64,000 nt of DNA, taken from positions 2,356,001 through 2,420,000 of the forward strand of contig NZ_CP016450.1 in the NCBI RefSeq assembly GCF_001713395.1, in the 5' to 3' direction. This DNA is from Sinorhizobium sp. RAC02. Its GTDB lineage: Bacteria > Pseudomonadota > Alphaproteobacteria > Rhizobiales > Rhizobiaceae. A program made the position numbers and the translations under genes. This document shows positions 1 through 64,000 of the stretch, in pieces (within the stretch, counting starts at the first letter, position 1; every line of letters starts with the position of its first letter). The notes below the pieces were generated by a model. That model saw only the letters and a program-made list of their open reading frames with translations, did no database searches and had not been told where the DNA came from.

Positions 1-114
1 CCCGTTGACTCAGATTGGGATCGGAACATATTGAGAACATACCGGCGATGCGGCCGCCAATCTGAAACTCAATGACCAATGCCTGCTGTGGCATAGACAC
101 AGGAGAACGAAGAC

Positions 115-312
115 GTGCGCCCGCTTGAAAGACAACGAGAAGAGACCAGCGAGATCGACGAGGCGCTGGCTTGGCACGATGGGAACGCCCGCGCTGCAAT
201 TGCCACTCTGCTGGCGGATTGCGCTTATTTGCGCTGGCAGCTTGAGCTTGCCGGGCGGGCCTTGAGTCCCGGCTTTACCCGCGGCTGGCGGCCACACACC
301 GACCGGGAGTGA
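115..312 (+). CDS. Small phage-type hypothetical protein, 65 aa
   Basis: I do not know its function. It opens a run of four overlapping small genes on the plus strand. The GTG start has an AGGAGA site about 8 bases upstream, and the stop overlaps the next GTG (GTGA). The protein is largely helical, with a core AWHDGNARAAIATLLADC. From memory, similar short proteins are frequent in prophages of Rhizobiales; this was not searched. The tight overlaps with its neighbours are the best evidence that it is real. Confidence 0.75.
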   Translation: MRPLERQREETSEIDEALAWHDGNARAAIATLLADCAYLRWQLELAGRALSPGFTRGWRPHTDRE

Positions 313-581
313 GAAAGGTGGAAACGTTAGGTGAAGCCTGGGAGGCTGGTTGGGCCGTTTCCGCGGTCTGCCATGGCGGCATGATCGATCTCGGCCACAA
401 AAGTCACAAGAAATGCGACTGGAAACATGAACTGGATATGCCGACGCTGCTGGCCGCGAAAGGGCGGAAATTCCCGGTTTGCGACCTTGCAATGAAAGTG
501 CGCTGTCCGCGTTGCGGCATCCTTGGCCTGCGGCTGATGTTTTACGTTCCGAGTGGGCACGACAGGAAGGTGGGAAGATGA
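309..581 (+). CDS. Small zinc-ribbon-like phage protein, 90 aa
   Basis: The function is unknown. It starts at a GTG overlapping the previous stop and ends in an ATGA overlap with the next gene. A CPRCG pair near residue 72 and single cysteines near residues 21, 36 and 59 suggest a small metal-binding fold, but the full set of ligands is not clear. The segment LGEAWEAGW at the N-terminus is of a type seen in small rhizobial prophage proteins (recalled, not searched). Confidence 0.75.
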   Translation: MRKVETLGEAWEAGWAVSAVCHGGMIDLGHKSHKKCDWKHELDMPTLLAAKGRKFPVCDLAMKVRCPRCGILGLRLMFYVPSGHDRKVGR

Positions 582-910
582 GCAGGCGCAAGGGGGAACT
601 GACCAGCGCTGGCATCGACAGCGGATGGCCGCATCAGATTGCGCGGCTGGCCTCGCTCGGGACGATGGAGCAGGGTGATGTCATCGCGAAATTCTGCTCT
701 AGCTTGTCGCTTTGCCCGCGCGGTCACAGCGTCGTTTGGGAAGCCGAATGGCATCGGGTCTATTGCTTTGCCAAGCTGGAGGATGCGGAGGCCTTCCTGG
801 CTCACTTCGGCGGAGAGTGGTTCGATCCCCGCGATCGTGGCCGAGGTCATAAGTGGCACTTTTGGTATAAGGGAAGGGCAAAGGAGAAGCGGAATGGCAG
901 GGGCAGGTAA
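578..910 (+). CDS. Hypothetical phage protein, 110 aa
   Basis: The ATG at 578 was chosen because it overlaps the preceding stop as ATGA; a longer frame upstream is open but would overlap that gene by 100 bases. The N-terminal half is basic. The C-terminal half is rich in aromatic residues (EAEWHRVYCFAKLEDAEAF) and ends in a lysine/arginine tail. I do not recognise a family. The operon position suggests a phage accessory role. Confidence 0.65.
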   Translation: MSRRKGELTSAGIDSGWPHQIARLASLGTMEQGDVIAKFCSSLSLCPRGHSVVWEAEWHRVYCFAKLEDAEAFLAHFGGEWFDPRDRGRGHKWHFWYKGRAKEKRNGRGR

Positions 911-1136
911 ATTGATCGTGCTCGCAGCATTCACAAAGACTGACGATGGGAAGTTGGTGCCGGCCTTTGATCCGCGCCAGGTCGACACGGAAGAGCGAGC
1001 GATTCGCGAAGCGAGGCTCATGGCGAGCCATTATGCCGGCGTGCTGGCGTGGAGCCGCGATGCAGACCCGGCGCTAGGCGATTATGGCCCGCCGTCGATC
1101 CTGTTTCAGGCCGGCGAGATTCCAGTGATGGAGTGA
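894..1136 (+). CDS. Small phage protein with the SILFQAGE C-terminus, 80 aa
   Basis: The function is unknown. It overlaps the previous gene by 17 bases in another frame. The protein ends in PPSILFQAGEIPVME. It matters because the 3' end of this gene recurs, degraded, at four other places in the window (2827-2859, 4128-4169, 26283-26364, 26644-26680), each time beside an accessory gene. This is the only copy that looks complete, so it is the likely reference for those remnants. Confidence 0.75.
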   Translation: MAGAGKLIVLAAFTKTDDGKLVPAFDPRQVDTEERAIREARLMASHYAGVLAWSRDADPALGDYGPPSILFQAGEIPVME

Positions 1137-1139
1137 GCC

Positions 1140-1283
1140 GTGGACCGAGAGGAGGCAGGAAGCCCGACGGGTGCTGTGAACGGGAGGGCATCATATGTCT
1201 GCTTGGAAGCCAGCAAAAGGAAAGTCCTTCTTGATTTCATCGATCTGTCGCTGCTGATCCGAAAATTGCGAAATGAAGCTTAG
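1140..1283 (+). CDS. Possible small protein, 47 aa
   Basis: A GTG-initiated frame begins three bases after the preceding stop and runs 47 codons (VDREEAGSPTGAVNGRAS at the start, LLDFIDLSLLIRKLRNEA at the end). The close spacing fits the operon pattern of the four genes before it. There is no strong ribosome binding site and no recognised family, so this is tentative. Confidence 0.4.
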   Translation: MDREEAGSPTGAVNGRASYVCLEASKRKVLLDFIDLSLLIRKLRNEA

Positions 1284-1357
1284 GAGCAGGACATTGACGC
1301 TCCAAGTCCGATCGGGCAAGTTGATCTTAACGAACAAATGTCGAATGGGTTAGGGCT

Positions 1358-2731
1358 ATGGCAGAATTCTCAGTGTTTGGCGCCGCTGGCGTCGATATGC
1401 GAAACATTGATTTCCATTTAATTTATGGCGCAGATTTAGCAGAGTCTGGGCCAGGCGACTACGAATCTGAGTGGCTCAATTTTGTTGACGCGGTGTCTTA
1501 CCCGGAAATCGCATATGAATTGCGCGGCTGGTTCGTTTACTCTGTCGATGAACTGACACTAGATGTAGATTTTTTGTCGTCGTCGTATGTTTCCTTTATA
1601 AGAGCTTCATGGATGGAAACTGATGATGATCTCGATTTCATTGAGGGACTCTACGAGATCAAAGGATTTGAGCTAAACTACACTTATTTCGACGGGAGCA
1701 TGACGTCCGAGAGTGTGGCCGAGATTATTTTTCAGTACTCTGACAGGATAGACGGTTCTTCAGGTAGTGACTATCTGATGGGGTACGGAGGCCGAGACAC
1801 GCTGTTTGGCGACGGGGGCAATGACACCCTTAATGGCGGCAGCGGCTCGGACGTCATGCTGGGCGATACTGGGGACGACGTTTACATCGTCGATTCGTAT
1901 CGGGACGTCGCGTGGGAATACGAGAATGACGGCCTAGATACAGTCAAAAGCTCCGTAAGCTATGAACTCTCAAACAACGTCGAGCGCTTGATCCTTACTG
2001 GAATAGAGGACGCGGATGCTACGGGTAATGCTCTTGCGAATTCCCTGGTAGGCAATGTCGCGAACAATGTCCTGGACGGCAAATCTGGTGCCGACACAAT
2101 GTCCGGCGGCAAGGGCAACGACACCTATGTCCTCGACAACGCCGGCGACGTCGTGATCGAGGCTGCGGGAGGCGGCACGGATTTGGTTAAGTCCTCGGTC
2201 AGTTGGACCATGGGCGCCAATGTCGATAAGGTAGCCCTGATCGGTTCAGCGAACATCAGCGCCGCCGGAAATACCCTCAACAACACCATGCTCGGGAACA
2301 CCGGCAACAATTCCCTCAACGGCGGCGCAGGCAACGACGCGATCGGTGGTGGCAACGGCAATGATAAGCTCTACGGCGGGCTCGGCAACGATATGCTCAC
2401 GGGCGGAGCAGGCAAAGACACTTTCGTTTTCCATACTGCTCTGAACGCGAGCACAAACATCGACAAGATCACGGACTTCAGTCGTGCCGATGACGTGATG
2501 CAGATCGACAATGCGCTCTTTCTCGGCCTTGCGGCCGGCCAATTGGCGTCAAGCATGTTCAAGGATGTCACGCTGGGGCCGAAGGACGCCAGTGACCGCA
2601 TCCTCTACAACTCCGACACCGGGAGCCTGTTCTTCGACCGTGACGGTTCTGGAAGCACGTACGCCGCGGTGAAGTTCGCGACGTTGTCGGGAACACCAAC
2701 GCTGACAGCTGCTGACTTCTTTGTAATCTGA
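1358..2731 (+). CDS. RTX-type calcium-binding protein, 457 aa
   Basis: A probable secreted repeat protein. Residues 1 to about 125 form a unique acidic domain of unknown role. From about residue 130 there are glycine-aspartate nonapeptide repeats (for example GGNDTLNGG and GNGNDKLYGG) that bind calcium in RTX proteins. The last 80 residues form a domain ending in TAADFFVI, typical of C-terminal signals for type I secretion. No type I transporter is in the window. Two further RTX genes at 24061 and 28676 share this C-terminal module. The gene lies between small phage genes and a phage remnant, so it is probably cargo of the element. Confidence 0.9.
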   Translation: MAEFSVFGAAGVDMRNIDFHLIYGADLAESGPGDYESEWLNFVDAVSYPEIAYELRGWFVYSVDELTLDVDFLSSSYVSFIRASWMETDDDLDFIEGLYEIKGFELNYTYFDGSMTSESVAEIIFQYSDRIDGSSGSDYLMGYGGRDTLFGDGGNDTLNGGSGSDVMLGDTGDDVYIVDSYRDVAWEYENDGLDTVKSSVSYELSNNVERLILTGIEDADATGNALANSLVGNVANNVLDGKSGADTMSGGKGNDTYVLDNAGDVVIEAAGGGTDLVKSSVSWTMGANVDKVALIGSANISAAGNTLNNTMLGNTGNNSLNGGAGNDAIGGGNGNDKLYGGLGNDMLTGGAGKDTFVFHTALNASTNIDKITDFSRADDVMQIDNALFLGLAAGQLASSMFKDVTLGPKDASDRILYNSDTGSLFFDRDGSGSTYAAVKFATLSGTPTLTAADFFVI

Positions 2732-2826
2732 GTGGTGCCTTAGCAATAGGACCGCCGTCACGCGTCGCCCAATGGCGGCGTTTGCTCTGATCGACAACTA
2801 AGGAACTATCGGGCGCTGACGATCAT

Positions 2827-3060
2827 GGTTCAGGCCGGCGAGCTAGCGGAGATTGAATAATGCGGCGCACAGGGAACAAGCGGCGGCGATCACGGTTGCT
2901 GACGCGCGGTCGCCCGGTACCCACTGAGCATTTGGTCCCCCAATCAAAGACCGCACTGGAGCCGCTTCACGTCCCTGGGAGCGGCTCCTTTCTTTTAACT
3001 GCTACGCAGCTACATATGTGGTGCCTGCTGCGACGCAGGCCGGGAGCCGTGTAACGTGTC
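2827..3060 (+). repeat. Direct repeat copy A, beginning with a SILFQAGE-gene remnant
   Basis: After the RTX stop, the reading TIMVQAGELAEIE plus TAA matches the C-terminus of the 894-1136 gene. It is followed by about 90 bases (2862-2956) nearly identical to 26685-26785, starting GCGCACAGGGAACAAGCGG. Compared with copy B at 26644-26830, this copy has an extra block of roughly 75 bases holding a terminator hairpin, after which similarity resumes at GCCGGGAGCCGTG. A 64-codon frame crosses the repeat but is not convincing as a gene. Confidence 0.8.
2958..2996 (+). terminator. Rho-independent terminator
   Basis: GGAGCCGCT pairs with AGCGGCTCC across a 13-base loop and is followed by TTTCTTTT. 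It sits inside repeat copy A and would end transcription coming from the RTX gene. Confidence 0.75.
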
Positions 3061-3136
3061 GGCACGAGCGTTGCGCGGCTCCCGTCAAGGAAGCCGATCA
3101 AGACTAGGCCAACGAACGAACCCACATGGTTGAAGT

Positions 3137-3565
3137 ATGACTATCCGTCCGGCAACACGAGATGACTTCGACGCGCTTTGTTCAATCGATTCCATCGCGG
3201 AAAGGGACGCCGCTCGGCGGCACAGTATCCTTGCTTGGCTAAGATCAGCAGAATGTCATATCGCCGAGTCCAACCGGACTGTTGCTGCATACGGGGTGTT
3301 GACTTACCAGTTCTTTGGCTATCCCTTCATCGAAATGATTATGGTGGGGGAAAAACACCGCCGTAAAGGGCTCGGTGAGGAACTTGTTCGGCACTTCCAA
3401 TCCAAGACTACCGGTGCAAAATTATTTAGTTCGGCCAACGATTCCAACCGTCCAATGCAGGCGCTTTTTGGCAAGTTAGGATTTGTGCAAAGTGGACGGA
3501 TCGACAATCTCGATGAAGGCGATCCCGAGCTCGTGTTTCTTTACCGGCGAAACCCCGATTTTTAG
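3137..3565 (+). CDS. GNAT-family N-acetyltransferase, 142 aa
   Basis: Predicted to transfer an acetyl group from acetyl-CoA to an unknown substrate. The family features are the N-terminal TIRPATRDDFDALCSID, the acetyl-CoA pyrophosphate-binding loop EKHRRKGLGEEL at about residues 73-84, and the later NRPMQALFGKLGFVQSG motif. The length is normal for a single GNAT domain. It lies alone between repeat copy A and a phage-gene remnant at 3576, so it is likely cargo. The substrate cannot be inferred. Confidence 0.9.
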   Translation: MTIRPATRDDFDALCSIDSIAERDAARRHSILAWLRSAECHIAESNRTVAAYGVLTYQFFGYPFIEMIMVGEKHRRKGLGEELVRHFQSKTTGAKLFSSANDSNRPMQALFGKLGFVQSGRIDNLDEGDPELVFLYRRNPDF

Positions 3566-3575
3566 TGTGGAGTGC

Positions 3576-3620
3576 TGCAATGGCCCGACAGCGGCCGCGG
3601 CGCGGAGGGGGTTCGCGGAG
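3576..3620 (+). pseudogene. Remnant of a small phage gene (AAAAR motif), copy 1
   Basis: Reading from 3576 gives CNGPTAAAARRGFAEA, which matches CNGPKAAAARKAFFEAAEE at 5068-5196. It begins 10 bases after the GNAT stop and is too short to be a gene. It is one of three pieces of the same small gene in this cargo region. Confidence 0.6.
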
Positions 3621-3639
3621 GCGCCTGGAGGGAAATGAC

Positions 3640-4044
3640 GTGATTGCAATTGGAGTGCAGACGGGTGGGCCAGAGCATAAGGAATCGGCGATTAGAAAGG
3701 CGCTGGCAACTGCGATGGGGGTGGCTGCCAGAGTTCGAGAGACAAACTACAACGATGGCTCAGAGACTTGGATCAACCCTATCTTCATCGTTCCCGGTTC
3801 ACTATTGAACCCAGACTTTGAGGGGTACAAACTTGGCCACTTCTCTAAGAAGGAAAAGGGGTTAGTCGTCCAAATCGCTGTCCCGCAAGCGGTCGCTAAT
3901 GGGGAGAATATCAACTCGTTCATAGGAAGTTCGCTGCGTGAAGCAGTGCGGCTAGCGGCGGCTCGTTTCCAATCGAAGAAGCTCAGCTTTTCCACGCTGA
4001 AGGCAGAAAAAATCATCCTCTCCATCGAAGCCGAGTTGTCGTAA
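3640..4044 (+). CDS. Hypothetical protein, 134 aa
   Basis: The function is unknown. I place the start at the GTG at 3640 because GGAGGG lies 6 bases upstream. An in-frame extension back to 3565 runs through the phage remnant at 3576 and looks artefactual. Visible segments are SAIRKALATAMGVAARV and PIFIVPGSLLNPDFEGYKLG. No signal peptide or membrane segment is seen. It is probably cargo, between two phage remnants. Confidence 0.6.
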   Translation: MIAIGVQTGGPEHKESAIRKALATAMGVAARVRETNYNDGSETWINPIFIVPGSLLNPDFEGYKLGHFSKKEKGLVVQIAVPQAVANGENINSFIGSSLREAVRLAAARFQSKKLSFSTLKAEKIILSIEAELS

Positions 4045-4056
4045 ATTAGGTTGACC

Positions 4057-4169
4057 ACCGCGCGGAGGCCGTTTCTGAAGGCAGCGAAAGAAGCCGGGGT
4101 GTTCATCCGCTAGCCTCACCTTTCCCGCTGGCGATCCTGTTTCAGGCGGGTGAAATTCCGGTGATGGAA
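4057..4169 (+). pseudogene. Two fused phage-gene remnants
   Basis: 4057-4113 reads TARRPFLKAAKEAGVFIR and a stop, matching the C-terminal part of the remnant at 5068-5196. Fourteen bases later, 4128-4169 reads LAILFQAGEIPVME, a near-exact copy of the end of the 894-1136 gene, but its stop codon has become TGC. Together they form a scar between two accessory genes. Confidence 0.7.
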
Positions 4170-4181
4170 TGCTGTAGATTG

Positions 4182-4400
4182 TTACTCATACATTGAGGCG
4201 GCAACAATCAGTTTGGCAGCGTGGGTCCACGGGTTAGTGTCAGCAGGCCTCTGCCAGTCGTTTACCCACGCCGACATTGCCTCTAAAAAATCATCGAGCT
4301 TGATATTTTGCCAACCGTCGGAATCAAATTTCAATTCTTCACGCATTTGCGCCAGGAGTGCAATAAACCCATGTTTGTCGTGAACTTCATCTGCTGTCAT
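4182..4400 (-). CDS. DUF7660-like small protein, 72 aa
   Basis: A short acidic protein with the core WQNIKLDDFLEAMSAWVNDW. This resembles the W-x-N-x-x-L-x-x-[FY]-L-E-A-x-x-x-W pattern I associate with DUF7660, a family of unknown function; the assignment is from memory. It is read opposite to the neighbouring cargo genes. There is no toxin or other obvious partner next to it. Confidence 0.7.
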   Translation of the reverse strand: MTADEVHDKHGFIALLAQMREELKFDSDGWQNIKLDDFLEAMSAWVNDWQRPADTNPWTHAAKLIVAASMYE

Positions 4401-4474
4401 GTTGACCCTCTCGCCAATCGAAGCCTAGCACGCGAGCCTAAGTCCATGCCAAGATTTATGAGTTTGTGACCTAG

Positions 4475-5035
4475 TCAGCCGTCGAAGCGCTCTTGCAAGA
4501 ACTGCCTGCCACGCCTTAGCGCGCTGTCGATTGTTTCCCCGTCCCACGAGAATTCCAGAAGTTTCTGATGGAAATCTTTCGTAACGCTCACGATGATCAC
4601 GCCGGGCTTAGTCCTTGTGCAACTCCCATCGTACCCGTAGCCATCGTCTGTCACTTTGCCCGAAAACATCGCGTCAACGTGGCGCTCGACGGTCCTGCCG
4701 ATAGGTTCCCAAGTATGATCCGTGACCAGGATACTGACCTGCTGATCATAATATTCCGCATCAAAGGCGACAGGCGCCCGGTCCCGGCGTGACCACTCCA
4801 CCGACGTAGGAGTCCTCCTGACATCGACGACGAAGTCATCACATCCCATGCAACCGCACTCGCAGCGGCCTATGGTGAGGCGACCCTCGTGTCCTTTCAT
4901 GAGTTGCTTAACAAGGTCGGGAGGATCGAGACCCAAATGGTCGTCTCCGATCCAGTCCACACCATCGACGATCAACCTCACCTCGTAGGTGTTGTCTTCG
5001 TGATTAGGGAGGATCCGATAGGACAGGCTGCTCAT
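4475..5035 (-). CDS. Hypothetical cysteine-cluster protein, 186 aa
   Basis: The function is unknown. I place the start at the ATG at 5035 (MSSLSYRILPNHEDNTYEV); an alternative ATG lies at 5056. The frame continues upstream into the truncated terminase, but that junction is a chance fusion. The CECGCMGCDD cluster near residue 57 could bind a metal. The rest is rich in beta-forming residues with no membrane segment. It looks like cargo inserted where the terminase was broken. Confidence 0.7.
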   Translation of the reverse strand: MSSLSYRILPNHEDNTYEVRLIVDGVDWIGDDHLGLDPPDLVKQLMKGHEGRLTIGRCECGCMGCDDFVVDVRRTPTSVEWSRRDRAPVAFDAEYYDQQVSILVTDHTWEPIGRTVERHVDAMFSGKVTDDGYGYDGSCTRTKPGVIIVSVTKDFHQKLLEFSWDGETIDSALRRGRQFLQERFDG

Positions 5036-5067
5036 AGTGCCTGACGGTACAGACATGATTCCACGTC

Positions 5068-5196
5068 TGCAATGGGCCGAAAGCGGCCGCGGCGCGGAAG
5101 GCGTTTTTCGAGGCGGCGGAAGAGGCAGGGGTGTTTGTTCGCGATTATTACTCCCCCACGCGGCCCAGCGTGCGGCAGGGGTTGTGCGAAAAGTAA
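5068..5196 (+). pseudogene. Remnant of a small phage gene, longest copy
   Basis: The frame reads CNGPKAAAARKAFFEAAEE, then AGVFVRDYYSPTRPSVRQ, and ends at a TAA at 5194. Shorter pieces of the same sequence occur at 3576-3620 and 4057-4113. There is no start codon with a ribosome binding site, so this is probably the 3' end of a lost gene. It is antisense to the in-frame tail of the broken terminase. Confidence 0.6.
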
Positions 5197-5199
5197 ATG

Positions 5200-6274
5200 G
5201 GAATCCAACCGGTTTGCCGAAATACAGACGCTCCGTTGCCAGCCGTTCGGAGGCAATGTGCTTAGCGGTCTCCACACGCCCGCGCACGTTCTCGATCGGA
5301 TAGGTGATCCCTAGCGCGGGCAGCGCCTTCACCCAGCACGATTCGTCGGTAAACGGGTCATCGTTCTCATCGACGCGCGCGATGTAGGAGAATGCCCTGT
5401 CGTCCTGTATCAGACCCTCCGCAACGCGCTGGTAGAACAGCGAACGCTCGGTTGCGAACGTCTGATCCGCTGCCGGCGTGTTCGTCCCGAGCATCAAAAG
5501 CGGATCCCCGGCCATCTTGTCGATCGCGGCCTTCCAGAGGTCGACGGCCTTTCCCGTCTTCATTTCGTGGATCTCGTCACCGAATACCGCAATGGGCTTT
5601 GGTCCGGAGATCGTGTCACCTGTCGCAACCGGGAGGAATTTCGCCTCCATGCCCGGGACTTCGATCTTCCACGCGTTGTCACCGACGCCGCGAATGATCA
5701 CTGTCCCGCGGCTTTCCAGCGTCTCGCCACCCTTGCCGGGGATTTCGGCCCGGCAGAGCGCCACGGCATCCGAGAACAGAACTTTCGCCTGATCTTTGTC
5801 GGTCGCAATGGCGTAAGCCTCAGCGCGCTTTACACCACAAAAGCCGATCATGTAGACGCCAATCGCGCCCATCAGCGGCGACTTGGCCTGTCCCTTCCCC
5901 GTCTCGATCCAGGCATGCCGGAAACGGCGGGTGCCGTCTTCATTCCGCCACCCAAAAAGTGACCCGACAACGAATGTCATCCACTCGAGCAGGTGGAAAG
6001 GCTGCCCCACCTTCGCCCCGGCCGTCACCGTGAACATCGCCGGGAAGAACCGCAGCGCCCGGCCCGCCTGCTCCAGATCGAACTTGAGCCCCCGCTTGTG
6101 GCCGTCATTCAGGTCGTTGAGGTGGCGCTGGCATGCGGCACGGACGAACCGGCCGGCGATGATTTCGCCCTTGATGACCTTACTGGCGTAGCCCGTGGTT
6201 GGGTCCAAGGAACTCGTCGGCGGCAGTAGAGCCGGCGGCGGGCTTTTTCGCGCTCGCTTTGACTGCTGCTTCAC
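5200..6274 (-). pseudogene. terL: Phage terminase large subunit, C-terminally truncated
   Basis: The N-terminal ATPase half of a phage DNA-packaging motor subunit. It shows DPTTGYASKVIKGEI, a degenerate Walker A region (ETGKGQAKSPLMGAIG) and Walker B (PIAVFGDEIHEM). Homology appears to end near YFGKPVG at about 5200. The nuclease half is missing, and the frame runs on through unrelated sequence into the 4475-5035 gene. The ATG at 6274 overlaps the small subunit by 95 bases; a TTG near 6214 is an alternative start. It cannot package DNA as it stands. Confidence 0.85.
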
Positions 6275-6584
6275 CGAACATAGCCTTTTCCAGTTTCAGC
6301 ATCCGCTCGTTCAGCTTCTCGCAGGCGCTCCAGCGGTAATTGAAATACTCGCCGCCCTCTTCGCCCTTCAGGACCGGGCCTTGCTGAAACGCCATCGGAT
6401 AGAGGTTTTCGAACTCGACTTTCGCCCGGACGTACCGATCGGCGCGCGCCAGGTTGGCGGCCGTCGCGGCATCAAGTTCCTTGAGCGCGGCGACGGTCTC
6501 TTTCCAAAGTACCTTCGCCAGTTCGGCGGCACCTTCGTCGTCTTGGAAGACGCGCTCGAAGGCCGGTTGTGCGATTTTGACCAC
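6180..6584 (-). CDS. Phage terminase small subunit (P27-like), 134 aa
   Basis: Predicted to recognise phage DNA for packaging. The protein is helical and charged (QDDEGAAELAKVLWKETV, FNYRWSACEKLNERMLKLEK) and lies immediately before the large subunit, as in HK97-like phages. The assignment to a P27-type family rests on position and general features more than on a diagnostic motif. It seems intact although its partner is broken. Confidence 0.7.
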   Translation of the reverse strand: MVKIAQPAFERVFQDDEGAAELAKVLWKETVAALKELDAATAANLARADRYVRAKVEFENLYPMAFQQGPVLKGEEGGEYFNYRWSACEKLNERMLKLEKAMFGEAAVKASAKKPAAGSTAADEFLGPNHGLRQ

Positions 6585-6693
6585 CCTACCCCCCTTTCAA
6601 ACTGATTTCAGTGCAAATGAAGGAGCGTCACGGGTCTGGGAAAGAGCGCCCTGCTTTAAAAATCGGGGGGGTGGCCGCGTAAGACGCTGTGGT

Positions 6694-6984
6694 TTAGGGC
6701 TTCCGCCCCTTCGCCTTGCGGCCACCCTTCTCCTTCGGTCTGTCATCCTGCTTGGCGGGAGCATCGGCCGGCTGGTCTGCCTCAGTGCCCTTTACCTCCA
6801 CACCCTTGGCCCTTGCGATCGATGCGCCGCGGGTGATGGCGTTCGCCAGCTCGTGGTCGACGACAATGTCTTTCGTCTCGATGCCCTTCTGCCGCGCCTC
6901 GATGGCGTTGCAGTAGACGATAGCCTTGGGCTGCGGTGCCATGGTGCGCCAGTAGGCCAGCGCTAGTTCAAGCTCTTCGTTCAT
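6694..6984 (-). CDS. Hypothetical phage protein with a basic tail, 96 aa
   Basis: The function is unknown. Residues 1-65 are helical (LELALAYWRTMAPQPKAIVY). The last 30 are lysine, proline and alanine rich (KEKGGRKAKGRKP), suggesting nucleic-acid or charge-based binding. It lies between the terminase small subunit and the 6992-7219 gene in the same direction, so it is probably part of the packaging operon. Confidence 0.65.
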   Translation of the reverse strand: MNEELELALAYWRTMAPQPKAIVYCNAIEARQKGIETKDIVVDHELANAITRGASIARAKGVEVKGTEADQPADAPAKQDDRPKEKGGRKAKGRKP

Positions 6985-6991
6985 GGCTGGC

Positions 6992-7219
6992 TCACTTGAT
7001 CGGAGCGGCGACGTCTGCGCCGTTGCCCTTCGAGTTGTCGAGAACGATGGCGCTGAATACTTCGTTCACTTCGAGGCGCTGCTCGTCGAACCATCGCGGC
7101 TCCTTGTCGGACTGCGGGCTCAGCAGGTACTGGTCGCAGCCGGTGATGTAGTTTACGCGGCCGGTGATGATACCGGAGAAACCGGTGATCACGTCCTTTG
7201 CCATCATTCCAAGTCTCAT
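6992..7219 (-). CDS. Small phage protein of the packaging region, 75 aa
   Basis: The ATG at 7219 overlaps the HNH stop as ATGA and is preferred over an ATG at 7237. The core is MAKDVITGFSGIITGRVNYI followed by TGCDQYLLSP. Proteins of this type are often seen in siphophages with no assigned role (recalled). The 45-aa gene at 8021-8158 has a comparable opening (LRCPITGITGT). Translational coupling to the HNH gene suggests a role in packaging or head genes. Confidence 0.7.
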   Translation of the reverse strand: MRLGMMAKDVITGFSGIITGRVNYITGCDQYLLSPQSDKEPRWFDEQRLEVNEVFSAIVLDNSKGNGADVAAPIK

Positions 7220-7563
7220 GCCGGGCTCCTGTTCCAAGGGTGGTCGGGATCGATGGGCCGGCCATTCTCGTCATGGCCGGCGATATAGCCGCGGTGCGTG
7301 GCGCGCTGGATGTCGCCGTCATGGCATTCCTTGCATGTCGCCATGATGTTCTCGCGATCGAGGAAGAGCTTCAGGTCGCCCTTGTGATCCCGCTTGTGGT
7401 GAGCGACCGGTGCATTCGGCGCATTGCCCTTGCCAATGAGGGAACGACCACACCCAGGCCATTGGCAGGTGTAGTCGTCGCGAAGGAAAACCGCCTTGCG
7501 GAGAGGCTGCCAGGCCGGGTGATTGTAGAGCGCCCGGTGCTCTGGCCTGTAACGCTTCCTCAC
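7216..7563 (-). CDS. HNH endonuclease, 115 aa
   Basis: Predicted to cut DNA and, next to a terminase, to assist packaging as in HK97-type phages. Visible features are a first zinc-binding pair CQWPGC, the catalytic VAHHKRDHKGD segment, the central N in DRENIMATC, and the second pair CKECHD. The start is the GTG at 7563, which overlaps the upstream stop as GTGA. The longer frame to 7650 overlaps a real gene. Confidence 0.85.
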   Translation of the reverse strand: MRKRYRPEHRALYNHPAWQPLRKAVFLRDDYTCQWPGCGRSLIGKGNAPNAPVAHHKRDHKGDLKLFLDRENIMATCKECHDGDIQRATHRGYIAGHDENGRPIDPDHPWNRSPA

Positions 7564-7985
7564 GCGTTGGTGAGCGCCGCGCTCATGATAATCTTGCCGT
7601 TGGGCAGGATCACGCCAAGATAAGCGGCCTCGGTGCCGGTGTCGGTCCACGTCAGGTCGATATCGCCATCCGCTTCGGACACGGCCTTGAACAGCTTCTT
7701 CGCGACGATCGGCAGCAGCGCGCCATCGGTGCCGATGGCAATGCCGGTGGAGCCGCCGGTCGCGACGAACGCATCACCGTTCGCATCGGCAAAGACGGCG
7801 ATGTCGACGGCGGCGCGCATGGCGAGGTCTTTGCCCTGCCCGTCCTTCAACTGGATGGTGACGGCGCGGACGTTGGTGTTTTCGGCACCGACGACAATCG
7901 AAGCGCCAGCAACGGCACCGCCGAAGTCGACGACATCATTCGGGCCGACGATGAGCTTATGCGGATTGGGGCGACGGATGGTCAT
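7560..7985 (-). CDS. Hypothetical phage protein, probably structural, 141 aa
   Basis: Rich in glycine, alanine and valine with few charges (VVDFGGAVAGASIVVGAE, GGSTGIAIGTDGALLPIV). This points to a beta-rich, possibly virion-associated protein. It starts after MTIRRPNPHKLIVGPNDVV with a GAGAACGACCG upstream, a moderate ribosome binding site. I do not recognise the family; a head decoration or fibre role is only a guess from composition and position. Confidence 0.65.
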   Translation of the reverse strand: MTIRRPNPHKLIVGPNDVVDFGGAVAGASIVVGAENTNVRAVTIQLKDGQGKDLAMRAAVDIAVFADANGDAFVATGGSTGIAIGTDGALLPIVAKKLFKAVSEADGDIDLTWTDTGTEAAYLGVILPNGKIIMSAALTNA

Positions 7986-8020
7986 CGGTCGTTCTCCTGT
8001 CGGGATTGAGGATTGGCCGG

Positions 8021-8158
8021 TTATGCCGGGACTAGGCCGTCAGCATCGAGCCAGTGATCAGCGATGCGGGCCAGCCCCTTGCCGTCAGGCTGTACGACCT
8101 GGGCGTCGACGGTGCCGGTGATACCGGTGATGGGGCAACGAAGGTTCATTCCGATCAT
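8021..8158 (-). CDS. Small phage protein, 45 aa
   Basis: It begins MIGMNLRCPITGITGT and ends DHWLDADGLVPA. AAGGAAACC upstream of the ATG is a plausible ribosome binding site. The opening resembles that of the 75-aa protein at 6992-7219. It is the first gene of the leftward packaging operon in what remains. Its role is unknown. Confidence 0.55.
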   Translation of the reverse strand: MIGMNLRCPITGITGTVDAQVVQPDGKGLARIADHWLDADGLVPA

Positions 8159-8294
8159 GTCGGTTTCCTTTGCGGGTTCGCTTGTGCTTGGGGGAACGAT
8201 GGGCTGGTGGGCGTGATGGCATCGCCTATCGACTCCCGTGCAATTTCGTTCCATCCTTCCTCGCGAAGCATCGGATACACTTGGAGGGGATGGA

Positions 8295-8525
8295 ATGAGC
8301 AGCAATCTGACCGACGCGAAGACGTATTTTGAAGGTCTAGTGTCCAAGCACAAAGCAGAGATCGCCATCCTCGACCTTGGACGCACCAAGCAAATTACCA
8401 GCGACAACGCGGGTGGATGGGTGGACACTGCCCCTGAACTTCGGGCGCTGTATGAGGCGACTTTGAAGCACTATGAAGACCAACTGGCCTACGTGAACCG
8501 CGAGCTAGCCGCCGGCAAGGAATAA
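8295..8525 (+). CDS. Hypothetical helical protein, 76 aa
   Basis: The ATG at 8295 follows GGAGGGG closely. The protein is predicted to be a helical hairpin (TYFEGLVSKHKAEIAIL, RALYEATLKHYEDQLAYVNR). It stands alone, opposite in direction to the packaging genes, so it is probably a phage accessory gene. I do not recognise it. Confidence 0.65.
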   Translation: MSSNLTDAKTYFEGLVSKHKAEIAILDLGRTKQITSDNAGGWVDTAPELRALYEATLKHYEDQLAYVNRELAAGKE

Positions 8526-8695
8526 CTTCCGCTGAGAAGCCGGACGGTTAAGCCCCGCTCTCGTTTCAGGCAGGCAGTAGCGAACCTCAAGACAACCCGA
8601 GGACGTGGCGAAGCCTCTCAATTGCCTCGTCCGAGCACCACTACCGTTTCGCTTTCGCCATGGCCGTGTCAAAGTCCCGTCAAATGGAGGAAGCG

Positions 8696-8941
8696 ATGAC
8701 CATCAAGCCTGTGAAATTTACCGTGAAGCAAACTGTTATGGTTGATGGGCACGAGGTCAGCGACGGAATCTATGTCGGGCAGAAGTTGTCCGATACCGAG
8801 ATCGAGCGTTCAATGAGCCGGAATGCATCCTATTTCCTGCACTTCGCACCGCCGAACGCTGAAGACGACCTGGCCCTGGTGCGGCGCTTCGATCTCGACG
8901 TCACCGAGTATGTGCAAAAGGGCCAGATCGTCGTCACCTAG
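8696..8941 (+). CDS. Hypothetical protein, 81 aa
   Basis: The start at 8696 (MTIKPVKFTVKQTVMVDG) has GGAGG 9 bases upstream; an ATG at 8660 is in frame but has no such site. The rest is mixed alpha/beta with a FDLDVTEYVQKGQIVV end. No family is recognised. It is the second of several small rightward genes between 8,295 and 10,261. Confidence 0.65.
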   Translation: MTIKPVKFTVKQTVMVDGHEVSDGIYVGQKLSDTEIERSMSRNASYFLHFAPPNAEDDLALVRRFDLDVTEYVQKGQIVVT

Positions 8942-9159
8942 GCTACGCGCAGATTGCAAGGCCGCACGAATGGTCGATGTGAACGCAGGCAATTTACCGA
9001 CGCGCGGACGGAGTGGACGCCCACCAGTTTTGAATATTCCTAGGCACCCGTATCATGCAGGCTCCTTGACGCTGCCGACGATCGGTAGGAAAATGGTTTC
9101 TTAACGCCGTCTGCAATCGCGCATTGCATCGCTTCGTGGCTAACCACTAGGTGGAACCC

Positions 9160-9297
9160 ATGAGTAACAGCGAAATGCCTCCAGACCGCCGAGGTCGCCG
9201 TCTAGTTCACTTTGCCCGAGAGGAAACCCTTGTGTTCCTCATCGCGGGCGGCGCGGCAGTTGCCTATTTGGTTATCGCCTTCGTCATAGGCCCCTAG
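9160..9297 (+). CDS. Single-pass small membrane protein, 45 aa
   Basis: An arginine-rich head (PPDRRGRRLVHF) is followed by one hydrophobic helix (LVFLIAGGAAVAYLVIAFVI). The upstream GTGGAACCC is a weak ribosome binding site. It would sit in the inner membrane with the N-terminus inside by the positive-inside rule. The function is unknown. Confidence 0.55.
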   Translation: MSNSEMPPDRRGRRLVHFAREETLVFLIAGGAAVAYLVIAFVIGP

Positions 9298-9364
9298 CGT
9301 CGACGTCCATAATAGCTTGGAACATCGGAAACGCGCGAGGGTTAGTGTTCAGGAGGAACTCCTG

Positions 9365-9463
9365 ATGGACCCCGATGCGCGCTTCAACCATGAACTCGCC
9401 ACCTACGTCATCGTGAACGTCACTCTCTCCGGACTGATCGCTTTGGGCTTCTGGCTGACTTGA
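9365..9463 (+). CDS. Very small membrane protein, 32 aa
   Basis: It has a strong AGGAGG 8 bases before the ATG, then MDPDARFNHELATYVIV and a hydrophobic end SGLIALGFWLT. Its ribosome binding site is among the best in the accessory region, which supports translation despite the size. The function is unknown. Confidence 0.55.
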   Translation: MDPDARFNHELATYVIVNVTLSGLIALGFWLT

Positions 9464-9689
9464 TTGGTTCCAGGCCCACGCCAGCATCGTACGGCCGAAG
9501 GCGTCCAAGAGGAGAGATTACCCGAGGTTATGCTGATTCCTCTGTGCTGGAGAGAAGGCGGTGGTAGCTGTGCCACTTACGAATTCGTTTCCTAGGCCAC
9601 CTGAATAGGCGTAGACTGAGGCATCATCAGCTTCCCCTGGCACGCTGTGACAGAGAGTTATATCGCGCTCCCGCCCATGGAGAAGCGCT

Positions 9690-9941
9690 ATGCCTAGATA
9701 TTTCTTCCACGTATTGGACGGCCGAGCAGCGATCGACGACAAAGGCCTCTTTCTTGCCAACGAAAGTCAAGCTCGGGTTGAAGCGCTTCGCGGCGCCAGT
9801 GAGATGCTGGCCGACGAAGAGATGAACATTTGGCTCGGAAACGAGTGGATGATGGCTGTCGTAGACGACGGCGGAAACGTCCTGTTCAAACTGAAGTTTT
9901 CAGTCGAACTCTTGAACCGCCCTGTAGCACTTGCTTCCTAG
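9690..9941 (+). CDS. DUF6894 family protein, 83 aa
   Basis: It begins MPRYFFHVLDGRAAIDDKG and contains EALRGASEMLADEEM and EWMMAVVDDGG, the pattern I know as DUF6894, a small family abundant in Rhizobiales with unknown function. The length is typical. It stands alone between other small accessory genes, with no sign of decay. Confidence 0.8.
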   Translation: MPRYFFHVLDGRAAIDDKGLFLANESQARVEALRGASEMLADEEMNIWLGNEWMMAVVDDGGNVLFKLKFSVELLNRPVALAS

Positions 9942-9985
9942 GCCAACTGCGCTTCGGGAGGCTTTCCCAACACGAGGAGTGAAGG

Positions 9986-10261
9986 ATGCCTGCCTACTTG
10001 ATCTGCTACGATGTTCAGAAGGTCGACAACTACGGTGCGATTGCGGAACAGTTGCGAGAATGGAAGTCTGTCCAGCCTATGGAATCACTTTGGCTTTGCA
10101 ACGTGCACTACGATGCCGTGACAATCCGTAAACTTCTGAAGCCACTTATTGGCGATAACGAGGGCCTTTTCGTCTGCGAAATCAAACCGTCGAGCGATTG
10201 GGCGGGTCTGAAAGTGCATAACGCCGTCACAGCTTGGGTCCGCGCGAACATCGGGCAATAA
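9986..10261 (+). CDS. SinR/Cas2-like fold protein, 91 aa
   Basis: It begins MPAYLICYDVQKVDNYGAIA with ESLWLCN in the middle, the layout of the small SinR/VapD/Cas2-like ferredoxin-fold family. Cas2 proteins share the strand-DYD-helix start; here it is CYDVQK. No cas1 and no CRISPR array are in the window, so a role in spacer acquisition is not supported. A small nuclease or toxin-like role is possible but unproven. GAGG lies 6 bases before the ATG. Confidence 0.7.
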   Translation: MPAYLICYDVQKVDNYGAIAEQLREWKSVQPMESLWLCNVHYDAVTIRKLLKPLIGDNEGLFVCEIKPSSDWAGLKVHNAVTAWVRANIGQ

Positions 10262-10422
10262 CCCCTCACCTTCGGCGCTTCCGAATTATGAGACCGGCGA
10301 CTTACCGTTTGTCCTGCCTGCTGAACTGAAAAAAGGGTGCATTTCCCCTATCGCGCCGAATGCAATCGTTCGGCTATGGGACCGGCAGCTGTCCAGCGCG
10401 AAGCATGGAGGGCGCAAGGAAT

Positions 10423-11325
10423 TCAGTCATCCCGATTGGGAAAATAGACCGTTTTGCGAAATTCATCAAGCGCTTCATCATGCTCCAGGCCATCAATTGC
10501 GGAGATTATTCCCAAAATTCTCTTTCGGGTGGGCTTTGGCAGGTTGCGAATGCACTCGTCAGCATAGGTTCGGAGCGATACAGTTCGCCCGCGCCCCTTC
10601 GGCAAGTGCCGCCCTAGATCTGCATTGAGCGTCTGCCGGCGCTTAAACCGCGCCTCCTCGACGTTCTGAGCTTTCTGGAAAAGGAACGCCTGGTGCCGAT
10701 CGAACATCGTGAGCATCAAGAACCGAACATCCTCTTCCGAAATGGTCATCGGCCGGTCAGCAACTGACACCACATCGATCACGCCTTCGATCTTGCGGAT
10801 GGCCTCGAACCCGCAACCCGGATCGCGCCGGATGAAGGCATAGCCGACGAGGAAAGGCAGGCGGCGGGATCGAAGCTTGCCGCCACGGTGTGGACGCCGC
10901 TCCTGCCAGAAGGCGGGCATGTAGACGTCTATCCTCTTCTCCCGAAGGTTCCGTTCCACGATGGTTTCAGCCACCCGATAATCCGGCGCGTCATGTATCT
11001 TCGCCGCCATCTTCTGCGCGCCAGGCGCAACCCGGACGGCATACCATTGCTCGGCGCGTCGACCCGAAAGCAGCAACGACTGCCAGTCGACCGTGACGGC
11101 GAAGCGCTTCTGCACGTCCGTCGTCACGATGGTGATCTCTTGCTCCTCCTGCACGGCCGGCAGGACGCGCCCCTTGTGGAAGCCAGCGGCGCGGACGGCG
11201 GCGTGGGACTGATCGAGGGTAAAGCCCTGGTCGATCATCTTCCAGCCTGCCATGCTGTCGGGAATGACGACGGCGAATCCAGCCTGTGCGCCGATCGGTT
11301 TCACGGTCTCTTGGTTGCTCTGCAT
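10423..11325 (-). CDS. NusG-like transcription antitermination protein, 300 aa
   Basis: Residues 1 to about 95 are an extension of unknown fold. About residues 95-190 resemble a NusG N-terminal domain: WYAVRVAPGAQKMAA, then ERNLREKRIDVYMPAFW, RRLPFLVGYAFI and IRKIEGVIDVVSV. NusG N-terminal domains bind RNA polymerase. The last 100 residues are basic and helical rather than a clear KOW domain. It is downstream of two small genes in the leftward early operon, so an antiterminator for phage genes is a reasonable inference. Confidence 0.75.
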   Translation of the reverse strand: MQSNQETVKPIGAQAGFAVVIPDSMAGWKMIDQGFTLDQSHAAVRAAGFHKGRVLPAVQEEQEITIVTTDVQKRFAVTVDWQSLLLSGRRAEQWYAVRVAPGAQKMAAKIHDAPDYRVAETIVERNLREKRIDVYMPAFWQERRPHRGGKLRSRRLPFLVGYAFIRRDPGCGFEAIRKIEGVIDVVSVADRPMTISEEDVRFLMLTMFDRHQAFLFQKAQNVEEARFKRRQTLNADLGRHLPKGRGRTVSLRTYADECIRNLPKPTRKRILGIISAIDGLEHDEALDEFRKTVYFPNRDD

Positions 11326-11338
11326 TCAATCAGCCTCT

Positions 11339-11614
11339 TCAATCAATGATCAGTGTGAAACGCGGTTTGGCGAAGCGACCAGCGTCTTGGCCGAAAAACG
11401 AGATCCTTCGCGCTGGCCGGACATCACAAGCTTTAGGCACGCATCGGGCGGCCGTGACGTTCGCGGCGTCTTCGGTAATAAACAGCTGGTCTGCCCAAGC
11501 CGTGCGCTGACCGGCATCGTCTTCCACGACGATGGCAAAGCCCTCTTCCACGCCCCTTCCGAGCGGGTCTAAGGTCCCATCACGTAGGCGCTGAAGCCTC
11601 ACCCTACCGAGCAT
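11339..11614 (-). CDS. Hypothetical phage protein, 91 aa
   Basis: The ATG at 11614 has AAAGGAG 7 bases upstream and overlaps the end of the previous gene by 16 bases. It begins MLGRVRLQRLRDGTLDPLG and ends FAKPRFTLIID. No family is recognised. The overlap and spacing mark it as a member of the leftward early operon. Confidence 0.6.
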   Translation of the reverse strand: MLGRVRLQRLRDGTLDPLGRGVEEGFAIVVEDDAGQRTAWADQLFITEDAANVTAARCVPKACDVRPARRISFFGQDAGRFAKPRFTLIID

Positions 11615-11913
11615 GAGAATCTCCTTTCCGATCGCGTCTTGATGAGGTTGCGGCGCTCGGCTGTCAGCTTCACCCATGCCGGCCGCCAGTTCGTGACCTT
11701 GGTGATGATCCTCGAAATTCGTTCGGGCGGATCGATGCAGAACCAGTCGCCGGAGGCGTCGAGGAAATACCGGCGCTGGTCCGCGTCGAAGCTCCCGACG
11801 AGGTCGGAGAACAGTAGCTCGCAGATCGTGCCATCCGGCTTGGCTTCCTTCATCGGGCGCCACGGATTTGCCCGGTCGTATGTCTCTCGGGCTTTGCGCT
11901 CTGCGATGGTCAT
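11599..11913 (-). CDS. Hypothetical phage protein, 104 aa
   Basis: It contains NPWRPMKEAKPDGTICELLF and RRYFLDASGDWFCIDPPE. These match a type of small protein I recall from rhizobial prophages, with no assigned function. It is mixed alpha/beta with no membrane segment. It precedes the 91-aa gene with a 16-base overlap. Confidence 0.7.
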   Translation of the reverse strand: MTIAERKARETYDRANPWRPMKEAKPDGTICELLFSDLVGSFDADQRRYFLDASGDWFCIDPPERISRIITKVTNWRPAWVKLTAERRNLIKTRSERRFSCSVG

Positions 11914-12050
11914 TCAGCAGCTACCAAAGAATTTATAGGCGTGTGCACGAGCGCCTTCTTGAAACTGAAAAACCGAGGAAATAAATCGTCGTCGGGCGCT
12001 GAATCACAGCGCCGTCCTTGTTGATCACCAACGTTTTCAGTGAGGTAGCA

Positions 12051-12353
12051 ATGACCTTGAAGCTGTTCGACCGACCAGTCTATCTGAAGGAACGCAGAGA
12101 CCTGATCCGGGAAATAACGTCGCTTGAGGATGCGATCGACTTTCTCGAAGAATGGCCCGCACGCGATCGTGACATAGTGCACGATGCGACCTTGAAGACC
12201 TGCTATATGGCGTGGGACGGACATAAGCCGTTGAAAGTTGCGCGCGACGCAATCCGATCCTTCGGCAAAAGCAAGGGCATCCTGGTAAAGTCGCCCGGGA
12301 TTCAGCCATGGATGATCAGAACGCGATCCGGCGGCGGACGCGTTTCCACATAG
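12051..12353 (+). CDS. DUF982 protein, 100 aa
   Basis: It shows the DUF982 pattern: an N-terminal strand LFDRPVYLKE, then EITSLEDAIDFLEEWP and the helical CYMAWDGHKPLKVARDAI. The family is common in Rhizobiales and of unknown function. AGGTAG lies just before the ATG. It points away from the leftward early genes and is flanked by them on both sides. Confidence 0.8.
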   Translation: MTLKLFDRPVYLKERRDLIREITSLEDAIDFLEEWPARDRDIVHDATLKTCYMAWDGHKPLKVARDAIRSFGKSKGILVKSPGIQPWMIRTRSGGGRVST

Positions 12354-12442
12354 TTGAGTTGTGGCGCTGGAGAGGCTGCAGGATGCGGCCTCTCGTTCCA
12401 GCCTCGGCGTCGCAACTCCGAGCATCGTATGCGCAAGCTGGC

Positions 12443-13270
12443 TCATCGAGCTATCTCCATCTCGATCCAGTTGGCGCCGTCGGTCGGTTCAAGGAGGTGC
12501 GCAGGCGCAGCACATCCGGCGTCGCCGGGGCGTGGACCCCATGCGGTCGGCCATTCGTTTTTCTGGCGGGCATAGTCGATGCGCTTCAGCCAGCGGTCGT
12601 CATCGATCGGGACTGGCGGCTGCGATGGGGCGGCGGCATCGTCCCAAGGCTGAGCGTTCAGCCAACGCGCGGCGTGCCGAACGAACTGGGGCTCTTTGCC
12701 TTCGACTTCCCGGGAGTAGGATTTGAGGGCATCGAGAATGATTTCGAGGGGGGTCAGCGATCGAGCTTTGGCGAAAGCCTTCAGCGCATCCTGCTTGTCC
12801 ACTTTCCGGGGATAGACCGGCCAGAACTGCTTTTCGAATTCAGTCCTGATTTCCTCATCGACCATCGCGCGCTTGCCGCGTGATGAGGGAATATCTTTTT
12901 TATTATCTGTATCTGTATCTGTCTCTGTCTCTGGTCTAGCATCCGCTTGCGCAGCGCTAGCAGGCGCTTGCATCGTGCTAGCAGGCGCTTGCAGATTTTC
13001 GAGAAAACCACATGAAATCAATGGTTCGAGCTTCGGCACCTTATCGAGGTACGCAACTCGCTTGAGGTATGCCGGATTGTTCGGCACTTCGCCGTTATTC
13101 CGCGACGCGATGAGCATGCACACAATTGCTAGCAGCTTGCTAGCATCGTCTAGCGTCACCCAATCCTCGCTAGCGAGCAGCGCGAAATGGAGCTTGATCC
13201 ACGGCGGATTGCGGTCTTTGTAGTGCTGGAATTGCTCCCAGTTCCTGACCCTGAGATTAGCGGCCGCCAT
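12443..13270 (-). CDS. Phage replication initiator-like protein, 275 aa
   Basis: It probably recruits the helicase to the phage origin. The ATG at 13270 overlaps the helicase stop as ATGA. Residues 1 to about 95 form the domain that begins NLRVRNWEQFQHYKDRNPPW, typical of phage replication proteins. A low-complexity linker (QAPASTMQAPAS, then TETDTDTDTD) follows. Then comes a helical C-terminal domain (FWPVYPRKVDKQDALKAFAK). The linker DNA holds tandem repeats that may be the origin. Confidence 0.8.
   Translation of the reverse strand: MAAANLRVRNWEQFQHYKDRNPPWIKLHFALLASEDWVTLDDASKLLAIVCMLIASRNNGEVPNNPAYLKRVAYLDKVPKLEPLISCGFLENLQAPASTMQAPASAAQADARPETETDTDTDNKKDIPSSRGKRAMVDEEIRTEFEKQFWPVYPRKVDKQDALKAFAKARSLTPLEIILDALKSYSREVEGKEPQFVRHAARWLNAQPWDDAAAPSQPPVPIDDDRWLKRIDYARQKNEWPTAWGPRPGDAGCAAPAHLLEPTDGANWIEMEIAR
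12893..12997. other. Candidate replication origin: iterons beside a pyrimidine tract
   Basis: Three tandem 21-base units lie at 12935-12955, 12956-12976 and 12977-12997; the last two share GCTAGCAGGCGCTTGCA. On the left is an A+T- and pyrimidine-rich tract at 12893-12933 (TTTTTTATTATCTGTATCTG and more). Iterons next to an unwinding element inside an initiator gene is the plan of the lambda origin in gene O. Further CTAGC-containing sites occur at 13120-13175. Function is inferred from arrangement only. Confidence 0.6.
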
Positions 13271-14706
13271 CAATGCCTCACTGCATTTCGGACAGCCGAG
13301 CACGCGACGTCGACGAACAGGTCAATGGTCTTGACCACGCCCATGCGCTGCTTGGCGATGATGAATTCAAGCTTGTTCTGGCAGTCGACGAGGCGGTCTA
13401 TCCGATCGGCCTCTGCCTCCGCGTTCTTGCCGCGCTCACGTTCGAGGTAATAGGATTCGCGATAGAGGAACGCGACCGTGTCGGCATCCTGTTCGATGGA
13501 GCCCGAATCTCTAAGGTCGGAGAGCATGGGCCGCTTGTCCTCACGGCTCTCAACGCCGCGGGAGAGCTGCGACAGGGCGACGATAGCCAGCCCTTCGTCC
13601 CTGCCCATGTTGCGCAGGCCAGCGGAAAGCTCGGCAACTTCGTTGACACGGTTACCGGAATACCGGCCCGACGCGGACAACAGTTGCAGATAGTCGACGA
13701 CGATAAGGTCGAGCGTCTGCCCAGCGCGCGCAGCATCCTCCCGCATTCGGTCGATCTTGACGCGCAGATCCGACAGCGTGAGGCCAGACTGCTGCTCAAT
13801 CCAGAGAGGAAGCTTTTCGCGGTCTTGGTTGGCGACGATCAGGGCGTCGAAGTCTCGCCGGGACACGCGGCCAGTGATCAGATCCGTGTATGGGACCTTC
13901 ACGTTCCAGTCATAAGCGATATCGGTTATTGCCCGCTTGACCAGCGTTTTCGCTTCCATCTCCAGGGAGATGAAGCCCACGCCCTTGCCGGATTTCGCCG
14001 CCTTGATCGACGTCGACAGCGCGAAGGCGGTCTTGCACATGCCGGGACGCGCGCCGATGACCACCATCTCGCCCGGATGCATGCCGCCGGTGGCGTAGTT
14101 GATATCGGTCAGGCCGTAGGTGATGCCGGTAACGCCGCCGCCCCGCTCCATCGCAGCTTCAATCTCGACCAGCGCCGCGTCAGTCGCCTCGTCGATCGAG
14201 AAGCGCGTCTTGCCGCGGCCACCGGCCTTCATGCCAGAGGCAATCTCGTCGAGCGCGCGTGTGGCGTCGCGGATCAATTCCACGGCACCGGCGGCGGGGC
14301 TTGCCGCCGCACTGGCGACAATCTCGGCTTCTTTCTTGACGGACACCCGCGCCCATTGCTGGATCAGGTTTGGTATCGTCTTGCTGAGGCCAGCGGCACC
14401 GTAGACAGTGTTCGAGGCGAGCTGTGCGAGGTAGGCTGACAGCGGCATCTTCACCAGCTTGGCCCACGCCTCGGCCTCTGCCGGCTCGAAAAGCTTGAAG
14501 ACAACGGCAAGCGAGACGGCTTTGAACCGCTCGTTCGCGGTCAGCATGTTCTCGAAGATGCGGCGGTGCAGCGGCTCAAGGAAATGGTCCGGCTTCACCC
14601 GGCTCTGCGCCGCAGACAGGTGACCGGCCATCAGGATTGCGCCGAGCACCTCCATCTCGAGTTCAGGGACGAACCCGGCGCTTTCCAAGTCGACGCCGGC
14701 AGTCAT
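13270..14706 (-). CDS. DnaB-like replicative helicase, 478 aa
   Basis: Predicted hexameric helicase for phage DNA replication. The N-terminal interaction domain covers about residues 10-150 (EMEVLGAILMAGHLSAAQ). The RecA-like motor follows, with Walker A at GARPGMCKT, Walker B at LIVVDYLQLLS, and the DLRDSGSIEQDAD motif. The Walker A glycine before the lysine is a cysteine (TGC instead of GGC), which may weaken ATP binding. It is coupled to the initiator gene by a one-base overlap. Confidence 0.9.
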   Translation of the reverse strand: MTAGVDLESAGFVPELEMEVLGAILMAGHLSAAQSRVKPDHFLEPLHRRIFENMLTANERFKAVSLAVVFKLFEPAEAEAWAKLVKMPLSAYLAQLASNTVYGAAGLSKTIPNLIQQWARVSVKKEAEIVASAAASPAAGAVELIRDATRALDEIASGMKAGGRGKTRFSIDEATDAALVEIEAAMERGGGVTGITYGLTDINYATGGMHPGEMVVIGARPGMCKTAFALSTSIKAAKSGKGVGFISLEMEAKTLVKRAITDIAYDWNVKVPYTDLITGRVSRRDFDALIVANQDREKLPLWIEQQSGLTLSDLRVKIDRMREDAARAGQTLDLIVVDYLQLLSASGRYSGNRVNEVAELSAGLRNMGRDEGLAIVALSQLSRGVESREDKRPMLSDLRDSGSIEQDADTVAFLYRESYYLERERGKNAEAEADRIDRLVDCQNKLEFIIAKQRMGVVKTIDLFVDVACSAVRNAVRH

Positions 14707-14879
14707 ATCGTGCCCTTTGCGCAGAAGAGGCGAACGAACTCACCATATGCTTTGCCTGCAACGAGAGCGTCGTTGAAATTCCGAGTGTCTTGGGCTTTGG
14801 CGGCGGCCTCGACGTACTTCTTCCAGGCCGCCTCCTGCCGCGCCAACTCGCGGTCCTTGAGGATGATGACGTTGCTCAC
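14703..14879 (-). CDS. Hypothetical helical protein, 58 aa
   Basis: The GTG at 14879 overlaps the preceding stop as GTGA, and the TGA at its end overlaps the helicase start. The sequence is helical and charged (LKDRELARQEAAWKKYVEAA). The function is unknown. Tight coupling on both sides argues that it is real. Confidence 0.65.
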   Translation of the reverse strand: MSNVIILKDRELARQEAAWKKYVEAAAKAQDTRNFNDALVAGKAYGEFVRLFCAKGTI

Positions 14880-15004
14880 GCGCGCACCCTCCGCAGAACT
14901 GGCACCTTGCGTGCCTTTGTTACTGCGTCGCACTCGTCGACGGCGTGGTCTATCCAGCCCTCCAGTTCGGAGCGGCGGAAGCTTTCGATGGCAAGGCTTC
15001 TCAT
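14876..15004 (-). CDS. Small hypothetical protein, 42 aa
   Basis: It starts at the ATG at 15004, overlapping the previous stop as ATGA, and ends overlapping the next GTG. The protein is MRSLAIESFRRSELEGWIDH followed by a basic end. The function is unknown. The double overlap in a chain of coupled genes is the evidence. Confidence 0.6.
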   Translation of the reverse strand: MRSLAIESFRRSELEGWIDHAVDECDAVTKARKVPVLRRVRA

Positions 15005-15813
15005 GTCGACGCCCTCCCGATGACGGAGAGCGTGGCGTCGATGAAGCGCGTCATCTCGCCGAAAATGCCCGCCTCTTGCTTTCGGAAAACATCAAGCGTG
15101 TTGTCTGCCGTGAGCGCCGCGGCCTTGAAGGCAATGCCGGCCATGGTGAAAGCTTCGGCATACGACACGGCGCGTGATGCCCGCTGCTGTTCATTTTTCG
15201 CGGCGTTGATGCGCTGAATGTATTTCTCAACGCCAGAGGCCTCGCGCAAGCGTGCGGTTTCGGCATAGTAGGCTTGGGATAGCGGCAGTTTTCTCCGATA
15301 TTTTGCGAGCACCTTTTGTTGTTCTTTCTGGTGCCTAGCCTGGGCGGCCGGCGTCCGGCCTTTGCGCGGGATTTCCCACGCCGTGATGACACGCTGGATT
15401 CCCTCGGGCGTTTCGACGCTGAAGCATGCCACCGGAGTGCTCTCGCGCATCTTTCGGGTCATCCGCGCAGTCAGGTCAGCGGTTGGCCGACGTATGAACC
15501 GGCCAGCTATATCCTTCTCCGCAGTTTTGCTGATCAGGCTGAAGCTGCGATCTGCGTTGGTGCCTCCCAGGATTTCCTCCGGCGCTGACGGCCAGCGGTG
15601 GCGCCACTCGTCGACGAGCCATTCAAGCGCATCTTCTGCTGTGGCGACTTCCGCGCACGCCGCGACAAACCTCTCGTATGCCGCCAAAAGAGCGGGGTTT
15701 TCCTGCGCGATCGTCGGCTCTATGCACGAATTTGCAGTAGCGGTGGCTGCCGGGATCGTGCTGGCGACAATGCCGGAAATCCCGGCGATGAACCTGCGTC
15801 GAGTCGTTTTCAT
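15001..15813 (-). CDS. Hypothetical protein with a Tat-like signal, 270 aa
   Basis: The N-terminus TTRRRFIAGISGIVASTIPA resembles a twin-arginine signal, followed by an alanine-rich stretch. The mature part is helical and charged, with ADLTARMTRKMRESTPVACF in the middle. The predicted export is odd for a gene in an early replication operon. I do not recognise a family. It is coupled to both neighbours by short overlaps. Confidence 0.7.
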   Translation of the reverse strand: MKTTRRRFIAGISGIVASTIPAATATANSCIEPTIAQENPALLAAYERFVAACAEVATAEDALEWLVDEWRHRWPSAPEEILGGTNADRSFSLISKTAEKDIAGRFIRRPTADLTARMTRKMRESTPVACFSVETPEGIQRVITAWEIPRKGRTPAAQARHQKEQQKVLAKYRRKLPLSQAYYAETARLREASGVEKYIQRINAAKNEQQRASRAVSYAEAFTMAGIAFKAAALTADNTLDVFRKQEAGIFGEMTRFIDATLSVIGRAST

Positions 15814-16085
15814 GACAGCGCCTCCAGCTTCCGCTCCACTGCAAGCTGAGTGTCTCTAACCATAAGCGCGCCCATTTCGAGGACGTGTTTGATGTCCTGC
15901 CGGACGACCTCGCCGACTTCATCGCTCCATTCCTCTGCGTCGTTCAAGGCGAGCGCGCACACGGTGAAGAGGGAGGAGAGATTGGCGATCTGATAGACCA
16001 CATCGTCACGCTGATAGGCTCCGGGCAGATGCCCGAGCGGGCTTGCCGCCGCTGGCGCGGCCGTGGTATCACTTGTGCTGTTCAT
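15810..16085 (-). CDS. Hypothetical helical protein, 91 aa
   Basis: The ATG at 16085 has AGGAAA 8 bases upstream. An in-frame GTG at 16208, with GGAGG upstream and overlapping the AlpA-like stop, would give 132 residues and cannot be excluded. The C-terminal part is helical (EEWSDEVGEVVRQDIKHVLE). The function is unknown. Confidence 0.65.
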   Translation of the reverse strand: MNSTSDTTAAPAAASPLGHLPGAYQRDDVVYQIANLSSLFTVCALALNDAEEWSDEVGEVVRQDIKHVLEMGALMVRDTQLAVERKLEALS

Positions 16086-16204
16086 ATCAATTTCCTGCCT
16101 GGGGGATTGGGTTGAGCCATGGCTCGGAACCGTTGGCGCGGTTGCCGGGCCTTTCTCGTTCTGGAGTTCCGCCGCCATCCGCGGTACTTGGCGGAATGAC
16201 GGTT

Positions 16205-16402
16205 TCACGCTGCGTCCTCCATGAAGAACGCGATGAGCTTGGCGCGGGAAATCACCCAACGGCCATTCACCTTTTTCGCGGGAAGTTGCTCCTTTTCGAG
16301 CATGTCGAAAGTCGATCGCGTCGTGCGGCCGATGACCTTTCCGATTTCCTCGGCGCCCCAGATCAAATCCAGCGCGCCGGCAATTTCCGCAGATTTCGCC
16401 AT
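16205..16402 (-). CDS. AlpA/excisionase-like DNA-binding protein, 65 aa
   Basis: A small winged-helix-type protein: WGAEEIGKVIGRTTRSTFDM is followed by KKVNGRWVISRAKLIAFF, the recognition helix and wing pattern of MerR-like excisionases. It is the first gene of the leftward early operon and diverges from the ribbon-helix-helix gene at 16512, sharing the operator region. It may direct excision or early gene expression. Confidence 0.75.
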   Translation of the reverse strand: MAKSAEIAGALDLIWGAEEIGKVIGRTTRSTFDMLEKEQLPAKKVNGRWVISRAKLIAFFMEDAA

Positions 16403-16425
16403 ACAGCATAACCTTTCGTTAATGA

Positions 16426-16489
16426 CATCACGGTAATGTAAATTACGGTGATTTCATTGCGCGTCAAGCGAAAAGAAATTACGGTGATG
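16426..16489. promoter_or_regulatory. Repeated operator between divergent regulators
   Basis: AATTACGGTGAT occurs at 16441-16452 and 16477-16488, and a related inverted form ATCACGGTAAT lies at 16427-16437. They sit between the starts of the AlpA-like and ribbon-helix-helix genes. The ribbon-helix-helix protein is the obvious candidate to bind them as an early-promoter switch. Binding is inferred. Confidence 0.65.
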
Positions 16490-16511
16490 TACTTATTGTG
16501 GAGAGGCGTTT

Positions 16512-17066
16512 ATGGCGAAGGCTGGTAGGGGCTCGGATCAATTCCCATTGCGTTTGCCGCCTGGGATGCGTGAGCAGATCAAGCAAGCGGCGGAGGCCAG
16601 TGGCCGGTCGATGAATGAGGAAATCCTTGACGTTTTACGTGAGTATTTTCCTCAGCAACCGGGGATGGAGGAAATTCTCGATGAGATCGCGTACACCGTC
16701 CAAATATTGGAAGCCCTCAGGGTCGAAGAGTCGTCAGATGGACTCACGTCAAGCGACAAAATCCAGATTGTCCTCGGGAGGTTAGACGAAGCAAACGACA
16801 AGCTGAAAAAGTTCTTCGGAGAAAAGCAGCCGTCCGTTGTTAAACTAGACAAGGAGGTACACGCAAATGTAGAGCAACTCATGAAAGAATGGGACATTTC
16901 GTTCGAGGGAAGTCTTGATGGCGTGATTAACGGCCTAGTCCAAATGAGCGTCGACCGCGTTTCACGCCGGGAAGAAAGTATTCGAATAGCTGTAGGCGAA
17001 GGCGACGCTCGGCGCATTGTCGAGCTAATACCGCCATGGGAAACCAGTCCCAGGAGCGGGGAATAA
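16512..17066 (+). CDS. Ribbon-helix-helix (Arc-like) regulator, 184 aa
   Basis: Residues 10-50 match the Arc/MetJ fold: SDQFPLRLPPGMREQIKQAA then ASGRSMNEEILDVL. Such proteins bind operators as dimers of dimers. The C-terminal 130 residues are helical and unassigned. It faces the AlpA-like gene across repeated operators and its stop overlaps the integrase start (TAATG), so it may coordinate integration with early transcription. Confidence 0.85.
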   Translation: MAKAGRGSDQFPLRLPPGMREQIKQAAEASGRSMNEEILDVLREYFPQQPGMEEILDEIAYTVQILEALRVEESSDGLTSSDKIQIVLGRLDEANDKLKKFFGEKQPSVVKLDKEVHANVEQLMKEWDISFEGSLDGVINGLVQMSVDRVSRREESIRIAVGEGDARRIVELIPPWETSPRSGE

Positions 17067-18271
17067 TGTCAGTCCGCAAGCGTGAATGGACGACACCAAA
17101 GGGCGAGGCGAAATCCGCTTGGGTGGTCGATTACTTCGACACGGCCGGAAAACGGCGCCTGAAGACTTTCAGACTGAAGAAAGAGGCCGACCAGTTCGCC
17201 GCCACGGCGAGCGTCGAGGTGCGCGAGGGAGTGCACGTAGCGGATAGCGCGACAATTACCATTGAGGAAGCCGGGAAGCTTTGGCTAAAGTCCGGTGACG
17301 CTGCAGGCCTTGAGCGGACATCAATCGATCAGCGCAAGCAGCACCTTAACCTTCACATCGTGCCCCTGGCGAGCGCGGTAAAGCTCACGAAGGTGACGGC
17401 ACCGTGGGTTCGCTCATTCCAAGATGATCTTCGAGAGAATGGCCGTTCCGCAGCAATGGTGAAGCGCGTGACCGTGAGCCTCGGTAGCATCTTGGCAGAC
17501 GCGCAGGGCCGGGGCTTGGTTGTGCGGAATGCTGTCCATGAGCTGTCGAAGGCCAGATCCGGAACGAAAAAGTCGGAGAAGCGCTCGAAGGCCAAGCTGC
17601 GCGTCGGCATGGATATTCCGACGAACGCAGAAATCCGGCGGATCCTTGACACGGCTGCGGGAAGATATCGGCCGTTGCTGGTAACGATGATCTTCACGGG
17701 TATTCGGGCAAGCGAGGCGCGCGGGCTCCGTTGGGAGGACGTCGACCTCGGAAAGGCGCAGTTGCACATTAGGCAACGAGCCGATCGGTACGGCGAAGTC
17801 GCCATGCCAAAGAGCGAGGCAGGTCAAAGAACCGTCCCCCTACCCCCGATGGTCGTGAACACGCTGAAAGAATGGAAACTGGCATGCCCAAACAGCGAAG
17901 CGGGATTGGTATTCCCGAACGCGGCCGGCAACATCGAATACCACCAAAACATGCTCCAGCGTGGATTATGGCCGACGCAGATCAAGGCAGGCATGGGTGT
18001 TCCGACAGGGAAGTTTGACGAGAAAGGAAACCCGATCATGGCGCCGAAGTATTCCGGCTTTCACGCGCTACGCCACTGGTACGCAAGTTGGCTGATCAAT
18101 CGGAAGTCGGACGGGGGCTTGGAACTGCCGGCGAAGACCGTGCAAACTCGGATGGGCCATAGCTCCATTCAGGTGACGTTCGACACCTACGGTCACCTGT
18201 TCCCGTCGACGGACGAAGGGGCGGAAATGGCTGCCGCGGAAATGGCCCTCTTTGCGATCAATGCAACATGA
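17066..18271 (+). CDS. Tyrosine-type site-specific integrase, 401 aa
   Basis: Catalyses integration at a tRNA gene. The order is an arm-binding N-terminal domain (WVVDYFDTAGKRRLKTFRLK), a core-binding domain around residues 70-170, and a catalytic domain with Arg in TGIRASEARGLRWEDV, HALRH, GHSS and the likely nucleophile Tyr in TFDTYGHLFP. The start is the ATG at 17066 with AGGAGCGGGG upstream. The gene ends 50 bases before the tRNA fragment that marks the attachment site. It appears intact. Confidence 0.95.
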   Translation: MSVRKREWTTPKGEAKSAWVVDYFDTAGKRRLKTFRLKKEADQFAATASVEVREGVHVADSATITIEEAGKLWLKSGDAAGLERTSIDQRKQHLNLHIVPLASAVKLTKVTAPWVRSFQDDLRENGRSAAMVKRVTVSLGSILADAQGRGLVVRNAVHELSKARSGTKKSEKRSKAKLRVGMDIPTNAEIRRILDTAAGRYRPLLVTMIFTGIRASEARGLRWEDVDLGKAQLHIRQRADRYGEVAMPKSEAGQRTVPLPPMVVNTLKEWKLACPNSEAGLVFPNAAGNIEYHQNMLQRGLWPTQIKAGMGVPTGKFDEKGNPIMAPKYSGFHALRHWYASWLINRKSDGGLELPAKTVQTRMGHSSIQVTFDTYGHLFPSTDEGAEMAAAEMALFAINAT

Positions 18272-18320
18272 GTGCAACATGCTGCGTTTTTCAGAAATAA
18301 AACCAGCATTAAATTAAACA

Positions 18321-18364
18321 CTCTGACTCCGTTAATCTTGGTTCGAATCCAGGTTCCCCAGCCA
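18321..18364 (+). other. Attachment site: 3' half of tRNA-Gln(CTG)
   Basis: The sequence starts in an anticodon loop CTCTGAC (anticodon CTG), continues through a T arm CTTGG-TTCGAAT-CCAGG, and ends TTCCCCAGCCA. The 5' half of the tRNA is absent: the bases before 18321 do not pair with the anticodon stem. A run of T follows at 18369-18376, probably the original tRNA terminator. This marks the right end of the element. Confidence 0.85.
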
Positions 18365-18525
18365 ACCTCTTTTTTTTCAATAGAAACAACTACTTGAAAA
18401 ATATTAGCAGCCGCTAAGTGTTAAACCTGCGCGGATGATCCACACGGCTCATCTCGTGAACGTGCGCTACCCTTGCGAATCCTGTGATTCCCGCTCAACC
18501 TGCGATCGGAGTATTGGGGGGGGGC

Positions 18526-18957
18526 ATGGATTTCATATCTTGGTTGCTCGCGCTGATCGGAATCGGTAGCGACCGCGCCATGCACCAGAGCGACCGGCGA
18601 GCAGAAGTGGCAAGGCTGAATGCTGAAGTCGCTGGCGAGGCTGGACGAACGCTCGACATACTTTCCATGGTCACACCACGTCTTACTCGTCTCGCCTCCC
18701 AAGTAGCGACCGACCTGCCAGACCTACACACCACCATTGTTAAATTCTTGGACGAGCAGCGGAGCGCCGCCCTTCAACTTATCCAGATGACGGAAGACAA
18801 CAAACAAAAGATCGCGGGTGCAAAAGGGTTTGTCGATTGGGACAAGACGCTTCACGACTATCAAGAATGGCGCGTCACTGCGTCACGTATTCCACCGTGG
18901 GCGCAAGGCGTCGTTGATCGGTATGACGCTATTTTCCTCGAAGCTGGGATTAGATAA
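18526..18957 (+). CDS. Hypothetical protein with an N-terminal membrane segment, 143 aa
   Basis: The ATG at 18526 begins MDFISWLLALIGIGSD, a short hydrophobic stretch. A long helical region (RRAEVARLNAEVAGEAGRTL) and a C-terminal part ending DRYDAIFLEAGIR follow. GGAGT and a G-run precede the start. The function is unknown. It is the first gene outside the attachment site. Confidence 0.6.
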   Translation: MDFISWLLALIGIGSDRAMHQSDRRAEVARLNAEVAGEAGRTLDILSMVTPRLTRLASQVATDLPDLHTTIVKFLDEQRSAALQLIQMTEDNKQKIAGAKGFVDWDKTLHDYQEWRVTASRIPPWAQGVVDRYDAIFLEAGIR

Positions 18958-19950
18958 AATGCAAGCGTTGTGAGGTTCGAAATCGACCAAAACATTGAAA
19001 AACAATGATAATTTCTGGCTGTTGTAATGTTGTAACGGGCTGAAATTTGGCTGCAAAAACCACTAACCCGCAACCGATGAACTGTCTCGAGCAGTGTGTC
19101 GAGCCAAGGAACATTATGATACTTATACTCTAGAAACTCACTTTGCAGGAACGTATCTTCAAGAACCGACTTTTGGCTACGGTAGAATATCTGGTCTCTT
19201 GAATAGACCTTAACCAATCTATTGAACTGCAAAACTTCAAGTCGATTTAGCTTAATTGTCATAAAACTCGGAACCGTGGAATAACTATTTGTACATGAGT
19301 AAATTACGGCCACTAATGGCGCAATCAGAACTATTGTCTTTCTGTGTCCAATAGAAACTTCGTGAGCCATATTCGTATATAACACACCTCCAGATATAAA
19401 TTCCTGCTCATCTGTGTATGCGACAACGTATTTTCCACCTTGAAAATTTCTAGTTATTAAATCTAACTTATGCGCCAAGTTCATACTTATTAGATTTTTG
19501 TCGACCCTCGGCTCTTTAAAACCCATTCTTTCTTGATAATACGCCGCAGTTTTAGCCTGGCTATTTCTATTCCTGGGACTGCGGACGATCAGTGAAGCAA
19601 GTCCTAAACCAATATCATCGTGGAATGGTTTACTCACGTCATGAGCCGTAAGCCTGTCCATTAATGACGTTTTGGTTCCCCACGGGCTTAGCCTCGAATG
19701 CCAGTAACTCTCCCGTCAAGCTAGGAAACCGGGAGTCGGCGGCATCGAATTTTGATTCAAACGAAAACGACCAAGGGCCATCCATTTTGACGGCATGCCC
19801 GTTGGTGATAGCTCCAAATTGCGCGGGAGGAGACCGAAGCTCTTTACCCTCGGGCGTGATGCGCGTCACGCAATCATCGTCGCCAACCCAAAAACTCGAA
19901 AGGCCTTTCGGCCACCAATGATGCAGGCCAGTTTTAACGGGATTGTTCAT
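18861..19950 (-). pseudogene. Frameshifted HHWWPKGLS-type hypothetical gene
   Basis: The first part (19639-19950) begins MNNPVKTGLHHWWPKGLSSF and contains FGAITNGHAVKMDGPWSFSF. The second part, in another frame up to 19661, continues with LGLASLIVRSPRNRNSQAKT and later KYVVAYTDEQEFISGGV. Together they look like one DUF4238-like protein (weak recall) split by a single-base shift near 19640-19680. The C-terminal 60 codons overlap the opposite gene and are probably not native. Confidence 0.65.
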
Positions 19951-20001
19951 TAAGGTTTTGGTCCATAGTCAATCGGTCGCAAGCAAATTTGTGAGTTAAG
20001 A

Positions 20002-20979
20002 CTAGGTGCGAAGGGGGATGTTTGAATATAACACCTTCTCGTTTGCGTCCTTTACTCCAGCTCTTTCCAGCTCAAGAACAAGGGCGTCCCACACTGGGAT
20101 AGAAAACTGCGTAGGGCCGATTATGACTCTTTCCAAGAGATCCGGCACGCCAATTCCCTTCATCCCGCTCTCTTCGTGGTCTTGTAGAGGTATCTTAAAA
20201 ATTGGTTGCGGTATCCCAGCTATACACTCAACCTCTAGCTTAAGCGCGCCGGGATCATCCAAACCCTGTGTGTGCATAATTCGCCATTCCTTTTCCTCAA
20301 GGAAGCCCGGATGCTTGGAGCACATGGCGATAGCTCGAAGAAGCATGCAGAAATAGCCTTTGATGTCTTCACGAGTTTGCGAAACAACGAATTCTTAGTT
20401 GTCGATGATATTTTTTGCAATTTCTAGGAACACATCTCGAAGTTCGATGTCCCCGAAATAATAGACAGGGCTACTAAACGCGCCAAAGGTCTCTGCTAAG
20501 CTGTATAGTGGCAAAGGGTTTATGACTAATCCAACGCCTACCTGATTTGCGGTGTAAGAACGCCAAATTGACAAGCGCCCAAATGAATTTTCTGACGGCT
20601 CATGTTCTGACAGACACGTAACGTATGTTTTGTTTCGAAGCTGGAAGAGCCAGCCATCGAATCATTGAACACTTTCAGCGGAAAGGTCGGGGAAGATCGC
20701 ATCGATCGCTATAGCGATAGCCCGAAGCCCTTTTTGTGATTCCGAATCTATGGGCGGCTCAAACGAGCGTTGCAGAAGTTGAAAACCGTGTTCCACTTCC
20801 ATGTAGTCGTTCATACACCTCACATTAGGCATCCATACAATGCCATTGCGTATAATGGAGATTGCCGCAGCCGCCGAAGTATAATGAATTAGTCGCTTAT
20901 TGAATTTGATAAGATCATCACGACGCCTGCTTTCGTGTGGGGCAAAAATTTCCCGTAGCTTGAAGCCGTCATCAATCAT
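20002..20979 (-). pseudogene. DUF2971-like gene with two in-frame stops
   Basis: One 326-codon frame holds LIHYTSAAAAISIIRNGIVW and MNDYMEVEHGF, then TYVTCLSEHEPSENSFGRLS, then SSPVYYFGDIELRDVF, then HPGFLEEKEWRI, the order seen in DUF2971 proteins. It is interrupted by TGA at 20662-20664 (after SAESVQ) and TAA at 20395-20397 (after KNIIDN), with no frameshift. Both stops could come from one C-to-T change (CGA and CAA). Confidence 0.8.
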
Positions 20980-21027
20980 AGGAAGCCTCTCGAATCGGCA
21001 ACTTTAGCGATTATACAGAAACTGATT

Positions 21028-21054
21028 AAGCCCGCCGAGGTCATCGGCGGGCTT
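21028..21054 (-). terminator. Terminator-like hairpin
   Basis: AAGCCCGCCG pairs with CGGCGGGCTT around a 7-base loop, 40 bases past the end of the 21094 gene. The T-run on the minus strand is weak. Confidence 0.5.
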
Positions 21055-21093
21055 GAAGTTTAGTCTACGCGGCAGCCTCGGCAGCCAATGAGC

Positions 21094-21237
21094 TCAAGAT
21101 GCCTGAAACTCCTTCTTTGCCGCCTTGCGAAGACCGAGAACGATAAGCTGCTCTGAGGCAGAAAGCGGCTTACGGATTTCGGCAAGCTCACGCGCGGCGA
21201 CCTCGGCGGCATACCTCGCATGAGCATTGTCAACCAT
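21094..21237 (-). CDS. Small helical protein, 47 aa
   Basis: The start at 21237 (MVDNAHARYAAEVAARELAE) lies 22 bases after the preceding stop; an upstream ATG at 21315 would overlap that gene. The remainder is ASEQLIVLGLRKAAKKEFQA. The function is unknown. It forms a two-gene unit with 21260-21496. Confidence 0.5.
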   Translation of the reverse strand: MVDNAHARYAAEVAARELAEIRKPLSASEQLIVLGLRKAAKKEFQAS

Positions 21238-21259
21238 GAGGCGAAGGGTCGGGTCGGGA

Positions 21260-21496
21260 CTAGATTTCGTCCCTAGCCACTTCGTCGGCAGGATCACGAT
21301 AGGTAAGACCGTCACGGCCGTAACCTACTGCCCAAACTTCTACCATATCGAGCAAGTCAAACGTCAGTTCGGGAAGGTCGCGCCGGGCTGCAGGCATAGC
21401 GCACGCGGTTTCAATCTTCACGAACAAGCTGTTTAAAAGCTCATTGCGGGCGTGGCCCGTTGCTACCGTGGTGATCGCCGTGGTATTCGTCGCCAT
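21260..21496 (-). CDS. Hypothetical protein, 78 aa
   Basis: The ATG at 21496 has AGAGG 6 bases upstream. It begins MATNTTAITTVATGHARNEL and ends GLTYRDPADEVARDEI. Cys and Pro residues occur in the middle (ETACAMPAARRDLPEL). No family is recognised. It is probably an accessory phage-type gene. Confidence 0.6.
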   Translation of the reverse strand: MATNTTAITTVATGHARNELLNSLFVKIETACAMPAARRDLPELTFDLLDMVEVWAVGYGRDGLTYRDPADEVARDEI

Positions 21497-21786
21497 AGGA
21501 ACCTCTTTCTTGAAGGTCTGGGGTTTTCGATCTGCCGGGGCGGTTGCACCCGCTTCCGGCAGTAATTCCATCAAGCGGAATGCTTGATGCCACCACGCAA
21601 AGGTCGGTTGATCGGAACGGCATTTAACTGCCGGTCGCGTTCAATTCTGATGTGATTTTCTATGTGGGCCGTCCCTGTTCGTTGCGGGACTTCCTATTAG
21701 CTAGACGAAAGTATAGAAAACAATAGCCGCGCCATAGGCGTGTTGCCTTGACGGCCTCACCTATTGATTTCTTCTGACAGGATTGT

Positions 21787-21981
21787 TTAGGCGGCGTGCT
21801 TGACGCTCTCCAATTCGTCGCCCGTGAAGCAGGACGCCGGCCATATCTCGCCGTGATCGCCGAGGATCATAATCAGGCGCGTGCGAAGGTCATCCGGCGC
21901 TGCCGGATCAAATTTATCAAACAGGTTTTCAAGCTGGTCGAGAACGTCGTGATACGCGTCTGTCGGCATGTAATGCTGCAT
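21787..21981 (-). CDS. Hypothetical acidic protein, 64 aa
   Basis: It begins MQHYMPTDAYHDVLDQLENL and has GEIWPASCFTGDELESV near the end. GGGGGA lies about 11 bases before the ATG. The function is unknown. It lies downstream of the palindrome at 22091, which could regulate it. Confidence 0.5.
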   Translation of the reverse strand: MQHYMPTDAYHDVLDQLENLFDKFDPAAPDDLRTRLIMILGDHGEIWPASCFTGDELESVKHAA

Positions 21982-22090
21982 TTCGATTTCAATCCCCCGG
22001 CCCGATAGTGGGCGGCCTCTTCATGAGTCAGCCGCGCCGATTTGGCAAGCACAAAAATTTCTCAAGACATTGATTATGCTTCTCTAATTT

Positions 22091-22108
22091 TAAGTAAGCA
22101 CTTACTTA
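22091..22108. promoter_or_regulatory. Palindromic operator-like site
   Basis: TAAGTAAG and CTTACTTA form a perfect inverted repeat around two bases in an A+T-rich stretch between 21981 and 22261. The shape suits a dimeric repressor. No regulator gene is adjacent, so its role is unknown. Confidence 0.5.
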
Positions 22109-22260
22109 TCTACTAGATATTTCGGTAAAAGAAGCCTCTGTCGACAAGGAGTGACAGCGGACTTTTCCCTCCCCGTGAGAAGCAGGCGGGAGACGAAACC
22201 CACCTGCTTGACTTTAGTTAAGGCGAGAAGTTGCCGGCGTGCATGAAGTCGCGAGCGGCG

Positions 22261-22671
22261 TCACACGGCGGCACGATCTGCAATGATCCGCGCCATCTTT
22301 GCGGTGAGCTTCAGGTCCTTCTTGTGCTTCTGATATTCGTCAACCTCCATGCCGATGGCGGCCGCCTCGTTCGCTTCCTTCGCGTTAAAGGTCGCCTTCC
22401 GCCGCCGATTGCCGGCGCTCTTAATATGATCGGCGGCCATCAACCGGATGAGACCAAACCGCTGCGCCTTCTCCCGGCGGACAGCGTAAGCCTGCGCCGT
22501 CTCATGTTCTGCGCGGGGCTCGGTGAATAGTGCCGGAAACATCCTGCGCGTCTCACGCTGCCAGTTCGCCACCAGCTCGATTGCAGCCAGGAGCCTCATC
22601 TGAAGCAACTCGTCGGCCAGTTCATACAGTTCGGCAATCTCTGCCAGCTCGGCGGCAACTCTCTCGGCCAT
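22261..22671 (-). CDS. Hypothetical helical phage protein, 136 aa
   Basis: The ATG at 22671 has GAGG 8 bases upstream. The protein is almost all helix (ERVAAELAEIAELYELADEL, REKAQRFGLIRLMAADHIKS, EVDEYQKHKKDLKLTAKMAR). It directly follows the broken HNH gene, where a terminase small subunit often sits, but no terminase motif is clear. The function is unassigned. Confidence 0.55.
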   Translation of the reverse strand: MAERVAAELAEIAELYELADELLQMRLLAAIELVANWQRETRRMFPALFTEPRAEHETAQAYAVRREKAQRFGLIRLMAADHIKSAGNRRRKATFNAKEANEAAAIGMEVDEYQKHKKDLKLTAKMARIIADRAAV

Positions 22672-22732
22672 CTTTGCTTCCTCTTCTTTGAGATGCTTGT
22701 CCAAACGCCCGGCTGAAGGGTGATCTTCTCCA

Positions 22733-23085
22733 TTAGAGGTTCCTTTCAAGGCGCTCCTTGATTGAGTTGTGGCAAGGCGCGCAAAGCGGCTGCCAGTTGG
22801 CGCGGTGCCAGAACAAGCACTTGTCGCCACGGTGCGGATGACATGATCAACAACGGTCGCAAGGCGCGTAACGCCGTCCTTGCTGCATTCGCGGCAGTGC
22901 GGATGACTGGCGAGGTATTCGAGGCGAGCCTTGCGCCATTCGCCATCATAGCCGCGCTTGCCTGCCGAGGGCCGGCGTGCATCGTGGCGACGATTACGCT
23001 CGCGGGTGCTGTTGCGCTGGCATTCGCAGCGCTCACCATGAGGCACGATGCGGCTACAAGAACAAATGCGGGGCGGCATAGTCAT
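22733..23085 (-). pseudogene. HNH endonuclease gene with one-base deletion
   Basis: The N-terminus reads MTMPPRICSCSRIVPHG, then GYDGEWRKARLEYLASHP, CRECSKDG and VVDHVI. In the same frame the sequence then becomes nonsense. Shifting by one base after VVDHVI restores HRGDKCLFWHRANWQPLC and APCHNSIKERLERNL and a TAA at 22733. One C lost near 22850 explains this. The intact protein would carry the full HNH and zinc ligands. Confidence 0.8.
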
Positions 23086-23160
23086 GCTCCACCTGCCATC
23101 TTTGCCTTGAGGGCGTGAAGCCCGGCACGGTCAAATTCGGGGTCGAGGCCATCAGCGACG

Positions 23161-23634
23161 TTACGCGGCCTGCTCGGGATCGGTCGCCCTGCGGGTCGGC
23201 TGCGGATCGGCTTCATCACTACCGGCCAGCCAGCGCGAGCGATCGACAAAGGCCTAATAAGCACGGTTGATTTCGGTCGGCGTGGCGTTCCAAGCCTGCT
23301 CGGGAGTCCAGCCGAGCCAGCCGCTAGCCTTCTCATACTGATCTGCATAGAATTCGAGCCACGAGGGCGGCTGACGAACAGCCGCGAAAAAGGGAAGAAG
23401 CGGCTTTCCCTGATGACCATCGAGGAAAGCCGCTGCCGCTACCTGCCGGTGTGCTGTTGCCGTCAGGATTACGGAAATGATGGTAACGTTGAGGTCGTCC
23501 AGCGCTCGTTCGAGTGCTGGGAACTCATAACAGGCCTCAAGGGTGGCAGCGGCCCGCAAGGAAGGGCGAAGTGTCACGGTGCTGCCACCGTGCGCAATCG
23601 TAACCTGTTCGTATGCGGGCCGCTGAAAAGTCAT
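23161..23634 (-). pseudogene. Phage tail-assembly protein with in-frame amber stop
   Basis: The 126-codon first part (23254-23634) begins MTFQRPAYEQVTIAHGGSTV and ends TPEQAWNATPTEINRAY. The same frame continues after TAG as AFVDRSRWLAGSDEADPQP to a TAA at 23161. A CAG to TAG change would explain the break. The first part resembles small tail-tube or tail-chaperone proteins of GTA/lambdoid type (recall). It follows the capsid fragment. Confidence 0.65.
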
Positions 23635-23637
23635 CGC

Positions 23638-24060
23638 TTAGACCGTCGCCATCTTCAGCTTGCGGAAAGCATCGGGGCGAACGACGCCAGCGCCGAAACG
23701 GCGACGAGCATGGAAACGAACCTGACCCTCGGTTGCCAAAAGATACGGGTTCGGGCGAACGCCGAAGGCAACGCGGTCATAGATGCGGTAGCCGGCCTTG
23801 AAGCCGCCGAAGATGACCGGGAAGGCATTCGCGGCGATGTCCGGCTTGTCCAGAAGTTCGACAACCGGGCGGCCAAGAATCGTTTCCGGCTGGCCTGCCT
23901 GATAGGACGGCTGCCACAGATAATTGCCGTTGCCGTCCTTCAGGGTGCGGATGGTGGCGAGCGTAGTCCCATTCATTGCCCACGTCCCCCGGTTCCGGTA
24001 GACGCCCGGCAGGGCATACATGAGCTTGATAAGCGCGTCGGCAGAAAGGTTTTGCTCCGA
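23638..24060 (-). pseudogene. Phage major capsid protein, C-terminal fragment
   Basis: Residues such as KLMYALPGVYRNRGTWAMNG, TLKDGNGNYLWQPSYQAG, VELLDKPDIAANAFPVIFGG and GVRPNPYLLATEGQVRFHAR match the C-terminal third of HK97-type capsid proteins. Its frame runs without a break back to the RTX stop codon at 24061-24063, where capsid similarity ends. No start is present for the missing two-thirds. The RTX gene and the capsid gene therefore join exactly at that stop. Confidence 0.85.
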
Positions 24061-26082
24061 TCAGATCACCAGGAAATCCGCAGCGCTGAGGTTGAGGCCG
24101 GCCGACAGCGACGCAAACTTGACCGCCCTGAACGCCGAACCGCCGCCATCGGCGTCATAGAACAGCGAACCGGTGTTCGAGTTGTAGATGATGAAATCGT
24201 CTGCATCGCGTGGCGCGCTGGCATTGTCCTTGAACGCCGACGCATCCAACCCCCCGAGATCGAGCGCTGAAAAGATCGCGCTGTCGAGCTGGATCTGGTC
24301 ATCGGCGACGTTGAAATCGCCGATGCGGGCGACACCGCCGGAGCCCAGCGCGCTCGAGAACAGGAACGTGTCCGCCCCCCCCATTCCCCACAGCGTGTCG
24401 TTGCCGCCACCGCCATCGATCACGTTGCCACCGTCATTGCCGCGCACCAGCTGCGCCAGTTCGTTGCCGGTCAGATTGGTTGCACGGGTGCCCTGCAGGG
24501 AGGTGGTGTTCAGATATTCGACGCTGGCGCCGCTGGCGAGCACATAGTTCACGCCGGCGCTGACGCGGTCATTGCCTTCACCGCCAATTTCGACGATTGC
24601 CGTTCCGGCGTTATAGACCGAATAGGTATCGTTGCCGGCACCTCCAGTCAAAATGTCGGCAGCGCCGACCCCACCATCGGTGAAAATGTTGTCGTTGGCG
24701 TCACCGGTGATGATGTCAGCGAAAACGGAGCCCCTGATGATTTCTATGCCGGTCAACGTGTCGCCGTTGGCGTCACCGGATGATACTTGCGGCCCCAACA
24801 GCCGAAGATCGATCGTGACACCGGCCGAAGACGCCGCATAGCTTACCGTGTCGATACCTGCGCCACCATCAAGCGTGTCAGCCCCGGCCCCGCCCTGGAG
24901 CACGTCGTCACCGTTGCCGCCGGACAGAATGTTCGCCGCGGAACTGCCGGTCAGTGTGTCGTTGAAGGCCGAGCCGATGAGGTTCTCGATGTTGCTCAGG
25001 GTATCGCCCTGGGCCTCGCCGCCGGACCCGCTGCCAGCGGCGAGGTCGACATTCACCGCCGCCGACGAACCGGAATAGTCGGCGGTGTCGATACCGGCGC
25101 CGCCGTTCAGCGTGTCGGCCCCGGCGCCGCCCTCAAGCGCGTCGTCACCATTGCCGCCGTTCAGAACGTTGACCCCGGAGCTGCCGGTCAGCGTGTCGTT
25201 GAAACTCGAACCGGTAAGGTTCTCGATACTGTTGAAGGTGTCGCCCTGAGCCTCGCCGCCGGACGCGACACCGGTGATGAGGTTGACGCTCACCGCTGCG
25301 CTGGACCCGCCATATACGGCCGTGTCGGTACCGGCACCGCCATTCAATATGTCGCCGAGCGCACCACCATCGAGAGAGTCGTTACCGTTGCCGCCGTTCA
25401 GCGTGTCGCTGCCGTTAGCGGAGATACCGGCGTAACTGTCTCCGAAGAGGCTGTCGTTGCCGTCCAGGCCGTTGAGTATGTCGTTGCCATCAAAGCCGAC
25501 CAGGTCGGTGTCGATGCTTTGGTTGCCTGTTATTGTGTCGTTGAAAGCGGTGCCCAGAACCAACTCGAAGCCGGAGAGCGTGACGCCCCCGGTCGCCGTC
25601 CCCGTGGCCAGATCGATGGTGAGGGCCGAACCCCAGACGCGGCCATCGAGAAGGTCCCGGCCGGCGCCGCCATCAAGCGTGTCAGCGCCGCCGCTAAGCT
25701 GGATGTAGTCGTCCCCCGCTCCGCTACTGACAACGTTGACCCCGCCGTCACCGGCCAGTTGGTCGTTGAAGGCGCTGCCGATCAGGTTCTCGAAACCACT
25801 CATCGTGTCGCCCAGCGACTCGCCATAGGTGCCGAAGGCGTTCAAGGCCACCCCGACACCGGCTGTTGCGTTGGCGTAGCTGAGCGTGTCGATGCCGGCA
25901 CCACCGTCCATGTTGTCGGCACCGAGACCGCCTTCGATGATGTCGTTGCCTCCCAGGCCAGACAGCGTATCGTCGCCGCCGAGGCCGTTGATGATGTCGA
26001 TACCGTCTGGATTTGTTGGAGCGCCTAGGTCCGTCCCGGTAAGCGTGTCAATACCCGCAGTGCCGTTGAGAGTCTGGGTCAT
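24061..26082 (-). CDS. RTX-type calcium-binding protein, 673 aa
   Basis: The start is the ATG at 26082 (MTQTLNGTAGIDTLTG), 9 bases after GGAGG; an ATG at 26091 is too close to that site. It is built almost wholly of glycine-aspartate repeats in blocks, with a repeated spacer type (SGGEAQGDTLSNIENLIGSA) about every 60-90 residues, and no separate N-terminal domain. The last 80 residues form the same secretion module as the other two RTX proteins, ending SAADFLVI. It is likely secreted by a type I system encoded elsewhere. Confidence 0.9.
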   Translation of the reverse strand: MTQTLNGTAGIDTLTGTDLGAPTNPDGIDIINGLGGDDTLSGLGGNDIIEGGLGADNMDGGAGIDTLSYANATAGVGVALNAFGTYGESLGDTMSGFENLIGSAFNDQLAGDGGVNVVSSGAGDDYIQLSGGADTLDGGAGRDLLDGRVWGSALTIDLATGTATGGVTLSGFELVLGTAFNDTITGNQSIDTDLVGFDGNDILNGLDGNDSLFGDSYAGISANGSDTLNGGNGNDSLDGGALGDILNGGAGTDTAVYGGSSAAVSVNLITGVASGGEAQGDTFNSIENLTGSSFNDTLTGSSGVNVLNGGNGDDALEGGAGADTLNGGAGIDTADYSGSSAAVNVDLAAGSGSGGEAQGDTLSNIENLIGSAFNDTLTGSSAANILSGGNGDDVLQGGAGADTLDGGAGIDTVSYAASSAGVTIDLRLLGPQVSSGDANGDTLTGIEIIRGSVFADIITGDANDNIFTDGGVGAADILTGGAGNDTYSVYNAGTAIVEIGGEGNDRVSAGVNYVLASGASVEYLNTTSLQGTRATNLTGNELAQLVRGNDGGNVIDGGGGNDTLWGMGGADTFLFSSALGSGGVARIGDFNVADDQIQLDSAIFSALDLGGLDASAFKDNASAPRDADDFIIYNSNTGSLFYDADGGGSAFRAVKFASLSAGLNLSAADFLVI

Positions 26083-26282
26083 CGGTTGCATCCTCCTCCA
26101 TCAAATCGCGCCCGCAGCACGGGTGCGTCTCACTCTTTCGCAACCAAAGTTAATAGTCTAGGGGGAAGAGGTCTAGATAAGAGGGGCTACCTAGCAGAGC
26201 GGGAAGTCGGAAGTGTTAGTGAATCGTTAATGATCGAGCCACCCAATGATGTAGGCGCCCGGGGGCCGATGTGGTGGACGTT

Positions 26283-26364
26283 GTCCTCAGCGGGTTCCAG
26301 ACTCGGAGAGTGCGGCCTGACGAGTATCCTATTTCAGGCCGGCGAGCGTCCGAAGATGGAGTGA
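26283..26364 (+). pseudogene. Remnant of the SILFQAGE gene
   Basis: The frame reads AGSRLGECGLTSILFQAGE then RPKME and a TGA, aligning over about 25 residues with the end of the 894-1136 protein. It lies upstream of the RTX gene start on the opposite strand, in a 315-base stretch (26083-26396) that holds no other gene. Confidence 0.7.
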
Positions 26365-26396
26365 ATCTGGCATTGCAGATCTTGGAGGGGTGCTGA

Positions 26397-26639
26397 ATGA
26401 ACAAGAAATCCGACGAGATTGTACAGGCCATTGCAGCCATCCATGCCGCCCATACAAACGCGTTGGTCGTTCTGGGCAAAACCCTTCAGGAGGCTGGCGT
26501 GCTCGATCCGACCCACTATACCGCCAACATCCGGACGACCATCGAAGCCAATAACTCTCGCATCGGGCCGGACGTTCAGAGGCTGCTCGTCGACCTTGCC
26601 GAACTGATGGAGATGCAAGACGAGGTCGGCACTGCGTGA
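26397..26639 (+). CDS. Hypothetical helical protein, 80 aa
   Basis: GGAGGGG stands 8 bases before the ATG. The protein is helical (IVQAIAAIHAAHTNALVVLG, VQRLLVDLAELMEMQDE). It starts 33 bases after one SILFQAGE remnant and ends 5 bases before another. This makes it a small cargo gene bracketed by the same phage scar. The function is unknown. Confidence 0.65.
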   Translation: MNKKSDEIVQAIAAIHAAHTNALVVLGKTLQEAGVLDPTHYTANIRTTIEANNSRIGPDVQRLLVDLAELMEMQDEVGTA

Positions 26640-26643
26640 GCTC

Positions 26644-26830
26644 GCGCGGGGGTTACGGCCGGCGAGCTTCGGGAGATGTAACAACGTGGCGCACAGGGAA
26701 CAAGCGGCGGCGATCACGGTTGTTGACGCGCGGTCGCCCGGTCTCCACTGAGCATTTTGGTTCGCCCAATCAAATGGCCGCACGCCGGGAGCCGTGAAGC
26801 GTGTCCGGGAAGTCGCGCTTTGCGGTTCTC
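26644..26830 (+). repeat. Direct repeat copy B, beginning with a SILFQAGE-gene remnant
   Basis: GVTAGELREM and a TAA at 26678-26680 match the end of the 894-1136 gene. From 26685 the sequence follows copy A at 2862 almost base for base for about 90 bases, then skips the terminator block of copy A and continues GCCGGGAGCCGTGAAGCGTG. Both copies are in the same orientation, 23.8 kb apart. No gene is apparent inside. Confidence 0.8.
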
Positions 26831-26903
26831 CTCAGGGAAGCGCAATGGAGGGGGCGGAGAACTTTTTGATCGGATGTTGACCGCAACCGCAACGCTGCGT
26901 CCC

Positions 26904-27152
26904 CTAGACCATTTGCATATTGCTGACTTCTTCCGGCATTTCGTCACCATGGAAATAGATCAGCTTCGGCTCACCAAAGTCGCCACTCTCTGGATCTCCT
27001 TCCATCACAGTCGCGAAGACCATGGGTTTACTCAATGCGAGGCGTTCGGCCACCCGCCTTGCATGCACGACGCTATTGGCTTGGACAGCAATGTCTGGCT
27101 TCAAGCCGCGTTTACCCGGGCTGAAGGACTGAACCACGAAATACGACGCCAT
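26904..27152 (-). CDS. Hypothetical protein, 82 aa
   Basis: The ATG at 27152 (MASYFVVQSFSPGKRGLKPD) has AGGAGA 6 bases upstream; the ATG at 27158 is too close to it. It contains ARRVAERLALSKPMVFATV, a helix-strand pattern. I recall similar rhizobial proteins with no assigned function. It looks intact in a region where its neighbours are decaying. Confidence 0.7.
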   Translation of the reverse strand: MASYFVVQSFSPGKRGLKPDIAVQANSVVHARRVAERLALSKPMVFATVMEGDPESGDFGEPKLIYFHGDEMPEEVSNMQMV

Positions 27153-27335
27153 GCTCATTCTCCTGTACGCTAAACTGCTTCTACCACGGTTCGGATATCA
27201 AACCTAAAGAAGAACAACGCTAGGAAATAATTCTAGATCATCGACAGCCGGAAGTTGCATCAATTCCCGTCTAGAGCGCTTCCTTGTAAGGAAACGGAAT
27301 CGCGGTATCGTGCAAAAGGCGCCTAGGAGGGATTG

Positions 27336-27538
27336 ATACCGACGAGACCCAAGCCTCAGAACCGCTACGACATGCGCGAAGACGGGACCGGCCTGTGGCG
27401 GTCTACGACATATTCACAGGGCTGACAGCCGAGGTGAACGGCGTGCCGCAAGATGGACTGGACATAGAAGTTGCAAGATTCATGGTGGGTGAATTGAACG
27501 ACGTATACATCGCCAGACACAAGGGGACCACGCATTGA
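27336..27538 (+). pseudogene. Small gene with lost start codon and frameshift
   Basis: AGGAGG at 27325-27330 is followed at the right distance by ATA CCG ACG instead of ATG. The frame reads PTRPKPQNRYDMREDGTGLW, then breaks. One base further the reading continues VYDIFTGLTAEVNGVPQDGL and ARFMVGELNDVYIARHKG to a TGA at 27536. A one-base loss near 27400 and a G-to-A change in the start codon explain this. The family is not recognised. Confidence 0.65.
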
Positions 27539-27826
27539 GTGACAACGGCGAGGAACGCCCAGCATTGGGTTTTGCAAAGAGCGTCCGCGAGGCTTTTGAG
27601 ACGATAGACGCACCGGCAACAAAGCGCGATATCGCAAAATGTGCATGCCGCCATGGTTTTGGCTTTCGAGGCAATAAGCACAGCGCATGGCGATTTGTCT
27701 TACGATCCCCGCACAGAAGAAGGCATTGAAGCCTCTAAGAGGTATAGGGCAAGCATGGACGCCTTTCTAAACTCGATCCGAGATGGCGTAAGAGGCCTCG
27801 CTGAGGAGGTGACTAAGAATGACTGA
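27535..27826 (+). pseudogene. Small gene frameshifted in an A-run
   Basis: A TTG start at 27535 overlaps the previous stop and gives SDNGEERPALGFAKSVREAF and ETIDAPATKRDIAK. Just past an AAAA run at 27636-27639, a second frame continues VHAAMVLAFEAISTAHGDLS and ASMDAFLNSIRDGVRGLAEE to a TGA at 27826. One extra A would join them into a 97-residue protein. The change could be a real mutation or a homopolymer error. Confidence 0.6.
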
Positions 27827-28166
27827 AGACGTCGATTTTTCGCTGTTTGAGAAGCTTCGGCAGCAGGCTGGACCGCAAACCGACCAAAAGGTACCGTTGA
27901 AATCGGGAGACGGAGGTGGCACATTTGACGGCATGGAAGCTCGAGTAAAAGCTTTTGAAGATGACATGAAGAAAATCCTGCAGGACACTGCAGAGATCAA
28001 GGGCATGTTGCGCGCCGCGCCATCAACCGTAGACTTTGGGGAGATGAAGGGGCGAGTAAACAGCCTCCCCACCACAGCCAAGGTGGCAACGATCGTCGGT
28101 ATCGCAGCCGGCCTTGTGACCATTCTCACAAGATGGAACGAGTTGAGTAGTCTCTTCGGCAAATGA
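27819..28166 (+). CDS. Hypothetical membrane-anchored protein, 115 aa
   Basis: It begins MTEDVDFSLFEKLRQQAG, has the conserved-looking KVPLKSGDGGGTFDGMEARV, then a coiled-coil segment and a C-terminal hydrophobic helix (VATIVGIAAGLVTILT). Similar proteins occur in rhizobial mobile regions (recall). It overlaps the 27535-27826 gene by 8 bases, so the three genes 27336-28166 form one operon with a terminator after it. Confidence 0.75.
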   Translation: MTEDVDFSLFEKLRQQAGPQTDQKVPLKSGDGGGTFDGMEARVKAFEDDMKKILQDTAEIKGMLRAAPSTVDFGEMKGRVNSLPTTAKVATIVGIAAGLVTILTRWNELSSLFGK

Positions 28167-28183
28167 AAACTCTGTCTTTCCTC

Positions 28184-28210
28184 AGCCCGCCCTCACCTGC
28201 GGGCTTTTTC
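28184..28210 (+). terminator. Rho-independent terminator
   Basis: AGCCCGC pairs with GCGGGCT around 8 bases and is followed by TTTT. It lies 18 bases after the 27819-28166 stop. Confidence 0.75.
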
Positions 28211-28399
28211 GTTGCCCTTACCCTTCCCGATAATCACCACCCCTATCCGCTTGAGCGCCTCGCTGAACGTCACGCCCAGCGCCATGGCGGCAAGGCCGGT
28301 AACGCCAAGCGCGCCGATCCCCATGAGCTTCCACTGCCGCACCTCGTCGGTGGCGGGCTTCAGTTCCGCTACGGAAACGCCTTCTGGAGCGTGGGACAA
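28193..28399 (-). CDS. Small membrane protein, 68 aa
   Basis: It has an acidic N-terminus (MSHAPEGVSVAELKPATDEV), one hydrophobic helix (LMGIGALGVTGLAAMALGV) and a basic tail (GKGKGNEKARR). Its end overlaps the terminator of the opposite operon. The function is unknown; a holin-like role is possible from the layout only. Confidence 0.5.
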   Translation of the reverse strand: MSHAPEGVSVAELKPATDEVRQWKLMGIGALGVTGLAAMALGVTFSEALKRIGVVIIGKGKGNEKARR

Positions 28400-28675
28400 A
28401 TTCCGAGCAGGAAAGCCAGCCGGTAGTTGTGTCGCTTGTTCACGTTAGCGTTTTTACCCCAATTACCGAATATTCATTGCAGTCAAAGCGTCTCTATTCT
28501 TTAGTGGCGCGTGTTCCGTAAGTCGCTTTTCCTGCCGCGTTGTTGTCGACAGGATGAAAAAGTGATTTTCCAAAGCCTCTGACCGACAAGCGGTCCGCAT
28601 GCGTGCAGGGTCGCCCTGATAGCATTTGGTATTCTTTAGCTCGTCAGCGTTGACGCAACGAATAGGAAGCAGTTC

Positions 28676-29872
28676 ATGGCAACGATGATCCTAAACCTAG
28701 GCATCAGCATAACGAGAGTGGCTCTCTCCGCTTTCGAGAACATTCGAGCACTGAATGGGTCGGTGAAACCTATCTCTGGCCAGGAAAGCACAACCGCGAT
28801 GTTCATCGCCGAAGACACAAGCGCCTTAGAGATCCAGCTTAGCGGGCACGGTTTCACTTACTCGAATGGCGTGCTGACGGGCGGAACGGTAACCGGTTTG
28901 ACTGGGTTTCCCGCCGACAGCTCGTATGTGGCTTTCACCCTTCAAGGATTCGCCGGAATTTCCGCTGAAGAGATGATGGCCATTCTCAACGGAAGCAACG
29001 CGGGCTTTTTCAATTTAATTCAGTCCAACCAGTGGGACTACACAGGCTCGGGCGGCGACGATGATTTCGCTGCGGGGGAACTCAGCGACAATCTAAGTTC
29101 CGGCATGGGGGATGACACACTATACGGAGGTGGGGGCAACGATACGATCGACGGCGGCGCCGACAATGACATCCTGTACGGCGGAAACGGCAATGATAAG
29201 ATTATTGGCGGCACCGGAACTGATACCATGTACGGCGGAGCCGGCAATGATACGTTCTACGTCAATTCCAACTTCGACAAAGTGCGTGAAAATGCTGGGG
29301 GCGGAAGCGATACCGTCGTCAGCGCGAATACCTTCACTCTTCACGCAAGCGCGGAAATTGAGAACCTTCGGACAATCGATAGCGCCGCCACTGGCTCCTA
29401 TGTTTTGACGGGAAACGACTTCTCACAAAATATTACGGGCAATGCAGGTCACAACCGCCTGATTGGACTTGGGGGAAACGACGGCCTCTCGGGCGGTAGT
29501 GGCAATGACAGGCTTTATGGCGGTAGCGGCAATGACACCCTCAGAGGTGGCAACGGCGCAGATATTTTCGTGTTCAACACGGCCCTCAGCGGCTCCACAA
29601 ACAGCGACACCATTCTCGATTTCAGCGCGACCGCCGACACGATCTGGCTGGACAACGCCATCTTCACGGCTGTCGGCGCGAACGGTGGGCTTTCATCTGT
29701 GGCTTTCCGGATCGGAACAGCGGCTGCCGACGCGAGCGACCGGGTGATCTACAACTCGTCGACGGGTGCGCTGATCTACGACAGCAACGGTTCTGCCTCC
29801 GGTGGAGCGGTGCAGTTCGCCAAGCTGGCGACCGGCCTTGCCCTGACGAATGCCGATTTCTTCATTATCTAG
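28676..29872 (+). CDS. RTX-type calcium-binding protein, 398 aa
   Basis: Residues 1 to about 125 form a domain unlike that of the 1358 protein (ITRVALSAFENIRALNGSVK, GHGFTYSNGVLTGGTVTGL). Repeats follow from about residue 130 (GGNDTIDGGADNDILYGGNG), then a second repeat block (NDRLYGGSGNDTLRGG) and the shared C-terminal module ending NADFFII. GGAAGC lies 6 bases before the ATG. It points toward the holin gene; only 20 bases separate the stops. No transporter is nearby. Confidence 0.9.
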   Translation: MATMILNLGISITRVALSAFENIRALNGSVKPISGQESTTAMFIAEDTSALEIQLSGHGFTYSNGVLTGGTVTGLTGFPADSSYVAFTLQGFAGISAEEMMAILNGSNAGFFNLIQSNQWDYTGSGGDDDFAAGELSDNLSSGMGDDTLYGGGGNDTIDGGADNDILYGGNGNDKIIGGTGTDTMYGGAGNDTFYVNSNFDKVRENAGGGSDTVVSANTFTLHASAEIENLRTIDSAATGSYVLTGNDFSQNITGNAGHNRLIGLGGNDGLSGGSGNDRLYGGSGNDTLRGGNGADIFVFNTALSGSTNSDTILDFSATADTIWLDNAIFTAVGANGGLSSVAFRIGTAAADASDRVIYNSSTGALIYDSNGSASGGAVQFAKLATGLALTNADFFII

Positions 29873-29892
29873 CAGCGCGGCCCGCCGACGAT

Positions 29893-30219
29893 TTAAGCGT
29901 CGCCGGCCGGCTTGAACCGCCGGACGACGAACTCAAACAACGCATCGCTGATCCACATGGCCGAGACGCCGATCAGGAATGCAGCCGCATGCTGCGCGGC
30001 GATCTCATCCGGCGGCAGTGGCCAGTTGACGACGCCGAGATAGCGCACGGCCGGCGTCGTCAGATATCCGGCCGCCAGGGCGCCGCAGATTGGTGACGCC
30101 ACCAGTTCACGGACCTTGTACGAGCGGCGGGACAACGCGCGCAGCACCCCGCCAGAAAGGCCAGCAAGCACGATACTGGCCTTGATGCCTAGGAAATCGA
30201 AGAATTCAGCGGGTGTCAT
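29893..30219 (-). CDS. Holin-like phage membrane protein, 108 aa
   Basis: Three hydrophobic stretches are visible (SIVLAGLSGGVLRAL, ICGALAAGYLTTPAVRYL, HAAAFLIGVSAMWISDALF). The protein begins MTPAEFFDFLGIKAS. Proteins of this form precede endolysins in rhizobial phages (recall). Here it follows the 30242 gene and the endolysin in the same direction, so a lysis cassette is likely. Confidence 0.7.
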   Translation of the reverse strand: MTPAEFFDFLGIKASIVLAGLSGGVLRALSRRSYKVRELVASPICGALAAGYLTTPAVRYLGVVNWPLPPDEIAAQHAAAFLIGVSAMWISDALFEFVVRRFKPAGDA

Positions 30220-30241
30220 GAAGCACCTTGCCTTTCAGATA

Positions 30242-30418
30242 TCAGGAAGCATTTTTCGGAGCGATGTAGGCGGCAAGCGCCGGAAGCAGGATCACCGCCG
30301 CATAGGCCGCAATCGTGCCCCACCAGGGCGTGCCGTCCTGCAGCGCGAACGGGAGCACGGCGAGACCGCCGAGGACGCCGCCAGCGCCAGCACCGAGGGC
30401 TTTCGAAATCTTGTTCAT
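30242..30418 (-). CDS. Small membrane protein of the lysis cassette, 58 aa
   Basis: It starts MNKISKALGAGAGGVLGGLA and carries two hydrophobic segments, the second being TIAAYAAVILLPALAAYI. GGAAACG lies upstream of the ATG. It sits between the endolysin and the holin-like gene, so an auxiliary lysis role is inferred. Confidence 0.7.
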   Translation of the reverse strand: MNKISKALGAGAGGVLGGLAVLPFALQDGTPWWGTIAAYAAVILLPALAAYIAPKNAS

Positions 30419-30445
30419 CGTCGTTTCCTTTCGAGTTTTAAGGGG

Positions 30446-31099
30446 TTACGCCTCGTTGGTGGTGACGCTGGCGGAGATGGTGGACAGGGCAAGCGTGCCG
30501 GTCGGCGGCGTGTAGGTTCGCGGCCACCGGTAGCCAAGCAGGCGATCTTTCGACACGCGGGAGATGCTGACGCGGTTACTCTGGTTGCCGCCGAGGATAT
30601 GCAGGTGCGTCTTGTCGTGCCCGACGACGGTGCCAACGTGGCCCGGCCATCCGGACTTGGCGCCACGCCAGAAGGCGGCAACTGCGCCGATTTGCGGAGC
30701 CTCGATCGAGTGGCCGAACTTCAACCAGTTGCGCGAGCCGAGGGAATTGGCCGGCATAGCCTCGTTGGGGAGTGCCGTGGCGATGATCATCCCGACGAAG
30801 GCGCCACACCACGCGATTTCGGAGGCATCGAGCCGGAGAGCCTTGTCGAGCTTTCTGGCGTCCCTTACCTCGTGCAGGCCGAGAAAACGTCATCCCTCGC
30901 TCACCCACGGCAAGGCCGGGGACGACGGATCAAGCCCGAGAGCCGCCAGCGTTTTAGGGCCGACCGATCCAGGGTTCTTGATACTGAGCCCCTTGTCCAA
31001 CTGAAACCGAACGATGGCATTGGTCTTGTTTCGGCCAACGACGCCGTCGGCGTTCGTTGGCCCTAGATAATAGCCGAGCGCAATCAAGCGCTCCTGCAC
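30446..31099 (-). pseudogene. Phage endolysin (TIGR02594-like) with in-frame TGA
   Basis: The first part (30890-31099) is a peptidoglycan-binding domain: MQERLIALGYYLGPTNADGV and RFQLDKGLSIKNPGSVGPKT. After a TGA at 30890 the same frame goes on RFLGLHEVRDARKLDKALRL, then SEIAWCGAFVG (catalytic Cys region) and GHVGTVVGHD (His). A CGA to TGA change would restore a normal two-domain enzyme. The true start may be a little upstream of the GTG at 31099. As it stands only fragments are made. Confidence 0.8.
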
Positions 31100-31367
31100 C
31101 TGCAGGGTCGTGGTCGTGGGATGTCCTTGTGGTGGAACTGATTATTGAGTAACGCGTTATGAGCGAGCGGTCGAAGCATGCCACCGACGCGACCGTGAAC
31201 GGGACCGGGCGAGCGAAAGCGCGCTCCCCGGTCTCAATCAATCAATCATAGCAATGGATGATCGCTAGCGTGGCGCGCTGGAGGCTTCGTTGCGGCTTTG
31301 CCTTTGATATTGATGCTTGGCTGAGGCGCGGCTATGTTCCCACCGATCGAACTTAGGTGGAAAAATA

Positions 31368-32537
31368 ATGGCCGTAACAGCCCCGACCGCGCTCGAGAGT
31401 GCGACGCATCTTGTGCAACCGCTTCCCGGTTCAAGTAAGCTTGTAATTTTTTTCTCTGCGACAGGTACTAAGCCAGGGGCTTTCAACTTCATCAAGGAAG
31501 GCACCAAACTCCCTTGCCACCGCATGTTCATCAACAACGGTTACAACGAATGGTACCAAAACGGCGTACCGAATTTGGGTTCCTCTGTTGAAGCGACAGC
31601 CGCTACGATCCGTCAGTGGGCCGATCACCTCGGGGCGACAGAAATCTACACTTGCGGCGGTTCGATGGGGGCATATGCGGCAATACTTTACGGGACAATG
31701 CTCGGCGCACGCGTATTGTCATTTGCCGCGGAAACGTCGCTCGGGATCGAAGGTAGTCGCAGTGTGTCCCATATCCGCAAAGGTACGGAGCTAAAGTTTC
31801 CCGAACTCTCCGGGCATATCGCTCAATCAGACAAGCAGGTTATTCATTATGCCGGCGAACTCGATCCGGTCGATGTCTACTGTGCGGCCAAATTGAACGG
31901 AACGCCAAACCTCAGTCTCACAACCTTGCAGGGCCTCGGTCATGCGGCACCCCGATACATTCGAGACATTGGGCTACTGCCTGATTTTCTCAACTGCCTG
32001 ATTGAAGACAAGCCAATGCCAGGAACACCGAGGGATGGCGCTGTTCTGCAAAAGGAAGGGTTTGCAGAACTCTTTCTGGCTACTTTCCAGGCCCATAAAC
32101 GAAAAGAATGGGATGAGGTTGTCCGTATTGGCAGAGAGGCGGCAGAGATCCTGCCAACCTCGGAATTCTGCCACTTTCTCGTTGGGGTCGCCCTTCAAAA
32201 GACCGGGCGCCACGTCGATGCCTTGCCTCATGTCTCCATTGCCAAAGCGCTCGCCTATGAGAAAACAGAGGAGTATCCGGCTATCCTTCTTGCCTATGCG
32301 AGCTGCCTACGGAGCGTTGGAGACCCATGCCGAGCCGGTGAGATTTACCGGAATATGATCAATGCCGACGACACAAACCATAAGGCCCACTACGGGCTTG
32401 GCTTGTCTCTATTAAATCTCAAGGCGAAGTCCGAGGCGAAACTCTCATTTTCCAAGGCATTCGCACTTTTCCCGACAAATCCGACCTACGCCAAGAAAGC
32501 TGGTCAGGTTGTTGCCGCCTTGCCTGCTCCCCATTGA
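31368..32537 (+). CDS. Alpha/beta-hydrolase fold protein with TPR region, 389 aa
   Basis: The start at 31368 follows AGGTGG. Residues 1 to about 215 look like an alpha/beta hydrolase: SKLVIFFSATGTKPGAFNF, the nucleophile elbow CGGSMGAYAAILYG, and a late HYAGELDPVD and GLGHAAPRYI with a likely acid and histidine. Residues 230-389 are helical repeats of TPR type (AHYGLGLSLLNLKAKSEAKL). Such proteins can occur in surface-polysaccharide loci (recall); the substrate is unknown. It appears intact. Confidence 0.75.
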   Translation: MAVTAPTALESATHLVQPLPGSSKLVIFFSATGTKPGAFNFIKEGTKLPCHRMFINNGYNEWYQNGVPNLGSSVEATAATIRQWADHLGATEIYTCGGSMGAYAAILYGTMLGARVLSFAAETSLGIEGSRSVSHIRKGTELKFPELSGHIAQSDKQVIHYAGELDPVDVYCAAKLNGTPNLSLTTLQGLGHAAPRYIRDIGLLPDFLNCLIEDKPMPGTPRDGAVLQKEGFAELFLATFQAHKRKEWDEVVRIGREAAEILPTSEFCHFLVGVALQKTGRHVDALPHVSIAKALAYEKTEEYPAILLAYASCLRSVGDPCRAGEIYRNMINADDTNHKAHYGLGLSLLNLKAKSEAKLSFSKAFALFPTNPTYAKKAGQVVAALPAPH

Positions 32538-32662
32538 TATTTATGTTTGTTTCTTGGGTGGGTGTGGTGCGCGCCGACTAAGGGTGAAGCGAAGAATACT
32601 TAGAACAGACCAGCCAAGCCAATTTTTGGTATCAAACCAGCAACTGTAAAGGGGGTGGGAGC

Positions 32663-32802
32663 TTGTCGGTCGAATCCCCTGTGCATGCTGTTGGCGCCTT
32701 CTCGTACATTGGAGCAGGCTCGGCTGCCTACGCGGCGAAGATCGGCCGATACTGTTCGATTGGGCCGAAAGTGACATTGGGTAGCTACACGTCGCTTTGT
32801 AG
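32663..32802 (+). pseudogene. Fragment of a hexapeptide-repeat transferase
   Basis: The reading MSVESPVHAVGAFSYIGAGS and AAKIGRYCSIGPKVTLGSYT matches the N-terminal turns of a left-handed beta-helix acyltransferase. The similarity stops at about 32,800 and the frame then goes into unrelated sequence. Two-thirds of the protein are missing. Confidence 0.65.
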
Positions 32803-32885
32803 GGTATGGCCTGCCTGCCCCTCTTGTCAGCCGTTTGCTCGGCTGGCACTTTGCACAGGTGATTCATCTGCGTGGAGGAAAGCCC

Positions 32886-33074
32886 GTGGCGCACAAGTTC
32901 GAGATCTACAAGGACAAGGCTGGCGAATATCGTGTTCGCTTCAAGTACAACAGCGAAGTGATGTTCGCGACGGAAGGTTACTCCAGCAAGGCCAGCGCAC
33001 AGAACGCCATTGATTCGATCAAGAAGAACGGCCCGGGCGCACCCGTCGAAGACAACACAACGCCGCAGGCCTGA
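32886..33074 (+). CDS. YegP/DUF1508-like protein, 62 aa
   Basis: The GTG at 32886 has GGAGG 7 bases upstream. The protein shows HKFEIYKDKAGEYRVRFKYN and EGYSSKASAQNAIDSIKKN, the single-domain form of the DUF1508 fold whose role is not established. A strong terminator follows. It appears to be the first gene of the stable chromosome after the accessory region. Confidence 0.85.
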   Translation: MAHKFEIYKDKAGEYRVRFKYNSEVMFATEGYSSKASAQNAIDSIKKNGPGAPVEDNTTPQA

Positions 33075-33090
33075 TCGACTTTGATTTCAA

Positions 33091-33122
33091 AAAGCCCGCC
33101 GGTTGCCGCCGGCGGGCTTTTT
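33091..33122. terminator. Bidirectional terminator
   Basis: AAAGCCCGCCGG and CCGGCGGGCTTTTT form a long hairpin between the convergent genes 32886-33074 and 33128-33676. It can serve both strands. Confidence 0.85.
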
Positions 33123-33127
33123 GCGTT

Positions 33128-33676
33128 TCAAAAGGTCGGCGGGGTGCAGGCGCTGATGACTTCACAGGGCACCGGGCCGACGCAGCGGAAGCGGTGAGGG
33201 CGGCGGCTTTCGAAATAGTAGGCGTCACCGGGGCCGAGGATGCGGCGCTCGTCGTCGACGGTGACTTCGAGGCGGCCGGAGAGCACGATGCCGCCCTCTT
33301 CGCCATCATGCACCAGCGGGACCTTTCCGGTGTCTGCGCCGGGCTGGTAGCACTCTTTCAGGATCTGCAGGCTGCGGCCAAACAGATTGTCACCGATCTG
33401 GCGATACGAAATGCCGCCCTTGCCGATCTCCGTCAGCTCGTCCACGCGGTAGAACGCCTTTTTCGGGCGATCCGGTTCGAAGGCGAAGAATTCGGCAAGG
33501 CCGATGGGAATGCCGTCGAGGATGCGTTTCAGCGCGCCGACCGATGGGTTGGAGGCGTTCGATTCGATCAGCGAGATCGTCGAATTGGTAACACCGGTGC
33601 GTTTAGCGAGTTCCCGCTGGGAGAGGTTTTGGGCCATGCGCAAGTGGCGCAGCCTGCCTCCGATATCGACTGACAC
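33128..33676 (-). CDS. XRE-cupin transcriptional regulator, 182 aa
   Basis: Residues 5-65 are an XRE helix-turn-helix (RLRHLRMAQNLSQRELAKRT then ISLIESNASNPSV). Residues 105-180 are a cupin (VPLVHDGEEGGIVLSGRLEV, GPGDAYYFES). The PuuR-like arrangement often controls amine or amino acid use. It diverges from the omega-aminotransferase gene at 33822, its likely target. Confidence 0.85.
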   Translation of the reverse strand: MSVDIGGRLRHLRMAQNLSQRELAKRTGVTNSTISLIESNASNPSVGALKRILDGIPIGLAEFFAFEPDRPKKAFYRVDELTEIGKGGISYRQIGDNLFGRSLQILKECYQPGADTGKVPLVHDGEEGGIVLSGRLEVTVDDERRILGPGDAYYFESRRPHRFRCVGPVPCEVISACTPPTF

Positions 33677-33821
33677 GGCAGCGTCCTGTTCTAGATGTTC
33701 GAAATAGCGAAAACCTTGCTTTCCATATCCTTTATTTTCAAGCGTTTGACGTCAACCAGAAAAGGACTTGTTCGGCATCATAAATCATGGCGTCAATCGC
33801 CCCAATCAGAGGAGATCTGCC

Positions 33822-35159
33822 ATGAACGTTCACAACAAGCCCAACGAACCGGTGCTCGACAGCTACTGGATGCCCTTTACCGCCAACCGCCAGTTCAAGG
33901 CCGCACCGCGCCTGCTCGCGAGCGCCGAAGGCATGCACTATACGAGCGCCGATGGCCGCCGGGTTCTCGACGGCACCGCCGGGCTCTGGTGCGTCAATGC
34001 CGGCCATGGCCGCCGGCAGATCGCTGCCGCCGTCGAGCGTCAGCTGATGCAGCTCGATTTCGCGCCCTCCTTCCAGATGGGCCATCCGATCGCCTTCGAC
34101 TTCGCCGAGCGGCTGGCGGAAATCGCCCCCGGCCCCGAAGGCGCCAAGCTCGACCGGGTTTTCTATACGGGCTCCGGCTCTGAATCGGTCGATACGGCAC
34201 TGAAGATGGCCATCGCCTACCAGCGCGCCATCGGCCAGGGCACGCGTACGCGCCTTATCGGCCGCGAGCGCGGCTATCACGGCGTCGGTTTCGGCGGCAT
34301 TTCGGTCGGCGGCATCCTCAACAACCGCCGCGTCTTCCCGCAGTTGGCGGGCTCGGACCATCTGCGCCACACGCATGACCTTTCCAAGAACGCCTTCGTG
34401 AAGGGCCAGCCGGAGCACGGTGCGGAGCTCGCCGACGATCTAGAGCGGCTGGTCGCGCTGCACGGCGCGGAAACCATTGCGGCCTGCATCGTCGAGCCGG
34501 TTGCCGGCTCCACGGGCGTGCTGATCCCGCCGAAGGGCTATCTCGAACGCTTGCGCGCCATCTGCGACAAACACGGCATCCTGCTGATCTTCGACGAGGT
34601 CATTACCGGCTTCGGCCGTCTCGGCTCTTCCTTCGCCACCGACTACTTCGGCGTGACGCCGGATCTCGTCACCGCTGCCAAGGGCCTTACCAACGGCGCG
34701 ATCCCAATGGGCGCGGTATTCTCCAGCCGCAAGGTGCACGACGCGCTGATGCACGGGCCGGAAAACGCCATCGAGCTGTTCCATGGCTACACCTATTCCG
34801 GCCATCCGGCGGCCTGTGCCGCGGGCATCGCGACGCTCGACATTTACCGCGACGAGGGCCTGCTCACCCGCGCGGCCGACCTCGAGGGCGACTGGCAGAC
34901 GGCGATGCATTCGCTGAAGGGCCTGCCGCATGTCATCGACATCCGCACGATCGGCCTCATCGCCGGCATCGAGCTGGCCTCGCGCGACGGCGCACCGGGC
35001 GCCCGCGCCTATGACGTCTTCGTCGATTGCTTCGAGAAAGGCCTGCTGATCCGCGTGACCGGCGACATCATCGCCTTCTCGCCGCCGCTGATTGCGGAAA
35101 AGCAGCATTTCGAGGACATCGTCTCGATCCTCGGCGATGCGCTGAAGCGCGCGGCATAA
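33822..35159 (+). CDS. Omega-amino acid:pyruvate aminotransferase-like, 445 aa
   Basis: A class III PLP aminotransferase, probably moving an amino group from a beta- or omega-amino acid (for example beta-alanine) to pyruvate. Motifs are YTGSGSESVDTALKMA for the phosphate site, ERGYHGVGFGGIS, the metal-independent LIFDEVITGFGRLG, and the PLP lysine at residue 287 in TAAKGLTNGAIPMG. AGAGGAG is 8 bases before the ATG at 33822. The divergent XRE-cupin gene probably regulates it. The exact substrate is inferred. Confidence 0.9.
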   Translation: MNVHNKPNEPVLDSYWMPFTANRQFKAAPRLLASAEGMHYTSADGRRVLDGTAGLWCVNAGHGRRQIAAAVERQLMQLDFAPSFQMGHPIAFDFAERLAEIAPGPEGAKLDRVFYTGSGSESVDTALKMAIAYQRAIGQGTRTRLIGRERGYHGVGFGGISVGGILNNRRVFPQLAGSDHLRHTHDLSKNAFVKGQPEHGAELADDLERLVALHGAETIAACIVEPVAGSTGVLIPPKGYLERLRAICDKHGILLIFDEVITGFGRLGSSFATDYFGVTPDLVTAAKGLTNGAIPMGAVFSSRKVHDALMHGPENAIELFHGYTYSGHPAACAAGIATLDIYRDEGLLTRAADLEGDWQTAMHSLKGLPHVIDIRTIGLIAGIELASRDGAPGARAYDVFVDCFEKGLLIRVTGDIIAFSPPLIAEKQHFEDIVSILGDALKRAA

Positions 35160-35190
35160 GCTTTCCTCCGCGCAAAACGCTGTTATATCT

Positions 35191-35215
35191 GGGCCCGTAT
35201 TCATACGGGCCCTTT
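35191..35215 (+). terminator. Rho-independent terminator
   Basis: GGGCCCGTAT and ATACGGGCCC form a perfect hairpin followed by TTTT. It ends the aminotransferase transcript and lies only three bases before the ATG of the ModE-like gene. Confidence 0.85.
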
Positions 35216-35217
35216 TC

Positions 35218-35577
35218 ATGTCAGCATCCGCCAAAAGCCAACCGAAACTCATCTTCCGGCTCCAGTTCGAACCGGAGGGGCGGATCGGGCGCGGGAAAAT
35301 CGAGCTTCTTGCGCATATCCGGGAGACCGGCTCGATTTCCGCGGGTGGACGGGCGATGGACATGTCCTATCGCCGCGCCTGGCTGCTCGTTGATGAGATG
35401 AACCGTCTGTTCAAGCAGCCGGTGGTGGAATCGCAACGCGGCGGCAAGCAGGGCGGCGGGGCGCTGCTGACGCCCTTCGGCGAAGCACTGATCGCCCATT
35501 ACCACGCCATGGAAGAGAAGGCGCGCGCGGCACTGGACGACGATATCGGCTGGCTCGTCGCTAATCTGGCCGAGTGA
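35218..35577 (+). CDS. ModE-like winged-helix regulator, 119 aa
   Basis: It has only the N-terminal DNA-binding part of ModE: GRIGRGKIELLAHIRETGSI, then RAMDMSYRRAWLLVDEMNRL and RGGKQGGGALLTPFG. There are no molybdate-binding TOBE repeats. It lies 600 bases past the end of the modABC genes and could act on the palindrome before modA. The ATG has no room for a normal leader because a terminator hairpin ends three bases upstream; a leaderless transcript or a different start is possible. Confidence 0.85.
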   Translation: MSASAKSQPKLIFRLQFEPEGRIGRGKIELLAHIRETGSISAGGRAMDMSYRRAWLLVDEMNRLFKQPVVESQRGGKQGGGALLTPFGEALIAHYHAMEEKARAALDDDIGWLVANLAE

Positions 35578-35652
35578 TTTTTTTCAAGCGCTTCGGACTG
35601 TCGCTCCGTTGCCTTTGGGTCAGTGATGCAGTCGATTCTGCCCGGTGGCCGC

Positions 35653-36054
35653 TCACTCCGCAGCGGAGGCGGCGACAAATTCAACCTTGATCCGATCCGG
35701 ATCCTCGATGAACAGTGCGTAATAGTCGCTTCCGCCATTTGCGAACGGGTATCGGTCGCCATAGAGGCAGGAAACGCCGTTCTCCCGGCAAAAGTGCCTG
35801 AGCCTGTCAACCGTCTCCCTGTCCTCCACGCGAAAAGCAAGATGATTGAGGCCGACACTGCATCGGTGATAGGGCCGAAGGGCATGCTTTTCCGCGACCT
35901 GCACGAATGTCAAATAGGCATTCGTCCCATGGGCGAGCGTGAAGCCGTCCTCCCAACGACCGCTTTCTTCATAGCCGATCTGTGCGAGCAGGGACGTCCA
36001 GAAGGTTTGCGACGTCTCGAGGTTGGAAACATAGATCTCGACGTGATGAAGCAT
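35653..36054 (-). CDS. VOC (glyoxalase/dioxygenase) family protein, 133 aa
   Basis: A single VOC domain with HHVEIYVSNLETSQTFWTSL at the start, GLNHLAFRVED in the middle and FIEDPDRIKVEFV at the end. The potential metal ligands are the first His, the central His and the last Glu. The substrate is unknown. It lies between the ModE-like gene and modC but is probably unrelated to molybdate. Confidence 0.85.
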   Translation of the reverse strand: MLHHVEIYVSNLETSQTFWTSLLAQIGYEESGRWEDGFTLAHGTNAYLTFVQVAEKHALRPYHRCSVGLNHLAFRVEDRETVDRLRHFCRENGVSCLYGDRYPFANGGSDYYALFIEDPDRIKVEFVAASAAE

Positions 36055-36188
36055 CGGCTCGTCTCTCCGAAAGCGGTCTGTGCGCCGCCATACGCTATCG
36101 GTTCCACACCCTGATCACCATCCCGCCTTTTCGCGCTCGATGACAAATCTGGCGGAATGGTTCGAGGCTCCCGTTTGCTGCAAGTGCC

Positions 36189-37262
36189 CTACTCGAGCGC
36201 CACCGTTTTGATGACGGCATGAACGGCACGTCCGGGCACCAGAGCAAGGCGCTCGACGGAGAGCGCGGTGATGCGAGCACGGATGGCATCCCCGCCACAG
36301 GCGATGCGGATGCTTGCCATGCCCTCCCCGTCCGGCTCGATGGCTTCGATGGTGCCCTCGATAATGTTAAGAGCGCTCAGGCCTTCCGGGCGCACCGTCG
36401 CCACCATGACGTCACGGGCGGGAATGCGCATGCGCACCATCTCGCCGGGCGAAACGGCAGCGCCGGGCACCTGGATTACTGCACCGCCATCGAGGCGGAT
36501 GGTAGCGAGGCCATGCTCGGCATCGCGCGTCTCGACATGGCCGGCGAGCACGCTGCCGGCCTCGCGGCGTTCCATGGCCGAGGCGAGGCGCGGGCCGCCG
36601 AGCACGTCGGACGCCGGGCCGATCGCCTCGATGCGGCCGCCGGCCATCAGCACGACCTTGTCGGCAAGACGGGCGACTTCTGCGACGGAATGGCTGACAT
36701 AGACAATGGGAATGCCGACTTCGTCGCGCAGACGCTCCAGATAGGGCAAGATTTCCGCCTTGCGCTCCTCGTCGAGGGCCGCGAGCGGCTCGTCCATCAG
36801 GAGGAGACGGGGGGATGCCAGCAAGGCGCGGCCGATGGCAACACGCTGCTTTTCGCCACCGGAAAGGTTCTCCGGCTGTCGGTCCAGCAGATCGCCGATC
36901 CCGAGCAGATCGACGATGCGGTCCGGGTTTTCCGTGCGCGCGCTTTTCGGGGCGAACCAGCGACCATAGGCAAGGTTCTGGCGCACGGTCAGGTGCGGGA
37001 AGAGGCGCGCTTCCTGAAAGACATAACCGAAGCGGCGGCGGTGCGGCGGCATGAAGAGACGGCGGCGGGTATCGACCAGCACGTCGTCGCCGAGTTGAAC
37101 ACGGCCTTCCTTGGGGCGCGTGAGGCCGGCGATGATGCGCACGAGCGATGTCTTGCCGGAGCCGGAGCGACCGAAAAGCGCGGTGACACCGCCATCGGAG
37201 GTAAAGGCCGCATCCAGCGAAAAGTCGCCGAACCGGTGACGGGCTTCAACGATGAGGCTCAT
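36189..37262 (-). CDS. modC: Molybdate ABC transporter ATP-binding protein, 357 aa
   Basis: The ATPase of the molybdate importer. It shows Walker A GRSGSGKT, the ABC signature [16 protein letters not shown] and Walker [13 protein letters not shown], then a C-terminal TOBE/mop domain from about residue 290 ([20 protein letters not shown]). Its start overlaps the end of modB by 4 bases. The length and domain order are normal. Confidence 0.95.
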
Positions 37263-37960
37263 TCGAGATGCACCTTGCGGCCGATGCGCTGGGCGAGGAC
37301 TTCCGAGGCAAGCAGCGCCGCCATGGAAATGGCGATGGCGACCAGCGTCAGCCGCATGGCACCGGCATCGCCGCCCGGCACCTGGGTGAAGGTGTAGATG
37401 GCGGCCGACAGCGTCTGCGTTTCACCGGGAATGTTGGAGACGAAGGTGATGGTCGCGCCGAATTCGCCCATGGCCTTGGCGAAGGCGAGAATCATGCCGG
37501 CGAGCACACCGGGCAGGATGAGCGGCAGGGTGACGGTGAGGAAGACCCAGAAAGGGCTTGCGCCGAGCGTGCCGGCGGCTTCTTCCAGCTTGCGGTCCAC
37601 GGCCTCGATGGAAAGGCGAATGGAGCGCACCATCAGCGGAAAACCCATGACGCCGCAGGCGAGCGCCGCCCCCGTCCAGCGGAAGGACAGCACGATGCCG
37701 AACCATTCGTCAAGCACGGAGCCGATGGCACCACGCCGACCGAACAGGATGAGCAGCAAGAAGCCGGTGACGACCGGCGGCAGGATGAGCGGCAGGTGAA
37801 CGATGCCGTTCAACAGCGACTTGCCCCAGAAGCGGCCGCGCGCCAGCGCCAGCGCCACGACAATGCCGAGCGGCAGGCTGACGAGCACCGCCACCGTCGA
37901 GACCCTGAGGCTCAGCCGGATCGCCGTCCATTCCTCATCGCTCAAGGCAAGCCAGTCCAC
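37259..37960 (-). CDS. modB: Molybdate ABC transporter permease, 233 aa
   Basis: The membrane channel of the importer. The start is the GTG at 37960 ([20 protein letters not shown]); an upstream ATG at 38074 would read through an intergenic repeat. About five hydrophobic helices are seen, with the EAA loop at [20 protein letters not shown] contacting ModC. It is followed by modC with a 4-base overlap. Confidence 0.95.
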
Positions 37961-38037
37961 TCGGGGTTCCTTCGAAATACAAGTGGCCCGGGCATCGAGA
38001 CCGGGCCAGACCGTGACAAGGCCCGAAAACCTTACCT

Positions 38038-38118
38038 CCGTCATGGTCGGGCTTGACCCGACCATCCATGCCACGGCTGCCGAGTGGATCCTCGGGTCAA
38101 GCCCGAGGATGACGACGT
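38038..38118. repeat. Rhizobiales-type palindromic intergenic repeat
   Basis: Two palindromes are visible: ATGGTCGGGC-TTGACCCGACCAT near 38043-38065 and a CCTCGGG-TCAAGCCCGAGG near 38091-38110. Elements like this are scattered in Brucella, Rhizobium and relatives (RIME/Bru-RS type, from memory). It sits between modA and modB, next to another hairpin at 38146-38171 (AGCCCCGGG / CCCGGGGCT). It may stabilise or attenuate the modA message. Confidence 0.75.
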
Positions 38119-38186
38119 GCGTGGGGTGAGACCTGTCAACACACTGAGCCCCGGGTTTAGCGCCCGGGGCTGTTGCGAGGCTCGTG

Positions 38187-38960
38187 TTACTTCAGGATCG
38201 AGAAACCCTGTTCGGTGAAGAAGGGGGCGGCCTTGTCGGACTTCAGGAAGTCGAGATAGGCGGCAGCGGCGGCACTCTTCGATTCCGAGAGGATGGCGAC
38301 CGGGTAGATGATCGGCGGGTGGCTGTCCTCCGGGAAGGTGCCGACGACGGCAACGCCCGGATCGGCGGCTGCGTCCGTCTGGTAGACGATGCCGTAGGGC
38401 GCCTCGCCGCGCGAGACGAGCGCAAGGGCTGCGCGCACGCTTTCCGCGCCGGCGACCTTGCCTTCGACGGCAGACCAGACGCCGAGCTTTTCAAGCGCCG
38501 CCTTGCCGTATTTGCCGGCCGGAACGCTGTCGACCGCGCCCATGGCGAGTTTGCCGTCGCCGACGAGGCCGGCGAGGTCGAAACCGTCCTTGATTTCGAC
38601 GGTCGTCGCCTTGTCCTTTGGTGCCACGAGCACGATGCGGTTGCCGAGCAGGTTGGAGCGCGTGTCGTCCTTGATCAGCTTCTTTTCAGCGACATAGTCC
38701 ATCCAGGCAAGGTCGGCCGAGATGAAGAGATCAGCGGGTGCAGCGGCCTCGATCTGCTTGGCGAGTGCCGAGCTGGCGGCGTAGGAAACCGTCGTCTCGT
38801 TGCCGCTTTCCTTCTGCCAGGCGGTATTTGCGGCATCCAGCGCATTCTTCAGGCTCGCCGCGGCGAAGATCGTGACCTTTTCTGCGGCCGCAGCCGGCAG
38901 GGTGAGTGGCAGGGCCGCGAAGGCGGCGACGACGAGTTTCAGAAGCAGACGACGGTTCAT
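38187..38960 (-). CDS. modA: Molybdate-binding periplasmic protein, 257 aa
   Basis: It captures molybdate in the periplasm and delivers it to ModBC. The ATG at 38960 begins MNRRLLLKLVVAAFAALPLT, a signal peptide with cleavage likely after AAA. The mature protein has TIFAAASLKNALDAANTAW, FISADLAWMDYV and GAVDSVPAGKYGKAAL, typical of ModA. An ATG at 39020 is less likely, because AGGAGAA-type spacing favours 38960. It is first in modABC, and a palindrome 76 bases upstream suggests control by molybdate. Confidence 0.95.
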   Translation of the reverse strand: MNRRLLLKLVVAAFAALPLTLPAAAAEKVTIFAAASLKNALDAANTAWQKESGNETTVSYAASSALAKQIEAAAPADLFISADLAWMDYVAEKKLIKDDTRSNLLGNRIVLVAPKDKATTVEIKDGFDLAGLVGDGKLAMGAVDSVPAGKYGKAALEKLGVWSAVEGKVAGAESVRAALALVSRGEAPYGIVYQTDAAADPGVAVVGTFPEDSHPPIIYPVAILSESKSAAAAAYLDFLKSDKAAPFFTEQGFSILK

Positions 38961-39035
38961 TCCTGTTCTCCCTTTTCCTGCTTTTCCGGCAGCGTGATAT
39001 CTCTTTGAATATATCGACACTTACGGCTTGGCCAG

Positions 39036-39059
39036 CGCTATATTTTCAAAAATATAGTG
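39036..39059 (-). promoter_or_regulatory. Mo-box (ModE-type operator) before modA
   Basis: CGCTATATTTT and AAAATATAGTG form an inverted repeat around two bases. It resembles the ModE consensus, in which CGNTATAT half-sites face each other. Its position upstream of modA fits repression of molybdate uptake. The regulator may be the ModE-like gene at 35218. Confidence 0.8.
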
Positions 39060-39128
39060 AAACTGACCACAGGGGATCGATCGGAAAGGCTCGCCAGCGA
39101 AACCAAGCGGCGGCGCGGAAACGGGCGC

Positions 39129-40865
39129 CTAGAACAGGGCGTCGTCGAAGAGGTCTTCGTCGCTCTGGCCGGCAGCGGGCACCGACGGCATCTCGACGGT
39201 CGTACCGAAGATGCGGGCGTGAATCTCGCGCTCGGACACCATGGTGTAGCTGCGCGCGATGCGGCTCCCGAGATCGTCGAGCGCCTCTTCAAGGCCGGTC
39301 ATGTCAGGCAGGTCATGGCTGATCAATTCGCCCGCGCGTGCCGAGCAATCGGCGAGCACGTCGCCGAGTTCCGCGTTGAAGTCGAGGTCGCCGATGATCC
39401 GGCCCGCCTTGGCGGACATATCCGCGCCGCAGGCGCGCAACGCCTCCATGTCCTCCTCCATGCGGTCACCCGCACGGCGGATATGGTGGAGCACTTCTTC
39501 GAGATGGGCATCAAGCGAGCCCCCTGCGCCTGCGCCCGCCTCACCAAGCTTGCTGGCGTCGCCTTTCAGCGATTGCAGCGTCGTCAGGATGCGCTCGGCG
39601 GTATCGTCGAGCTGACCGGAGAAGGTGCGCAGCTCCGCCGTCACGACATTGATCGCCCGCCCCTCTTCGCCGAGCTTGCCGCAACGCAGGTTGGTGTTGA
39701 GCGCCATGTAGTGGATGTCGGTGCGCACGAGCTGAATGGTCTTCACGCCCTTCAGCAACTCCTGCACGGTCTCGACCGTGTTCGACCCCAGCGCATTGGC
39801 CTTGTCGGCCGCCTGCTCGATATCTCCAACCACCGCGCGCGCGGCGGTGATATCGGCCTCCAGCGTGCGCATGGCGCGGTCGGCAGAGCGGCCGTCGCCG
39901 GAATCCATGTCGCCATGAAGCACCATCAACCCATCGATATCCGCGCCAAAGCTGCGGATCGTGCCGACGACGGTTTTGCATTCCCGCTCGAAATCGCGGG
40001 CGATCTCGATAAGCTGCTCGTGCACGAGATGACGCACCAGCGCGGTAAGGCGCGCGGCGGCGGCACTATCCAGCGCGGATGCCCCCAGATAATCGTCGAG
40101 GAAGCCGAAGGCGGACTGGCAATGTTCGATGCGCTGGCGCGTGATGTCGCCGATCTGCATGGACGACAACGTCGTCGCCACTTTGCCCTGTACGCGGCGG
40201 GCCGAGGCGCCGACCTTGCCGGCGAGCTGGGACAGATGGCGGCGCTGGGCGGTGAGGTCGGCGGCATTGCGCGAGAGGTTGCCGGCAATGTCGGGAACGC
40301 TGCGGTGGAAACGCTCCAGCGCTTGCCCGCCCCCCACCGAAGCCGCGCCGATCACGCTGCCGAGTGTACCGATCTTCGCGCCGAGCGCGTTGACCTCGCC
40401 GGAACCGAACTGGATGCGCGCGAGAATCTCATCCGCAAAGCCTGCGAAATCCGGAATGGCCGCGCCGGTGATCTTCGCCGTCGTCGCGAAGGTGCGCAGG
40501 TAGCGCAATGTTTCCTGCATGTCCGCGATGTAACCGCCAAGCGACTTTTCCGTGACGGCGATATGGGCGAGATGCTGCTGGCGCGTTTCCTCGGTGCCAG
40601 GCAGTGCGCTGAGCTGGTCGATGGTCGCGACAAGCCGGGCGATCGTCGCGTCGGCGGTTTCGTCGTCGAGAGAGCCGGAGAGCTTTTCCAGCGACGCGAC
40701 CATGCGGTTAAGGAGATCGAGTACGGAGAGCAGCACCACGCCGCCATCAAGGAACCGTTGCTCGATGCGGGATCGCGCCCCTTCGAGGCGGGATACGAGC
40801 TCCGCTTCAGCCGTCTGCCGCTCGATGCGAACTGCGCTCGTTGATCCTGACACGCTATACCCCAC
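39129..40865 (-). CDS. Soluble chemoreceptor-like coiled-coil protein, 578 aa
   Basis: A long helical protein without a membrane segment. Parts resemble a chemoreceptor bundle (IQLVRTDIHYMALNTNLRCG, where receptors have [11 protein letters not shown]). The hairpin tip is divergent and there is no HAMP domain, so it may be a cytoplasmic receptor or a receptor-like scaffold. It diverges from the che operon start at 41217 over a 351-base A+T-rich region. Its ligand is unknown. Confidence 0.75.
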   Translation of the reverse strand: MGYSVSGSTSAVRIERQTAEAELVSRLEGARSRIEQRFLDGGVVLLSVLDLLNRMVASLEKLSGSLDDETADATIARLVATIDQLSALPGTEETRQQHLAHIAVTEKSLGGYIADMQETLRYLRTFATTAKITGAAIPDFAGFADEILARIQFGSGEVNALGAKIGTLGSVIGAASVGGGQALERFHRSVPDIAGNLSRNAADLTAQRRHLSQLAGKVGASARRVQGKVATTLSSMQIGDITRQRIEHCQSAFGFLDDYLGASALDSAAAARLTALVRHLVHEQLIEIARDFERECKTVVGTIRSFGADIDGLMVLHGDMDSGDGRSADRAMRTLEADITAARAVVGDIEQAADKANALGSNTVETVQELLKGVKTIQLVRTDIHYMALNTNLRCGKLGEEGRAINVVTAELRTFSGQLDDTAERILTTLQSLKGDASKLGEAGAGAGGSLDAHLEEVLHHIRRAGDRMEEDMEALRACGADMSAKAGRIIGDLDFNAELGDVLADCSARAGELISHDLPDMTGLEEALDDLGSRIARSYTMVSEREIHARIFGTTVEMPSVPAAGQSDEDLFDDALF

Positions 40866-41216
40866 TCACAAGATTCTGTGAGGGCACCCTAGGGAGAACA
40901 ATGTAACGCGCAGTAAATTCGCTTTTCCTTATGTAGTAGAATCCCGCTGCATCGGGCCGTTTTCCGCCCTGCTACCCGAAGATGCAGCCATCCCTAGAAT
41001 TAGGGATTTAGAAATAATATCTATCATATCTAAATTTCTAAATTTACATTGAAAACAATAATTTATCAGATTTACCTGCCGTTGCGAGAGGTGTTGTATT
41101 TTTACAGACGGACTACCAACGGATGAATTTAGCAACCGCGCTTTACCGTTCATTAAGCCTGACTGGGGAATCTGTGGCGGGAAATACTTTCCTTAAAAAC
41201 GCATATTGAGGCCTCC
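40866..41216. promoter_or_regulatory. Divergent promoter region of the chemotaxis cluster
   Basis: There is no gene in this 351-base stretch. It is A+T-rich at 40990-41075 and has an inverted repeat, TTTAGAAAT at 41007-41015 and ATTTCTAAA at 41034-41042. It must hold the promoters of the soluble receptor-like gene (leftward) and the STAS-cheY-cheA operon (rightward). No promoter can be assigned with confidence. Confidence 0.5.
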
Positions 41217-41543
41217 ATGTCATCGCCCCTGCCCGGTGACGCGCCGTTAACCTTACCGACGACGCTCACCATCAAGAATATAGTGGCAGTCCAGGAGTTG
41301 ATCTTGGACTTTCTGAATAAAAACACGACCGCCGTTCTGGATATTGATGAAGAGGCGCAGATCGACCTCAGCTTTGTCCAGCTTGTTACGGCCACGCGCA
41401 AACAGGCAGAAATGAAAGCTGGGCGCGTTCTACTTGCCCGGCCTGCGACGGGAGACCTTTACGACGTGCTGAAGCGCGGCGGCTTCCTCGACGACATGAC
41501 GCCCGAAGCCGCACATTTCTGGTTGCATCAGGAGACGAATTGA
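41217..41543 (+). CDS. STAS-domain protein of the chemotaxis operon, 108 aa
   Basis: It shows LPTTLTIKNIVAVQELILDF and DLSFVQLVTATRKQAEMKAG, a STAS fold as in anti-sigma antagonists and the small first gene of several rhizobial che operons. It may sit with CheY-CheA as a scaffold or phosphate-related regulator. It overlaps cheY (TGATG). Exact function unknown. Confidence 0.85.
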   Translation: MSSPLPGDAPLTLPTTLTIKNIVAVQELILDFLNKNTTAVLDIDEEAQIDLSFVQLVTATRKQAEMKAGRVLLARPATGDLYDVLKRGGFLDDMTPEAAHFWLHQETN

Positions 41544-41911
41544 TGTCCGCGAAAATCTTGACCGTTGACGATTCCGCCAGCATCCGGCTGACGACGCGGG
41601 TCACGCTCAGCAATGCCGGCTACACCGTGACCGAAGCGGTCGACGGCCTCGACGGCCTGAACAAATTGAAAGCCGGCGAATACGACCTCGTCGTCACCGA
41701 CCTCAACATGCCGAACATGGACGGCCTCACCATGATCCGCGAGCTGCGCAAGCTGCCCGCGCATACGGGCGTTCCGGTCATCTTTCTCACCACCGAATCC
41801 GACGGCGAAATCAAGGCGCAGGCGAAGGCCGCCGGCGCCACCGGCTGGCTCACCAAACCGTTCGATCCGGAAAGCCTCGTCAAGATCGCCAAGAAGGTCC
41901 TCGGCAAATGA
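41543..41911 (+). CDS. cheY: Chemotaxis response regulator CheY, 122 aa
   Basis: A single receiver domain that takes phosphate from CheA and controls the motor or acts as a phosphate sink. The acidic pocket is VDD, the phosphorylation site is Asp53 in VVTDLNMPNMDG, with FLTTESD and the conserved Lys in WLTKPFDPESL. The length is standard. The ATG at 41543 overlaps the STAS stop; the stop overlaps the cheA ATG. Confidence 0.95.
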   Translation: MSAKILTVDDSASIRLTTRVTLSNAGYTVTEAVDGLDGLNKLKAGEYDLVVTDLNMPNMDGLTMIRELRKLPAHTGVPVIFLTTESDGEIKAQAKAAGATGWLTKPFDPESLVKIAKKVLGK

Positions 41912-43902
41912 ACAACCCGGACCCGATCTCAGTCTTCCGGACAGAAGCCGCCGAACTGCTGGAACAGATCGAGTCCGGCCTGCTGGATCTGACGCGCAGC
42001 CTTGAAGACCGCAACCAGATCGACGCCGTCTTCCGCGGACTGCACACGCTCAAGGGCTCCGGCGCGATGTTCGGCTTCGAGGCGCTCGCCGCCTTCACCC
42101 ACCATTGCGAGACCGCCTTCGACCGCGTTCGCAAGGGCGATGTGCCGGCAACCCACGAGCTGGTCTCGGCGGTGCTGTCCGCACAGGACCACATGCGCGC
42201 GCTGCTGGAAACGCCGAACGGCGACCACGACGCGATGAGTGCCGCTCTGCTCGACAACCTGCACCGCGCGGTCAACGGCGCCGGCTCCCCCGCCCCCGTT
42301 GCCAGGGTTACAGCAGCCGCTCCGGTAGCCGAAAAGGCTGGCGGCCTGCGTGAATGGCGCATCCGTTTCAGCCTGCCGGCCAATGCCATGGCGAACGGCA
42401 CCAACCCGCTCGGCCTGCTCGATGAAATGCGCGACCTCGGCGACTGCCGGATCATTGCCGACACGACGAAGGTGCCGGAACTTGCCGCCCTCGACCCGCG
42501 CGACATCCATCTCGCCTGGGACGTGGTGCTGAAGACCGAAAAGCCGCGCAGCGATATCGAGGACGTGTTCATTTTCGTCATGGACGACATGGCGCTGGAG
42601 ATCACGGACATCACCGTGGACCAGCCGGTCGCAGCCCCGGTACACATGCCGGTGGCGAAAGCCGTGGTCGTTACCGAGCGCGAAGCGCCGGCTATCCAGG
42701 CGGCCAACGATTCCAAGCAGGCGAAATCCGCCGAAAACGTCCGCGTCCCGGCCGAACGACTCGACGAGATGATGGACCGCGTCGGCGAACTCGTCATTGC
42801 CCAGTCCCGCCTCACCCAGCTTGCCGGCACGGCGACCGATCTCGGCCTGCGCTCCGTCTCGGAAGAAATCGAGCGGCTGTCCGGCGAATTGCGCGACACG
42901 ATGATGGTGCTGCGCATGATGCCGGTCGCGAGCCTGTTCAGCCGCTTCCGCCGCCTCGTGCACGATCTGTCGCGCGAGACGGGCAAGGAGATCGAACTCA
43001 TCACCGAGGGCGAGACCACGGAAGTCGACAAGACGGTCATCGATCGCCTCGCCGACCCGCTCGTGCACCTCGTGCGCAACTCGATCGACCATGGCCTCGA
43101 ACAGCCGGAAGAGCGCCTCGCCGCCGGCAAGGACGCCAAGGGCAAGGTCATCCTCTCGGCGCACCAGACGGGCGGCGAGGTCATCATCACCATCAAGGAC
43201 GACGGCCGCGGCATCAACCGCGAGCGGGTGCGTGCCAAGGCGGAAGCCTCGGGCATCATCCAGCCGGGTGCAGCCCTCACCGACCAGGACCTGCTCCAGC
43301 TGATCTTCCAGCCGGGGTTCTCCACCGCTCAAACCGTCACCAACCTCTCCGGCCGCGGCGTCGGCATGGATGTCGTGAAGAAGACGGTGGAGGCGTTGCG
43401 CGGCGCGATCGACATCACCAGCAACCCCGGCGAAGGCTCGCAAGTCTCGCTGCGCATCCCGCTGACGCTCGCCATCATCGAGGGGCTTCTCGTACGCGTC
43501 GGCCAGGGCTGCTACGTCATCCCGCTCTCGGCGGTCGAGGAATGCCTCGAACTGTCGCTCGAAGACGATCTTCGCTCGCACGGCCGCAGCTTCATCTCGG
43601 TGCGCGACAGTCTCGTGCCGTTCCTGCGCCTGCGCGACCAGTTCCGCACGGGCACCCAGCCCGATCCCTACCAGAAAATCGTCGTCATCTCGACCGGCAC
43701 CGAGCGCGTCGGCCTCGTCGTCGATCAGATCATCGGCGACCACCAGACGGTCATCAAGGCCATGTCCAAACTGCACCATGATATTGCGACCTTCTCGGGT
43801 GCGACCATCCTCGGCGATGGCAGTGTCGCGCTGATCCTAGACGTGGCCCATCTGGTCAGCGCGGGACAACAGCGGGAGGCGCAATTGCGCGCGGCAGGAT
43901 GA
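41908..43902 (+). CDS. cheA: Chemotaxis histidine kinase CheA, 664 aa
   Basis: It phosphorylates CheY and CheB in response to receptors. The HPt domain has His46 in GLHTLKGSGAMFG. The dimerisation part begins near residue 275 (NVRVPAERLDEMMDRVGEL). The kinase has HLVRNSIDHGLE, DDGRGI and GRGVGMDVVKKTVE. The C-terminal regulatory CheW-like domain follows (IPLTLAIIEGLLVRVGQGCY). It starts in an ATGA overlap with cheY and ends in the same kind of overlap with cheW. Confidence 0.95.
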   Translation: MNNPDPISVFRTEAAELLEQIESGLLDLTRSLEDRNQIDAVFRGLHTLKGSGAMFGFEALAAFTHHCETAFDRVRKGDVPATHELVSAVLSAQDHMRALLETPNGDHDAMSAALLDNLHRAVNGAGSPAPVARVTAAAPVAEKAGGLREWRIRFSLPANAMANGTNPLGLLDEMRDLGDCRIIADTTKVPELAALDPRDIHLAWDVVLKTEKPRSDIEDVFIFVMDDMALEITDITVDQPVAAPVHMPVAKAVVVTEREAPAIQAANDSKQAKSAENVRVPAERLDEMMDRVGELVIAQSRLTQLAGTATDLGLRSVSEEIERLSGELRDTMMVLRMMPVASLFSRFRRLVHDLSRETGKEIELITEGETTEVDKTVIDRLADPLVHLVRNSIDHGLEQPEERLAAGKDAKGKVILSAHQTGGEVIITIKDDGRGINRERVRAKAEASGIIQPGAALTDQDLLQLIFQPGFSTAQTVTNLSGRGVGMDVVKKTVEALRGAIDITSNPGEGSQVSLRIPLTLAIIEGLLVRVGQGCYVIPLSAVEECLELSLEDDLRSHGRSFISVRDSLVPFLRLRDQFRTGTQPDPYQKIVVISTGTERVGLVVDQIIGDHQTVIKAMSKLHHDIATFSGATILGDGSVALILDVAHLVSAGQQREAQLRAAG

Positions 43903-44390
43903 ACCAGGCTCTGAAAAAAGTTGACGTCACCAACTGGAACGAAAACGACGAACTGGAGGTCCTTACCTTCGATATCGCCGGGGAAACCTTCGCCATCGAG
44001 GCGGTGATGGTGCGGGAAATCCTCGACCTTCTGCCTGAAACGCCTGTGCCGGGGGCTCGTCCCTTCGTCGCAAGCATCCTGAATTTCCGGGGACGCGTCA
44101 TTCCGCTTGCCGACATCCGCATTGCGTTCGGCATGGAAGCGACAACGGTTACCAATGACAGCCGCATCATCGTCATCGAACTCGAACTGGACGGCGAGCC
44201 CGTGCTGATCGGCGTGCGGACCGACAAGGTCAACGAGGTGACGACCTTGAGCAAGACAGCCAGCGAACCGCCGCCAAGCGTCGGAATGCGCTGGCGGGCG
44301 GACTACATCGACTGCCTGGTCAAGCGCGACAGTGACTTTATCATCGTGCCCAACATGCACGCGATTTTCACGTTCCGGCACGAGCACTGA
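43899..44390 (+). CDS. cheW: Chemotaxis coupling protein CheW, 163 aa
   Basis: It connects receptors to CheA. It has the SH3-like fold: LEVLTFDIAGETFAIEAVMV, RPFVASILNFRGRVIPLADI and GVRTDKVNEVTTLSK. It starts within the cheA stop overlap and is followed by the first receptor gene after 47 bases. A second cheW lies at 48147; each may serve a different receptor partner. Confidence 0.95.
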   Translation: MNQALKKVDVTNWNENDELEVLTFDIAGETFAIEAVMVREILDLLPETPVPGARPFVASILNFRGRVIPLADIRIAFGMEATTVTNDSRIIVIELELDGEPVLIGVRTDKVNEVTTLSKTASEPPPSVGMRWRADYIDCLVKRDSDFIIVPNMHAIFTFRHEH

Positions 44391-44437
44391 ACCCGTCCCA
44401 TAAGCGTTTCTCACCAATTTTTTGAGGAGATATTTAG

Positions 44438-46141
44438 ATGCGCATGACAATCAAATCGAAGCTGGTTCTGGCCTATAGCTTCCTCATCCTTATGCTTTGC
44501 GGCACGGCCACCTACGGTATCCTCAGCCTTGGGACGCTGAACAACACGCTCGACGGCATCCTGACCGGCCCGTCCGAACGCCTGCAACTGGCAATGACGA
44601 TTTACAGCGAGCAACTCCAGCAAATCCGCCAGCAGAAGAACCTGCTGCTCGCCGCCAACCCCGATGAAGCCAAGGACGCGCTCGACAAGAGCGACGCCCA
44701 TCGCATCGGCTTCGGCGAGGCCCTTTCGGCGGCCGAAGCCAAGGCGACGGAACAGGGCCGGGCTATCTGGAACCAGGTGCGCACGCTGGACGCCGAATAC
44801 AACAAGCAGGAAGATCGCATCCGCGCGCTGGCCAAGATGGGCAACATCCCCGCCGCGCTGCAAATCTCGGTCACCGAAAACCGCGCCACTGTTGCCGAAA
44901 TCGACAAGCTGCTCGAAGAGATCATCACGCTGGAGCGTGGCCGCCTGAAAGAGGCAGGTATCTCCTCCGAAGAACAATACGCTTCGACCCGCATGATCAT
45001 GATTGCCGTTGCGGCCGCAGCCTTCCTGGTGGCCGTCATTGCAGCCGTGTGGATCTCGCTCACCATCAGCCGCGGTCTCAATCGCGCCGTCGGCGCCGTC
45101 CGTGACGTCGCGGAAGGCGATCTGACCAAGACGGCTGTCATAACCAACCGCGATGAGATCGGTGATCTGCTCGGCCACGTCAACACCATGATCGACCGCC
45201 TGCGCGGCGTCGTCGGCGACGCGCTTTCGGCCTCCGACAACGTTTCCTCCGGCAGCCAGGAACTGTCGGCAAGCTCGGAAACGCTTTCGCAGGGTGCCAC
45301 CGAACAGGCGTCGTCCGCCGAAGAGGCCTCCGCCTCGATGGAAGAAATGGCCTCCAACATCAAGCAGAACGCCGACAACGCCGCCCAGACCGAAAAGATC
45401 GCCCGCCAGTCTTCCAAGGACGCGGAAGCATCCGGCCAGGCCGTCGGCCGCGCCGTCACGGCGATGCGCACGATCGCGGAGAAGATTTCCATCGTGCAGG
45501 AAATCGCCCGCCAGACCGACCTGCTCGCCTTGAACGCCGCCGTGGAAGCGGCCCGTGCCGGCGAACATGGCAAGGGTTTTGCCGTCGTCGCCTCGGAGGT
45601 GCGCAAGCTCGCCGAGCGCAGTCAGGCAGCGGCCGCTGAAATCAGCGCGCTCTCCGGCGAGACGGTTTCCGTCGCGACCGAAGCCGGCGAGATGCTGAAC
45701 CGGCTGGTGCCGGATATCCGCAAGACCGCCGAGCTGGTTTCCGAAATCTCCGCGGCCTGCCGCGAGCAGGATATCGGCGCTTCGCAGATCAACGAGGCGA
45801 TCCAGCAGCTCGACAAGGTAACCCAGCAGAATGCCGGCGCCTCCGAAGAGATGTCCGCCACGTCGGAAGAACTGGCCGCCCAGGCGGAAGAGCTTCAGGC
45901 CTCCATCGCCTTCTTCCGCGTCGACAACGCCTCGCGCAAGGAACAACCGAACCACGCCAGCAAGCTGCGGGCAACGGCGGCGAAGATGGCTGCACCCGTT
46001 ACCATCAAGCGTCCGGCCGCTTCCCCGGCCTACCGCTCCGCACAGACAGGCGCCAAGGCAACGCGCGGCAATGGCTTCGCCCTCGACATGTCGATGGGCG
46101 GCCCCGACGCCGACGACGCGGATTTCCGCGAAAGCGCCTGA
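44438..46141 (+). CDS. Methyl-accepting chemotaxis protein, 567 aa
   Basis: A transmembrane receptor. The helices are about residues 8-30 and 185-208, with a periplasmic four-helix-type sensor between them. One HAMP domain follows, then a long signalling bundle with the tip [20 protein letters not shown]. The C-terminus ends [18 protein letters not shown], also found in the next receptor, and lacks a classical NWETF tether. AGGAG lies upstream. The ligand is unknown. Confidence 0.95.
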
Positions 46142-46335
46142 TTGGAAACAATGGCAGCGCACCCGGCAACGGGTGCGCTGCCAAATCGACCCAGCGCGTG
46201 TAGCGCTGGCAAAAAAGGGCCGCCTTCCCGCGGCCCGCGGAAGGGTGAGTGTATCGGTCTTCGCGCGTAACGGGCCCCGTCGTTTCGGGTGCCCTGCCAC
46301 CAATACGGCATCTGCGACAAGGAGACCTATTCGAG

Positions 46336-48144
46336 ATGCGCCTTACCATTAAACTGAAACTTGCCATTGCCTTCGGCGTCATCATTCTGATGATGGCCGG
46401 CACGTCCGCCTATGCCATCATGAGCCTGTCTTCGCTCAATCAGGCGATTTCCGACATGATCGCGGGCCCGTCCGCCCGCCTCGAGACTGCGCAGAACCTC
46501 GCGAACTACCAGCTTCGCCTGGCGCGCGCCCAGATGAACCTCGCCACCGCCACGAACCAGCGGGACATCGCGACCCATACCGAATCCAGCGACCGCAACA
46601 GGCAGCGCTTCGAGGAAACACTCAAGGCCCTGATCGATCTGTCGACCGACCCCGCCGCCATCCAGCAATGGCAGGCGGTCGCGGAGAAGGAAAAGCAGCT
46701 GATCCGCGTCGACGACCAGCTCCGCTCGCTCGTCGCGTCCGGCAATTCGGCTGAGGCGATCCGCATCGTGACCGGCGAAGGCCGGCGCCTGATGGACGAA
46801 ATCGAAGAGACAATCAACAACCGCATCGAGTCCAATAAGGCGTTGATGACGAAGGCGGACCACGATACCGACGAGCAATACGCCAGCACGCGCAACCTCA
46901 TCCTGACGATCTCGGGCGCCGCGCTGCTGCTCGCCGTCGGCGCCGCCGTCTGGATCGCGCTCGGCATCAACACTGGCCTGCGCAAGATCCAGGCCGCCAC
47001 GGCAGCCGTCGCCATCGGCGACCTCAACCAGAATATCGAAATCAAGACCAATGACGAGATCAAGGATCTTGTCGATACGATCAACGTCATGACCGGCAAC
47101 CTGCGCAACACCGCGTCGATTGCCGACCAGATCGCCAACGGCGACCTGACCGTGACGCCGAAGCCGCTGTCCGACAAGGATACGCTCGGCCTGTCGCTGG
47201 AAAGCATGGTCGAGCGCCTTCGGGGTGTCGTCTCCGACGCATTGTCGGCCGCCGACAACGTATCGTCCGGCAGCCAGGAGCTGTCCGCCAGCTCGGAAAC
47301 GCTTTCGCAGGGCGCAACCGAACAGGCGTCGTCCGCCGAAGAGGCCTCCGCCTCGATGGAAGAAATGGCCTCCAACATCAAGCAGAATGCCGACAACGCC
47401 GCCCAGACCGAAAAGATCGCCCGCCAGTCCGCCAAGGACGCCGAGGCTTCGGGTGAAGCGGTGGGCCGCGCCGTCGGCGCCATGCGCACCATCGCGGAGA
47501 AGATTTCCATCGTGCAGGAAATCGCCCGCCAGACCGACCTGCTCGCCTTGAACGCCGCCGTGGAAGCGGCCCGTGCCGGCGAACATGGCAAGGGTTTTGC
47601 CGTCGTCGCCTCGGAAGTGCGCAAGCTCGCTGAGCGCAGCCAGGCGGCGGCCGCCGAAATCAGCACGCTCTCCGGCCAGACGGTTTCCGTCGCGACCGAA
47701 GCCGGCGAAATGCTGAACCGCCTGGTGCCGGATATCCGCAAGACCGCCGAGCTGGTTTCCGAAATCTCCGCTGCCTGCCGCGAGCAGGATATCGGCGCTT
47801 CGCAGATCAACGAGGCGATCCAGCAGCTCGACAAGGTAACCCAGCAGAATGCCGGCGCCTCGGAAGAAATGTCCGGCACCTCGGAAGAGCTTGCCGCCCA
47901 GGCCGAGGAGCTGCAGACCTCGATTGCCTTCTTCCGTGTCGACCGCGCCTCCAGCGCACCGATGGTTGCCCAGCGCCGCCCGGCACCGGTACCGGCACGC
48001 CCGGTCGCCAAGTCCGTCACAGCACAGGTTCGCAAGTCCGACAACAGCGTCAATGCCCAGCAGGCTCGCGCCCGCGGCTTTGCCCTCGACATGTCGATGG
48101 GCGGCCCGGATGCCGACGACGCAGACTTCAGGGAGAGCGCATAA
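46336..48144 (+). CDS. Methyl-accepting chemotaxis protein, 602 aa
   Basis: The start at 46336 has AAGGAG upstream. Helices are about residues 8-30 and 186-208; the sensor part differs from the first receptor. Two HAMP-like segments occur ([16 protein letters not shown], then [16 protein letters not shown]), which explains the extra length. The signalling domain is almost identical in DNA to that of the first receptor, from about 47,270 to 47,880. It shares the same C-terminal DFRESA end. Confidence 0.95.
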
Positions 48145-48146
48145 TC

Positions 48147-48641
48147 ATGGCCGGCACGTCCTCCGAATCCCAGTTCGTCACCTTCAGTCTCGAAAACGAG
48201 GTCTTTGCCGTGCCGGTCTCGGTGGTGCGGGAAATCCTCGACCATGAGGATGCCTTCAAGATCCCGCACGGGCCGGACTATCTGCTCGGGCTTCGGGATG
48301 TGCGGGGCCAGGGTGTGCCGGTCATCGATCTCCGTCTTCGTCTCGGCATGACGAAGACGGAGAAGACGCCGCACACGCGGGCCCTCGTGCTCGATGTGCC
48401 GATGGGCGACAAGACCCTCACGCTTGGCCTCGTCGCCGACCGGGTCTTCGAGGTCATTCCTTTCCGCGAAGAGGAAATCGAGGGTGCGCCGGATATCGGC
48501 GTGCGCTGGCGATCGGATTACATTGCAGGCGTGGTGCGCCGGAACGGCGGCTTCGTCGTCATCGTCGATCTTGCGCGCCTGTTCTCGGGCGCGGAAGTCG
48601 CGATGATGGGCAGCGCCAACCGCCTCGCCGCCACGGCATAA
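48147..48641 (+). CDS. cheW: Chemotaxis coupling protein CheW (second copy), 164 aa
   Basis: It has the CheW fold with QFVTFSLENEVFAVPVSVVR, PDYLLGLRDVRGQGVPVIDL and LVADRVFEVIPFREEE. It begins two bases after the second receptor stop. It is about as similar to the first CheW as paralogues usually are and is not a recent copy. It may couple the second receptor or the soluble receptor-like protein. Confidence 0.95.
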   Translation: MAGTSSESQFVTFSLENEVFAVPVSVVREILDHEDAFKIPHGPDYLLGLRDVRGQGVPVIDLRLRLGMTKTEKTPHTRALVLDVPMGDKTLTLGLVADRVFEVIPFREEEIEGAPDIGVRWRSDYIAGVVRRNGGFVVIVDLARLFSGAEVAMMGSANRLAATA

Positions 48642-48657
48642 TTTCAGGAGAACGGGC

Positions 48658-49509
48658 GTGGGAGCAGCATTGCGGGCGCATGGGGCGGAGGAAGGCTTGA
48701 GCAGCCGGAACTTCGATGCCCTGTCACGCTACATCTATGACTATAGCGGCATCAAGATGCCGGTAACGAAGCTGACGATGCTGGAAGGCCGCCTGCGGCG
48801 ACGGCTCCGGGCGACCGGCATCCCCAACTTCAACGACTATTGCGACTACCTCTTCAAGCGTGGCGGCATCGACAAGGAGGCGATCTTCCTCATCGATGCC
48901 GTGACCACCAACAAGACCGATTTCTTCCGCGAGCCGAAACACTTCGACTACATGGCCGAGACCGGCCTGCCGGAAATGGTGGCCGCCGGCCACAAGCGGC
49001 TGCGGCTGTGGAGCGCCGCCTGCTCGATCGGCGCGGAACCCTATACGATGGCGATGGTGCTGCAGGATTTCATCGATGGCCAACCCGGCCTCGACTACCG
49101 CATCCTCGCCACCGATCTTTCGACCGACGTGCTGCAAGCGGCGCGGCGCGGCGTCTATCCGCGCGACATGGTCCAGCCCGTTCCTGCCGACATGAAGCGC
49201 CAATATGTCATGACGTCGCGGGATGCCGCGCGCGGCGAGGTGCGCATCCATCCGCGCCTGCGCTCGACGGTCGGCTTTGCGCGGCTCAACCTCATGGACA
49301 GCGCCTACAAGGTGGGCGAGCCGATGCACATGATCTTCTGCCGCAACGTGCTGATCTATTTCGAAAAGCCGACGCAGGCGAAGGTGCTGTCGAGGCTCTG
49401 CGACTGCCTCGTGCCCGGCGGCTTCCTCTATGTCGGCCACTCCGAAACGGTCACCGGCATCACCCTGCCGGTGCGCCAGGTCGCCAACACGGTTTTCAAG
49501 AAGATCTGA
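48658..49509 (+). CDS. cheR: Chemotaxis methyltransferase CheR, 283 aa
   Basis: It adds methyl groups to receptor glutamates using S-adenosylmethionine. It has an N-terminal helical domain ([20 protein letters not shown]), the cofactor motif [39 protein letters not shown] and the late [16 protein letters not shown]. The start is a GTG with CAGGAGAACG upstream. The stop overlaps the cheB start. Confidence 0.95.
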
Positions 49510-50597
49510 TGCCCCTTCCGGTCAAGAAAATCCGCGTTCTCATCATCGACGACTCGGCAAGCGTGCGCCAGGCGCTGACCCACGTGCTGGAGCAGGATCC
49601 CGAGATCGAGGTGATGGGGGCGGCCTCCGATCCGTTCATGGCGGCGAAGAAGATCCAGGAAGAGATCCCCGACGTCATCACGCTGGACGTGGAAATGCCG
49701 CGCATGGACGGCATCACCTTCCTGCGCAAGCTGATGTCGCAGCGGCCGATCCCCGTCGTCATGTGCTCTTCGCTCACCGAGGAAGGCTCCGAAACGCTGA
49801 TGCAGGCGCTGGAGGCCGGTGCTGTCGATATCATCCTGAAGCCCAAGATCGGTGCGGCCGACCATCTCGCCGAATCGGGCATGCGCATCCGCGAGGCGGT
49901 GAAGGGTGCGGCCGTCGCCCGCATCGGCTCTCACCGACGAGCCGCCGTGCCTTCAGGCCCAACGGCAAAACTCACCGCCGACGCCGTGCTGCCGCCACCC
50001 TCCGGCCGCGCCATGGCGAAGACGACGGAAATGGTCGCCTGCGTTGGCGCATCTACCGGGGGCACGGAGGCGCTCCGTGTCATGCTCGAGCAGCTGCCGG
50101 CAAACTCGCCCGGTCTTGTCATCGTCCAGCACATGCCGGAGAAATTCACCGCCGCTTTCGCCAAACGGCTGAACAGCCTGTGCGAAGTCGAGGTCAAGGA
50201 GGCCGTGCACGGCGATCCGGTGCTGCGCGGCCATGTGCTGATCGCACCCGGCGACAAGCACATGATGCTGGAGCGGCAAGGTGCGCGCTACCACGTCGCG
50301 GTGCGCGAAGGCCCCCTCGTCTCCCGTCACCGGCCGTCCGTCGATGTGCTCTTCCGCTCCGCTGCCCGTTCGGCTGGCGGCAACGCGATGGGCGTCATCA
50401 TGACCGGCATGGGTGACGACGGTGCGCGCGGCATGGCCGAGATGCACCAGGCCGGCGCCTATACCGTCGCGCAGGACGAGGCGACGTCCGTGGTCTTCGG
50501 CATGCCGAAGGAGGCGATCGCCCATGGCGGTGTCGATCGGATCCTGCCCCTGGAACAGCTCGCCCGCGAGATCCTCGTCGCAGACCGCCGGCGATAG
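49509..50597 (+). CDS. cheB: Chemotaxis methylesterase CheB, 362 aa
   Basis: It removes receptor methyl groups when phosphorylated by CheA. The receiver domain has Asp60 in [13 protein letters not shown]. The esterase domain has the catalytic Ser in [15 protein letters not shown], His in [13 protein letters not shown] and Asp in [12 protein letters not shown]. The length is normal. It overlaps cheR by 3 bases and closes the core che operon. Confidence 0.95.
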
Positions 50598-50753
50598 GCG
50601 CGAGCACCTATCCTTTTGTTTTTGCCCGGAACTATACGTGGACTGCGTCGATTTTCACCGGGCATTAACCATAATGGAAGAGGATGGCCATGCACCATGC
50701 AGGGTGCAGTTTCAGGAGCGATGACCGGCTCACGAACCGATCCGGGGACCATC

Positions 50754-51461
50754 ATGCCTGTCATCACCTTCGCCAACACCAAGGGCGGCGCCGGCAAGAC
50801 CACCGCCGTGCTGCTGCTTGCGACCGAGCTTGCCCGCCTCGGCTTCCGCGTCTCGGTGCTCGACGCCGACCCGCAGCACTGGATCACCCGCTGGTATGAG
50901 AATTCCGAAGGCCTGCTCGGCAACCGCCTGAGCGTCGTGCCCTACGTCACCATGAGCACGATCGACCGCCAGCTCCAGGAGCAGAAGGCCCGCGCCGATT
51001 TCGTTTTGATCGACCTGCCCGGTTCGCGTAGCTCGCTGCTTGCCAAGGCGGTCGGATATGCAGACTACGTGCTCATCCCCGTGCAGGGCTCCGCCATGGA
51101 TGCGCAGGGCGGCGCAAATGTCATCGAGCTGCTGCAATATCTCGAAGACAAGGCCGATATCCGCATCCGCCATTCGGTCGTGCTGACCCGCGTCAACTCC
51201 ATGGTGACGACGCGCGCCATGACGGCCGTAAAGGACCTGCTCGCTGCCCGCCGGGTGCACCTGCTCGAAACGCCGATCATCGAACGCGCTGCATTCCGCG
51301 ACATGTTCGGCTGCGGCGGAACGCTCTACACCATGGATGCAAAACGCGTCAGCAATCTCGACAAGGCGCAGGAAAACGCCCGGGCGCTGGCGCTGGAAGT
51401 GCTGAAACAGATCCCCAAGGCCCAATACGCCGACGCGCCGATCCTCAGAAGCGTCGCCTGA
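50754..51461 (+). CDS. ParA/MinD-like ATPase, 235 aa
   Basis: A deviant Walker A ATPase with ANTKGGAGKTTAVLLLA, SVLDADPQHWITRW and FVLIDLPGSRSSLL. Members of this group position large complexes or DNA. It follows cheB by about 156 bases with no ParB nearby. In Rhodobacter a ParA-type ATPase (PpfA) spaces cytoplasmic chemoreceptor clusters, and this cluster has a soluble receptor-like protein, so a similar role is possible. An ATG at 50721 is an alternative start. Confidence 0.85.
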   Translation: MPVITFANTKGGAGKTTAVLLLATELARLGFRVSVLDADPQHWITRWYENSEGLLGNRLSVVPYVTMSTIDRQLQEQKARADFVLIDLPGSRSSLLAKAVGYADYVLIPVQGSAMDAQGGANVIELLQYLEDKADIRIRHSVVLTRVNSMVTTRAMTAVKDLLAARRVHLLETPIIERAAFRDMFGCGGTLYTMDAKRVSNLDKAQENARALALEVLKQIPKAQYADAPILRSVA

Positions 51462-51488
51462 CAGCGTGTTCGTCCTGTAAATTTCGAG

Positions 51489-51515
51489 AGGCCGTCGTTT
51501 CCGCGGCCTTTTTTC
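51489..51515 (+). terminator. Rho-independent terminator
   Basis: AGGCCG and CGCGGCCT form a stem around 10 bases, followed by TTTTTT. It lies 27 bases past the ParA stop. Confidence 0.75.
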
Positions 51516-51544
51516 ATTTTGAGAGAGGGAGGGTCCAGAAATGG

Positions 51545-51697
51545 AAAAGCCCGCCGCGGGAGGAGGTGCGGCAGGCTTTCCGATAGAACCGAATGACGAC
51601 TGGGAGGAGGAGTGTCGCCATTCCCGCAGTCGGCCCTGGGAGGAGGAGTGGGCCTTCTGCAACATCGAAGCTTCGTGGGAGGAGGTACGTTGCTTCG
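51545..51697 (-). ncRNA. Array of four anti-Shine-Dalgarno hairpins (cuckoo/CcsR-like RNAs)
   Basis: On the minus strand CCTCCTCCC occurs four times, at 51677-51685, 51638-51646, 51602-51610 and 51558-51566, each in the loop of its own short hairpin (51666-51697, 51632-51654, 51594-51618, 51545-51580). The stems differ in sequence but the loops are the same. The last one ends in GGCTTTT, like a terminator. They lie directly downstream of a DUF1127 gene read in the same direction. This matches the Rhodobacter ccaF1-CcsR1-4 layout and the cuckoo RNA family (from memory). The loops are perfectly complementary to Shine-Dalgarno sequences. Confidence 0.85.
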
Positions 51698-51829
51698 ATA
51701 AATATGACTATATTCGATTCTTGATCATTTCATAGGCATCGTTTTGCAATGCAGCTATGCGTTATGCGCGTACCGAATATCTCAACTTCCCGAACCAATC
51801 CTGTTTCGGATACAACTCTTCGCATATGC

Positions 51830-51859
51830 GAAGACGCCCGCCGAGGGGCGGGCGTCTTC
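51830..51859 (-). terminator. Hairpin after the DUF1127 gene
   Basis: GAAGACGCCCGCC and GGCGGGCGTCTTC form a 13-pair stem around four bases, 28 bases after the DUF1127 stop. There is no T-run on the minus strand, so it may slow or process the transcript rather than end it, leaving read-through into the four small RNAs. Confidence 0.6.
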
Positions 51860-51886
51860 AAAATTCTGCCGTATGACGGCGGTCGA

Positions 51887-52033
51887 TCAGAAACCGACGG
51901 CGGCGCGGGCGACCGACTTGATTTCCGAGCGCTCGATGCCGAGATCGCGCAGTTCGCGTGCACTCATGCGGTCGAGTTCGTTGATGGTCTGACGGTACTT
52001 GCGCCAATTGCTGAAGGAACGTGCCATGTTCAT
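51887..52033 (-). CDS. DUF1127 protein (CcaF1-like), 48 aa
   Basis: The ATG at 52033 follows AAAGGGGATC. The protein is MNMARSFSNWRKYRQTINEL, then DRMSARELRDLGIERSEIKS, the classic DUF1127 pattern with an arginine-rich helix. Small DUF1127 proteins in alphaproteobacteria have been linked to RNA turnover and stress responses (established for CcaF1). Its position before the four hairpins supports the same role. The upstream region holds another hairpin. Confidence 0.9.
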   Translation of the reverse strand: MNMARSFSNWRKYRQTINELDRMSARELRDLGIERSEIKSVARAAVGF

Positions 52034-52147
52034 GATGATCCCCTTTCGTGAGGCTCTCTGTTCGGCACCGGTCCGTGGCGCCGCGTCTTTCGATGACCGC
52101 TTTATAGCTTTATGCTGCAATGCGGAACAGCGCTAAGCCGGCACGCC

Positions 52148-52175
52148 ACCCATGCGATTGATGCATGGGTCTTTT
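52148..52175 (+). terminator. Terminator-like hairpin
   Basis: ACCCATGC and GCATGGGT form a stem around 7 bases, then CTTTT. No gene on the plus strand is just upstream, so its use is unclear. Confidence 0.45.
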
Positions 52176-52211
52176 AAGCTTTTATTCAGGAAACGGGCGG
52201 AAAACCGGCTA

Positions 52212-53348
52212 TCAGGCCGCCAAAACGGCCCGTTCCTCTGCCAAAAAGGCCGAAATCCGCTTCAAACCCTCGCGCAGCACGCCCTCGTCATTCGTGTAGC
52301 CGATGCGCAGGTGCCCCTCCATATCCATGGCGCTGCCGGGTGTCAGCATGACGCCGGTGCATTCCAGGAGCCTGATGCAAAAAGCCTCCGAGGTGAGCGG
52401 CAGATCGTATTTCAGCAATGCCGTCGTGCCCGATTTCGGCTTCACCCAGGAGATCAGCGGTTCGCCGTCCACCCATTCAGCAAGGATGGCCAGATTGGTC
52501 CGGGTGATGGCGTGGCTGCGGGCGAGGATCTTGTCGCGGTTTTCCAGTGCGATGGCGGCGAAATGATCGTCCAGCATGCCGACGCTGATCGTATTGTAGT
52601 CGCGGTGGATCGAGACGGCGTGTAGCAGGTCCCTCGGCCCGACGATCCAGCCGAGGCGCAACCCCGCCAGGGAGTAGGTTTTCGACATGCTGCCGGTGCT
52701 GATGCCCTTCTCGTAGAGATCGGCGATCGAGGCGGTGATGCCGTTGCCGTGCTGGTCGGTGCCGCGATAGACCTCGTCGCAGAGGATCCAGGCGCCGCAG
52801 CCCCGCGCGATCTCGACGACCTCAAGCAGGAACTCCCGATCCATCAGCGAGCCGGTCGGGTTGTTCGGATTGTTGAGGCAGATGAGCTTGGTGCCGGGCG
52901 TCGCGAGCCGGCGCAATTCTGCGAGATCCGGCAGAAAGCCCTGCTCGGCCGTGAGCTTCAGGATCTGCACGTCCGCGCCAAAACTTTCCGGGATGGAATA
53001 GTGCTGCTGGTAGGTGGGCAGGACCGAGATGACCCGGTCGCCCGGTTCCACCAGCGTCTCGTGCACCAGCGCATTGGCGCCGATCGCGCCGTGGGTGACG
53101 ACGACGTTTTCCAGCACCTGTTTTTCGTACATGCCGGCGATGAGGCTGCGCAGCCGCTCGCTGCCTTCGATGGCGCCGTAGGTCAGCTTCATCGGCAGGA
53201 GTTCCGCGAGAATATCCTCGCGCTTGCCGGCCATATCCAGCAGTTCCGCGACGGTCAACGATTCTACGCAGGTTTCCGCGAGGTTCCACTCGCAGTGGTT
53301 CTCGTAACGGTTCATCCAGATTTCAACACCGAAATCGCGTATCTTCAT
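52212..53348 (-). CDS. Fold-type I aminotransferase, 378 aa
   Basis: A class I/II PLP enzyme. It has NLAETCVESLTVAELLDMAG at the start, LNNPNNPTGSLMD, ILCDEVYRGTDQHG and the PLP lysine in STGSMSKTYSLAGLRLGW, with LRIGYTN near the end. The start at 53348 gives the normal length; an upstream ATG at 53396 lies in the intergenic region. The substrate is unknown. A divergent XRE-cupin gene begins 64 bases away and is its likely regulator. Confidence 0.85.
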   Translation of the reverse strand: MKIRDFGVEIWMNRYENHCEWNLAETCVESLTVAELLDMAGKREDILAELLPMKLTYGAIEGSERLRSLIAGMYEKQVLENVVVTHGAIGANALVHETLVEPGDRVISVLPTYQQHYSIPESFGADVQILKLTAEQGFLPDLAELRRLATPGTKLICLNNPNNPTGSLMDREFLLEVVEIARGCGAWILCDEVYRGTDQHGNGITASIADLYEKGISTGSMSKTYSLAGLRLGWIVGPRDLLHAVSIHRDYNTISVGMLDDHFAAIALENRDKILARSHAITRTNLAILAEWVDGEPLISWVKPKSGTTALLKYDLPLTSEAFCIRLLECTGVMLTPGSAMDMEGHLRIGYTNDEGVLREGLKRISAFLAEERAVLAA

Positions 53349-53412
53349 GGCCGGGTCCTTTCGGGTTAGAAGGCGGCATGCGGCAGTGCCGCCCATTCAA
53401 TATCGGGACGAT

Positions 53413-53982
53413 ATGAGCAATATATTGCACAGTCAAGAACGCGGCGACGTACTCGCCCATGTCTCCGGCAATCTGCGGCGCCTGCGGCAGGCAGCGGGCC
53501 TCAGCCAGGCGGCGCTGGCGGAAGCCTCCGGCATCAGCCGACGCATGATCGTTGCCCTCGAAGGGGGGGACGCGAATATCAGCCTGTCCAGCCTGGACAA
53601 ACTCGCCGGCGCGATCGGTGTCGGTTTTGTCGATCTGGTGCGCGATCCAGCCCAGGCCCCCTCCGCCGAGATCAACGAGGTGACGTGGCGGGGGACGGAT
53701 CCTGAAAGCACCGCGGTGCTGCTTGGCTCGGCGCCGGCGACGAAAGAGACGCAGATGTGGCTCTGGTCGCTGGGACCCGGCGAGCGCTATGAGGCCGAGC
53801 CCGATCCCGCAGGCTGGCACGAGATGGTGTTCGTGACGGAAGGCACGCTGCAGCTGGAGCTTTCCGGCACCGCGAAGAGCTATGCGGCCGGCACGTTTGC
53901 CGTCTACGGCACCGACCGGAGCTATGCCTATGCCAATCCCGGCACCGAAACCGTGCGCTTCATACGCAACGTGATTTCCTGA
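53413..53982 (+). CDS. XRE-cupin transcriptional regulator, 189 aa
   Basis: The N-terminal XRE domain is NLRRLRQAAGLSQAALAEAS, then IVALEGGDANISLSSLDKLA. The C-terminal cupin is EMVFVTEGTLQLELSGTAKS. It diverges from the aminotransferase gene and ends four bases before the chrA stop on the other strand. Amino-acid sensing is inferred from the neighbour. Confidence 0.85.
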   Translation: MSNILHSQERGDVLAHVSGNLRRLRQAAGLSQAALAEASGISRRMIVALEGGDANISLSSLDKLAGAIGVGFVDLVRDPAQAPSAEINEVTWRGTDPESTAVLLGSAPATKETQMWLWSLGPGERYEAEPDPAGWHEMVFVTEGTLQLELSGTAKSYAAGTFAVYGTDRSYAYANPGTETVRFIRNVIS

Positions 53983-53986
53983 TGCC

Positions 53987-55387
<1,401 letters not shown>

Positions 55388-55517
55388 CAAGAAATCTCCC
55401 TTGCCGCCACGATCGATCGCAGCGGCCCCCTCCCCTGTCAAGTCGCGGCCGGTCTTGACGGATCGGGTTGGCGGCAGTATTAAACTCATGAGTTAATTAA
55501 CCTGATGGATAAATGAT

Positions 55518-55859
55518 GTGAGCGACCCGTTGAGCCTGACCTTCGCCGCTCTTGCGGACCCGACACGCCGGGCAATCCTCGCACGACTTTCCGAAGGGGA
55601 TGCGACAGTCAACGAGATTGCCGCCCCTTTCGCCATGAGCCTCCCCGCCGTCTCGAAGCACCTGAAGGTGCTGGAGACCGCCGGCCTCATCACGCGCAGC
55701 CGCACCGCCCAGTGGCGCCCGTGCCATCTGGAGGCCGCACCACTGAAGGACGCGAACGGCTGGATCTCCAACTACCGACACTTCTGGGAGGCGAGCTTCG
55801 ACCGGCTCGACGATTATCTCAAGGAATTGCAGGCCGGCGACCCGGACAAGAAGAGCTGA
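55518..55859 (+). CDS. ArsR-family regulator, 113 aa
   Basis: A winged helix-turn-helix: FAALADPTRRAILARLSEGD, VNEIAAPFAMSLPAVSKHLK and LETAGLITRSRTAQWRPC. It has no cysteine pair typical of metal sensing, as is usual for members that precede SRPBCC genes. It starts at a GTG and is followed 12 bases later by the SRPBCC gene. It probably regulates that operon. Confidence 0.9.
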   Translation: MSDPLSLTFAALADPTRRAILARLSEGDATVNEIAAPFAMSLPAVSKHLKVLETAGLITRSRTAQWRPCHLEAAPLKDANGWISNYRHFWEASFDRLDDYLKELQAGDPDKKS

Positions 55860-55870
55860 GGAGGAAGACC

Positions 55871-56410
55871 ATGCAGCAGACCACCAAACCCGCAGAACAG
55901 ATCGGCCTTGTCATCGAGCGCCTGATCGACGCGCCCGCCTCGCTCGTCTTCAGGGTCTGGACCTCGCCGGAGCACATGGCCCGCTGGCTGGGGCCGAAGG
56001 ATTTCACGTCCCATTCCATTCGCATGGACTTTCGCCCCGGCGGCGCCTGGTCGGCCATCATCCGGTCGCCGGAGGGCGAGGAATACCCGATGGGCGGCAC
56101 CTATCGCGAGATCGTCGAGAACGACCGCATCGTCTTCACTTTCCGTTGGACCGAGGAGGACGGGCCGGACACGCTGGTGACCGTCACCGTTGACGATCTG
56201 GGGACCAGGACGCGGCTGACCTTTGCGCAGACGCCCTTTGACACCACCGAATCCCGCGACAGCCATGCCGAGGGCTGGGGCGAATGCCTCGACCGGCTCG
56301 TCGCCTACATCCTGCAAAATCAGGCCTCAGGAGGAACCAATGAAGAAGACCTATCACGGCAGCTGCCATTGCGGCGCCATCCGCTACGAATGCGCGCTCG
56401 ACTTCGATGA
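55871..56410 (+). CDS. SRPBCC (AHSA1-like) protein, 179 aa
   Basis: It shows the AHSA1 fold: RLIDAPASLVFRVWTSPEHM, RWLGPKDFTSHSIRMDFRPG and SHAEGWGECLDRLVAYI. The family binds hydrophobic ligands or chaperone partners. The last 23 residues lie in the overlap with the GFA gene and are basic, unlike the rest. A lost stop or small frameshift near 56340 could explain the extension. It is co-transcribed with ArsR. Confidence 0.85.
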   Translation: MQQTTKPAEQIGLVIERLIDAPASLVFRVWTSPEHMARWLGPKDFTSHSIRMDFRPGGAWSAIIRSPEGEEYPMGGTYREIVENDRIVFTFRWTEEDGPDTLVTVTVDDLGTRTRLTFAQTPFDTTESRDSHAEGWGECLDRLVAYILQNQASGGTNEEDLSRQLPLRRHPLRMRARLR

Positions 56411-56765
56411 GGGCCTCCGGCGCTGCAACTGCTCCTTCTGCCGGCGCACGCGCATGCTGAAAACCTTCTCCAAGCGCGAGGATTTCAAGCTGATTTCCGG
56501 CGAAGACCACCTTGTCAGCTACCGCGCCGACAAATCCGGCTGGCCGGAGGGCGATGTCGACCACTACTTCTGCAAGCGTTGCGGCATCCGCCCCTTTTCG
56601 CGCGGCTATCACAAGGACTTCATGGGGCATTTCTACTGCATCAATGCCGGCACGCTCGACGACGTCTCCGAGGAAGAGTTCAGCGCCGCGCCGGTCATCT
56701 ACGAGAATGGGCTGGCGGACGATTTCTTCAATCCGCCGCCCGAAGGCCTACGGGCACACCTTTAG
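56340..56765 (+). CDS. GFA-family (glutathione-dependent formaldehyde-activating-like) protein, 141 aa
   Basis: It has zinc-binding cysteines in GSCHCGAIRYEC and RRCNCSFCRRTRM, then DHYFCKRCGIRPFSRGY. The fold binds zinc, and glutathione in Gfa itself. The ATG at 56340 has AGGAGGAACC upstream. It overlaps the previous gene by 71 bases, an unusually long overlap. It meets the next SRPBCC gene end to end. Confidence 0.9.
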   Translation: MKKTYHGSCHCGAIRYECALDFDEGLRRCNCSFCRRTRMLKTFSKREDFKLISGEDHLVSYRADKSGWPEGDVDHYFCKRCGIRPFSRGYHKDFMGHFYCINAGTLDDVSEEEFSAAPVIYENGLADDFFNPPPEGLRAHL

Positions 56766-57232
56766 CGCCCGGCAGGGTGCGCGCCTTGCTGGAGGTACGA
56801 ATCCATCGCCTCCAGCATGGCCCGCCAGCCTGCGCAGTGGTCGTCCGCCTTGTCACGGCCGTCGAAATAAAGGCCCTGCTCGATGAGGCGCATGCGTGTG
56901 CCGCCCTCTGCGGGCGCGAAGGTCACGACGACCGTGCCGGCGAACGTCAGTGCGCCCTCCTCGCGCAGGGTGCTGGCATAGGCAATGCGGTTATCCGGCG
57001 TGATCTCCAGATAGTGATTTTCATTGAGGTAGACCGGGCCGTCCTTCGGGCCGAAGCGGCAGATGTCGCTTTCGCCGACGGTGAAACGAAAGCGCTCGAA
57101 ATGCATTTGCCAGTCCGGACCGGGATCACCCCAGGCCTGCTGCGCCCCTTCTTCCGACCAAGCCGCAAAGATGCTCGCGACCGGTGCGGCAAAGGTTTTC
57201 GTGATGTCGACGGTTCCCTGTTCGATGCCCAT
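56762..57232 (-). CDS. SRPBCC (AHSA1-like) protein, 156 aa
   Basis: It has ITKTFAAPVASIFAAWSEEG, FRFTVGESDICRFGPKDGPV and AGWRAMLEAMDSYLQQ. It is read toward the GFA gene; the two stops overlap by 4 bases. The start at 57232 has AGAGAGAACG upstream. It diverges from the GlxA-like regulator gene at 57322. The ligand is unknown. Confidence 0.85.
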   Translation of the reverse strand: MGIEQGTVDITKTFAAPVASIFAAWSEEGAQQAWGDPGPDWQMHFERFRFTVGESDICRFGPKDGPVYLNENHYLEITPDNRIAYASTLREEGALTFAGTVVVTFAPAEGGTRMRLIEQGLYFDGRDKADDHCAGWRAMLEAMDSYLQQGAHPAGR

Positions 57233-57321
57233 GACGTTCTCTCTTCTGCGATTGATGATGAGGAAAGCATGACGCGGCCTGCCTTTGCCGTGTAGAGACG
57301 TTCTCGACACATTCGGGGCAA

Positions 57322-58347
57322 ATGCGCCAAACTCCGACCATGCCATCACGACCCAGACCAACCGGCCCCCTGACCGTTGCCATCCTTTCGCTTCCCGAGA
57401 GCGGCACCATGGCGCCCTATGGCCTGCACGAGGTTCTGGGCGAAGCCGGCCGTGGCCCAAACGCGCTACGCAGCCTTCGTCCGACGCTCGTTGCAGCCGA
57501 GACAGGCGCGTATGAGACGGGCAGTCGCCTGCGCGTGACGCCGCAACAGGGGCTAGTGGACGGCACCGCCGACATCGTGATCATCTGCGACATCCATCTC
57601 GACCCCGGCATGTCGCCGGAAGGCCGCTGGACGCAGGAGATCGGCTGGGTCCGCCGACATATCGAGGTCGATGCACTCGTCTGTTCGGCATGCAGCGGCG
57701 CGGTACTGCTGGCCGAAGCCGGCCTTCTCGACGGCACGGAGGCGGCATCACACTGGATCATGGCAGACGTTTTTCGTGATCGTTATCCGGCGGTGAAATT
57801 CCGGCCGGAGCGCATTCTCTGCGACAGTGGACGGGCCGGACGCTTGATCACGACCGGTGGCGCCTCATCCTGGCAGGACCTCGCGCTCTATCTCATCGGC
57901 CGCTTCTGCGGTGCGGAGGAAGCGGCGCGCATCGCCCGGCTTTTTCTCATCGGTGATCGCGGCGATGGCCAACTTCCCTTCGCCGCCATGGTCCGGCCGC
58001 GCCAGCACGGCAATGCGGCGATCGCAGACGTACAGACCTGGCTTGCCGACAACTACGCGACCACAAATCCGGTGACGGCGATGGTCGCACGCTCGGGCAT
58101 GGCGGAGCGTACCTTCAAGCGGCAGTTCAAGGCTGCAACGGGGTATGCGCCGGTGGATTATGTACAGGCGATGCGCATCGAGGAGGCCAAGCAGATGCTC
58201 GAGACCGAGCCGACCGCCATCGAGGAGATCGCCGTTGCCGTCGGCTACGAGGACCCGACCTTCTTCCGCAAACTCTTCCGCCGCCGCGTCGGCGTGACGC
58301 CCGCGCAATATCGCCAGCGCAATCGCCTTCGCACCCTGGGCGATTAG
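57322..58347 (+). CDS. GlxA-like AraC-family regulator, 341 aa
   Basis: The N-terminal DJ-1/PfpI-type domain has GPLTVAILSLPESGTMAPYG and the cysteine elbow VCSACSGAVLLAEAGLLDG. The C-terminal AraC helix-turn-helix pair is VARSGMAERTFKRQFKAATG and IAVAVGYEDPTFFRKLFRR. It diverges from the SRPBCC gene and precedes the glutathione transferase by 90 bases; either could be a target. An ATG at 57340 is an alternative start. Confidence 0.9.
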   Translation: MRQTPTMPSRPRPTGPLTVAILSLPESGTMAPYGLHEVLGEAGRGPNALRSLRPTLVAAETGAYETGSRLRVTPQQGLVDGTADIVIICDIHLDPGMSPEGRWTQEIGWVRRHIEVDALVCSACSGAVLLAEAGLLDGTEAASHWIMADVFRDRYPAVKFRPERILCDSGRAGRLITTGGASSWQDLALYLIGRFCGAEEAARIARLFLIGDRGDGQLPFAAMVRPRQHGNAAIADVQTWLADNYATTNPVTAMVARSGMAERTFKRQFKAATGYAPVDYVQAMRIEEAKQMLETEPTAIEEIAVAVGYEDPTFFRKLFRRRVGVTPAQYRQRNRLRTLGD

Positions 58348-58436
58348 TGGCGCATTTGCCCCGAAGGCAGCGCGTTTGCCTCTGACCATCCCGGCCGATC
58401 GCCGTCACACTCGCCTCATCAAAAAGGAGACGAGAG

Positions 58437-59039
58437 ATGGATTTCTATTACGCCCCCACCGCCTGCAGCCAGGCCGCCCATATCCTGCTGCACGAAACCG
58501 GCCTCCCCTTCCGCCCGCACAAGGTCGATATTTTCCAGCACAAACTGGAGGACGGCAGCAGCTACGAGACGATCAATCCGAACGGTTACGTGCCGGCGCT
58601 CGTGTTCGACGACGGTATGTTGCTGACCGAAAACGTCGCACTGCTCGACTGGATCGCCATGCAGGGCGACGACCTTGTCCCAGGCGGACCGCTCGGCCGT
58701 ACGCGCCACCTGCAAACGCTCGCCTTCATCTCCACCGAACTGCAAAAGCCCTTCGTGCGGCTGTTCTTCAGCGAAAGCGAAGAGGAAAAGGCATGGCTGT
58801 CCGAGACGCTTGCCCGCCGGTTCGCATGGATCGCTTCGCGTGTCGAAGGCGACCATTTGTTCGGTGCGCATTTCACCGCATCCGACGCCTTTCTTTATGT
58901 CATGCTGCGATGGGCTGCCATGTGCGGCATCGAGGTACCGGCTGTGCTGCGCGGGCTCGCAAGGCGGATCGAGGCGCGGCCGGCGGTGCGGGCGGTGCTG
59001 GAAAAGGAGGCGGTCGAGCCGCTTGGCGTCGCGGCATAA
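58437..59039 (+). CDS. Glutathione S-transferase, 200 aa
   Basis: It has a thioredoxin-like N-terminal domain starting MDFYYAPTACSQAAHILLHE, with the TACS catalytic region and INPNGYVPALVFDDG (cis-proline loop). The C-terminal helical domain follows (LIFGAHFTASDAF-like segment near residue 140). GGAGACG stands upstream. The substrate is unknown. It may be controlled by the preceding AraC-type gene. Confidence 0.9.
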   Translation: MDFYYAPTACSQAAHILLHETGLPFRPHKVDIFQHKLEDGSSYETINPNGYVPALVFDDGMLLTENVALLDWIAMQGDDLVPGGPLGRTRHLQTLAFISTELQKPFVRLFFSESEEEKAWLSETLARRFAWIASRVEGDHLFGAHFTASDAFLYVMLRWAAMCGIEVPAVLRGLARRIEARPAVRAVLEKEAVEPLGVAA

Positions 59040-59211
59040 CCGTCTAGAAAAAGCGTTGCGCCGGAAGGGCGATCCGCTAGGGTCGGGCCGCCGGCGCAGG
59101 GCGACGGTTCCGGCGACTGTCGGAACTGGTCGCTGCCCCGTCGCAGACAGGCTGCACTGGCACCGAACGAGGCCCTAAAATCGGCCGCAATATTTCATCG
59201 GGGTCCAGCAC

Positions 59212-61773
59212 ATGGCAGAGTTTCCGCAAAAGGCGAAGGTCGTCATCATCGGTTTGGGTGGCATCGTGGGCGCGTCCATCGCCCACCATCTCATCGAGCG
59301 CGGATGGGACGATATCGTAGGCATCGACAAGTCGGGCATCCCGACCGACATCGGTTCGACGGCGCATGCCTCGGACTTCTGCTACACGACGAGCCACGAC
59401 TTCCTGTCGGTCTGGACCACCCAGTACTCGATCGATTTCTACGAGAAGATGGGCCACTACGCCCGCATCGGCGGCCTGGAAGTCGCCCGCACCGGCGACG
59501 ACACCTGGATGGAAGAGATCAAGCGCAAGCTTTCTTCCGCCAAGGCGTTCGGAACGCGCGCGCATTATGTCTCGCCGGCCGAAATCAAGGGGATGTTCCC
59601 GCTGATCGAACAGGATCAGGTCATGGGCGGCATGTTCGATCCGGATGCCGGCCTCGTCGTGCCGCGCTCGCAGACGGTTGCGGGCAAGCTGGTCGATGCC
59701 GCTGAAAAGTCCGGCAAGCTGCAGGTCTACGGCAACACGCCGGCTCAGTCGCTGATCGTCGAGGGCGGCCGCATCAAGGGCGTCGTCACGCATCGCGGCA
59801 CGATCATGGCGGACCATGTCATCGTCTGCGCCGGCATCTGGGGCCGCCTGATCGCCGAAATGGTCGGTGAGGATCTGCCGGTCATGCCGGTCGACCATCC
59901 GTTGACCTTCTTCGGCCCGTACAACGAATTCGAAGGCACCGGCAAGGAAATCGGCTACCCGCTTTTGCGCGACCAGGGCAACTCTGCCTATATGCGCGAC
60001 ACCGGCGACCCGAAGACCACCGAGGGCGGCCAGATCGAGTGGGGTTACTACGAGACCACCAATCCGCGCCTCTGCCACCCGCGCAACATTCTCGAAAAGC
60101 ACGAGGCGCGCCTGTCGCCCTCGCAGCGCGACCTCGACATGGAGCAGATCCTCGAGCCGCTCGAAAAGGCCATGGAGCTGACGCCGATCCTCGGCGAGCT
60201 CGGCTACAACGAAGGCCATTCCTTCAACGGCCTGCTGCAGGTTTCCGCCGCCGGCGGCCCGTCCTGCGGCGAGAGCCAGAAGGTGCGCGGCCTGTGGTAT
60301 TGCGTCGCCATCTGGGTCAAGGACGGCCCCGGCTACGGCAAGCTGATCGCCGACTGGATGACGGACGGCCGCACCGAGATCGACCACAACTCGATCGACT
60401 ATTCGCGCTTCTACCCGCACCAGCTGACGGAAGAATTCATCGAGGGCCGCAGCTACGAGGCCGCCCAGAAGATCTACTTCCCGGCCGTGCACAACCGCGA
60501 ACCCTATGCCTCGGGCCGCGGCGCCAAGCGCTCGCCCTTCCATGAGCGCGAAAAGGAACTTGGCGGCTACTTCATGGAGCTCGGCGGCTGGGAGCGTGCG
60601 CACGGCTACGCCGCCAACGAGCACCTTTTGGAGAAGTACGGCAATCGCGTTCCGGTGCGCGAGAACGAATGGGACAGCCGTCACTTCTGGCGCGTCTCAA
60701 ACGCCGAGCATCTGGCGATGAGCGAGGACTGCGGCATCGTCAACCTCTCGCATTTCCACATGGTTGACATCGAAGGCCCTGACCATGTCGAGCTGCTGGA
60801 ATGGTTGTGCGCCGCGAAGATCGGCGGCGACGGCAATATTGGCAAGGGCGTCTACACCCACTTCCTCGACGACGAGGGCATGGTGCGCGCCGACTTCACG
60901 GTCTTCCGCATGGCCGACCGCTGCCGCCTGGTGAACGGCGCCGACGCCGGCCCGCGTGACTTCCACTACATGAAGCGCGTCGCCGAGGACCGTGGCCTTG
61001 ATGTCACCATCACCGACACCTCGGAAAAGTACATCACCATCGGCATCTGGGGCCCGAACGCCCGCAAAAACCTGAAGAAGGTGGTGGCGGACCCGGCCGG
61101 TCTCGACCAGGAGAATTTCGCCTTCGCCGCGATCAAGCAGATCGAGATCGCCGGCAAGAGCGTGACAGCGTTCCGCATCTCCTATGTCGGCGAGCAGGGC
61201 TGGGAACTGCACATGAAGTACGAGGATGGCCTCGCCGTCTGGGATGCCCTGCGTTCGACTGGCGTCATGGCCTTCGGCGTCGAGACCTATGCCAACTCGC
61301 GCCGCATGGAAAAGAGCCTGCGCCTGCAGAATGCCGACCTGCTGACCCAGTACAACCTCATCGAGGCCGACCTTGCCCGTCCGAAGGTCAAGGAAGCCGA
61401 TTTCCGCGGCAAGGCCAAACATCTGGAGTACAAGGCGCGCGACCACCAGCCCGCCATGCTCTGCACGCTGGTCATGACCGAAAACACAGACAAGGCTGGC
61501 GTAAAGCGCTACCCGCTCGGCAACCTGCCGGTCATGGATCCGGAAACCGGTGAGGTCCTCATCGACGACCTCGGCCGCCGCTCCTACACGACATCCATCG
61601 CCTTCGGCCCGACGATCGGCAAGAACATCGCGCTGGCCTATCTGCCGCACGCCTATTGCCAGGAAGGCCGCAAGCTCAACATCGAGTACTTTGCCGAGAC
61701 CTACCCGGTCGAGGTGGTCGGCATCGGCTACAAACCGCTGTACGACCCGGAGAACTCGAAGCCGCGGACGTAA
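59212..61773 (+). CDS. Dimethylglycine/sarcosine dehydrogenase-like flavoenzyme, 853 aa
   Basis: Demethylates a glycine derivative, passing the carbon to tetrahydrofolate. The FAD domain has VIIGLGGIVGASIAHHLIER. His52 in GSTAHASDF aligns with the covalent flavin position. The C-terminal half from about residue 450 is a GcvT-like folate domain (SHFHMVDIEGPDHVELLEWL, FRISYVGEQGWELHMKYEDG). There is no cheY-like or electron-transfer partner next to it. A CodA-like hydrolase follows convergently. The substrate choice between dimethylglycine and sarcosine is not fixed by the sequence. Confidence 0.85.
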   Translation: MAEFPQKAKVVIIGLGGIVGASIAHHLIERGWDDIVGIDKSGIPTDIGSTAHASDFCYTTSHDFLSVWTTQYSIDFYEKMGHYARIGGLEVARTGDDTWMEEIKRKLSSAKAFGTRAHYVSPAEIKGMFPLIEQDQVMGGMFDPDAGLVVPRSQTVAGKLVDAAEKSGKLQVYGNTPAQSLIVEGGRIKGVVTHRGTIMADHVIVCAGIWGRLIAEMVGEDLPVMPVDHPLTFFGPYNEFEGTGKEIGYPLLRDQGNSAYMRDTGDPKTTEGGQIEWGYYETTNPRLCHPRNILEKHEARLSPSQRDLDMEQILEPLEKAMELTPILGELGYNEGHSFNGLLQVSAAGGPSCGESQKVRGLWYCVAIWVKDGPGYGKLIADWMTDGRTEIDHNSIDYSRFYPHQLTEEFIEGRSYEAAQKIYFPAVHNREPYASGRGAKRSPFHEREKELGGYFMELGGWERAHGYAANEHLLEKYGNRVPVRENEWDSRHFWRVSNAEHLAMSEDCGIVNLSHFHMVDIEGPDHVELLEWLCAAKIGGDGNIGKGVYTHFLDDEGMVRADFTVFRMADRCRLVNGADAGPRDFHYMKRVAEDRGLDVTITDTSEKYITIGIWGPNARKNLKKVVADPAGLDQENFAFAAIKQIEIAGKSVTAFRISYVGEQGWELHMKYEDGLAVWDALRSTGVMAFGVETYANSRRMEKSLRLQNADLLTQYNLIEADLARPKVKEADFRGKAKHLEYKARDHQPAMLCTLVMTENTDKAGVKRYPLGNLPVMDPETGEVLIDDLGRRSYTTSIAFGPTIGKNIALAYLPHAYCQEGRKLNIEYFAETYPVEVVGIGYKPLYDPENSKPRT

Positions 61774-61792
61774 GCGGTTTCTGAAACGTCAA

Positions 61793-61823
61793 AAGAAGGG
61801 CGTGCCGGTGGCACGCCCTTCTT
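61793..61823. terminator. Bidirectional terminator
   Basis: AAGAAGGGCGTGCC and GGCACGCCCTTCTT pair around three bases, between the convergent dehydrogenase and amidohydrolase genes. Confidence 0.85.
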
Positions 61824-61830
61824 GCTTTGA

Positions 61831-63030
61831 TTAGCGAACAACCGTGCCGTTTTCGGCAACGAGCCTCCCGGCCTTAAACACCCGACGCCCCTTCGGCACC
61901 GCCACCACGGCCTCCGGCACATGCTCCGCCGCAAGCGTCACGAAATCCGCCTTTGCGCCAATTGCGATGCCGTAGCCTTCGAGGCCTAGCGCCCTGGCAC
62001 TCGCCGCTGTCACCACGTCGAAAGCGGCCGAAAGCTCCTCATCCGTGTAGAAACCGGAGCGGTAACCGATCATCATCGCGCGGCCCAGCATGTCGCCATC
62101 GCCATAAGGCCACCAGGAATCGCGGATGTTGTCGCTGCCGGCGAAAACGGTAACGCCCTCGGCGCGCAGCAGGGCAACCGGCGGAAAAGCGTGGTCGCCG
62201 GGGGCGTTGGTCATGATCGAGACGCCGGCAGTGGCGATCTTTGCGCCAATGCGGCGGGCGGAATCCGCGTCGAGATCGCCAAGGCCGTAGGCGTGGCTGA
62301 TCGCCACCCTGCCCTGCATGCCGAGCGCCACCGTGCGGGCGCAGATTTCTTCCACGGTGAAGGCACCGAGCGAGCCGAAATCGTGCAGATGGATATCGAC
62401 GCCGACGCCGCGCTTGTCCGCGACGCCGAAGACCACGTCGAGGTGGCCTTGCAGGTCACGGTCGAAACTTGCCGGATCGAGACCGCCGACGAGATCGGCG
62501 CCAAGGCCAATCGCCTCATCCAGAAGCTCCGGTGTACCGGGGCTTTTCAGGATGCCGTTCTGCGGGAAGGCGACAAGCTGGATGTCGATGATATCCCGGT
62601 ATTCCTCGCGGATTTTCAGGATTGTCTCGAGCGACTTCAGCCCCGCCGAGCGATCCACCATGACGTGGCTGCGCATGTGGAGGGAGCCGTTGGCGACACA
62701 GAGTTCGAGCTGCTTGCGGGCGCGCTCCTCAATGGGAGCGGCAATGGCCATGTTCTCGGCCTGGAAGGCCACGCGCTCGTGCACGTCAAAACCGTTGGTG
62801 CACGGTTTGTGCGGAATCCATTTGTCGCCGTAGAAGCTGGTATCAAGGTGGATATGCCCCTCGACGAAGCCGGGGACCAGCAGGGCACCGGCGATGTCGA
62901 CGTGCCCGGCAGCGCCGGACGTTGTGCCGGCCGCTTCGATCGACACGATACGACCGGCGGCAACGCCGATGTCCTTCAGCGATCCGTCTGCCAGTTTGGC
63001 ATTGGTGAAAAGCGTCTCGATCCCGGCCAT
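61831..63030 (-). CDS. CodA-like metal-dependent amidohydrolase, 399 aa
   Basis: A cytosine-deaminase-type enzyme. It has metal ligands in GFVEGHIHLDTSFYG, HLHDFGSLGAF and ISHAYGLGDL, and AGSDNIRDSWWPYGDGDML with the catalytic Asp. The start is the ATG at 63030. Relatives deaminate cytosine, creatinine or triazines. The neighbouring methylglycine dehydrogenase makes a creatinine or hydantoin route conceivable, but the genes converge and are not an operon. Confidence 0.85.
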   Translation of the reverse strand: MAGIETLFTNAKLADGSLKDIGVAAGRIVSIEAAGTTSGAAGHVDIAGALLVPGFVEGHIHLDTSFYGDKWIPHKPCTNGFDVHERVAFQAENMAIAAPIEERARKQLELCVANGSLHMRSHVMVDRSAGLKSLETILKIREEYRDIIDIQLVAFPQNGILKSPGTPELLDEAIGLGADLVGGLDPASFDRDLQGHLDVVFGVADKRGVGVDIHLHDFGSLGAFTVEEICARTVALGMQGRVAISHAYGLGDLDADSARRIGAKIATAGVSIMTNAPGDHAFPPVALLRAEGVTVFAGSDNIRDSWWPYGDGDMLGRAMMIGYRSGFYTDEELSAAFDVVTAASARALGLEGYGIAIGAKADFVTLAAEHVPEAVVAVPKGRRVFKAGRLVAENGTVVR

Positions 63031-63121
63031 GATGTCGCGCCTCCATTTGCGCACAGCTTGACCCGCCGCGCAAAGGGCGGGTCATTTATTGTACGCAATA
63101 ACGCGCGAAAATCGTATGCAG

Positions 63122-63838
63122 TCAATAGGCGGCGGCGACCGCAGCGTTGCCCAGCACCACGATGGGCGTGCCGTTCTGCACGCGGTTGAACAGATCGACC
63201 ACATCCTGGTTGATCATGCGCACGCAGCCGGAGGAAACGGACTTGCCGATCGTCCACCATTCCGGCGAACCATGGATGCGGTAGAGCGTGTCTTCGTTGT
63301 TCTGGAAGATGTACATCGCGCGGGCGCCGAGCGGGTTCTTCAGGCCCGGCTCCATGCCGCCATTGGCGATGCTGTAGGGTTCCAGCTCCGGCTGGCGGGC
63401 GACCATCTCGTCGGGTGGCGTCCAGCGCGGCCATTGCCGCTTGTACTGGATGACGCCACGGCCGGCCCATTCGAAGCCGGCGCGTCCGAGGCCGACGCCG
63501 TAGCGCATCGCCTGGCCATCCTCATAGGTCAGGTAGAGGAAATGGTTTGCCGTATCGACGACGATCACGCCGGGCCGCTCGCCGGTCGGGTTCGGTACCA
63601 TCTGGCGATAGAAGCGCCGGTCGATCTTCTGATAGGGAATGGCCGGCAGCGGAAACTGCTCGTCCGGCTTCGGCCCGTACATGGTAGCATAGATGCTGGT
63701 ATCGACCGGCTCCGGCGCGACGACGACCCTTTCGCGAACCGGCGTGGTGCAGCCAGCCAGAACAGTGGTTGCCAATCCTGCACTGCCGAGCAGGAAGGAT
63801 CGGCGGCTTACGCTTTCACCCGTCAATACAGACCTCAC
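63122..63838 (-). CDS. L,D-transpeptidase (YkuD family) lipoprotein, 238 aa
   Basis: It cross-links peptidoglycan in the periplasm or anchors envelope proteins to it. The N-terminus SRRSFLLGSAGLATTVLAGC joins a twin-arginine signal with a lipobox. The catalytic domain has GVIVVDTANHFLYLTYEDG, RIHGSPEWWTIG and SSGCVRMINQDV with the nucleophile Cys. The start is a GTG at 63838. It ends 92 bases from the amidohydrolase start. Confidence 0.9.
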   Translation of the reverse strand: MRSVLTGESVSRRSFLLGSAGLATTVLAGCTTPVRERVVVAPEPVDTSIYATMYGPKPDEQFPLPAIPYQKIDRRFYRQMVPNPTGERPGVIVVDTANHFLYLTYEDGQAMRYGVGLGRAGFEWAGRGVIQYKRQWPRWTPPDEMVARQPELEPYSIANGGMEPGLKNPLGARAMYIFQNNEDTLYRIHGSPEWWTIGKSVSSGCVRMINQDVVDLFNRVQNGTPIVVLGNAAVAAAY

Positions 63839-63841
63839 ATG

Positions 63842-64000
63842 TCAATCTTCATAGGGATCGGCCAGCGCGGCTTCAGGCCGGCTGACAGGATATTTGGTGC
63901 GCGAGATCCGGGCGGCAAGGCCCTTGGCCCCCTGCTGCTTCAGCAGCGTGCGGAAGCTCGGATGCATGCCACCGTCCATATAGGCGAAGCTCGAGACCGT
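63842..64000 (-). CDS. C-terminal end of an unrecognised gene (cut by window edge)
   Basis: A frame open from the right edge ends at the TGA at 63842. It reads SSFAYMDGGMHPSFRTLLKQ, then KGLAARISRTKYPVSRPEA. It is 3 bases from the L,D-transpeptidase start and probably in the same operon. The 52 visible residues are not enough to name it. Confidence 0.6.
   Translation of the reverse strand, partial: TVSSFAYMDGGMHPSFRTLLKQQGAKGLAARISRTKYPVSRPEAALADPYED

Follow-up and report, generated by a model that had tools for sequence, protein, structure and literature searches.

A short DUF1127 gene is followed, on the same strand, by an array of loops that carry an anti-Shine-Dalgarno (aSD) motif. What kind of RNA such an array encodes, whether it is made together with the gene in front of it, and which regulator might control both were examined by comparing the window (the whole 64-kb stretch of DNA analysed) with the rest of the source genome and with related genomes. 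Published work is represented here by excerpts of the cited sources.

Four Anti-Shine-Dalgarno Loops in Consecutive Hairpins

With both strands of the window searched, CCTCCTCCC was found exactly four times, always on the minus strand, against a chance expectation of 0.61; four or more copies occurred in none of 100 shuffles of the 64-kb window. Folding of 51540–51702(-) gave four consecutive hairpins with CCTCCTCCC in every loop (−70.2 kcal/mol, z = −6.0), and none of 200 shuffles was equally stable. The original prediction had placed four copies on the minus strand, one per stem loop and downstream of a DUF1127 gene on that strand; the count and the fold across 51558–51685 bear this out, and the open reading frame in front of the array matches Pfam DUF1127. 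Coordinates of all features are collected in Table 1.

The region of the repeats is also open on the plus strand (51541–51735, 64 aa), and the repeats might be thought to belong to that reading frame and not to an RNA. We give this reading next to no credence, as the frame is without a Pfam match, the distances from one motif copy to the next (39, 36, and 44) cannot all be divided by three, and the stems show compensating changes.

Table 1. Features of the array, the DUF1127 gene and the regions upstream of each, in window coordinates; the loop positions are those of the four CCTCCTCCC copies.
Feature	Position	Strand	Basis
Four-hairpin αr14/cuckoo sRNA gene (predicted ends)	51542..51702	-	RF02344 match, fold, and 160-nt SmelA099 counterpart
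Hairpin 1, anti-SD loop 51677–51685	51663..51700	-	Fold; 7/8 consensus pairs changed on both sides
Hairpin 2, anti-SD loop 51638–51646	51624..51662	-	Fold; 7/7 consensus pairs changed on both sides; 87.2% of cells paired
Hairpin 3, anti-SD loop 51602–51610	51591..51623	-	Fold; 8/9 consensus pairs changed on both sides
Hairpin 4, anti-SD loop 51558–51566, then CTTTTCC after the stem	51544..51581	-	Fold
-10-like hexamer TATAGT, 48 nt after site-core start	51707..51712	-	Best TATAAT-like hexamer in range
LsrB/VtlR-type site before sRNA (predicted), core GCATAGCTGCATT at 51748–51760	51744..51772	-	Matrix rank 1/127,944, score 35.95; core pattern match
Strong hairpin behind DUF1127 gene	51829..51860	-	−28.6 kcal/mol for 51824–51866; alignment
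DUF1127 gene, 48 aa	51887..52033	-	ORF; PF06568 59.1 bits, cut-off 23.3
-10-like hexamer TATAAA, 49 nt after site-core start	52101..52106	-	Similarity to TATAAT; missed by the consensus promoter scan
LsrB/VtlR-type site before DUF1127 gene (predicted), core GCATGGGTGGCGT at 52143–52155	52139..52167	-	Matrix rank 2/127,944, score 23.22

Family Membership and Conservation of the Stems

A single Rfam match was present in the window, to ar14 (RF02344; 51542–51666(-), 100.9 bits against a gathering cut-off of 58.8), and this check with a known model upheld the proposed likeness to the cuckoo RNAs. The match takes in hairpins 2–4, and hairpin 1 (51663–51700) lies almost entirely beyond it; because the Rfam ar14 model has three hairpins, four-hairpin copies are annotated one hairpin short. 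The cuckoo RNA family (Reinkensmeier and Giegerich, 2015) is described as having two to four hairpins whose loop motif is conserved and whose stems vary, the name and the range of hairpin number being those given in PMC4504443. The window array has the same design, with four adjacent hairpins that carry CCUCCUCCC loops and stems that vary in sequence while keeping their pairing. On the basis of sequence comparison we assign it to the αr14/"cuckoo"/NfeR1 sRNA family. The source genome contains six ar14 matches, five of them over the cut-off, and eight DUF1127 genes.

The four-hairpin form has a precedent. A 2011 study presented models of the three-hairpin SmelA075 and the four-hairpin SmelA099, both with CCUCCUCCC loops (PMC3927594), and the same source reports the suggestion that the two models represent one family in which the number of modules varies. 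SmelA099 of S. meliloti (smrA6, SMa6570; model RFMSmelA099) likewise has four hairpins with CCUCCUCCC-type loops and, at 160 nt, is about as long as the window sRNA by the predicted ends of the latter. In S. meliloti 1021, four aSD cores lie within the published SmelA099 coordinates on pSymA (coordinates from PMC2873474 and PMC7143759); the annotated neighbors in a second S. meliloti pSymA record are hypothetical proteins.

Among the matches listed there were at least 185 distinct related arrays, 46 of them with four hairpins, a set in which arrays outside Shinella are mainly the best-scoring matches listed (strong matches are therefore over-represented), rows stand for related genomes and not for independent events, identical arrays were counted once, and some arrays were shortened by the stem filter and gap rule (L029 and L033 carry four motifs and were counted as two-hairpin). 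The covariation alignment comprised 42 of the 46 four-hairpin arrays, the exceptions being L064, L065, L088, and L148, whose spacing or layout is irregular. Two-sided changes were found in 27 of 37 consensus pairs and 95.5% of cells were paired (42 four-hairpin arrays among the matches listed), the consensus structure having been derived from this same alignment, which favors that structure. Pairing dropped to 34–50% when the 3′ partners were slid by one to three columns, and the observed values were matched in none of 500 shuffles. The stems are thus conserved in relatives, a point on which the original prediction had staked itself.

In this alignment the four stems of the array co-vary, and their CCUCCUCCC loop is nearly invariant. 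Hairpin 1, for the most part outside the Rfam match, is supported on its own by two-sided changes (Table 1). Of the four stems, that of hairpin 4 is conserved best (100% of cells paired, two-sided changes in 5 of 13 pairs, six pairs invariant). Hairpin 4 is a possible intrinsic terminator; its loop of 10 puts it outside the reach of our terminator scan, which admits loops of 3–8 and returned an empty minus-strand list.

LsrB/VtlR-Type Sites Before the sRNA and the DUF1127 Gene

We aligned 14 loci, namely the window, 11 Shinella orthologs, one more Shinella locus (G006), and the copy that the source genome carries on its third contig. The gene, the spacer, and the four hairpins align throughout, and a conserved block before hairpin 1 contains the box GCAT-N3-TG-N3-T, which is the box given for VtlR in PMC7486931. 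For LsrB, a TGCA-N6-GCAT site at NfeR1 has been characterized by gel shift and point mutation, with LsrB binding and activating the promoter (PMC10746234).

Both the 7-base box core alone (8 found vs. 8.24 expected in the window) and the 15-base Brucella motif with up to three mismatches (2 found vs. 2.49 expected in the window) were at chance level, and we therefore relied on positional and matrix tests. In 69 of the 185 arrays among the matches listed, an exact box core precedes the first aSD core by 68–90 nt, and 300 permuted box patterns searched in the same slot of these arrays gave a mean of 0.16 and a maximum of 6. A matrix of 29 positions was then built from 46 αr14 promoters outside Shinella (among the matches listed), Shinella rows and the sites before DUF1127 genes being kept out of its training. 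Its two best positions in the window are the site before the sRNA and the site before the DUF1127 gene (Table 1); the third-best of the 127,944 positions scored 8.71, and 30 resampled windows yielded scores of 15.4 at most. By eye, the core before the DUF1127 gene is present in all 14 aligned rows. With a match to the published box in both promoters, at predicted sites, we conclude from the comparison of sequences that LsrB/VtlR-type sites are conserved before the sRNA and before the neighboring DUF1127 gene. A consensus scan of 51450–52260 found no sigma-70-type promoter, which makes the -10-like hexamers of Table 1 weak evidence.

Related sRNAs have such sites as well. SmelA099 has an LsrB/VtlR-type site (matrix score 21.6) with its core 75–76 nt upstream of the first aSD core. 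NfeR1 (SmelC397/Smr14C2), the S. meliloti αr14 sRNA, has the Rfam family, the loop motif, and an LsrB-type promoter site in common with the window array, but it has three hairpins where the window has four, and an NtrC site has been described for it.

The matrix was also applied to the rest of the source genome, where, as a positive control, sites scoring 18.3, 25.8, and 26.9 were found directly upstream of three of the four AbcR copies. The AbcR pair adjoins a LysR-family gene, which by its position is a candidate lsrB/vtlR. VtlR directly controls AbcR1 in Agrobacterium, where AbcR2 is unaffected (PMC7486931), and both AbcR2 and the three DUF1127 genes are VtlR-dependent in Brucella (PMC12595884). 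For S. meliloti, LsrB is reported to be without effect on AbcR1/2 (PMC7486931), whereas an LsrB site in the AbcR1 promoter is referred to in PMC10746234; given these conflicting reports, the targets of the regulator differ or are disputed.

A matrix site scoring at least 14 lies upstream of five of the genome's eight DUF1127 genes, three of these five genes adjoining αr14 copies; the remaining three genes have no matrix site directly upstream. Two DUF1127 genes without an adjoining recognized αr14 copy, L186 (G000:C1:2119343) and L187 (G000:C3:375232), have matrix sites of 15.7 and 20.6, respectively, about 85 nt before the DUF1127 domain match. Separately, GCATNGSTGSNNTKC occurs at 18 genome sites. 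For 10 of these (L166, L167, L170–L174, and L178–L180), the range searched behind the site contains no DUF1127 gene and no aSD core; the reversed GCATNGSTGSNNTKC control gave nine genome sites, so many GCATNGSTGSNNTKC sites may be due to chance.

One Transcript or Two

The likeness to ccaF1-CcsR1-4 of Rhodobacter sphaeroides (CIN1-type), drawn in the original prediction, holds for the arrangement but is unsupported for a single operon. In both cases cuckoo-type hairpins follow a DUF1127 gene on its own strand. The pairing of short DUF1127 genes with neighboring CcsR-like sRNAs has been described as the CIN1 locus (PMC10253847), and the window qualifies under that definition, taken from a citing paper, with its short DUF1127 gene adjoining cuckoo hairpins on one strand. 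In R. sphaeroides, however, one RpoHI/RpoHII promoter serves the locus and RNase E processing yields four sRNAs, whereas the window has a separate promoter-like block before the array, which would probably give one RNA.

The distance from the DUF1127 stop to hairpin 1 is about 187 nt, with the strong hairpin of Table 1 and the promoter-like block in between, and a shared transcript of gene and array is therefore not established. The hairpin is followed by TTTTT in 12 of the 14 aligned loci (by eye). In the window and in one relative (G007) the T run is broken (14-locus alignment, by eye), so that some read-through from the DUF1127 gene is possible. Such read-through would suit an operon of the ccaF1-CcsR type, in which gene and hairpins form one transcript that RNase E, helped by the DUF1127 protein, cuts into separate stress hairpin RNAs; order and strand are as in ccaF1-CcsR1-4, and SmelA075 is reported to occur in processed forms. 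We nevertheless consider an operon of this type unlikely, since the window array has a high-scoring site of its own at this distance behind the gene and the minus strand of 51501–52400 lacks a CTTG core.

CTTG is part of the RpoH consensus. With this core absent from the interval just named, the heat-shock sigma promoter raised as a possibility was rejected, with the qualification that a diverged site is conceivable. SmelA075, the three-hairpin relative, is reported to be strongly detected in S. meliloti after a shift from 30 to 40°C, which leaves room for a role in stress.

Layouts of Related Arrays

The layout of related arrays bears on the same question. Sites were called at a matrix score cut of 8, Shinella labels in the matrix and layout tests were assigned by hand, and own-site counts outside Shinella are inflated because part of those arrays trained the matrix. 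Where a DUF1127 gene lay less than 110 nt in front, arrays had no site of their own (0/37), and in 29 of 37 cases a site preceded the gene (among the matches listed), which fits co-transcription there and is a further point for an operon; in this compact layout the own-site slot mostly coincides with DUF1127 coding sequence, and the lack of an own site is therefore no surprise. L088 (gap 100, compact class) has an exact box core at 83 nt and a matrix score under 8. Four-hairpin arrays 110–400 nt behind the gene, the split layout of the window, had their own site in 21 of 21 cases and one before the gene in 20 of 21 (among the matches listed), which argues against the operon reading for arrays spaced as in the window. 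The Shinella arrays of this class, kept out of matrix training, had it in 12 of 12.

Twelve further arrays at 110–400 nt (nine three-hairpin and three two-hairpin) had no site of their own (0/12, among the matches listed); several stand second or third in tandem sets, and L029 and L033 are among the twelve. Arrays without an upstream DUF1127 gene had their own site in 19 of 22 four-hairpin, 42 of 87 three-hairpin, and 3 of 6 two-hairpin cases (among the matches listed). A control slot downstream of the arrays contained a site in 8 of 185 (among the matches listed).

Two or three arrays stand in tandem behind one DUF1127 gene at L125, L129, L147, L152, L156, L157, and L159. In a genome from a different family within the order, a region of G019:C130 at about 30–34 kb (L019/L034) contains three weak ar14-like matches among four same-strand DUF1127 genes; it is without an exact CCTCCTCCC and possibly consists of tandem DUF1127-cuckoo units.

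Predicted Mode of Action

Most probably, the array is a four-hairpin αr14/cuckoo member of the SmelA099 type in Shinella, an LsrB/VtlR-activated sRNA that would block Shine-Dalgarno sequences, with the DUF1127 gene under the same regulator. A sigma-70-type promoter belonging to the sRNA and activated by LsrB/VtlR would give rise to a single RNA of about 160 nt ending at hairpin 4, and the DUF1127 gene would form a separate unit, with its own promoter activated by the same regulator. Translation may then be blocked by the pairing of each loop with Shine-Dalgarno sequences similar to GGGAGGAGG, and the loops are presumably redundant, as in NfeR1. We infer this mechanism from NfeR1, whose redundant loops are described as pairing with particular mRNA start regions, e.g., that of ntrB, and whose transcription LsrB activates.

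Identical loops in multiple copies, with a motif complementary to Shine-Dalgarno sequences, could instead act as a sponge that titrates ribosomes, an RNase, or an RNA-binding protein rather than silencing particular mRNAs. This seems very improbable to us, as the published NfeR1 loops silence particular mRNAs and the effect is lost once all three are mutated.

A search of the genome for GGGAGGAGG-N3-10-ATG gave 10 sites, one of them antisense to the first loop of another αr14 copy. The five target candidates with an ORF of at least 149 aa are all transport proteins. Behind control AAAGGAGG sites, however, about 5 of 13 ORFs of at least 100 aa look like transport proteins by eye, and the enrichment of targets in transport was therefore not counted as evidence.

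Genomic Neighborhood

The array had also been noted as lying next to a chemotaxis cluster. A chemotaxis link was rejected: among 12 other Shinella loci, with flanks that would take in at least the edge of a ParA gene positioned as it is here, the neighboring ParA gene was found in five and the aminotransferase in nine, and the R. etli copy adjoins kduI. In the window, a ParA/VirC1-like ATPase gene (50616–51461(+)) follows genes that we take, from a reading of their translations, to be cheW-cheR-cheB, and converges on the sRNA. The plus strand also has a terminator-like site at 51486–51512. On the other side, a helix-turn-helix and cupin regulator (53347–53982(+)) is divergent to an aminotransferase-like gene (52212–53396).

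Implications for Cuckoo sRNAs in the Rhizobiaceae

Much of this picture is already known, namely the family, the four-hairpin form, the DUF1127 neighbor, LsrB at NfeR1, and VtlR at AbcR and DUF1127 genes. In the open-licence literature, as far as its excerpts extend, we found no description of LsrB/VtlR sites on both cuckoo-DUF1127 partners or of the contrast between compact and split layouts. As to the protein partner, CcaF1 is reported to bind RNA, and short Agrobacterium DUF1127 proteins to act through PhoR (PMC12501420).

An unannotated locus is now placed in a studied sRNA family, and the idea of heat-shock control gives way to a specific and testable regulator. We lean, by a narrow preference, toward a broader reading in which the cuckoo sRNAs of the Rhizobiaceae belong, together with their DUF1127 partners, to a single module that LsrB/VtlR controls and that comes in two layouts: a compact one, in which a single site before the DUF1127 gene would drive gene and hairpins, and a split one, as in the window, with a copy of the site each for gene and sRNA, matched promoter spacing, and a fourth hairpin. 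The contrast between the two layouts links work on NfeR1 and LsrB to work on CcaF1 and the CcsR RNAs. If this reading is correct, a redox-sensing regulator would deliver a small DUF1127 protein and a Shine-Dalgarno-blocking RNA together, and evolution would have switched the coupling of gene and sRNA between co-transcription and co-regulation.
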